Part shown: piece by piece, positions 1 to 33,363 of the stretch
How positions within the stretch are numbered: the first letter of the stretch is position 1
Layout: each line of letters opens with the position of its first letter
Source of the DNA: an uncultured Bacilli bacterium
GTDB lineage: Bacteria; Bacillota_I; Bacilli_A; RF39; UBA660
Assembly: GCA_949439935.1 (NCBI GenBank)
Contig: CASRZA010000009.1
Location: 1-33,363 of the forward strand
Reading direction: 5' to 3'
Length of the DNA stretch: 33,363 nucleotides
Notes under the pieces: model-generated
The model's input: only the letters and a program-made list of their open reading frames with translations
Told to the model about the DNA's origin: nothing
Database searches by the model: none
Translations under genes and position numbers: made by a program

Positions 1-241
1 AGTTCCACGTCCCTTCGATGTTCTCTACAGTCTCGTCGTTATCTCTGAAAGTCAAGGCTAGGGTTCCATTTGTTATGGTTATTCTCTCTTCTACTTTTTC
101 TCCTAATTGAGATACGAAGTATGCGTATGTTAAAGACGTTGTCAGAGCTACTATCGATACACATAGTACTATCAACGAAATTACGTTCTTTTGGTTATTT
201 TTTCCTTCCATATTTCTTGCAATCCTTTCTTTGATACTCAT
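1..241 (-). CDS. SipW-type signal-peptide surface protein, N-terminal fragment (runs off the left edge)
   Basis: The first 80 codons of a minus-strand gene whose remainder lies beyond base 1. The product begins MSIKERIARNMEGK, followed by a hydrophobic segment (about residues 20-38) ending LTYAYFVSQ. This resembles the N-termini of TasA/camelysin-like proteins processed by SipW-type signal peptidases. A beta-rich stretch follows (ITNGTLALTFRDNDETVEN). It is a close paralogue of the gene at the right end, sharing 36 identical bases (108-143 and 33328-33363). The start is uncertain. ATG at 241 has no good Shine-Dalgarno, while the ATG at codon 11 is preceded by AGAAAGGA. A secreted or cell-surface location is inferred; the function is unknown. 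Confidence 0.7.
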   Translation of the reverse strand, partial: MSIKERIARNMEGKNNQKNVISLIVLCVSIVALTTSLTYAYFVSQLGEKVEERITITNGTLALTFRDNDETVENIEGTWN

Positions 242-332
242 CTTATCATAAGTTATTTAAAATTAATGTCGAACTATGTAATTGATTGTATTTTGTTGTG
301 GCACTTATTTTATGAGTATGATCTATGATAAA

Positions 333-361
333 AGTATATAACCGAATGACTATAATTGCAA
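333..361 (-). promoter_or_regulatory. Sigma-A-like promoter for the left surface-protein gene
   Basis: On the minus strand, TTGCAA (356-361), a 17-base spacer and TATACT (333-338), about 90 bases ahead of the surface-protein start. A second candidate, TTCGAC-N17-TATGAT, ends only 3 bases before the ATG at 241 and would give a leaderless message. Confidence 0.5.
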
Positions 362-391
362 GCATACTGATAACGTTTTAACAGACATTTA

Positions 392-420
392 CAAAAAAAA
401 GAACGCAACTTCGCGTCTTT
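392..420 (-). terminator. Rho-independent terminator after rseP
   Basis: Minus-strand stem AAGACGC/GCGTTCTT with one bulged T and a six-base loop, then a run of eight T. The rseP stop codon sits at the base of the stem. Confidence 0.8.
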
Positions 421-1483
421 AAAATAATTTTAGAATATCTTTAACTGTGATAATCAACATCAATAACATTAACAGAATGAATCCTATAGAATTTATAGCC
501 CCTTCAACCTTCGCACTCATCTTTTTCTTTCTAATGGCTTCGATTATCAATAGTAATACTCTTCCACCATCGCAGGCTGGGATAGGCAAAATGTTGATAA
601 AGCCTAAATTTAAACTCAAATATGCCATCAAATATAACACAGACTCAGCACTGGTCTTCGCAGCTTCCCCTACGACAGAATAAACTCCTATAGGTCCTGA
701 TAGAGCATCTAACGATAATTTACCTGTAAACAGAGAACCTATGATAGTGCACATCGAGCTGAGAACCGATCCGGATTTGATGAACGCGTACTTTAATGCA
801 CTTCCTATTCCTCTATGTCTCTCGCTATCTTGTCCGATTCCGAATACCTTCGTAGTATTTCCGTTTTCGTCTACTTGCTCGATAGGCATAACAGTATAAT
901 CCTTCACAGATCCATCTTTTTTCTTTATTTTAAATTCATATTCGTTCCCATCGTGATCGAGCATCAATAATAAAGTAATTTTATCCCATGTTTTCGCACT
1001 TTTTTCATCGATAGCTAAGACTTTGTCACCTACTTCGATACCCGCTTCTTGTATAGGGTAGCCTTCTGGAGCCTGTCCTATCACGCTAGTCTGTTCGATC
1101 GAACCCCAAATGAGTCCTGAGATGAAAAGTATCAAGAACCCAGTGATGAAGTTCATCGTAACTCCTGCGATCAAGATCAAACATCTCTCCCAGATTTTTT
1201 TATTACACATGTAATCGCTTTTCTTTAATTTGACGTCTCCACCATCATTCTCGTCGACTTCTCCTGCGATCGCACAGAAACCTCCGATTGGAAAAGCTCT
1301 CAAACTATACTCAGTAGGATCTTTCGTCTCTTTCTTTCTTTTGAAACTGAAGATCTTAGGGCCCATACCTAAAGCGAACTCGTAGACATAAGCTCCCCGA
1401 TTTTTAGCAGTTAAGTAGTGGCCTAACTCATGTACAAAGATCAATACTCCCAAAATAACTATAAGTAAAATTAATGCAACCAT
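419..1483 (-). CDS. rseP: Site-2 intramembrane zinc metalloprotease RseP/RasP family
   Basis: 354 residues, the usual length for the family. The first membrane helix contains the zinc-binding HELGH (residues 18-22). A PDZ-like segment lies at about 125-200 (around GYPIQEAGIEVGDKVLAIDE). The second active-site element near residue 300 reads NILPIPACDGGRV, with Cys where Leu is usual before DGG. Family members cut membrane-embedded anti-sigma factors and remnant signal peptides. The gene is 16 bases downstream of cdsA, the usual partner in Firmicutes, although uppS and dxr are not here. AGAAAGGA lies about nine bases before the ATG. It is the last gene of the 419-6869 operon. Confidence 0.93.
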   Translation of the reverse strand: MVALILLIVILGVLIFVHELGHYLTAKNRGAYVYEFALGMGPKIFSFKRKKETKDPTEYSLRAFPIGGFCAIAGEVDENDGGDVKLKKSDYMCNKKIWERCLILIAGVTMNFITGFLILFISGLIWGSIEQTSVIGQAPEGYPIQEAGIEVGDKVLAIDEKSAKTWDKITLLLMLDHDGNEYEFKIKKKDGSVKDYTVMPIEQVDENGNTTKVFGIGQDSERHRGIGSALKYAFIKSGSVLSSMCTIIGSLFTGKLSLDALSGPIGVYSVVGEAAKTSAESVLYLMAYLSLNLGFINILPIPACDGGRVLLLIIEAIRKKKMSAKVEGAINSIGFILLMLLMLIITVKDILKLF

Positions 1484-1499
1484 ATTTATAAAATCCTTT

Positions 1500-2294
1500 C
1501 TAAATTAAGCCTTGCAATAAGACATATGCCAAAGTGACGATCGTCAAACTATCTATTCTGTCCAAGATACCACCGTGACCTGGAATCAGATTAGAGAAAT
1601 CTTTTATATCCTCTTCTCTCTTGATCGCACTGAAGAATAGATCTCCTATCTCACAAGTTATACTTAATGCGGCCAAGACGATGGCGACCACAAACCATGA
1701 AGCTTCTCCTATAAAAGTCATATAATAAATCGAAGATAACATCGTACCCATTATGACTCCCCCGATATAACCTTCCAAACTCTTTTTAGGACTTATTTTT
1801 GTAACTTTATGTTTACCGATCATAACCCCTATGAAATACGCAAACGTATCTGTAAAGATCGTCACCAACAATATGAGAAAGAAATATCTTTTGTCGTAGA
1901 TCAATATATTAGAAATTAAATTCAATACTATTCCTAAAAACATCGTAAAACTCGTGAGTTTAAAAGCATCTTTTGTAGAATACTTATCCGTTCCGAAATA
2001 GAATACACTAGGCAAAAGCATAGCTAAAAAAGCACCTACTAAATATTTATAGTCCAAACCGATCGTTCCATACGTCGCTTCCCTATTCGAATAGACGAGC
2101 ATCAATAAAGTACCTAAGCCCAAGAGAATGACCGGGATTGGATACTTCCTTAAACCCTTTAACTCTAATACCTCTTTATATCCGAGTATCGCAATCAACC
2201 CAACTGCTATTCTAAAAGGAATCCCACCTACTATGACGAGGGGAATGAAGATGATACACATGATAAGTGCACTTATTACTCTTTTCTTCATCAT
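1500..2294 (-). CDS. cdsA: Phosphatidate cytidylyltransferase
   Basis: An integral membrane protein of about 265 residues with many hydrophobic helices. The C-terminal CDP-alcohol signature is intact: GDLFFSAIKREEDIKDF followed by IPGHGGILDRIDS. The family makes CDP-diacylglycerol from phosphatidic acid and CTP at the membrane. A GTG at 2300 is in frame but lies inside the ribosome binding site (TAGGTGA), so translation more likely starts at ATG 2294 or the adjacent ATG 2291 (MKKRVISALIM). It lies between spoIVFB (41 bases upstream) and rseP. Confidence 0.93.
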   Translation of the reverse strand: MMKKRVISALIMCIIFIPLVIVGGIPFRIAVGLIAILGYKEVLELKGLRKYPIPVILLGLGTLLMLVYSNREATYGTIGLDYKYLVGAFLAMLLPSVFYFGTDKYSTKDAFKLTSFTMFLGIVLNLISNILIYDKRYFFLILLVTIFTDTFAYFIGVMIGKHKVTKISPKKSLEGYIGGVIMGTMLSSIYYMTFIGEASWFVVAIVLAALSITCEIGDLFFSAIKREEDIKDFSNLIPGHGGILDRIDSLTIVTLAYVLLQGLI

Positions 2295-2341
2295 ATTCAC
2301 CTACTTAATTATAAGTTAAATTATAGAAAAAATAAAGTCTT

Positions 2342-3094
2342 TTAATGTGTTATACGCGTAAAATATTTTTTTATTACATCTTGTTCATGAATTCCATCGA
2401 CATAGTTCGTCCGATTTTTATAAATACTAGCTATATTTTTTACATTTTTTCTTGGGTAATCGAATACATACGTCATCCTTTCAAAATAAAATCTATTCAG
2501 TATAAAGGGCTCGTTCTTAAGCTCTTCGATACACATAAATAAGAGAAAAATAAAAACAAATATGTTATCTTTTACCATATCTAATCTATAAAAACTTATT
2601 CCTAAAATTACAAAGATGCTAAGACTGATAGCTAATTTTTGGACCTTTTTAAAAGGCAAAAACATCTCTCCCAAAAGTTTAACTATCTTATACCCATCTA
2701 ATGGACAGATCGGTACTAAATTAAAAAGGATTATAAATATATTATAAGAATTTAAGAATTTAAATAAATTATATTCTAAAAAAACTCCATCATAAAGATA
2801 CAAAAAAACGAATCCTAAGATAGTCTGAAAAAATATACCTCCGACACAGATGAGTAAGTCTTCACATATATTCTCAGAAATCATCGCATCTATTTTAGTT
2901 AACCCTCCAAAAGGTAAGATTTCTATAGATATAACTTTTCTTTTGAAAATACGCATCATAAATATATGTCCACATTCGTGAATCACTACGATGGCAAAGA
3001 TAGACACTATATATCTAAAATACCCAGTCAAAAAACCTACAAAAAGCATTAGCCATGTTAATGAATGGATCTTAAATTTATTCGATAAATTCAT
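2342..3094 (-). CDS. spoIVFB: SpoIVFB-like M50 site-2 protease
   Basis: 250 residues with several membrane segments. The zinc motif HECGH is at residues 39-43 and the second conserved element NLVPICPLDG at about 125-134, both intact. In Bacillus, SpoIVFB releases active sigma-K from pro-sigma-K in the mother cell under control of SpoIVFA. The 17-base overlap with the spoIVFA-like gene upstream supports this assignment over a generic M50 protease. The tail after residue 200 is charged and lacks an obvious CBS domain. It lies 41 bases upstream of cdsA. No sigK is visible here. Confidence 0.85.
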   Translation of the reverse strand: MNLSNKFKIHSLTWLMLFVGFLTGYFRYIVSIFAIVVIHECGHIFMMRIFKRKVISIEILPFGGLTKIDAMISENICEDLLICVGGIFFQTILGFVFLYLYDGVFLEYNLFKFLNSYNIFIILFNLVPICPLDGYKIVKLLGEMFLPFKKVQKLAISLSIFVILGISFYRLDMVKDNIFVFIFLLFMCIEELKNEPFILNRFYFERMTYVFDYPRKNVKNIASIYKNRTNYVDGIHEQDVIKKYFTRITH

Positions 3095-3698
3095 TGTACT
3101 CTAGATACTCACTATCTTTTCTGAAAAGAAGGTACATCTTTTCTCCCTCTGCTGTGCCGAGATAACTGCCTTTACTCACATAGTCATAAAGACTTACAGA
3201 AAGATTTCCGACGTTCCCGTACCAATAATCGACCTCATCTATCCCTTGAATTATGACAGTGTTTCCATAGCCTTCCTTCTCACCTACAAAGACGACCACT
3301 CCTGAATTTATGGTCGGTACTAGGTAGTTTTTATTTACCTTTAATTCATACCCATCCTTATAATTAGTGATAGATTCATATTGTATTTTCTCGTTAAAGA
3401 CCGTTTGATCATCTTTGATGACTTTATCGAATGGAACTATACTTCCAAAATATTTATTGTATATGTTAGCTATTTTTGTAAAAGAAATATTCTCTTTAAG
3501 AACCGTTTCTCGTATGAATTCATTGCCAATTTTAGTTGAATTAGCAAATATGATCGCGGCAAAAAACACTATGACGCTCAAGAGAATTCTCGATATCAAA
3601 GAATTTACATAACTTCGAGAAGAATTATCGTCTTCCTTCTGATTATTTCCCTTGCGTTTATTTCTCATTCTTTTTTTTGCTGCTTCGATTGTATCCAT
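3078..3698 (-). CDS. spoIVFA: SpoIVFA-like degenerate M23 (LytM) membrane protein
   Basis: 206 residues: a basic cytoplasmic N-terminus (AAKKRMRNKRKG), one membrane helix at about residues 33-52, then an extracytoplasmic region ending in a LytM-like fold (VPTINSGVVVFVGEKEGYGN). The zinc-binding His residues of active M23 peptidases are absent, as in SpoIVFA. In Bacillus this protein tethers and restrains SpoIVFB. The 3' end overlaps spoIVFB by 17 bases, which suggests translational coupling. TAGGGTGA lies eight bases before the ATG. Confidence 0.85.
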   Translation of the reverse strand: MDTIEAAKKRMRNKRKGNNQKEDDNSSRSYVNSLISRILLSVIVFFAAIIFANSTKIGNEFIRETVLKENISFTKIANIYNKYFGSIVPFDKVIKDDQTVFNEKIQYESITNYKDGYELKVNKNYLVPTINSGVVVFVGEKEGYGNTVIIQGIDEVDYWYGNVGNLSVSLYDYVSKGSYLGTAEGEKMYLLFRKDSEYLEYNEFIE

Positions 3699-3765
3699 CT
3701 AGTTTCACCCTATTTAATTTTATTAAGCTCCTTCAAAAAAAAGAATAAAATTCTAAATTTTTACA

Positions 3766-3798
3766 AGAAAAAAGTACGACCAACTCAAGTTGCTACTT
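3766..3798 (-). terminator. Imperfect terminator between the transposase-N-like gene and spoIVFA
   Basis: Minus-strand stem AAGTA..AAC / GTT..TACTT with an asymmetric internal loop, followed by TTTTTT. It may only partly stop transcription, so spoIVFA could be read through or have its own sporulation promoter. Confidence 0.5.
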
Positions 3799-4304
3799 CA
3801 CTTTTTTTTCACTATATACTTTGCTCTTTCGATAAAAACTTTTGCCAGTTCACTTAAAGAGCCACTCTCTAGTTCGCCTTTTTTAAAATTCTTCGTGTCA
3901 CATAAGAGAACATGATTCAAAAATGTTACAGTATCTATCTTGACATTTTCAAATTCGATTAAATCTTCTTTCAAAATGTTGCACGACTCTATTGGATCAT
4001 ATTCCAAAAAACATCTGAATTCCAAGTCAGTATTCAGCCTTTCTATGACACTTGCTTCGTCGAGCTCATAATATGTTTTTAATAACAAAACCTTAAATAG
4101 TCTTACTATTTCTAAGACATTTTTATATTTTGTGAAGGGGCACGTATCTTTAAGAAGTGCATATACAGCATCAAAATCGACAATTCTTTTTAATCGACGC
4201 CAAAAATTATCCTCAGGAATAAATACTCCATATACTTCTTCTATTCTTTTGTCAGCCGAGGCCTTGTAATCATTATATATTAACATTTTATCGCCATCTT
4301 CCAT
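3798..4304 (-). CDS. Stand-alone transposase N-terminal (DUF772-like) domain protein
   Basis: 168 residues matching, by eye, the N-terminal domain of IS5/IS1182-type transposases: FIPEDNFWRRLKRIVDFDAV, then LFKVLLLKTYYELDEASVIE and TDLEFRCFLEYDP. In a full transposase a DDE catalytic domain follows. Here the protein ends after a short charged tail (SELAKVFIERAKYIVKKK) and no DDE remnant or terminal inverted repeat is seen downstream. It is an intact frame directly after fic (37-base gap), so it may be a domesticated or truncated transposase relic. Start uncertain: the ATG at 4304 has no Shine-Dalgarno, while the ATG at 4286 has GGAAG about ten bases upstream. Confidence 0.65.
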   Translation of the reverse strand: MEDGDKMLIYNDYKASADKRIEEVYGVFIPEDNFWRRLKRIVDFDAVYALLKDTCPFTKYKNVLEIVRLFKVLLLKTYYELDEASVIERLNTDLEFRCFLEYDPIESCNILKEDLIEFENVKIDTVTFLNHVLLCDTKNFKKGELESGSLSELAKVFIERAKYIVKKK

Positions 4305-4341
4305 TCTGAGAAACTAAAAAACCTTCAATTTCAAACTATGA

Positions 4342-4965
4342 CTATTCAGATAATTCAAAATTTAAAAGTTCTTTGCAGACCTCTGCAAAAATATCTTGTT
4401 CATTTTTAATCGTATTTTTGTATTCTCTTCGACCTCTCAAATAAAATGATTTATCTTTGTCTAAAATTATAAATGGCTCTATAGAATTCTTTAGGCATTC
4501 CTTAAACATGATCGCTCTTCCTACTCGACCGTTTCCATTTCCAAAAGGATGAATACACTCAAATCGATAGTGAAATTCTATAATATCTTCTAATTCCACT
4601 TTCGATAAATTCTCGTACCAGCTTAAGAGATCCACCAAGTCTTTCTCGACCATCTCTGGAGGACTTGTCTCTACAACCTCGATTAAACCTATTCTGTTAG
4701 GTACTACTTTAAATCCACCTACATTATATCTAGGATTATCTTCATCAAATGATTTTTCATTTCTATTAAGTTTGATCGTATCTTCTTTTTTAGGAATAAA
4801 AGTATTCGACTCGTATATATCCTCTGTTTCATCTTCAGATAGACGACTACCCTCGATCTTATTCGAATTATAAGCAAAGTTTACTTGACAATAGTGATAA
4901 ATATTTCCTTTAAATTTTGACTTTTTCTGTTCGAGAAGTTCTCTTTTTATTTTAGTTATATCCAT
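4342..4965 (-). CDS. Fic-domain protein with N-terminal self-inhibitory motif
   Basis: 207 residues. The catalytic Fic motif HPFGNGNGRVGR is complete at residues 139-150, so AMP transfer (or another nucleotide or phosphate transfer) to a protein target is possible. Residues 34-39 read SNKIEG, matching the inhibitory [S/T]xxxE[G/N] helix. Its N-terminal placement makes this a self-inhibited (class II-like) Fic protein, so no separate antitoxin is needed. Targets cannot be read from the sequence. It sits 16 bases after manB. A weak GATGGGG precedes the ATG. Confidence 0.9.
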   Translation of the reverse strand: MDITKIKRELLEQKKSKFKGNIYHYCQVNFAYNSNKIEGSRLSEDETEDIYESNTFIPKKEDTIKLNRNEKSFDEDNPRYNVGGFKVVPNRIGLIEVVETSPPEMVEKDLVDLLSWYENLSKVELEDIIEFHYRFECIHPFGNGNGRVGRAIMFKECLKNSIEPFIILDKDKSFYLRGRREYKNTIKNEQDIFAEVCKELLNFELSE

Positions 4966-4981
4966 CGATTAATGCCCCATC

Positions 4982-6352
4982 TTATTTGTTTAAACTTTCA
5001 ACTAGACTCATATATTCGTTTCTTATGCTTTCTAACCTGTCTTCTGTCTTAGCTTCGAATCTTAAAGTCAGATTAGGGCCCGTATTAGATGCCCTTACTA
5101 GAGCCCATCCATCCTCAAACTTAGCTCTCACTCCGTCGACTGTGATCACTTCGACATCATTTTCGTTGCAATACTCTAAAACACTTTCGACTATTTTAAA
5201 TTTCTTCTCTTCGGTAGTCTTAATTTTTATTTCAGGAGTGCTATAATAAACGGTTAAATGGTTGTATAATTCGCTTAATCTCCTGCCAGATTTACTAACT
5301 ATTTCGATCAATCTGAGACTAGCGTATATCCCTGAATCGAATCCGTCCCACTTATCCCTAAAGAATACGTGACCTGAAAGTTCTCCACCGAAAGTCAGAT
5401 CCATCTCTTTTACTTTATATTTTAGATAAGAGTTTCCTGTACGATATATATATGGGGTTCCTCCCAATCTTACGATTTCGTCCTCTAGTTGTTTAGAGCA
5501 CTTCACGTCGAAGAGAGCCGTTTTATTTTTTGCTGACTCGAAGATATCGTCCCACACGATAGCCATAAAGGTGTCTATCGCGACGATGTTTCCTAATTCG
5601 TCGATTATACCAAGTCTATCTCCATCCCCATCGTAGCCTATTCCTAAGTCTGCGCCTACTTCTAAAACCTTCTCGCGAAGTTGAACCATATTCTCTGGAA
5701 CACTAGGATCTGGATGATGGCTTGGAAAAGAACCGTCTGAAACGTCGTTGATATATACTATATCTAAATTTAATTTGTCGAACACGTCGTGTACCAATAT
5801 CGAAGTCGTAGCATTAGCAGGATCGATGACGACTTTTAATCTCCGATCGATCTTTATATCCCTAGTTAATCTCTCTAAGTATGCATCTCTTACGTCGACG
5901 GTTTCTATCTCCCCAGACCCTTTCTCAAACTCACCTTTCATAGCGATATCGTAAAGTTCTTCTACCTTTTTACCACAGATGTTATCGTAATTTTCCACTG
6001 CGATTTTAAAACCATTATCGCCTACTGGATTGTGACTCGCGGTCACCATGACACCACAATCTATCTTTAAATATAGGCATGCAAAATAATACATCGGAGT
6101 CGTAACTAACCCTAAGTATTTTACACTTACACCTGTCGATGTAATACCTTCTAGCAAAGCATTCGCGAGTGATTCTCCACTTAGCCTGTTGTCGTGACCT
6201 ACTACACAAACGTTCTTTCTGAGACTCCTTATCTTCGTACCGAATGCTAGACCTACAGTATAAGCTGTATCCTCGTCTATCTGAGTTTTGTATTCTCCTC
6301 TTATGTCGTATTCTCTAAAAATTGTTTTTACTAAATCTTTTTTTACTTCCAT
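4982..6352 (-). CDS. manB: Phosphomannomutase/phosphoglucomutase (alpha-D-phosphohexomutase)
   Basis: 456 residues with the four family signatures in order: phosphoserine loop TASHNP (104-109, acceptor Ser106), metal loop DGDGDR (241-246), sugar loop GGELSGH (322-328) and the C-terminal phosphate-binding RASNTGPNLTLR. These enzymes interconvert hexose 1- and 6-phosphates for cell-surface polysaccharide synthesis. The ManB/AlgC-like sugar loop cannot by itself settle mannose against glucose preference. It starts one base after smp ends and is followed 16 bases later by fic. Confidence 0.92.
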   Translation of the reverse strand: MEVKKDLVKTIFREYDIRGEYKTQIDEDTAYTVGLAFGTKIRSLRKNVCVVGHDNRLSGESLANALLEGITSTGVSVKYLGLVTTPMYYFACLYLKIDCGVMVTASHNPVGDNGFKIAVENYDNICGKKVEELYDIAMKGEFEKGSGEIETVDVRDAYLERLTRDIKIDRRLKVVIDPANATTSILVHDVFDKLNLDIVYINDVSDGSFPSHHPDPSVPENMVQLREKVLEVGADLGIGYDGDGDRLGIIDELGNIVAIDTFMAIVWDDIFESAKNKTALFDVKCSKQLEDEIVRLGGTPYIYRTGNSYLKYKVKEMDLTFGGELSGHVFFRDKWDGFDSGIYASLRLIEIVSKSGRRLSELYNHLTVYYSTPEIKIKTTEEKKFKIVESVLEYCNENDVEVITVDGVRAKFEDGWALVRASNTGPNLTLRFEAKTEDRLESIRNEYMSLVESLNK

Positions 6353-6353
6353 G

Positions 6354-6869
6354 TTAATTCAATATTCCTTTCAAAATCCCGTATGAGAAAATCATCATTA
6401 TGACTCCTGCGATTAAAACTCCTAAAAGTGCCGCCAAGAAGCTCTTCTTTTTATCTAACCCTAAGAGTACAGCGAGCAAGCATCCTGTCCAAGCTCCTGT
6501 ACCCGGAAGTGGCACCCCGACGAACAAAGTTATTCCTAAATATCCATACTTATCGATAGTATCCTTCTTAGATAAAGCCTTATTTTTCCACCAATCTATG
6601 ATCTTTTTAAAAAAGTTTATCTTCGACAGCAAGTTTAAAACTGCATCCATCAAAAATAGTACGAATGGGATTATTAAAATGTTCGCGATCAAGCACACTG
6701 CAAAAGACTGCCAAGCAGGCATATCTAAGAGACTCGCTGCTATAAGACCTCCTCTAAGTTCCAAAATCGGCAAAAGGGAAATGATGAATATCAATATATA
6801 CTTACCCATCATCGATCCTGTTACTCCCCCAGCAATTCCAAGTATAGTTTTAACGATTTTATCTGCCAT
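6354..6869 (-). CDS. Small multidrug export family membrane protein (COG2426-like)
   Basis: 171 residues, highly hydrophobic. It carries the family's LPILELRGGLIAAS element near residue 35 and the DedA-like re-entrant element VGVPLPGTGAWTG near residue 117. Despite the family name, transport activity is poorly established. First gene of the operon that continues into manB. AGAAAGGA lies nine bases before the ATG and a strong promoter lies upstream. Confidence 0.82.
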   Translation of the reverse strand: MADKIVKTILGIAGGVTGSMMGKYILIFIISLLPILELRGGLIAASLLDMPAWQSFAVCLIANILIIPFVLFLMDAVLNLLSKINFFKKIIDWWKNKALSKKDTIDKYGYLGITLFVGVPLPGTGAWTGCLLAVLLGLDKKKSFLAALLGVLIAGVIMMIFSYGILKGILN

Positions 6870-6915
6870 CTTATCTATCCTTTCTTAAAGTAATCATACT
6901 ACCTTTACTGATTAA

Positions 6916-6945
6916 ATATTAACACGTTTCTCGATTACTTGTCAA
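6916..6945 (-). promoter_or_regulatory. Sigma-A promoter of the smp-manB-fic operon
   Basis: Perfect -35 TTGACA (6940-6945), 18-base spacer, TAATAT (6916-6921). The rest of the 6870-7118 gap holds only the glyS terminator and AT-rich sequence. Confidence 0.75.
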
Positions 6946-7090
6946 TGTTATGACCAACGTTACAGATCATTATATCGAGAAAAATAAATAACTTACATTT
7001 TTATTTGGTTCTTGTTCTTATAATCAAAAATAAATTCAAAAAACTCACTTTAATATAGAACAGAAATAATTTATTAGATTTATCGCCATT

Positions 7091-7120
7091 TAAAAACCGA
7101 CCAGACATGGTCGATTTTTT
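7091..7120 (-). terminator. Terminator after glyS
   Basis: Minus-strand stem ATCGACCA/TGGTCGGT with loop TGTC, followed by TTTTTA. The 5' base of the stem touches the glyS stop codon. Confidence 0.85.
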
Positions 7121-8498
7121 ACAATTTGATCTTTTCGTTTATATAGTTTTTCAACTCAGAGATAGGAAGTTTAATTTGCTCCATCGTATCTCTGTCTCTT
7201 AAAGTCACAGTACCTTCGTTCAAAGTTTCATCATCTATCGTAATAGCGAAAGGTGTACCGATCGCATCACTTCTTCTATAACGTTTTCCGATGCTTCCCG
7301 TTTCGTCGTAAGAAACTGGGAACTCGCTACAGAGCATACTGTAAATCTCTTTTGCTTTATCGCTATGTACTTTCTTTATCAAAGGCAAGATCGAAAGTTT
7401 ATAAGGCGCGAGAGCTGGAATGAGGTGCAATACCTCTCTTTCATCTCCACCTTCCAAAATTTCCTTTTCATATGCATCGCATAGTAAAGCCAAGAAAAGT
7501 CTATCCAATCCTACAGATGGCTCAATGACATAAGGCAAATATTTTTCGTTCGTCTCAGGATCTAAATATCTCAAATCCTCTTTGGAGTGCTCCATGTGGA
7601 CGCCCAAGTCATAATCAGTTCTATCGGCGATACCCCATAGCTCTCCCCATCCCATCGGATACTTATATTCGATATCTGTAGTAGCTTTACTATAGAAAGA
7701 CAACTCTTCCTTTTTATGATCTCTATAACGTAAATTATCTTTCTTAAGCCCTAAAGTCTTTAAAAAATCTAAACACGTATTTTTATAGAAGCCGAACCAC
7801 TCTAAATCGGTGTTTGGTTTACAGAAGAACTCCAATTCCATCTGTTCGAATTCTCTAACCCTAAAGATGAAGTTACCCGGCGTAATCTCGTTTCTGAACG
7901 ACTTACCGATTTGACCTATTCCGAATGGTACTTTCATTCTCATCGCTCTTTGCACGTTGTTAAAGTTTACGAATATACCTTGAGCCGTTTCACCTCTCAA
8001 ATAGACGGTGCTCTTGTTGTCCTCTGTGACGCCGATGTGAGTTTCGAACAAGAGATTAAATTTTCTTATAGGTGTAAAGTCAGTAGAACCACAGTTAGGG
8101 CACTCTATGCCATTTTCTTTAATATAAGTCTCTAACTCTTCGTTGCTCCAACCGTCACCTGTCTCGACGCCTTTTGAAAATTCCTCAACTAATTTGTCGG
8201 CACGATGACGAGCCTTACATTTTTTACAATCGACTAAAGGATCTGCGAAATTCGCTACGTGACCGCTTGCTACCCAGACCTCTGGATTCATCAAGATCGC
8301 AGAATCCAAGCCGACATTATAGATGTTTTCTTGGATAAATTTCTGCCACCAAGCTTTCTTTATATTTTCTTTTAATTCTCTTCCTAAAGGACCGTAATCC
8401 CAAGAATTAGACAAGCCTCCATATATTTCGCTTCCTTGGAATATATATCCGTACTGTTTCGTATAAGCAACTATGTGCTCCATTTTTAAATCTTTCAT
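7119..8498 (-). CDS. glyS: Glycyl-tRNA synthetase, single-chain alpha2 type
   Basis: 459 residues of the one-polypeptide class II GlyRS, not the alpha2beta2 type. A zinc-binding insertion has Cys pairs CKKC (91-94) and CPNC (133-136). Class II motif 2 is seen in [16 protein letters not shown], and motif 3 in the region ending [13 protein letters not shown]. The C-terminal anticodon-binding domain follows ([11 protein letters not shown] onward). It lies ten bases downstream of the RNase J-like gene, so both are probably transcribed from the promoter at 10199-10227. No T-box is seen ahead of either gene. Confidence 0.95.
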
Positions 8499-8508
8499 AA
8501 ATTTTCTC

Positions 8509-10143
8509 CTATATTTCTTGAATGACTGCGATTATCATCGGTTTAGACTCTGTCTCGCTGTAAAAATACTTGCCTAGGTGCTCCCTTATCTCCTGCTTAA
8601 TGTTATTGTAATCGACATAATCGTCAGTCGTATTCTTTTCAATTATATTCTCGCTTATCTTTTTTATTTCACTTATCATTTCACTTGAATCTTTGACATA
8701 TATGAACCCTCGTGTCGTAACCTCCGGTCCGACGATAATCTTCTTCGTTTTCTTAGAAAGACTCGCGCTTACCAAAACTATTCCATTTTCCCCTAAAACT
8801 TCTCTATCTTTAAGTACTAGTTCTCCGACATCTTCGCCGATAGAACCATCGATGAACGTCTCTCCGATTTTTACGATCTCAGTTTTCTTCGATAAAATCC
8901 CATCCTCGAATGTCACTACTTCACCATTTTGTTTTAGGATGATATTTTCAGCAGGTACCCCTAAATCAGAAGCTAGGTTAGCATTGCCTACCATATATCT
9001 GTATTCACCTTCGACAGGCATACAGTACTTAGGTTTCAAAAGGTCGATCATCATCATCAGATCTTCCGCACTGGCGTGATGCAAAATAGTTTTATCTTTA
9101 GGAAGAGTATAAGATTCGATGTCCATTAGAGCAAGCTCATTTTGTAAATCGACTAACCTTTTCTCTGTAGAATCGTATACGGGTTCCGCGAACAAAATCG
9201 TATCTTTTTCCTTTAGATTGATGAATTTATCGTACCCATCGACGATTTTCCGTATATTATGGTACTGATTTTTCTCGTCGTCGCTTATCAATATTACACT
9301 CTTAGTGTCGTTCAAATTTTCAAGCGAGCCGATCATGTTAGCAGGAACTTTCAAATATCCGTTGTTGATCGCCATATTTACAAGTTTTTGTAACTTATGA
9401 CCCATGATCACGACTTTTCTATGCGAATTATTTAAAGAATCGAATATTTCTTGGATAGTATATAGGTGCTCGGTAAAAAGAGTTATTAGAACTCGTCCCG
9501 GAGCCTTGTTTATTATATCTCTAAAGTATCCTGCAAATTTGTGATGAGGACTCGTATGGCCGACTCGTTCAGAGAAACTCGATTCGCTCAGTAGACATAG
9601 AACTCCAAGCTTCCCGACATACGCTATCTTTCCTAAATCCATGCTATAACTTCCCGTCATAGAAGGATCGATCAAGAAATTTCCTGTGTACACTATCGCT
9701 CCATCCTTCGTGTTCACTACATACATCACAGAATCTGGAACAGAATGGTTAATATTTATAGGAAATATGCTCACTGGACCGAAGTTGATCTTATGATGGG
9801 CAGTTATCTCTAATATTCTCTTAGGATCTAATCCTTCGAGTTTCAAATATTCGATAGTATATTTAGTAGCAAAGACCTTTATGTTAGGCAACACTTTTAA
9901 AAGATCGAATATTCCCCCAGCATTTTCTGGATGGGAATGTGTCAAAAAGAGCCCTTTGATTCGCTTTTGATTCTTAACGAGATATTCATAATCTGGAACA
10001 GTATAATCAACTCCGTACATCTCGTCGGTCGCATACTTCAATCCGGCATCGAATATAAAAATTGCTCCATCTACTTCGATTACATAGGTGTTCTTTCCAT
10101 TTTCATTCAGGCCACCCATAGCCATTATTTTAATTTTACTCAT
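8509..10143 (-). CDS. RNase J family protein with degraded metal-binding site (RNase J2-like)
   Basis: 544 residues with the RNase J layout: metallo-beta-lactamase part, beta-CASP insert (about 210-350), return to the lactamase fold, and a C-terminal domain. Key catalytic residues are replaced. The HxHxDH motif reads HSHPEN (69-74), the conserved TGDF reads TGNF (153-156), and the PVHGE His is Glu (PVEGE, 376-380). His133 and HHAS (355-358) remain. In Firmicutes with two RNase J proteins, J2 has lost such residues and acts mainly as partner of J1. The same role is inferred here; the active paralogue is not in this window. AGAAAGGA lies ahead of the start. Confidence 0.88.
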
Positions 10144-10198
10144 ATAAAACGTTCCTTTCTAATTTAAAAAATTTATATAAAGTTAAATCGATAAATAC

Positions 10199-10227
10199 AT
10201 TATAACAGAAAAATTTATCAAAAGCAA
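10199..10227 (-). promoter_or_regulatory. Promoter of the RNase J-like/glyS operon
   Basis: TTGCTT (10222-10227), 17-base spacer, perfect TATAAT (10199-10204), about 55 bases before the start codon. Confidence 0.75.
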
Positions 10228-10270
10228 ATAGCAGGTGATCTGTTAATCAAATATGATCGTGCCAAAATGA

Positions 10271-10298
10271 AAAAAATGCTCCTAATTATAGAACATTT
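10271..10298 (-). terminator. Terminator after the second unknown paralogue
   Basis: Minus-strand stem AAATGTTC/GGAGCATTT with loop TATAATTA and one G-T pair, then TTTTTT. Confidence 0.8.
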
Positions 10299-10311
10299 AT
10301 TTCAATATCTT

Positions 10312-11778
10312 TTATATGACAAATCCTTTTTCTTCTTCTTCTAATCGTTTTTCCTCTGAAACCGCATCTCCCTCGTCATCTAATCCATAACGTTTATCGA
10401 TTTTCTTTGAAACGCAAGTTTGTATTTTACTTAAAGCTTCGTACGATTTTCCTGCCCCTATACCTCTTGCAAAATAATTGTCATCTTCGTCTTTTAGAGT
10501 CTCACAATATTCTATTGCCAAACTGCTCAATCTAATTATATCTAAATTACATCCATCATAAGGTAAATTACATATACGGTGAATCTCGTCGAACACATCG
10601 GATACGAAAGAACTACTCATGTCGTCCCTAAAATCGAACCCTAAATATGCAAGTCTGTCTTCTAAATCTGTGACATCATAAATAGGTTTGACATCGCTAT
10701 TTCTATGTGCTTCAAAAACTTTAGCCTCGAACTGCATGAGCCAATTCATGAAATAGAATTTATCGAATTTATGATGGATCTTGTTCAGAATATATGCCGT
10801 CAACATCTCATTTAACCCCACAAGTTCATTTTCGAACTCTATTTGGTCCAATCTCATAAAATTGTACAGCTTTTTAACACAGGTTAAAAAGTTTCCTTCC
10901 ATACTAAATTTTTCTTCTAGCGTTTTAGAAGGCGCGATGGTCGCATTCATATCGTATTCTTTTTCTAAAAAACTTACTAATTCTTGAACTACTTCGCTCT
11001 TACATGAAGATATCGATCTATCGAGAGTTCCAAAAAGCTCTAATCCACAGAGAGTTAAGAAATTTGGAGCATAAATTGCACTTAGATAAAATGAACACAC
11101 TTCCAAACCTCCATTCATGAAGAAAACTGCTAAAGCGATATAAGAAATGAAATGTAAAGGTAAAGTTTTCCAAAAAATATTGAGAAGATTGACGATTTTA
11201 CTTTTTAAATCTTTACCAGGAATTTTTACGAAATCATAGAATTCGCCTTCGTTTCGCACGAGTTCATCTCTTATCGATCTTGCGACATAATCACTTAAAT
11301 CGCTCTCTATAGTTCCCGTACTAGAAAATTCGTGGGCAATTTCTCTCGTCGTCGATCTTATTTTCTTATCTCTATTTATTATATCTTCGTGTTTTTTTAA
11401 TCGATCGTTAATAGTTGCATGCGTCTCAATATCAACACCCATATATTTATTGCTCAAAGCAACAAGCTTGCTAGCGAACGACTTATCCAACGTAAGGATT
11501 CCTCTAAAATATATGATAATTTCTTCGTCTATATAATGGTCGTTTTCTATTCCATGCATATACAGCCTTATCTTATCATCCAGAAGATAAAATGACTGGA
11601 CTATATCTTTTTTATCTATCAAACTTTCTAACCATGCTAAAAATTCTTCTTTTTTACAAGTATGCTTTTCTCCTACAGTTCTGTGTAAAAATGCTATTCC
11701 TCCCATATCATCTCCGCCGTCCACAGGAATTAAAGTCACTGTATCGTTTTTAGATTCTGCCATTTTAAATAATTTCAT
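10312..11778 (-). CDS. Unknown two-helix membrane protein, paralogue B of a tandem pair
   Basis: 488 residues, family not recognised. A soluble N-terminal part of about 200 residues is followed by a hydrophobic stretch at about 200-255 (two membrane segments, LPLHFISYIALAVFFMNGG and a second near YAPNFLTLCGLELFG), then a helical C-terminal half. Residues from about 370 on align with the neighbour at 11916-13442: DLEDRLAYLGF against DLEKRLEFLGY, LPYDGC against MPYARC, then IIRLSSLAIEYCE against IFRIYALAFKYAE. The tail is strongly acidic. It has its own promoter and terminator. GAGGTG lies four bases before the ATG. No catalytic motif is visible. Confidence 0.8.
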   Translation of the reverse strand: MKLFKMAESKNDTVTLIPVDGGDDMGGIAFLHRTVGEKHTCKKEEFLAWLESLIDKKDIVQSFYLLDDKIRLYMHGIENDHYIDEEIIIYFRGILTLDKSFASKLVALSNKYMGVDIETHATINDRLKKHEDIINRDKKIRSTTREIAHEFSSTGTIESDLSDYVARSIRDELVRNEGEFYDFVKIPGKDLKSKIVNLLNIFWKTLPLHFISYIALAVFFMNGGLEVCSFYLSAIYAPNFLTLCGLELFGTLDRSISSCKSEVVQELVSFLEKEYDMNATIAPSKTLEEKFSMEGNFLTCVKKLYNFMRLDQIEFENELVGLNEMLTAYILNKIHHKFDKFYFMNWLMQFEAKVFEAHRNSDVKPIYDVTDLEDRLAYLGFDFRDDMSSSFVSDVFDEIHRICNLPYDGCNLDIIRLSSLAIEYCETLKDEDDNYFARGIGAGKSYEALSKIQTCVSKKIDKRYGLDDEGDAVSEEKRLEEEEKGFVI

Positions 11779-11795
11779 AAAACACCTCGAAGCTT

Positions 11796-11824
11796 ATATT
11801 ACATTTTAAGAAATTAAAAGTCAA
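11796..11824 (-). promoter_or_regulatory. Promoter of unknown paralogue B
   Basis: TTGACT (11819-11824), 17-base spacer, TAATAT (11796-11801). Closely like the promoter of paralogue A (TTGACT-N17-TAAAAT), so the duplication may have included the control region. Confidence 0.75.
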
Positions 11825-11915
11825 TAAAAACCGATTATCTCTATTGTCATTATGATATTCTACCTCGAGCTCCTCATAATCTAAATTGTAAAGACATATT
11901 TTTTGTTACACATCG

Positions 11916-13442
11916 TTATTCCAAGGGCGTATTGACGATTTGTCTTCCTTTATCCAACTCCTGAGATGAGACATGTTCATCCACAACATGATCATTTAAG
12001 GAATCTTCAATTAAACTGTTTCTCTTTTTAGTTACATCGCTCTCTATCTCTTCTAATTCATTAAAAAGTTTAGTCGCAAGAGTGCCTAAAGCTCTGTAAT
12101 TTCCATCCGAGTCGATACCTGATTCTGCATATTTAAAAGCGAGCGCATAAATCCTAAATATCTCCACTTCACATCTAGCATAAGGCATCTTCAAGATACC
12201 ATCTAAAGAACCGTATACGTCGTTTAAAAACCTATCCTCAGATTTTTTCGCGATCGGGTAACCTAAAAATTCTAATCTCTTTTCCAAATCTTCTTTTCCA
12301 AAAGCTATCTTCGATCTATCTACAAATCCACTTTGGTCGTTTTTAGCATACATTCTCATCTCTATTGCATTAAGCCATTCTAAAAAATGCATTCGCTCTT
12401 CTAAATCGAGCCTCTTCTTATAAGCAATTTTATATTCCTCCACTAAGACGTGGATTTCTTCCAAAACCTCGCCAAAATCTACGCCTTTATGCTTTTGCAC
12501 ATAACGTAAATCGCTCAATATGAACTTATAGAAGACGTCTTCAATATAGAAAGCAGCATCGTCCACACTATGTACAAGTTTGACAGTTTCTCTTTTAAAA
12601 CCGTACTCCTTTTCCAACTTTTCGAGTAACTTATCCGCGGTATATGTCCTCTGCTTGTACTTTACAAAATCCACATTACCAGTCATACCCATGATCAAAG
12701 TAACTTCTGTTCCAAATATGCAGCCGCCTAAAAATCCCAAAACAACTTTAAAGAACCATTCTGGCATACTGAATCCTACTCCCAAAACCACACTGCAAAA
12801 AGTGAGCAGAATTAATATCCCAAAAGATAAAAGCGTTCTTTCATAACAGAATTGTAATACCTCGCAAATCCTTCCAAAGAAGTGTTTTCCAAAAAAATTT
12901 GTATTCTGTACGATTCTCTTCTTATTATTTGCAAGATGATGATACACACTACTTAGCGTTTCAGAATCATATGCCAAAGAAATATTTTTTGTCTTGGCAA
13001 ATTCATAAAGTAATTTTTTCGAAACGTCATCGATCCTATTTTTCCTTTCTACCAATGCGCTATATTTGTTTAGTAAGCTCCCGATATTTTCGTCGGTCTC
13101 AGATTTACAACTGTAATACTCTCTCAAAAGTTCTTTTAAAGGCTCTATAAAGCTTTCTTCGTTCAATAGATTAGTAGGGAATCTTAAAACGGTTTCTGAC
13201 GCCTCATACGTTCCATCTACAAATCCCTCTAAATTTAAAGTCAATTCTTTCCTATAAGTAAGTTCTAACTTTACTATCGTGTTTTTAGTTCTTATCTTAT
13301 CTCTAAGATACTCAAAAAATTCGTCGAAAGATGCCTTGTAGATTCTCTCTTCATCATCGATATATTTCCAACAATTTTCTCCACCCATCATCGGAAAAAA
13401 AATGAGCTCTGACTTGCCCCATCTGCTTACATTATATGTCAT
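11916..13442 (-). CDS. Unknown two-helix membrane protein, paralogue A of a tandem pair
   Basis: 508 residues, family not recognised. The N-terminal part (about 1-190) is soluble. Two strong membrane helices follow at about 205-255 (LLSFGILILLTFCSVVLGVG and a second with GFLGGCIFGTEVTLIMG). The C-terminal 250 residues are charged and probably helical. It shares the C-terminal landmarks of the 10312-11778 protein (DLEKRLEFLGY, MPYARC, FRIYALAFKYAE, SDGNYRALG). The N-terminal regions also correspond weakly (EYLRDKIRTKNTIVKLEL). GAGGTGATATAA precedes the ATG. No enzyme motif, signal peptide or repeat is recognised. A tandem duplication that has diverged is inferred. Confidence 0.8.
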   Translation of the reverse strand: MTYNVSRWGKSELIFFPMMGGENCWKYIDDEERIYKASFDEFFEYLRDKIRTKNTIVKLELTYRKELTLNLEGFVDGTYEASETVLRFPTNLLNEESFIEPLKELLREYYSCKSETDENIGSLLNKYSALVERKNRIDDVSKKLLYEFAKTKNISLAYDSETLSSVYHHLANNKKRIVQNTNFFGKHFFGRICEVLQFCYERTLLSFGILILLTFCSVVLGVGFSMPEWFFKVVLGFLGGCIFGTEVTLIMGMTGNVDFVKYKQRTYTADKLLEKLEKEYGFKRETVKLVHSVDDAAFYIEDVFYKFILSDLRYVQKHKGVDFGEVLEEIHVLVEEYKIAYKKRLDLEERMHFLEWLNAIEMRMYAKNDQSGFVDRSKIAFGKEDLEKRLEFLGYPIAKKSEDRFLNDVYGSLDGILKMPYARCEVEIFRIYALAFKYAESGIDSDGNYRALGTLATKLFNELEEIESDVTKKRNSLIEDSLNDHVVDEHVSSQELDKGRQIVNTPLE

Positions 13443-13470
13443 TTATATCACCTCAAAATATTACTAGTTT

Positions 13471-13499
13471 ATTTTACATTTATAACCATTTCAAGTCAA
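13471..13499 (-). promoter_or_regulatory. Promoter of unknown paralogue A
   Basis: TTGACT (13494-13499), 17-base spacer, TAAAAT (13471-13476), about 30 bases before the start codon. Confidence 0.75.
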
Positions 13500-13525
13500 C
13501 ACGTTTTATAAACAAAAGAGATCTC

Positions 13526-14308
13526 TTAGCGGGATCCCTTCTCGTTTATGAGTTTAGATATATGAACGATATCTAAATCTTTATATTCAATTTCGTTTAA
13601 AATATATTTAATATTTTCTTTAGTTACGCCTGAAGATATGAGGATGATGCTTCCAGGGCGTATACTATTTTTAACTTCGATCAAATTTGAACTGGTCAAA
13701 GCTTTACTCGGATTCAATAGATAATACGAATTTTTTTCGCAGAGAGATAAGTTGCTCAAATCCTTCAAACATAATTTCGGACTATTTTTAAGTTTAGAAT
13801 TTAATTCGTTAAACTCTGTCTTGTCATACGCTCCATTTATCATTTCGACATGGGATGAAGTTTCTTGATATTTAGTAGATACTTTGTCGTAATCCAACTT
13901 TATCTCGTCAAAATAATTTGTGATCTCTTCGTTATCTACGATTATGAAACTGACTTGTCTATTATTAGGGTTGCCAGCTGTTATAAATTTATCTTTATTA
14001 TCTTCGAGAGAATTTTTAGGTTTAATGTAATCATAGACTAGGAAGTTTTCATTAAAAGAACCGAAATCGTGCATAGAAAGATAACTTTCTTCGCTGTTTA
14101 CGACCCTTCCGAACCTTCCCGGTATGATAGAGTTCTCCTTTACATTTATGACAGCATCTTCTGCTTCCAATTCATAAGTAGAACTCACGGTTTTTATCTC
14201 TTGCATGAGTTCACTTTTATTTGCAACCATCATGCTAACTTTATCTGTAAAATAAAAGCTGAATACTACCAGAGCAAATCCGCCGAGCCACTCAAAAATC
14301 TTGCGCAT
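13526..14308 (-). CDS. Membrane-anchored, degenerate polysaccharide-deacetylase-like protein
   Basis: 260 residues: an N-terminal membrane anchor (about 8-25), a linker with a conserved-looking SIIPGRFGRVVNSEESYLSM block, and a region resembling the NodB fold (QVSFIIVDNEEI at the position of the usual TFDDG). The deacetylase metal-binding Asp and HxxxH are not present, so it is probably not an active deacetylase. The C-terminal part (IRPGSIILISSGVTKENIKYI) resembles the family's final strands. The family call is tentative and based on overall pattern. AGGTGA lies seven bases before the ATG. It is 56 bases downstream of ssb, so they may be cotranscribed. Confidence 0.55.
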   Translation of the reverse strand: MRKIFEWLGGFALVVFSFYFTDKVSMMVANKSELMQEIKTVSSTYELEAEDAVINVKENSIIPGRFGRVVNSEESYLSMHDFGSFNENFLVYDYIKPKNSLEDNKDKFITAGNPNNRQVSFIIVDNEEITNYFDEIKLDYDKVSTKYQETSSHVEMINGAYDKTEFNELNSKLKNSPKLCLKDLSNLSLCEKNSYYLLNPSKALTSSNLIEVKNSIRPGSIILISSGVTKENIKYILNEIEYKDLDIVHISKLINEKGSR

Positions 14309-14364
14309 CTTTTCATCACCTATTAAAGATTATGAATGAAAATAAAATTTATTCCGCCTTAATA

Positions 14365-14727
14365 TCACTCGTCGAGTTTTTCTTCTTCATCTTCTTCGTC
14401 TTCGGCATCTCTGTGTTGAGACTGGACGAAAGATACCTGCTCAGCGACCATCTCATAGGAATAGACTTTTTTATCATCTTTATCTGTATAGTTGTTATTT
14501 TGGACTCTTGCTTTAATAGAAACTACGTCACCTTTTTTACAATACTCACAAACTTTCTCAGCTATTATGTTCCACACTGTACAAGTTATAAAATCCGATT
14601 CATATATCCCTTCAGAATTTTTAAACTGTCTTTTGACTGCTACAGTCAAATAGCAACAACTTTTGCTGTCGATCTTTTTTATCTCCGGATCCTTAGTAAG
14701 TCTCCCGACCAGAATTAATTGATTCAT
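14365..14727 (-). CDS. ssb: Single-stranded DNA-binding protein, short form without canonical tail
   Basis: 120 residues. The OB fold begins MNQLILVGRLTKDPEIKKID and continues with the usual WNIIAEKVCEYCKKGDVVSI core. The acidic tail ends EEEKLDE, not the DDDIPF-type tip that recruits partner proteins in housekeeping SSBs. It is not flanked by rpsF and rpsR as the main ssb normally is. It may therefore be a secondary SSB comparable to SsbB of Bacillus, which acts in competence; that is inference. A strong AAAGGAGGG precedes the ATG. Confidence 0.9.
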   Translation of the reverse strand: MNQLILVGRLTKDPEIKKIDSKSCCYLTVAVKRQFKNSEGIYESDFITCTVWNIIAEKVCEYCKKGDVVSIKARVQNNNYTDKDDKKVYSYEMVAEQVSFVQSQHRDAEDEEDEEEKLDE

Positions 14728-14750
14728 ACTTTTCCCTCCTTTCCACGGAC

Positions 14751-14780
14751 ACTATAACAAAAGATCTAAACCAAAAGCAA
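14751..14780 (-). promoter_or_regulatory. Promoter of ssb
   Basis: TTGCTT (14775-14780), 18-base spacer, TATAGT (14751-14756), about 25 bases ahead of the start. The 91-bp repeat copy A begins about 27 bases upstream of the -35. Confidence 0.65.
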
Positions 14781-14807
14781 ACCGCAAAAAAAGCATTTTT
14801 ATACCTC

Positions 14808-14898
14808 AAAAATGTTCATTTCTCAGTGAGATTTGACATTTTTGCACGAAATTTTAACTAAAATTTCATTTTCGTAGTACAAAAACGCTATTTTCGTA
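14808..14898 (-). repeat. 91-bp dispersed repeat, copy A
   Basis: Read on the minus strand it begins TACGAAAATAGCGTTTTTGT, directly after the spmB stop codon, and ends with ATGAACATTTTT. It aligns without gaps to 22011-22101 on the plus strand: 63 of 82 bases match over the core, plus 7 of the 9 preceding bases. It contains a first hairpin (TACGAAAA/TTTTTGTA) and a long second hairpin (AAAAATGTCA..TCTCA / TGAGA..TGAACATTTTT). Confidence 0.75.
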
Positions 14899-15420
14899 TC
14901 AAACTCCAAAAATTAAATAAACTACGATAAAACTCATGATGATGCCGACACAATCTGCAAAAAGCCCAGCCTTTAAAGCATATCTTATCTTCTTGATGCC
15001 GACACTTCCAAAATAGAGAGTTATCACATAAAAAGTGGTATCGGTACTTCCTTGCAGTACGCTCGCAAAACGCCCTACAAAAGAATCTGTTCCAAAATTT
15101 TGAAAGATATCGGTCATGATAACTTGACTGGCCGAACCACTTATAGGGCGGAGTAACGCCATAGGAAATATACTGACGGGCATGTTCGGTCCTAAGGCGT
15201 CGGCAACTGCACCGAAGATGCTGTCGAGGAAACCACTATGTAAGAAGATATTGACGGCGAAAACCATCGCCACCGTAAAAGGAAATATGCTTATTGCACT
15301 ATCGATACCCTCCTTCGCACCTTTTATAAAAGAAGAATAAATGTCGACCTTTTTAATCATACCATATAATATGATACCTATGATCATCAAAGGAATTAAA
15401 AGTAAAGAAAAAGTCGTCAA
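14899..15420 (-). CDS. spmB: Spore maturation protein B
   Basis: About 174 residues, hydrophobic, with the nucleoside-recognition-domain (Gate) layout and the typical PMALLRPISGSASQ element. In Bacillus, spmA and spmB act in spore core dehydration. Start choice: the GTG at 15429 lies within the ribosome binding site (AGAGGTGG), so the TTG at 15420 (protein MTTFSLLLIPL) has better spacing. It lies 144 bases after spmA; the gap holds a possible promoter and short ORF. Confidence 0.9.
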   Translation of the reverse strand: MTTFSLLLIPLMIIGIILYGMIKKVDIYSSFIKGAKEGIDSAISIFPFTVAMVFAVNIFLHSGFLDSIFGAVADALGPNMPVSIFPMALLRPISGSASQVIMTDIFQNFGTDSFVGRFASVLQGSTDTTFYVITLYFGSVGIKKIRYALKAGLFADCVGIIMSFIVVYLIFGV

Positions 15421-15441
15421 GCAAACCACCTCTACATAAGT

Positions 15442-15516
15442 TTATTCTCGACTTATAACAAAAGACCAATTATAAGAGTCTTTCTTAAAACAAAAGATAT
15501 TGTCTTCTAAAGACAT
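15442..15516 (-). CDS. Possible 24-residue ORF between spmA and spmB
   Basis: An ATG frame beginning MSLEDNIFCFKKD, following GGTGG and a promoter-like pair. The 3' half overlaps a weak hairpin (AAAGAC/GTCTTT). It could be a small peptide, a leader or chance. There is no homology evidence. Confidence 0.25.
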   Translation of the reverse strand: MSLEDNIFCFKKDSYNWSFVISRE

Positions 15517-15529
15517 CGTTGTTACCACC

Positions 15530-15558
15530 ACTATAATATAACTCTCTTAAGTTTTCAA
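15530..15558 (-). promoter_or_regulatory. Possible internal promoter ahead of spmB
   Basis: TTGAAA (15553-15558), 17-base spacer, TATAGT (15530-15535), just after the spmA stop codon. Confidence 0.45.
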
Positions 15559-15564
15559 ATAAAT

Positions 15565-16149
15565 CTATTTATTCCTGTTCTTTTTTCTAATTAAATAATC
15601 GAGAGAAATACCCGCGACCGTCGAGCAAAGCGTCGCCGCCAAAGCCGCGGATATAATCTCGCCTGGATTAGCACTTCCATACATGGCGCGAAGGCTTATT
15701 ATAGCTGTCGGTATGAGAGTGACTCCCGAAGTATTTAAAACTAGAAAAGTTATCATCGCAGGACTCGCAGTATCCTTCTTGTCGTTTATTTCTTGCAACT
15801 TTTCCATCGCTTTCAAACCGAAAGGAGTCGCAGCACTTCCCAGACCGACCATGTTAACTATTATATTAGAAGCGATAAGCCCTAATGACTCGTGCCCTTC
15901 TGGAATACTCGGAAATAATCTTTTTAAAACGAATGAAAACTTATAGGCGATTTTAGAAAGAAGTCCAGAATCGCTCGCGATCTGCATGAGGCCCATCCAT
16001 AACACTATGACGGGAAACATCGTAGCAAACATCTCTAGACTCTGTGCCGAGCTTTTCAATACTTCGTCGTTTACCAAAGATAGATTTCCACTTATAAAAC
16101 TATAAAATATTCCAACTAATATCAAAATACCCCAAATTAGACTTACCAT
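15565..16149 (-). CDS. spmA: Spore maturation protein A
   Basis: 194 residues with several membrane helices and the SpmA/nucleoside-recognition features ASNIIVNMVGLGSAATPFGL and TFLVLNTSGVTLIPTAIIS. Its 5' end overlaps the carboxypeptidase gene by seven bases, as expected for the dacB-spmA-spmB cluster of spore formers. The C-terminus is a short basic tail (RKKNRNK). Confidence 0.92.
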   Translation of the reverse strand: MVSLIWGILILVGIFYSFISGNLSLVNDEVLKSSAQSLEMFATMFPVIVLWMGLMQIASDSGLLSKIAYKFSFVLKRLFPSIPEGHESLGLIASNIIVNMVGLGSAATPFGLKAMEKLQEINDKKDTASPAMITFLVLNTSGVTLIPTAIISLRAMYGSANPGEIISAALAATLCSTVAGISLDYLIRKKNRNK

Positions 16150-17204
16150 TTAAAACGTTCCTTTATCTTTTCCCAGAAAGTCTTCGGTTTACCTAACTTC
16201 TCGGCATATATATTTACTTTTTTATATTCTTTACCATCCAAAGTGATACTGAGAGTTCCGATTATCTTAGTCCCATACCACTCTTCCCCGTCATCTTTGT
16301 AGAGTTCGACTTCTCTTTTCAACTTCTTTTTTTCATCTTTCTTTAAAAGCATCGAAAAATCGGACGTCGTGTAAACCTTATAACCGTTTTTATACTTTAT
16401 CTCGAGATTATCCTTATCTATCAGAAGATATTTCTTATACATCTCAAAATACTTTTCATATAGATTCTTATGAGTATCGAATCTTTCTCGATCGACAAAC
16501 GTCGCGATCACTAAATTTTTATCATCTTTCGAAGCAGCCGATACAAAAGTATGTTTTGCCCTAGTCGTATAGCCTATTTTACCACCCGTCGCATACTTAT
16601 AATCTGTAATTAACCTATTTTTATTAAACCATTCATAAGTGCCAAAGTTAGATTTACTCACATATTTAGTTACGCCAGAGATCTTTCTAAATTCTTCGTT
16701 ATTCATGGCTTCTCTCATCAAAAGACACATGTCATAGACCGTACTCCTATTCTCATTTTCTTCGTCTAAGCCGTGTGGATTAGAAAATGTCGTCTCGTGC
16801 ATGCCGATCATCAATGCTGTATCGTTCATAAGTTTTACGAACCCCTCTACACTTCCCGCGGTGTATTTAGCAAGGACGAGTGCAGCATCGTTTCCACTTC
16901 TAAGCATGAGTCCATAGAGCAGATCCTCGACAGTGAATTTTTCCCCTGGCTTCAGATATATAGAACTTCCATATGCTTTCAATATTTCCTCTCCTGCGAC
17001 GACTTCCTCTTTTAAATCTACGTTATTCAAAACTACTAAAGCAGTCATTATCTTAGTAGTAGAAGCGATCAAATATCTAGAATCCGCATCGTGACTATAG
17101 AGAACTCTTCCACTGTCCGCATCCATCACGACCGCGGCACTATAAGCGAATACAGTTTCTATCGATAAGATAATACAAGCACAAAAAAATATCACTTTCT
17201 TCAT
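16143..17204 (-). CDS. dacB: D-alanyl-D-alanine carboxypeptidase (S11), sporulation DacB/DacF type
   Basis: 354 residues from the ATG at 17204. A signal peptide (KKVIFFCACIILSIETVFAY) is followed by the penicillin-binding motifs STTK (48-51), SGN (103-105) and KIG (209-211, where KTG is commonest). A C-terminal beta domain and a basic end follow. It trims stem peptides of peptidoglycan. The position before spmA-spmB points to the spore cortex, as for DacB of Bacillus. An in-frame GTG at 17213 is less likely because it overlaps the weak TAGTGA binding site. CATATAAT lies about 15 bases ahead and could be a sigma-E-type -10, but no matching -35 is convincing. Confidence 0.88.
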   Translation of the reverse strand: MKKVIFFCACIILSIETVFAYSAAVVMDADSGRVLYSHDADSRYLIASTTKIMTALVVLNNVDLKEEVVAGEEILKAYGSSIYLKPGEKFTVEDLLYGLMLRSGNDAALVLAKYTAGSVEGFVKLMNDTALMIGMHETTFSNPHGLDEENENRSTVYDMCLLMREAMNNEEFRKISGVTKYVSKSNFGTYEWFNKNRLITDYKYATGGKIGYTTRAKHTFVSAASKDDKNLVIATFVDRERFDTHKNLYEKYFEMYKKYLLIDKDNLEIKYKNGYKVYTTSDFSMLLKKDEKKKLKREVELYKDDGEEWYGTKIIGTLSITLDGKEYKKVNIYAEKLGKPKTFWEKIKERFKW

Positions 17205-17279
17205 AATTATCACTATTAGATTATATGAAAGAGATGATATTTTTATTTTCTAATTTTTTAATGATAGTAGACATTTAAT

Positions 17280-19706
17280 TTAGTCGACATCATTTCTCGA
17301 AAGAATCTCAGCTGGAGTTTTCTTTATAGTGTGCCTTATAGGCATGAGACCGACTAAAGAATTGAATCCGTATACGAGCAGAATGCTTATAATAACGACC
17401 CTCGCATCTAATATAAACATACTTTGAAAGAATGAAATCTTCGTCACTTCGTTGACTATCGAACTCATAAATAGTACTCCCGTTAATCCAGCTATAGTCG
17501 TTATCACTAAGATCTCGCCTAAGAACATCTTATATATATCTGTCTTTCTAACTCCTATCGCACGATAGATTCCGACTTCTTTGATTCTTGATAAGAAAGA
17601 TGCTCTTATCATCAAATATATTTCTACGAAAGAGATAGCTAAAAGAATACCAGAGACTATCAACGATTGTATTATATTGTCTTTCAATTGTCTTATGTAT
17701 TTATCTTTAAGTACTTGATAATTATCTTGGGCGTTATAACCCATGACTTTTAGTTCATCGATCGTTACTGTCTTATCCTTAGGATATATCATCATTCCCG
17801 ATGATTTAGTGATCACATTGTACTTATATGTATTTGCACTTACAAAATATTTATTCGCCATCTTCGAATCAGAACTATAGTAACCGACGACCTTTAACTT
17901 GTGACCGTTTATCTTCATATCGATATTTTTATTTAGAGGGAACATATCTTTATTATTATAATCGATTACTACTTCATAATCGTTTAAAGGAGCACGTCCT
18001 CTTCGAAGTTTAAACTCGTCGCCTCTAAAATCATAATTTTGAATTTCGCCATCGCCACCTTGTCCTCCTTCGTTAAGTGATTCATAGACTAACTTCATAA
18101 AATAACTTTCATCTACGAATATACAAGGATTCGTCGTGTCGGCAATTCCGACGATCTTCAATTCGGGTTCAAAAGACATGGCTATATACAAGCTTTTTTC
18201 TATGAGATCGATTATATCGCTGACGCCGAACATTTGAAACCTATATTCTTCTTTTAATATTCTATCAGCGATCGATTTGTCCAACACTACTTCTCGAGGA
18301 TTTTCTGGCAATCTTCCCCAAATGATAGATTCTTGTGACAAAAGTTTATTGCTAGCCATAGCTAATTTAACTTGAATCCCCTTATTCGCGAGCTGATATA
18401 ATGACTCATTTTTAAATGTAAAATTGACAACTGAATCGCCAGGCATTACATATTCTACATCTTCTAATGTCTCGAGAGCTAAATAATCTTCGACTTTGTT
18501 CTCGTTATTTTCTATTTTGATGTAATCTCTGTGAGTACTCAAGAAATTGCTTTCCTTTATGGTAGTCACCCCGAATATAGAAGACACGGCATACACTATG
18601 AACATCGCTGACACGAAAAAGCCTACTAACAGTACCTTTTTCATCATCGTATAACTTGCCACTTTTTTAAATCCAGTGTGAAGCATCGAAAACAGATTGT
18701 AGATCGACGTATAACGAAGCCTGTTTTTAGAGTTGTCCAAAATGTTCGCGTCAAATTTACTGTTCTCATAATCATCCTTAGATATTTTCTTATAATGATC
18801 ATCTACGAACTCTATGCCGGATTCGTCACCTACGACTTCAATTTTGTTATTAGCGAGACTCCGGATATAGATATTGCCATTTTTTACGACTATATCCAAT
18901 TTTAAACGATCTTTTTTATCAGAATAAACATTTATGACATTGTTTCCCTCTTTTATTTTGTCGACATTTTCAAAATCTTTTAAATAGATTTTATTGTCGA
19001 TTCTATAATCGAGTTCATTTTCATGTTCATTCGCATAATCGTCTGTAACTTTACCATCTTCGAGTTCTATGATTCTAGAAGCATAGAAGTGTGCCAAATC
19101 CTTTTCATGGGTCACCAAAATTACCAGTTTTTCTGTCGATATGGCTTTGATGATGTTCATTATTTCGATCGTGTTCTTAGAATCTAGATTGCCAGTAGGT
19201 TCGTCTGCGATGATGACCTCTGGATTTTTCACTAGAGCTCTCGCGATTCCCACTCTCTGCCTTTGTCCCCCAGACAACATGCCGGCTGGTTTATTTCTAT
19301 ATCTATACATGCCGACGGCTTCCAAAATATAATCCACTCTCTTTTTGATGGCAAATCTGTTCTTAATCCCTATCATTTTTAACGACAAGGCTACATTCTC
19401 ATATACGCTCAAATTATCTAAAAGATTATAATTTTGGAAAATATAACCGATATTTAAAACTCTCATCTTATCTTTTTTTAGAGAGCCCCTTTTAGGCATC
19501 TTCTTACCATTTATATAAATGCTTCCCGAGTTGATCTTATCTAAACCACCTATAGCGTTTAAAAGAGTCGTCTTACCACATCCACTTGGACCTAAAAGCG
19601 CAACAAGCCCTTTATCTTCGAGTTCTATAGAAGTGTCGTTTATGACGTGGATTTCATTTTTTTTATGTCTATTGTAGTATTTATTGACATTCTTAAGAGT
19701 TATCAT
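17280..19706 (-). CDS. ABC transporter, fused ATPase and FtsX/MacB-type permease (second of pair)
   Basis: 808 residues. The N-terminal LolD-like ATPase has Walker A GPSGCGKT (39-46), signature LSGGQ (144-148) and Walker B VIIADEP with TGNLD. After a linker, a membrane helix near 360 starts a MacB-like unit: a large extracytoplasmic domain (about 385-670), then three C-terminal helices (FtsX fold, with RIKEVGIYRAIGVRK). Such proteins usually couple ATP hydrolysis to movement of an external domain, for peptide export, antibiotic sensing or lipoprotein handling. It starts three bases after its partner at 19710, so they probably form a heterodimer. Substrate unknown. Confidence 0.9.
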   Translation of the reverse strand: MITLKNVNKYYNRHKKNEIHVINDTSIELEDKGLVALLGPSGCGKTTLLNAIGGLDKINSGSIYINGKKMPKRGSLKKDKMRVLNIGYIFQNYNLLDNLSVYENVALSLKMIGIKNRFAIKKRVDYILEAVGMYRYRNKPAGMLSGGQRQRVGIARALVKNPEVIIADEPTGNLDSKNTIEIMNIIKAISTEKLVILVTHEKDLAHFYASRIIELEDGKVTDDYANEHENELDYRIDNKIYLKDFENVDKIKEGNNVINVYSDKKDRLKLDIVVKNGNIYIRSLANNKIEVVGDESGIEFVDDHYKKISKDDYENSKFDANILDNSKNRLRYTSIYNLFSMLHTGFKKVASYTMMKKVLLVGFFVSAMFIVYAVSSIFGVTTIKESNFLSTHRDYIKIENNENKVEDYLALETLEDVEYVMPGDSVVNFTFKNESLYQLANKGIQVKLAMASNKLLSQESIIWGRLPENPREVVLDKSIADRILKEEYRFQMFGVSDIIDLIEKSLYIAMSFEPELKIVGIADTTNPCIFVDESYFMKLVYESLNEGGQGGDGEIQNYDFRGDEFKLRRGRAPLNDYEVVIDYNNKDMFPLNKNIDMKINGHKLKVVGYYSSDSKMANKYFVSANTYKYNVITKSSGMMIYPKDKTVTIDELKVMGYNAQDNYQVLKDKYIRQLKDNIIQSLIVSGILLAISFVEIYLMIRASFLSRIKEVGIYRAIGVRKTDIYKMFLGEILVITTIAGLTGVLFMSSIVNEVTKISFFQSMFILDARVVIISILLVYGFNSLVGLMPIRHTIKKTPAEILSRNDVD

Positions 19707-19709
19707 AAT

Positions 19710-21917
19710 CTACACTTCCTCTCTATAAGTATTCATAGCAGAATCTTTAAATAGCTTCTTAGCAAATCTATTAGATATAAGCAAGCTCATGATTACTAGG
19801 ACTAGGTATATCAGCACATAATCTCTTAGAGTAAAGTATGTCACTAGCTCGTTTATATATTCGACATTTATGATTCCGCTTGTCGCAAATATGACGATCG
19901 CGATAAAAGTAAGATATGCTAAGTTTATGTCTATGAAGAGCTCGATGTTCAATAATTGTTTAGACACTTTCTTAGTTGCGCCTAATATTCTGAGCGTAGA
20001 AAAATAGACGTTTCGCGACTTTAAAATGATCTTTATTATGAAATAACTTATAAAGAACAAAGCTACTGTCGCGATTATGAATACGACGTTTCTAAAAATT
20101 CTCAATATGCCCAACATCTCTTTAGAAGGGTTAGCAAGTGCATCCTTCACATAAAAAGTCTGATACCCCATATCTGTTATCTTTTCGATCGTTTCTTCGC
20201 CATTCTTTAAATCGTCGATAAACGCACTTATTTGAAAATCGCCTTTTACAAAGAGATTTCGATAGTCCTGTTCGCTTATAAATATCGTATTCGAATTCTC
20301 TTCGAAGGAAGTCAATCCTGTCGCACTTTTAAAATTGTCTTTATTTAAGACTTTTTTAATAGATAGTCCTATAGAATCTTCATAATACAGATTTTTTGCG
20401 CCAACCTCGATACTTTTATTTAAACACTGATAATAACTACAATACGTATTAAAGGTATTTGGAACAAATGCTTTACCGACAGGGACTAACTCATTGCTCT
20501 TAACAGTAAAATACATGTCATATCCGTCGCTATTATAAGTTTTATTGTTGAGCTTTATAAAGAGTTTACTATTGCTTGCTCCAAGGACCAACTTAGCTTT
20601 ATCTAAGATTGCATCTGGCACATATATTGCCACATCATCGAGACCCGTGTACTCATCCTCTTTCTCGATCTTAATCCCGGAAATTCGAACCTTTCCTAAA
20701 GACATACTATCGTAAGTTCTCTTAAGTATCTCTTCGCCATAAGCATCGACATAGTAAGAAAATATGTTCTCTGTGACGACTATTTGATCATCCTCTACGG
20801 GCATTTCTCCCATATCTATTCTATCGAGTTCACTTAGACTTCGAACTTTTCCATAAAAATATACATTTTCATTATATATTGACTCACTGTAATCGAGAAG
20901 TAGATCGTTCGGCTCTACCTTTTTAATATTGTCGAGTCTACCTATTGCCTCGATTTCCTCGGTCGTAAAAGCTGTTTTATCTTTCTTGTTGATGATCACT
21001 CTTCTTGGATCAATTTCGACAAAGTTCTCATTATATCCATCGAGAGATTCATCGTAAGTCATCTTAGACAACCCAGAGTACTCAGAAAATACTAGAAACG
21101 TCAAAAAGAAATATACAAAGAAGAGCAGCGCAAACTTCGTCTTTATGTTAAAAGAATTTCTAATACCCAATCGGAGCTTATTAAACCTAGTCAAATCTTT
21201 GTATTTCACTAATTTAGGTTCGACAACTTCATAAGAAGCGATCTTTTTATCTTCGATTATATGTCCGTCGTTCATCGAAATCTTTCGTGTCGCGTACTCC
21301 TCGACTTGCTCATAATTATGAGTGACGATGACGAACAACTTATCACTTGAGATATCCTTTAAAAGCTTCATGATGCTCTTCGCACTTTTGACGTCGAGGT
21401 TTCCAGTAGGCTCGTCGGCAACTATGACGGGAGTATCTTTGGCGAGTGCCCTAGCTATAGCGACTCTCTGCTTTTGTCCTCCAGACAACTTAGAAGCCTT
21501 AGTATTCTTGTACTTTGTAAGACCGACAGTCTTGATGATATTTAAAACTTTATCTTTACATTCTTTCCTCTTATATCCGTTTAATAAAAGAACTAATTCT
21601 ACGTTTTGATAAACTGTATAGCTGTTCACTAAGTTGAAATTCTGAAATATGTTCCCTATATATTTCCTTCTATAGTTCTCATAATCTACTTCTGTATAAT
21701 GGCTCGTCTCCTCACCGTTTATATACATTTCTCCTTCTTCATAAGAATCTAGTCCAGATATGACATTTAGAAGAGTCGACTTTCCACTTCCGGACTCTCC
21801 CGTAAACACGACGAATTCTCCGATGTCCAAATCCAATGAGATTTTTGAAAAACCGGTCGAAATTGTCTTCTTGTTGGAATAAAATTTAGATACATTTTTT
21901 AATTTAATAAAACTCAT
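19710..21917 (-). CDS. ABC transporter, fused ATPase and FtsX/MacB-type permease (first of pair)
   Basis: 735 residues with the same order as the following gene: ATPase with Walker A GESGSGKS (40-47), LSGGQ (144-148) and Walker B VIVADEP plus TGNLD. A membrane helix near 265 (FALLFFVYFFLTFLVF) follows, then an extracytoplasmic domain to about 610 and three C-terminal helices (including STLRILGATKKVSKQ). Both ATP sites of the inferred heterodimer look complete. It has a good promoter and AAGGAG six bases before the ATG. Neighbours give no clear substrate, but a thioredoxin-like protein and a prepilin-like peptide lie immediately upstream. Confidence 0.9.
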   Translation of the reverse strand: MSFIKLKNVSKFYSNKKTISTGFSKISLDLDIGEFVVFTGESGSGKSTLLNVISGLDSYEEGEMYINGEETSHYTEVDYENYRRKYIGNIFQNFNLVNSYTVYQNVELVLLLNGYKRKECKDKVLNIIKTVGLTKYKNTKASKLSGGQKQRVAIARALAKDTPVIVADEPTGNLDVKSAKSIMKLLKDISSDKLFVIVTHNYEQVEEYATRKISMNDGHIIEDKKIASYEVVEPKLVKYKDLTRFNKLRLGIRNSFNIKTKFALLFFVYFFLTFLVFSEYSGLSKMTYDESLDGYNENFVEIDPRRVIINKKDKTAFTTEEIEAIGRLDNIKKVEPNDLLLDYSESIYNENVYFYGKVRSLSELDRIDMGEMPVEDDQIVVTENIFSYYVDAYGEEILKRTYDSMSLGKVRISGIKIEKEDEYTGLDDVAIYVPDAILDKAKLVLGASNSKLFIKLNNKTYNSDGYDMYFTVKSNELVPVGKAFVPNTFNTYCSYYQCLNKSIEVGAKNLYYEDSIGLSIKKVLNKDNFKSATGLTSFEENSNTIFISEQDYRNLFVKGDFQISAFIDDLKNGEETIEKITDMGYQTFYVKDALANPSKEMLGILRIFRNVVFIIATVALFFISYFIIKIILKSRNVYFSTLRILGATKKVSKQLLNIELFIDINLAYLTFIAIVIFATSGIINVEYINELVTYFTLRDYVLIYLVLVIMSLLISNRFAKKLFKDSAMNTYREEV

Positions 21918-21979
21918 AATGTGCTCCTTTTCTATATGTACTTAACCATAGTATGTCTTTTCTTTTTCAAGACAAATTT

Positions 21980-22008
21980 ACTATACCACGCTTAAATTGT
22001 GATTGCAA
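21980..22008 (-). promoter_or_regulatory. Promoter of the ABC transporter pair
   Basis: TTGCAA (22003-22008), 17-base spacer, TATAGT (21980-21985), with a leader of about 55 bases. The 91-bp repeat copy B begins three bases upstream of the -35. Confidence 0.75.
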
Positions 22009-22010
22009 CT

Positions 22011-22101
22011 TACAAAAAAAGCGTTTTTGTATAACAAAAATTTATTTTTTGCGCGATTTTTGCGTAAAAATGTCAAATCTTAATGAGAAATGGACTTTTT
22101 T
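22011..22101 (+). repeat. 91-bp dispersed repeat, copy B
   Basis: Read on the plus strand it begins TACAAAAAAAGCGTTTTTGT and contains AAAAATGTCAAATCT and TGAGAAATG in the same positions as copy A. The first hairpin pairs TACAAAAA with TTTTTGTA; the second pairs TCTTA with TGAGA. It lies between the ABC promoter and the prepilin-like ORF. Confidence 0.75.
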
Positions 22102-22109
22102 GCACCACT

Positions 22110-22142
22110 TTTCTATACGAAAAAAGAAATTTCGTATAGAAA
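22110..22142. repeat. 13-bp perfect inverted repeat
   Basis: TTTCTATACGAAA and its complement separated by seven bases, eleven bases after the stop of the prepilin-like ORF. The position suits a transcript end for frr-trx, but neither strand has a convincing T-run, so an operator or stabilising hairpin is also possible. Confidence 0.6.
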
Positions 22143-22152
22143 TATCTTTTCG

Positions 22153-22257
22153 TCAATTTGCCTTCATAAAAGTAACTATTATTATAGTTGCGATCAATCC
22201 TATGATCGCCAATATAGCTATTATTTCTGATAACGTAATTCCCTTTTTATCGAACAT
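22153..22257 (-). CDS. 34-residue prepilin-like membrane peptide
   Basis: A short frame with AAAAAGGAG eight bases before its ATG, starting 19 bases after the stop of the thioredoxin-like gene. The peptide begins MFDKKGITLSEII. This matches a class III (prepilin) leader: a short basic leader ending in Gly6, cleavage, a hydrophobic +1 residue and Glu at +5, then one long hydrophobic helix. It ends MKAN right after the helix, so the globular domain of ordinary pilins is missing. No continuation is seen in other frames before the downstream inverted repeat. It may be a minimal pilin-like subunit, a peptide signal, or the truncated end of a lost pilin gene. Confidence 0.65.
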   Translation of the reverse strand: MFDKKGITLSEIIAILAIIGLIATIIIVTFMKAN

Positions 22258-22276
22258 GATCTTTTCTCCTTTTTGC

Positions 22277-22996
22277 TTAACAATGCTCGTCACACACTGC
22301 CGTTTCAGTCTTCTTTATCATATCTTTAAACATATCTTTTAAATTTTCAGCTTGTTTGTCAGTCAGCTCATCGAACGCGGTTTGACCGTCTTCAAGCTTT
22401 ACAGGACTCGTCACTGCGTGCTCGACTCGCCCATCCTTTACGGCGACGACTAATGGAAGATACATCCGTTTTTCTTCCGTCTTATAAACTTTATCTGTAC
22501 TGTTATCCTTGATCGTATAATCGTCTAAATATTCATCCAAAATTTCTAAAATCCTATAGTATTCATCGCTTGCATCCACAGTTTTGACGGCCTTACCATC
22601 TTTAACTTCGAACACATCCCTCTTATTCGTCATATCTACGTATGAGATACTATCTAAATATGAACTTTCTACTGTATCCAACAAGGTGGGTAGCATTCCC
22701 CTACACCAAGGACAATTTGGAAAGCCGAAATAGATTAAACCTGTGCCCTTTTCTAAAAACTCTACAGCCTTATTTAAATCGACATATTTTACTTTGTTCG
22801 TCTCACTTATATCTAGAGTTTGATAGACATTATCCCCCGAAGCTTTCTCGCCGTTTAAAGCTTCGTACTCTCGTTTGAATTTTAAAGCGTCACTCTCGCC
22901 TGTTTCTGACTTTCTTGTCGCGAAGAAAATGCCTACTCCGACGATCGCAAGTATAAGGACTGCTATTACTATTGTCGTAACTTTTTTCTTATCCAC
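22277..22996 (-). CDS. Membrane-anchored thioredoxin-like protein
   Basis: 239 residues: an N-terminal membrane anchor (about 6-26), a linker, then a thioredoxin-like fold with CPWC at residues 95-98 in FPNCPWCRGMLP. The protein ends VCDEHC, giving a second Cys pair near the C-terminus. The catalytic domain is predicted to face outside. It resembles the thioredoxin-like bacteriocin-accessory group, but the substrate is unknown. It begins with GTG, preceded by GGAGGTG that lies inside the end of frr, so the two are probably translationally linked. Confidence 0.85.
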   Translation of the reverse strand: MDKKKVTTIVIAVLILAIVGVGIFFATRKSETGESDALKFKREYEALNGEKASGDNVYQTLDISETNKVKYVDLNKAVEFLEKGTGLIYFGFPNCPWCRGMLPTLLDTVESSYLDSISYVDMTNKRDVFEVKDGKAVKTVDASDEYYRILEILDEYLDDYTIKDNSTDKVYKTEEKRMYLPLVVAVKDGRVEHAVTSPVKLEDGQTAFDELTDKQAENLKDMFKDMIKKTETAVCDEHC

Positions 22997-22999
22997 GTA

Positions 23000-23539
23000 T
23001 TACACCTCCATGAGTTCCTTTTCTTTATCGCGAATTTTATCCTCTACGAGTTTATTATATTTGTTGATAAGTTCTTGTATGTCTTCCAAGAGACCCTTTT
23101 CTTGATCTTCTGGCAACTCATCTGCTTTAACCTTATTGTTTCCATCTTGTCTTATATTTCTAAGAGCCACCTTGGCGTCTTCGCCCATGGCTTTTGCTTG
23201 CTTTACATATTCTTTTCTTCTATCTTCTGTAAGTTCAGGCAAAGTTAATATGATCATCTCGCCATTGTTAGTAGGATTTATGCCCAAATTAGCTTCTTGA
23301 ATAGCACGTTCTATATCTTTAAGTGTACCTCTATCGAACGGTTTAACAAAAAGTTGTCTCGCTTCTGGTACAGTAATGTTTGCGACACTCTGTATCGGCG
23401 TTGGAGTTCCATAGTAATCTACGACGACGTTTGCTAGCATGTTCGGATTCGCTCTTCCTGCCCTTACGGTCGTCAGTCTCTTATCCAAAGTTTCCATAGC
23501 CTCTTCCATCTTAAACTCTATTTCATCTAAATAATTCAT
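23000..23539 (-). CDS. frr: Ribosome recycling factor
   Basis: 179 residues, slightly shorter than the usual 185. Typical sequence throughout: DKRLTTVRAGRANPNMLANV, YYGTPTPIQSVANITVPEAR, then NPTNNGEMIILTLPELTEDRR and the final long helix DKIRDKEKELMEV. It splits post-termination ribosomes together with EF-G. pyrH, the usual neighbour, is not present, and cdsA lies about 21 kb away, so the classic pyrH-frr-uppS-cdsA block is broken up. Confidence 0.97.
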   Translation of the reverse strand: MNYLDEIEFKMEEAMETLDKRLTTVRAGRANPNMLANVVVDYYGTPTPIQSVANITVPEARQLFVKPFDRGTLKDIERAIQEANLGINPTNNGEMIILTLPELTEDRRKEYVKQAKAMGEDAKVALRNIRQDGNNKVKADELPEDQEKGLLEDIQELINKYNKLVEDKIRDKEKELMEV

Positions 23540-23612
23540 ATCTCAAAAATTCACCTTTTCCTTATTAACATTATAATAGAAAACCTTCTACAGAGTCAAT
23601 AATAAACCAGAA

Positions 23613-23640
23613 TAAAAGTGTGAAATTTCTCTTCACACCC
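23613..23640 (-). terminator. Terminator of the small unit ahead of frr
   Basis: Minus-strand stem GTGTGAA/TTCACAC with a seven-base loop, then TTTTATT. It starts at the stop codon of the 36-residue ORF. Confidence 0.75.
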
Positions 23641-23750
23641 TATGACTGTCTATCATCTCTAACTTCTGTTAATACAAAATGCTTTGCATCTTTGTTCACT
23701 CTTCTAATGGTCTCATCGACGTCGGCGTTTATCTCTTGCATCATATCCAT
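23640..23750 (-). CDS. Possible 36-residue small protein
   Basis: The frame begins MDMMQEINADVDE and ends VRDDRQS, charged and probably helical, with no membrane segment. The stop abuts the terminator at 23613-23640 and a promoter lies upstream at 23817-23845, so this stretch forms a self-contained transcription unit. There is no Shine-Dalgarno at its ATG. An overlapping frame (23713-23808, MKDKRGLNLNSK) starts almost at the predicted transcription start. The unit could instead be a small RNA or a frameshifted remnant. Apart from this unit and its terminator, nothing else is seen in 23540-23906. Confidence 0.35.
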   Translation of the reverse strand: MDMMQEINADVDETIRRVNKDAKHFVLTEVRDDRQS

Positions 23751-23816
23751 TTATATTTTGTTTTAACGAAATCTTCGAATTTAAATTCAAACCTCTTTTA
23801 TCCTTCATCTAGAACT

Positions 23817-23845
23817 ACTATAAAACATAATCTTATGATTGTCAC
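23817..23845 (-). promoter_or_regulatory. Promoter of the small unit between cotZ and frr
   Basis: GTGACA (23840-23845), 17-base spacer, TATAGT (23817-23822), immediately beyond the coat-gene terminator. Confidence 0.55.
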
Positions 23846-23876
23846 TAAAAAGACTCTCGAGTTTCCGAGAGTCCAA
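23846..23876 (-). terminator. Terminator after the coat protein gene
   Basis: Minus-strand stem GGACTCTCG/CGAGAGTC with a short GAAACT-type loop, then TTTTT. Confidence 0.9.
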
Positions 23877-23906
23877 ACGTTCATCGTCTTCTTTTCTTTC
23901 CTTACA

Positions 23907-24335
23907 CTAAAGACACTCTACACAAGTATCGTTCAAGCATCTTATCGAACAAACACAGTCTAGGCTGATCGTAAAGAAGCTGTTCGTACTTACATAAGGA
24001 TATAATCCTGTATCTTCATTATTAGGCGCTAATACCCTGAAAGTAGCAGCATTTCCATCTAGTTTTTCTATTCTAAATACGCTAGAACACTCTGCTGGAT
24101 TTGTACAGTTTACGATGTCCTTGCTTATAGGCATAGAGATCGGAGTCTGGTTACCAGCACAACAAGTATAGATCGTTATAGGTCTTGTATTGCATACACA
24201 GCAAGTAGTTCCACAACCGAGCACTGGTCTGTCACATGAATCTAAGCAGCTTTCAGGACTCTCAGCATTTTGCTGTAAAATCAAGATGACTTCTAATATT
24301 TCTCTGATGCCATTACATTCATTATTGTTAGACAT
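23907..24335 (-). CDS. Spore coat protein, CotY/CotZ family
   Basis: 142 residues from the chosen start, very rich in Cys (CGTTCCVCNTR, YTCCAG, LDCVCSIRCLNDTCVECL), as in the CotY/CotZ outer-coat and exosporium proteins that assemble into disulfide-linked arrays. The N-terminal NECNGIREILEVILILQQNA block is typical. The start at 24335 (MSNNNECNG) is favoured because AAAGGGTG lies six bases before it; an in-frame ATG at 24359 lacks one. It is monocistronic with a strong terminator. CotY and CotZ cannot be told apart from this sequence alone. Confidence 0.88.
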   Translation of the reverse strand: MSNNNECNGIREILEVILILQQNAESPESCLDSCDRPVLGCGTTCCVCNTRPITIYTCCAGNQTPISMPISKDIVNCTNPAECSSVFRIEKLDGNAATFRVLAPNNEDTGLYPYVSTNSFFTISLDCVCSIRCLNDTCVECL

Positions 24336-24361
24336 AATATTCACCCTTTCATTATTCATTA

Positions 24362-24389
24362 TAATTTATGAATGATAAGTCCTTTTCGT
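24362..24389 (-). promoter_or_regulatory. Candidate late-sporulation (sigma-K/E type) promoter of the coat gene
   Basis: On the minus strand, AC (24388-24389), a 17-base spacer and CATAAATTA (24362-24370), fitting the AC / CATAnnnTA pattern of sigma-K promoters. It lies about 27 bases before the coat start. No good sigma-A pair is seen. Confidence 0.4.
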
Positions 24390-24430
24390 GCTTACATACA
24401 GCCAAAATTTTGACTTTCTTTAAGATTTAG

Positions 24431-24459
24431 TATATTTTTCTCGAGTTTTATTGTATAAT
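24431..24459 (+). promoter_or_regulatory. Plus-strand promoter of the EIIB-like gene
   Basis: Perfect -10 TATAAT (24454-24459) with a poor -35 (TATATT) 17 bases upstream. TTGACT at 24410-24415 with TATTTT is an alternative. It is divergent from the coat-gene promoter. Confidence 0.5.
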
Positions 24460-24475
24460 GAGTTAGGTGATATAA

Positions 24476-24787
24476 ATGACTTGGGAATATGTAATCATTG
24501 CAGTAGCGTTGTTGATAGTTGCCTTAGTAGCGATCAAAGTGACGGGTAAGAACTTCGACGAAGATATGAACAAACTCGTCAAATACCTAGGTGGAAAAGA
24601 CAACATCATCGATTGTGAACTCAGCATGTCTAGGTTCAAAGTGACTTTAAAAGACGTCTCAAAAGCTGACAAAGAAGGTATTCAAAAATTGGGCGCTAAA
24701 GGAATAGTCGAAATAGATAATCAATTGAAGATAGTCTTCGACAAAAACGCCAGAACATTAAAAAAATATATCAAAGATATGCGTTGA
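24476..24787 (+). CDS. Membrane-tethered PTS EIIB-like domain lacking the phosphorylated Cys
   Basis: 103 residues: an N-terminal membrane helix (about 4-21), then a glucose-family EIIB domain (LVKYLGGKDNIIDCELSMSR, KLGAKGIVEIDNQLKIVFDK). In active EIIB domains the motif is like DACITRLRV with a phosphorylated Cys. Here the aligned position is Ser50 (ELSMSRFKV), with a Cys (47) three residues earlier. It cannot be an ordinary sugar phosphotransfer domain, and no EIIC gene is nearby. A sensory or structural role is possible. AGGTGA lies five bases before the ATG. It is the only convincing full gene on the plus strand. Confidence 0.8.
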   Translation: MTWEYVIIAVALLIVALVAIKVTGKNFDEDMNKLVKYLGGKDNIIDCELSMSRFKVTLKDVSKADKEGIQKLGAKGIVEIDNQLKIVFDKNARTLKKYIKDMR

Positions 24788-24799
24788 TATATTTTTTTT
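24765..24799 (+). terminator. Terminator of the EIIB-like gene
   Basis: Stem AATATATCAA/TTGATATATT followed by a run of eight T. The stop codon of the EIIB-like gene lies within the 3' arm. It sits between convergent genes. Confidence 0.8.
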
Positions 24800-24801
24800 A
24801 T

Positions 24802-27645
24802 TTATTGATTATCGTCAGTCTCTTGTGGTTCTAAGACAAATTTTTTGCTAGGCTTACATACTGTTTCGATATATCTGTAATATGTTCCTAAAAGCCCATC
24901 ATAGCAAGAAAGTTCCTCTACTTTTAATAAACACTCTTCTCCCAGTGTTTCTTCTCCTATGCTAAAGTAATAATCCGCCATCATCAAGTAGACGACATAT
25001 GCTTCATTATCATTTGCATTATACATTGCGAGAGCGTCTTCGATATCCTGACCGCTTTTAATTTGGCTTACAATATCTGGAATTAACCCAGTGCCACACA
25101 TATCCTCGATAGATATGATCTCTTCCTGTGTCAAAGTTGTTTTCTCTTTGAGCTTTTGTTGTTTAATTTCCAAAATAAGATTCATAATATCTTCTATGAG
25201 CCTTGTTAAAAGGTCGGTTCCTGTCTGATTAGACATCAAAAACTTCTTATTTATGATATAAGCACGCCTATAATCTCTAGCGAATATTGCAGCGAATACT
25301 GTCGAATCATTAGATCTGCTTTTTTTACTAGGAATCCTTCCAGTTTCTTGGATAGTAAAAATGTCTTGTACTATTATACCTATAGTTTTTTCGCGGACAC
25401 TCAGAATTGATCGATCGCGTATCTCGTCGAGTTTTCTTAAAATGCCCGTAAGATCGCCTTGGAAATACATATTAGTCATCTTATCTTCGACCGAAGTCAT
25501 CTTTCTAAAGGCCCTTGTCATCAGTTTTAATAACAAAATGTCTTTCGGAGTATAACCTCTAGAAGCTGTCAATTCTATTAATATGATGAGTGCACGACTA
25601 TAATTTTTATTCATGACATGTTCGTAGATCTTCCTATAAGCGATTTTCATTGAAGAACCTCCATTTATATTATCAGAATAGCAAATGCTTTTGGCGTCGG
25701 CCTTTAAGTCTTCTGGTAGATCTAAGAATTCATTTAAAAGAAATAAGTATATTGCATTTTCTTTTTTCTCTTCATCTGTCTCATCACGTCTCATGATTCT
25801 AAAATATTTTAATGCTTTGTTAAAGCCGTCGAGTTCACAGCATTGGACGAATAACTGAAACGCAGCCCTTTTATGATTTGGTTCAACCTCTAAACATTCT
25901 CTAAATAGACAGAAGGCTTCATAGTATCGTCCATTTTTATATAATATTTCCCCTTTTGTATATAAGTCTACATCACTATCTATTTGTCTACTCATCGAGG
26001 CTTTGCTATTATCTATAGCGGTATTATATACCTCTTCCATCTTTTCTAGGATGGCTTTAAAAACCTCGTCTCCTCGAGCATAAGAATTTAGATGGTACCT
26101 ATTTAGTTTAAATGCTTCCAAATAATCCTTGTTTTTTATAGCCAAGTATATGGAATCAGACTTCCCGATTCGCTTCTCTGTTATGATGCCCGTACGCCTG
26201 ATTTCTAATATATCTTTTGCTATTCTGAGCGAATAACTTTCAGATATAGATAGTCCTCTAAGGTTATCCAATTTAATCAACAATTGTACAAATCCGTCGA
26301 TGTCGTCATTTGCAATGAGCTCTCGCATCTCGTTGTTTCTAGCTCTTTTGGTGAGATCTGCTTCAATTAAAAGTTTCATTAAAGTCTCTTCTGAGTCTGA
26401 TAAGCGCGAGTTTTTTTCTAATTCTTTCATCATACTTATAGCATAAGAAAATTTTTTTTGAAAGATGCGTCCCCTTATAGTGTCAATAGAAATACTATCT
26501 TTGTCTTCACCACGATTCGTAGAGATTAGATGACACAATTGTAAACTTTTAGCTCTAGAACTAAGTTCATCTGACAGTTCAGTAATATTATTTAAGAGGA
26601 ATAAAAATGTGTTATATTCATGAAGTTCTTCCGTATCCTTTGGAACTTTCCAAGAGATTAAATACTTTTTTGCCAGGTCGAAGCGCTTGATCGAAACACA
26701 GTAAATAAACAGTTTTCGAGCGACTCCTCTATGCTCTGGATCGATTTCAAAACAACGCTTATAAAGCTCAAACGCCTTAAAAAAGTCACCTCGGTTCCAA
26801 TAAAGTTCTGCCGTTTCAAAAAGTTCTTCACAAGTTTTCTCACCATTCATCTTCTTTATTGTAGAATTCAAATATTTTAGTAAAGTTATGACTGGTATCC
26901 AATATGGGTCATTGAAAAATTGCTGTCCATCACTAGCATTAAAAGCATTTTCGTAGTCTTTAGAATCTAATGCTGTTAGAAAGCTGTTCGCATAACTTTC
27001 TACTTTTGGCTCATATCCATTCTCTCTTATATACAAGATATCGTTCGCTATTTGAAGCATATAATACTCAGCGATGTCTAGACCCCTTTTATTTTTCAAA
27101 GCCTCTAACGATAAAACCAACTCTCGAATCTCTCTTTTTTCTTCTAAGATCATCATTTTAGCTTTATCTTTACTTAGTCTAGCCCCGCAAGCCTTGATTA
27201 GAGGGAACAGTACTCTACTGTATGTGCGATTATTAGAGAGTTTGCTCTCCTTTTCTAAACATGTTTTAGCTTCCGTAAACCTCTTCTCACTACATAGACG
27301 CCCTAACTCATCCGCTTTAGAACATTTCCAATCGAGTGCTATTTTTCTCAAATCTTCGTCCAATTCTACTAGCATGCTCAAAAGATTCAAATATCTGCCA
27401 TATTCGTATTCTTCTGTCTCGGTACAATCTTTAAAAGCTCTAACTAAATATTCCACCGCGGCTTCGAATTCATACTTGTTCACTAATTCCGAGAAAACCT
27501 CGAAGTTGGCTGCTTTATGATCAGGATCTATTTCTAAGCATTCATGAAAACGCTTATAGGCCTGGAAAAACTTTCCTTCGTCAATCGATGTCATTCCCGC
27601 TTTGTATATACTTTCTGCTATTTCCCTATTATCATTATTACACAT
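24802..27645 (-). CDS. Large TPR protein built of three related modules
   Basis: 947 residues, no signal peptide or membrane helix seen, so probably cytoplasmic. Three modules of about 260-290 residues each open with a TPR: GKFFQAYKRFHECLEIDPDH (from 24), GDFFKAFELYKRCFEIDPEH (from 286) and GRYYEAFCLFRECLEVEPNH (from 572). Each also carries a later landmark (IAEYYMLQIANDILYIRENG near 191, ISESYSLRIAKDILEIRRTG near 467, VREKTIGIIVQDIFTIQETG near 750) and a DY-x2-A(F/Y) element. An extra tail ends the protein. TPRs mediate protein contacts; no partner is evident. It lies 24 bases after valS, with AGGAGG seven bases before the ATG. Confidence 0.85.
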   Translation of the reverse strand: MCNNDNREIAESIYKAGMTSIDEGKFFQAYKRFHECLEIDPDHKAANFEVFSELVNKYEFEAAVEYLVRAFKDCTETEEYEYGRYLNLLSMLVELDEDLRKIALDWKCSKADELGRLCSEKRFTEAKTCLEKESKLSNNRTYSRVLFPLIKACGARLSKDKAKMMILEEKREIRELVLSLEALKNKRGLDIAEYYMLQIANDILYIRENGYEPKVESYANSFLTALDSKDYENAFNASDGQQFFNDPYWIPVITLLKYLNSTIKKMNGEKTCEELFETAELYWNRGDFFKAFELYKRCFEIDPEHRGVARKLFIYCVSIKRFDLAKKYLISWKVPKDTEELHEYNTFLFLLNNITELSDELSSRAKSLQLCHLISTNRGEDKDSISIDTIRGRIFQKKFSYAISMMKELEKNSRLSDSEETLMKLLIEADLTKRARNNEMRELIANDDIDGFVQLLIKLDNLRGLSISESYSLRIAKDILEIRRTGIITEKRIGKSDSIYLAIKNKDYLEAFKLNRYHLNSYARGDEVFKAILEKMEEVYNTAIDNSKASMSRQIDSDVDLYTKGEILYKNGRYYEAFCLFRECLEVEPNHKRAAFQLFVQCCELDGFNKALKYFRIMRRDETDEEKKENAIYLFLLNEFLDLPEDLKADAKSICYSDNINGGSSMKIAYRKIYEHVMNKNYSRALIILIELTASRGYTPKDILLLKLMTRAFRKMTSVEDKMTNMYFQGDLTGILRKLDEIRDRSILSVREKTIGIIVQDIFTIQETGRIPSKKSRSNDSTVFAAIFARDYRRAYIINKKFLMSNQTGTDLLTRLIEDIMNLILEIKQQKLKEKTTLTQEEIISIEDMCGTGLIPDIVSQIKSGQDIEDALAMYNANDNEAYVVYLMMADYYFSIGEETLGEECLLKVEELSCYDGLLGTYYRYIETVCKPSKKFVLEPQETDDNQ

Positions 27646-27669
27646 TATAAAACCTCCTATCGATTTTTA

Positions 27670-30192
27670 CTAACCCTTTATCCTTTTCAATTCTTCTTCT
27701 TCTTCTTTGAGCTTTTCTCTCTCGGCATCTACTATGTTTTTCGGTGCTTTACTCGTATAACCTTCGTTAGCTAAAAGATTTTGTCTTCTAGTTATTGAGC
27801 TCTTTAGTTCTGCAATTCTCTTTTTCAAAGTCTCAGAGTCGCCTTCATCGTCCTTGTCGTATAATACCTTAATACTATAATCTTTATAAATGACGTCATG
27901 AGATGAGTTATATTCTCTATTTATGATCTCATTTCCACCTATTCTGAGCATATTTTGTATCAACCTATAATCGCCGTCGACGTTATATTTTACTCCGAAG
28001 TCCTTGCCGATTTTATTTTCCAATTTAAACGTTCTAAACGTCTTTATGAATTCGATCATATCGTCTACTGTATTAGTGCTATATTCGTTTTTAGAGTCGG
28101 TTTCTGGATATTTAGAAATGGTGACAGACTCTTCGTCTTTGAATGGCAACATGCTATATATCTCCTCGCTGACATACGGCATGAACGGGCTGATAAGTTT
28201 AAGGATAGACGACAACACATGATATAGAACAGACTTAGTAGTCACATCGTCCGAAGAAAACTTCGACATCTCTATGTAATTGTCACAGAAACATTCCCAA
28301 ATAAATCCATAAAGACTCGCACCCGCATTATTAAATTCATACTTGTCTAAATAGCGTCTTACGTCTTTGATCGTATGATCGAGCTTAGAGAGAATCCATT
28401 TATCTTCTATTTTCAAATTTTCAAGAGTGTACTCTTCTTCTTTTAGATCTTCTATGTTCATAAGTACGAACCTTGAAGCATTCCAAAGTTTATTTATAAA
28501 GTTCCAAGTACTCGCGAGTTTTTCCTCGTCATATTTTAGGTCCATTCCTCCGCTTACTTCAGTGACGAGATAATAACGAAGAGCATCCGCACCATATTTC
28601 TCGATGACATCCATAGGATCTACGCCGTTTCCTAGACTTTTACTCATCTTTCGGCCTTGTTTGTCTCTTATTAGCCCGTGGATGACACAATCCTTAAAAG
28701 GTCTCTTTCCAGTAAAATGCAAGCCTTGAAAGGTCATTCTATTTACCCAAAAAGGTATTATATCGTAACCCGTTACTAGACAATCATTAGGATAATATCT
28801 ATCTAAGAGCTCCGACTTTATAGGCCAATCCAACGTTGAGAAAGGCCATAGAGCACTCGAGAACCAGGTATCCAACACGTCAGCATCTTGGATCCAACCT
28901 TCTCCATCTGGAGCCTCCATACCGACGTATACTTCGTCACCTTTATACCACGCTGGTATCCTGTGTCCCCACCAAAGTTGTCGCGATATACACCAGTCGT
29001 ATGTTATTTCCATCCAGTGGTTCATGATCTTTTCGAAGCGTTCTGGAACAAAGTTGACCTTAGTGTCTTTGTTCTTTTGATTTTCTAACACGGCGTCAGC
29101 TAAAGGTCTCATCTTGACGAACCACTGTTTAGATAAATAAGGCTCAACCATGACGTCTGTCCTCTCGGAATGTCCGACGTTGTGAGTTATCTCCTCTATC
29201 TCGATAAGCAGTCCATCTTTTTCTAAGCGTTCTACTACCTTTTCGCGACAAGTGAACCTATCCATGCCAGCATATTCTTTACACAACTCGTTCATCGTCG
29301 CATCGGGATTCATGATCACGACTCTCTCTAAATTGTGTCTCACTCCCACTTCGAAATCGTTAGGATCGTGTGCAGGAGTTATTTTAACTATACCTGTACC
29401 GAATTCCATGTCTGCATGTTCGTCTCCTATTATAGGTATTTTTTTCTCGACGATCGGAAGAATTACGTTCTTGCCTATCAAATGTTTGTATCTTTCGTCC
29501 TCAGGATTAACCGCGACAGCAGTATCCCCGAATAAAGTTTCAGGTCTCGTCGTCGCAACTTCCAAAAACTCGTCAGTTCCTTCGATAAAATACTTTATAT
29601 GATAAAAAGCTCCCTTTACATCTTTGTAGATGACTTCTTCATTAGAAAGAGCCGTCTTAGCCTCTGGATCCCAATTTATGATCCTCTCTCCGCGATATAT
29701 CAGTCCCTCGTTATAAAGCTTTACGAATACTTCTCTAACTGCTCGAGAAAGACCGTCATCTAAGGTAAATCTTTCTTTAGTGTAATCCAACGAAAGACCA
29801 AGTTTAGCCCATTGATCGTGGATGTTCTCAGCATATTCATCTTTCCACGCCCAAGCACGTTTCAACCATTCATCTCTGTCCATCTCCCGAGGATTTATAC
29901 CTTCATCTTTAAGCTTCCTGTCGACTTTAGCCTGTGTTGCGATTCCCGCATGGTCCATGCCCGGCAACCATAAAGCATCGTAACCACACATCCTCTTATA
30001 ACGTATTATGACATCCTGAATCGAAGTATCCCAAGCATGTCCCAAGTGAAGTTTTCCTGTTACATTAGGAGGTGGTATCACTATCGTAAACGGTTTCTTG
30101 CTCATATCTCCCGCATTGAAATAACCTTTTTCTTTCCAAGTCTTATATTTATTCTCTTCGACCTTTTTATGGTCATATTTTGTTTCTAACAT
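27670..30192 (-). CDS. valS: Valyl-tRNA synthetase
   Basis: 840 residues, a little short for bacterial ValRS. Class I motifs are present: HLGH (49-52, in [16 protein letters not shown]) and KMSKS near residue 515 ([17 protein letters not shown]). The editing domain lies between ([20 protein letters not shown]). The anticodon-binding region and a C-terminal coiled coil ([14 protein letters not shown] to the end) follow. It starts two bases after the HD gene ends, and a T-box leader lies ahead of that gene, so expression is likely set by uncharged tRNA-Val. Confidence 0.97.
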
Positions 30193-30194
30193 GA

Positions 30195-30911
30195 TTAATC
30201 GATCCTTTCATCCAAATATTTAATTACATGTTCGTAAATTTCTTTAAACTTACCATTGTATTCCACTCGCTCGTATAATACTTTCATGCGGTCTTTAGCC
30301 ACTTTTAGCGAAACTCCATAGTTTAGATCGAATGCGAAAGCAAAATCGGCGACGAGTTTATCGTTGTTAGTAACAGCATTCCTTCTATCGACTGATCTGT
30401 TGTTTAGGAAATCCTCCATCACTAAAGATGAAATCTCACTGTCGTCTCCCTTTAAGTTGTAACGACCTAAAGTGCCAAAATTATAAAGTATGTCTAGCTT
30501 ATCGACATCTCGTATGAGTTTAGCCATTTTGACAGCAAGCTCATCTTTGTTCTCTTCCAATTTCAATTTATTGTGTTGCCTGATAGCAAACTCTATCACA
30601 TCGTAATGCTCTTTTTTAATACCGAATCTTTCGATAAGACCATCTTTAAATAACAAGTCTGCACCATATTCTGCGTGATCGAAACTTTTATAGTCATTGT
30701 ATGTTTTAGACTGAGTCGCTTGGTCAAACCTACCTATGTCGTGCAACAAACCTATCGTAGTGGCTAATTCAACTTCTTCATCTGTGAAGTTTAATTCTTT
30801 ACTAGACGCCATCATACCTGCTCGGACCCTCATCGTATGAGAGATTTTGTTTTTTATATTCTCATCAGTCTGATCGTATTTTTCTACAAAATTCAAAAAT
30901 TCTTCTACCAT
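30195..30911 (-). CDS. HD-domain phosphohydrolase
   Basis: About 238 residues with the HD metal site: His in SHTMRVR (near 27), HD in [10 protein letters not shown] (59-60), His in FDHAEYGA (81) and Asp in [10 protein letters not shown] (near 150). The substrate (nucleotide or other phosphoester) cannot be read from the sequence. Start choice: GAGGAG sits seven bases before the ATG at 30911 ([10 protein letters not shown]) but only one base before the ATG at 30917, so 30911 is favoured. It is the first gene after the T-box leader and is fused in transcription to valS. Confidence 0.88.
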
Positions 30912-30930
30912 AAACATTCTCCTCGAAAAT

Positions 30931-31138
30931 AAAAAAGCTATAATGCAGGGGGCGATCTTTTTCTTCGCTGTACCACCCCTGCTTTATAACTTAAGTGTTA
31001 ATCTTTTTAATGCTTAACGCGCATCGACGATTTTTCTCAACTTTCAACCTTCAAAAATCCGTCACACCAACTCACACCGACCGTTGGTTCTCTTTGCTGA
31101 CTAAGATTTTCTACTCCTAAAGTATCACCGAAAACTTG
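30931..31138 (-). ncRNA. T-box leader, probably reading tRNA-Val
   Basis: Minus-strand leader between a strong promoter and the HD gene. The T-box sequence GGGTGGTAC lies at 30970-30978. A terminator pairs GCAGGGG (30976-30982) with CCCCCTGC (30945-30952), extended by TTATA/TATAG, and ends in TTTTTT (30931-30936). Stem I is recognisable: AGGAGTA on the 5' side, GAAAATC pairing with GATTTTT, the distal AGAGA (31089-31093), and GAAGGTTG on the 3' side closed by ACTTT/AAAGT. The specifier is most likely GTT (31046-31048), a valine codon followed by a purine, consistent with valS downstream. GGT (glycine) one base earlier is the alternative. Uncharged tRNA would favour antitermination of HD-valS-TPR. 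Confidence 0.9.
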
Positions 31139-31144
31139 ATAATG

Positions 31145-31173
31145 ATTATACTATATATTTTAAAATATATCAA
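31145..31173 (-). promoter_or_regulatory. Promoter of the T-box/HD/valS/TPR operon
   Basis: TTGATA (31168-31173), 17-base spacer, perfect TATAAT (31145-31150). Confidence 0.8.
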
Positions 31174-31215
31174 GACCTTGGCAAACTTGATTTTAGTAAA
31201 ACTGATCTTCCATTT

Positions 31216-31249
31216 AAAAAGGTATGTAAATTTTTAAATTTTACATACC
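31216..31249 (-). terminator. Terminator of the structured RNA
   Basis: Perfect 10-bp stem GGTATGTAAA/TTTACATACC on the minus strand, followed by TTTTTT. Confidence 0.85.
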
Positions 31250-31434
31250 ATATTACAAGTCCTTTTACATACTTAGTTCAAATAGAACGGATTTTGTAGA
31301 GTTCCATTACCTTGGTGGTCCCTCTTTCTATATACCCGGACCTTGTCTACTCTTAAATTCTACGCCTGACGGGCTCCCTTTATCAAGCATTTTTTCGACA
31401 AGTCTTACACTCGGCCAAAATACCGATTTTGAAC
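31216..31434 (-). ncRNA. Structured RNA of about 220 nt, family not identified
   Basis: There is no coding frame, but long-range pairing runs through the region on the minus strand. GTTCAAA (31428-31434) pairs with TTTGAAC (31276-31282). CGG and ATTTTG pair with CAAAAT and CCG, GAGT pairs with ACTC, and GACTTGTC (31397-31404) pairs with GACAAGGTC (31339-31347). A small GCC/GGC hairpin sits inside, and GGTCC..GGACC offers an alternative fold. It ends in a strong terminator just ahead of the T-box promoter. The shape (long closing stem, internal bubble, apical stem) recalls 6S RNA, but the call is only a suggestion. SRP, tmRNA and RNase P hallmarks are absent. Confidence 0.6.
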
Positions 31435-31437
31435 ATA

Positions 31438-31474
31438 TAAAAAATGCCACTTTTCCCTTTCAGATAGGGCATTT
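31438..31474 (-). terminator. Possible terminator or attenuator hairpin at the 5' edge of the structured RNA
   Basis: Minus-strand AAATGCC/GGCATTT with an inner CCCT/AGGG alternative, followed by TTTTTT. No transcript start for it is obvious in 31475-31718, so it may belong to the structured RNA's control region. Confidence 0.4.
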
Positions 31475-31626
31475 GACAAGATTTTAGAATTATGTTTTAA
31501 TAAAGATCTAGAACACGAAGATTAGTCGATCGTTTTTCCTAGCAATAATTTATTCAGGGGAGTATTTTGGTTATTGATGATACTGTATTTGGATACGAAG
31601 ACAACCTATGTTAGTAGTAAGAATTT

Positions 31627-31704
31627 ATGAAACTATCCATAGATCTCGACGGTTTGTTCTGGGCGCTCATTGCACTTGCCATCGTTATCATTTTATTAAG
31701 GTAA
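31627..31704 (+). CDS. Possible 25-residue hydrophobic peptide
   Basis: Plus-strand frame beginning MKLSIDLDGLF, followed by a single hydrophobic helix and ending ILLR. The ATG overlaps the stop of a short upstream frame (ATGA), but there is no clear Shine-Dalgarno or promoter. Its 3' side converges on the short minus-strand RNA at 31719-31802. Confidence 0.35.
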   Translation: MKLSIDLDGLFWALIALAIVIILLR

Positions 31705-31718
31705 ACTGATAAAGGGAC

Positions 31719-31802
31719 AAAAAAACACGACTAAGACCTTGAAATCTTAGACGTGTAACCCATCTTGGGAGAAACGCGACGAGAATAACTCACGTTCTCT
31801 TA
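31719..31802 (-). ncRNA. Short RNA of about 84 nt with its own promoter and terminator
   Basis: It starts about seven bases after a TATAAT. It contains a first hairpin (GAGAA/TTCTC), a small CCC/GGG hairpin, and a final strong terminator stem (ACACG-T-CTAAGA paired with TCTTAG-T-CGTGT) followed by seven T. No coding frame fits. The family is not recognised. Confidence 0.6.
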
Positions 31803-31808
31803 CCTATG

Positions 31809-31837
31809 ATTATATATTATATTTTTATTTTTTTCAA
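31809..31837 (-). promoter_or_regulatory. Strong promoter directly after the right-hand surface gene
   Basis: TTGAAA (31832-31837), 17-base spacer, perfect TATAAT (31809-31814). It begins one base after the stop codon of the surface gene, so the downstream RNA is independently expressed. Confidence 0.75.
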
Positions 31838-31838
31838 T

Positions 31839-33363
31839 CTAAACCTGCAAATAATATGGGTTATCGATTGTTCCATTTCCTTGGAGTTTATCTAGGTATT
31901 CAGCCTTGAGGTTAATGACTGGAGAAATCGTAGCATTACCTTGAGTATTATTATAATATACTCCCCCATATATATTTATTGCGAATGCACTTGTAGAACC
32001 ATTTTTACTCATATAGCAGGGAGACATAGTCCAATACAAATTATTTTTGTAAAGATAATAGCTTGTGTTTCGAGTATTATATTTTCCACTTCCTGCGGCT
32101 AGAGCTTCATCTAATGTGATTAATCCTACTGGATAAGTTAATGCTCCATTTCCACCATTCATCTCTTCTACTGTGAATTTATCGTTTTCTTGAGGGCATG
32201 TAAATTGTGGCGCTATTTTACTAACATCTGAAATCCAAGTTCCAGCTCTCGCGGTTGCTCCGTATGAGATGTAATTGTTTCCATATCCCAAACCTGCGTC
32301 GTTTCCCCAACCTGTTATTTCTTTTCCTGGAGTACTTCTGTCGTTGCAAAAGATACTGTCTGCAACATAATTACTATATCCTGTATCTACAATATTGGCT
32401 TTATACCACTCTTCAACTTTTATCTTGATTTCTGAATCTGTCTCATTTCTTTGAGCTTCTTCTTTACTTGTACTTGCTTCTCCTTGTTCTCCTCCAAACA
32501 TCCAACCTGCATATTTATTATCTTGATATAGTGAATTCCAAGGATTTAATCCAATCGCGTATTTTTTGTTGTATGTGTTTGTTTCTGGTGTTCCGGTTCC
32601 ATCATATTGCATTCTGACTGTTCCATCTCCATTAAAACGAATGATTCTCCACCACATCTCTTTTCCATCAACATCTTGTCCAAATTTTATGTAGTTATTT
32701 GGTGCTGTTCCTCTATAATAATAACTTGTGCCATAATCATCTTCCAGACTGAACAGTCCATTTGCTGTTTCATCTGTCGTGGCTATATTTGCAAAGTTTG
32801 TTGGATTTGTCTCACTTATCTTTATATTTAAACTGGCGAGTGCGTCCTCGGCAGTCCATTTTTTAACTCCTTGATCTAAGGTAAATTTCGTTATAAATTT
32901 TGCATTGATATCTTGCGTTTGGTCTATATCCGGCAAATCCTCGAATGTGATTCTCACTCTATATGTATAAGTGTGTCCTGCTAGAATAAGTAAATGGTCT
33001 GCCAAGACTTGAGTTGATGCTGTTTCACTTCTTGGTACATTTGTACCTTCAGTTGCCACTGATGCCCATATCGCATTCGCTTCATCACTTTTCTCTTCCA
33101 AAGTATAGGTTAAAGATTCTGCCAAGTATGTATTTATCAAATTATCCCAGCTTATCTTCGCATAAGCATCTCTCGTTCCTGTATTCTCGATGACTAATTC
33201 CTTTTCGATTGTGTCACCAAAGTTCCAAGTACCTTCTGTATTTTCTACCGTTTCATCGTTATCTCTAAACGTCAATGCCAAATCACCACTTCTAATAGTG
33301 ATTTTTTCTTGCTCATTCGTTCCCACCTGAGATACGAAGTATGCGTATGTTAAAGACGTTGTC
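31839..33363 (-). CDS. SipW-type signal-peptide surface protein with large C-terminal beta-rich domain (5' end beyond the window)
   Basis: About 508 codons are visible and the frame stays open to the right edge. It reads TTSLTYAYFVSQVGTNEQEK at its start, so GTG at 33326 is not the true start. The N-terminal part resembles TasA/camelysin-like proteins: ALTFRDNDETVENTEGTWNF and VIENTGTRDAYAKISW. The C-terminal part, of about 300 residues, has Trp-, Tyr- and Asn-rich blocks (YIKFGQDVDGKEMWWRIIRF, SIFCNDRSTPG, YPVGLITLDEALAAG, YWTMSPCYMSKNG, SPVINLKAEYLDKLQGNGTI). This architecture is familiar from expanded surface families of uncultured Firmicutes; the name and role are not known to me. Paralogue of the fragment at 1-241. 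Confidence 0.8.
   Translation of the reverse strand, partial: TTSLTYAYFVSQVGTNEQEKITIRSGDLALTFRDNDETVENTEGTWNFGDTIEKELVIENTGTRDAYAKISWDNLINTYLAESLTYTLEEKSDEANAIWASVATEGTNVPRSETASTQVLADHLLILAGHTYTYRVRITFEDLPDIDQTQDINAKFITKFTLDQGVKKWTAEDALASLNIKISETNPTNFANIATTDETANGLFSLEDDYGTSYYYRGTAPNNYIKFGQDVDGKEMWWRIIRFNGDGTVRMQYDGTGTPETNTYNKKYAIGLNPWNSLYQDNKYAGWMFGGEQGEASTSKEEAQRNETDSEIKIKVEEWYKANIVDTGYSNYVADSIFCNDRSTPGKEITGWGNDAGLGYGNNYISYGATARAGTWISDVSKIAPQFTCPQENDKFTVEEMNGGNGALTYPVGLITLDEALAAGSGKYNTRNTSYYLYKNNLYWTMSPCYMSKNGSTSAFAINIYGGVYYNNTQGNATISPVINLKAEYLDKLQGNGTIDNPYYLQV

Follow-up and report, generated by a model that had tools for sequence, protein, structure and literature searches.

In gonococci, the N-terminal domain of the pilin PilE arises by S-pilin cleavage as a piece of 38 residues, produced by proteolysis of the full pilin, and such N-terminal pieces can be active although the head is missing (PMC4877100). 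Competence for transformation is kept with pieces of at least 38 residues and lost when the stop lies at residue 34 or earlier (PMC4877100). In a current model of filament assembly, the platform clamps helix 1 in the segment directly outside the membrane (PMC10191384). In Haloferax, the hydrophobic domain of the pilins itself has a regulatory role on motility (PMC4371748). Small pilins have been described in two further systems. Geobacter PilA-N, or geopilin domain 1, is a stick without head of about 60 residues or more, with the head protein encoded next door. The Flp/Tad pilins are very small proteins of about 60 aa, nearly all helix, with Tyr at +6.

An ORF of 34 codons followed by a stop (translation MFDKKGITLSEIIAILAIIGLIATIIIVTFMKAN) was found on the minus strand of the analyzed window, a stretch of 33,363 nucleotides that constitutes contig 9 of a draft genome (1.43 Mb, 91% complete). 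The peptide reads MFDKKG followed by ITLSEIIAILAIIGLIATIIIVTFMKAN and possesses the features of a class III signal, namely a basic leader, Gly at -1, Glu at +5 and an uncharged, hydrophobic helix. The stop follows mature residue 28, and the C-terminal half of helix 1 and the head domain of a prepilin are absent. The best explanation, to which we assign a probability of about 0.43, is a translatable orphan prepilin module, a membrane helix that would be processable by PilD and possibly modulates pilus assembly. The features of the locus are listed in Table 1.

Table 1. Features of the 34-codon ORF and its surroundings (positions in the window).
Feature	Position	Strand	Basis
Orphan prepilin leader and helix, 34-codon ORF with stop	22153..22257	-	Sequence, N_methyl match, prepilin N-terminus HMM
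Class III leader (MFDKKG) with a predicted cut after Gly6	22240..22257	-	Sequence; N_methyl match of residues 2-26
Predicted mature 28-residue helix, Glu at +5	22156..22239	-	Sequence comparison, HMM
Shine-Dalgarno AGGAG, 8 nt 5' of ATG	22266..22270	-	Sequence
Membrane-anchored thioredoxin-like protein (trx; CPWC, C-terminal CDEHC), just upstream of the peptide ORF	22277..22996	-	TM helix and CPWC
Gene for the ribosome recycling factor (frr), which would open the likely transcript	23000..23539	-	Homologues and synteny
Promoter-like site 5' of frr, TTGACT-18-TATAAT, 11/12	23570..23599	-	Consensus match only
Perfect 13-bp inverted repeat, 7-nt loop	22110..22142		Fold z -2.8; starts 10 nt 3' of the stop, before the ABC transporter genes

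An earlier note on this DNA had described a clear ribosome binding site, a class III leader with Glu at +5, and a hydrophobic helix that stops without a globular domain, directly downstream of a membrane thioredoxin-like protein. All of this agrees with our analysis: AGGAG precedes the ATG on the minus strand, leader and helix are recognized by the N_methyl match and the HMM as well as in the sequence, no body follows the stop, and the upstream gene encodes a TM helix and CPWC. The ATG lies 19 nt 3' of the stop of the thioredoxin-like gene, on the same strand as frr and trx. An alternative 46-aa form starting from GTG at 22293 lacks a Shine-Dalgarno sequence and overlaps trx, and the ATG at 22257 is therefore preferred. 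The synonymous codon score of the ORF is 1.6 bits, compared with 2.0 ± 2.3 in-frame and -2.3 ± 2.8 out of frame for the genes of the window. The codon use is gene-like, yet the score is not decisive and cannot exclude non-coding sequence. Selection on the peptide cannot be demonstrated because no second species among those sampled shows it.

Residues 2-26 of the peptide match the Pfam family N_methyl (PF07963) at 19.3 bits, slightly short of the curated cut-off of 21.2 (E 8e-4, whole library). This is the independent figure, since an HMM of prepilin N-termini, which scores the peptide at 41.2 bits, was built from 41 sequences of relatives and the own genome, part of them found by using the peptide. 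The next best of the 313 short ORFs in the window reaches 4.8 bits with this HMM, and the maximum over 63,978 ORFs from 150 dinucleotide shuffles (5 Mb) is 10.9 bits. The best PDB matches, 9egp and 7tgg, are chains of Geobacter geopilin domain 1, with KKG[FI]TL.E and AIIG[IL] in common. PHROG 10597, a phage family of unknown function with 59 positions, is longer than the peptide and matches its residues 1-29 with the first 29 positions (E 1.2e-4); the same model also matches ordinary pilins. Judged from these comparisons, the peptide is truly pilin-derived and no chance frame. An unrelated hydrophobic peptide, for example a membrane peptide like the type I toxins, would likewise be small, intergenic and made of one helix, with a strong inverted repeat nearby, and a weak holin match (E 0.17) points in this direction. 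However, the similarity to pilins exceeds what chance would produce, and one weak promoter-like match on the plus strand (22158-22185), which could give an antisense RNA, is no better than those in shuffles; such an origin is quite improbable.

The peptide resembles the gonococcal PilE domain as a leader plus N-terminal helix without head, with Glu5 and a PilD-type site, but is shorter (28 residues) and has its own gene. With Geobacter PilA-N it shares the leader-helix pattern and the stick without head; no head-protein gene adjoins the ORF, whose next gene encodes an ABC transporter. Its resemblance to Flp/Tad pilins is in size and helix content, and the genome possesses a Tad-type ATPase (L087). 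Unlike these pilins, the peptide has Glu-Ile instead of Glu-Tyr at +5/+6 and a helix of the PilA/ComGC type.

A prepilin peptidase, which the earlier note had suggested to look for, is encoded in the genome (L076:4234-4995) and has both A24 domains. Also found were a PilB-type ATPase of full length and the second, Tad-like ATPase, and the genome thus encodes both the processing and the assembly enzyme expected for a prepilin. It contains 11 N_methyl matches, nine of them over the Pfam cut-off, and all except the peptide lie in frames of at least 138 codons. No pilus or other pilin genes stand beside the peptide ORF, the neighbours being frr, trx and ABC transporter genes.

The same note had considered a minimal pilin-like subunit or a secreted signal. 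A structural subunit could enter a type IV filament by itself or together with full-length pilins, as pilin helices form the filament core and the heads of Geobacter and Flp pilins are very small or separate (PMC10191384, PMC5174107, PMC3244431). This role is improbable because the 28 residues stop at the membrane edge, and the part of helix 1 below the head that the model proposes to be gripped by the platform (PMC10191384) is lacking. The helix is also below the gonococcal minimum, which makes a filament subunit as well as a secreted signal unlikely; truncations at or before residue 34 fail there, although transformation was the readout. The pilus genes are not near, and short homologues are absent among the matches listed, which leaves the subunit without comparative support. 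A secreted peptide signal has none either and has been put forward in the earlier note only. Apart from the presence of the machinery, nothing supports either role. Class III leaders are cut before the helix, which keeps the hydrophobic helix in the membrane, and no exporter or receptor is specifically linked to the ORF; a signal is hardly credible.

The region 3' of the stop does not encode a pilin body in any frame (the best score, 36, does not reach the mean of 39.6 for shuffles), and no trace of a frameshift was found downstream of the ORF. The distance from the peptide ATG to the start of the ABC transporter gene is 340 nt. A pilin of the size typical for the family would not fit here, since complete prepilins in the fetched loci of relatives have at least 94 aa, with a median of 151. 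Two further loci (L138 and L137) encode complete pilin frames of 79 and 80 aa within pilus operons, more than twice the length of the peptide. The inverted repeat behind the stop is not followed by a T-run on the minus strand, and the terminator scan reports it for the plus strand only. Either a role as the end of the frr-trx-peptide transcript or one for the ABC operon is conceivable. A dispersed operator was considered and rejected, as the repeat is single-copy in the genome.

Conserved short homologues, which the earlier note had also suggested to look for, did not appear among the matches listed. Among the matches listed, no short free-standing homologue was found in eight congeners, where all matches lie in frames of at least 109 aa, nor in 57 family genomes and 394 class genomes; the matches listed reach about E 0.009 and E 5e-5 (family and class) and E 0.2 (congeners), and weak or strongly diverged short relatives could be missed. 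The short-frame matches inspected in family (58 genomes) and class (395 genomes) end at contig edges or belong to frameshifted pilin genes. Besides the peptide, the interior short frames among the matches listed are solely frameshifted pilins with visible bodies. Two such prepilin genes (L132:1745-1864 and L133:1459-1584) possess leader-helix frames of 39 and 41 aa that end in a stop like the peptide, but their bodies go on in another frame, and none does so behind the peptide. These frameshifts are due to mutation or assembly error. Searches for related loci with a 53-aa frame gave none in viral or genome contigs, and those with trx gave none in genome contigs. A tblastn search of phages and plasmids yielded no matches, probably owing to masking of the helix by the low-complexity filter, and does not speak for an absence there.

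The gene order 3' of frr was compared in six congeners in which frr was located (L080-L085). A related ABC transporter gene follows frr in L080, L082 and L083, with a TtcA/TilS-like gene intervening in L080. In L081, frr is followed by trx and then by a related ABC ATPase gene, and in L084 and L085 the order diverges further. Neither a pilin nor a pilin fragment was found 3' of frr in any of the six. The earlier note had named a full-length pilin at this site in relatives as the observation that would speak against it; this objection failed in the six congeners, and the peptide appears to be lineage-specific, limited to one species as far as sampled.

It is quite possible that the ORF is a non-functional remnant, the beginning of a pilin gene that was either inserted or left behind between the frr-trx and ABC transporter genes and whose body was deleted; it may still be translated. 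The limitation to one species, at a spot variable among congeners, favours this, and it is consistent with the broken pilin genes with short N-terminal frames in the class (frameshifted L132 and L133) and with the numerous and variable pilin genes of these genomes. On the other hand, no body is detectable in any frame, unlike in L132 and L133, and the leader, Glu5, helix, start and Shine-Dalgarno sequence are intact though no close donor is seen in the genome. No recent donor was found in its own pilin loci (best 82% over 33 nt), so that a fresh copy does not simply account for the intact motif.

The intact start, AGGAG, leader, Glu5 and helix, together with the missing body and close donor, favour the orphan prepilin module. 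The frr-trx transcript would read on into the 34-codon gene, and the class III signal would take the peptide into the membrane, where the prepilin peptidase of the genome could, judged by the motif, cut it after Gly6. The predicted product is a transmembrane helix of 28 residues that retains Glu5 of pilins and the core motif AIIG. As it lacks an outer portion that the assembly platform could grip, it would stay in the membrane and form no filament. Its function, if any, is most likely that of a competitor or assembly modulator acting on the pilus machinery or the full-length pilins; the role of the hydrophobic domain in Haloferax offers a precedent. The peptide probably derives from the 5' end of a pilin gene and, as far as sampled, arose solely in the lineage of this species. 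The occurrence in one species, the absence in the sampled congeners and the lack of an adjoining pilus gene speak against this module, and its mature length, within the inactive gonococcal range (≤34), counts against a function. The evidence for an orphan peptide with a role versus an old remnant is nearly balanced.

A dedicated gene for a head-less pilin helix of 28 residues, regulating or capping type IV filament assembly within the membrane, is unlikely. Such a gene would correspond to the N-terminal pilin piece of gonococci, but as a genetic unit standing on its own. If translated and processed, the peptide would be far shorter than the Flp and Geobacter pilins considered (about 60 aa) and would offer a direct test of a pilin helix without head. 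Annotation that skips ORFs of such size would miss such genes. The weight of the finding is modest, since it comes from one genome only.

Several other observations were made. The C-terminal Cys-x-x-x-Cys tail of the thioredoxin-like protein (CDEHC, CDNHC, CDESC) is present in some homologues and missing in others (L037, L038 and L044 compared), and it is possibly a second redox pair besides CPWC. Just 3' of frr in L084 (congener G007), a 44-aa frame, MKKVVIALILVLCALGIVFVVHNNAKGEEESSTSSAICTESGEC, has a trx-like membrane helix and the CxxxC tail and looks like a trx gene with the middle missing. Two clusters of prepilins, minor and very large ones (up to 1459 aa), run in parallel on contigs 29 and 42 of the genome (L074 and L075); a frame beginning M[EK]K[KD]GFIATSLIYSFF precedes each cluster. 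A 495-aa frame adjoining the contig end (31839-33326) has no Pfam match, and its WWRIIRFNGDGTVRMQYDG stretch presumably resembles domains that long prepilins carry in such bacteria. In the window (23907-24359 and 14899-17213), a Pfam match points to a CotZ-like spore coat protein, and frames resemble, by reading only, spore maturation proteins and a D-Ala-D-Ala carboxypeptidase; the genome has about 1.4 Mb.
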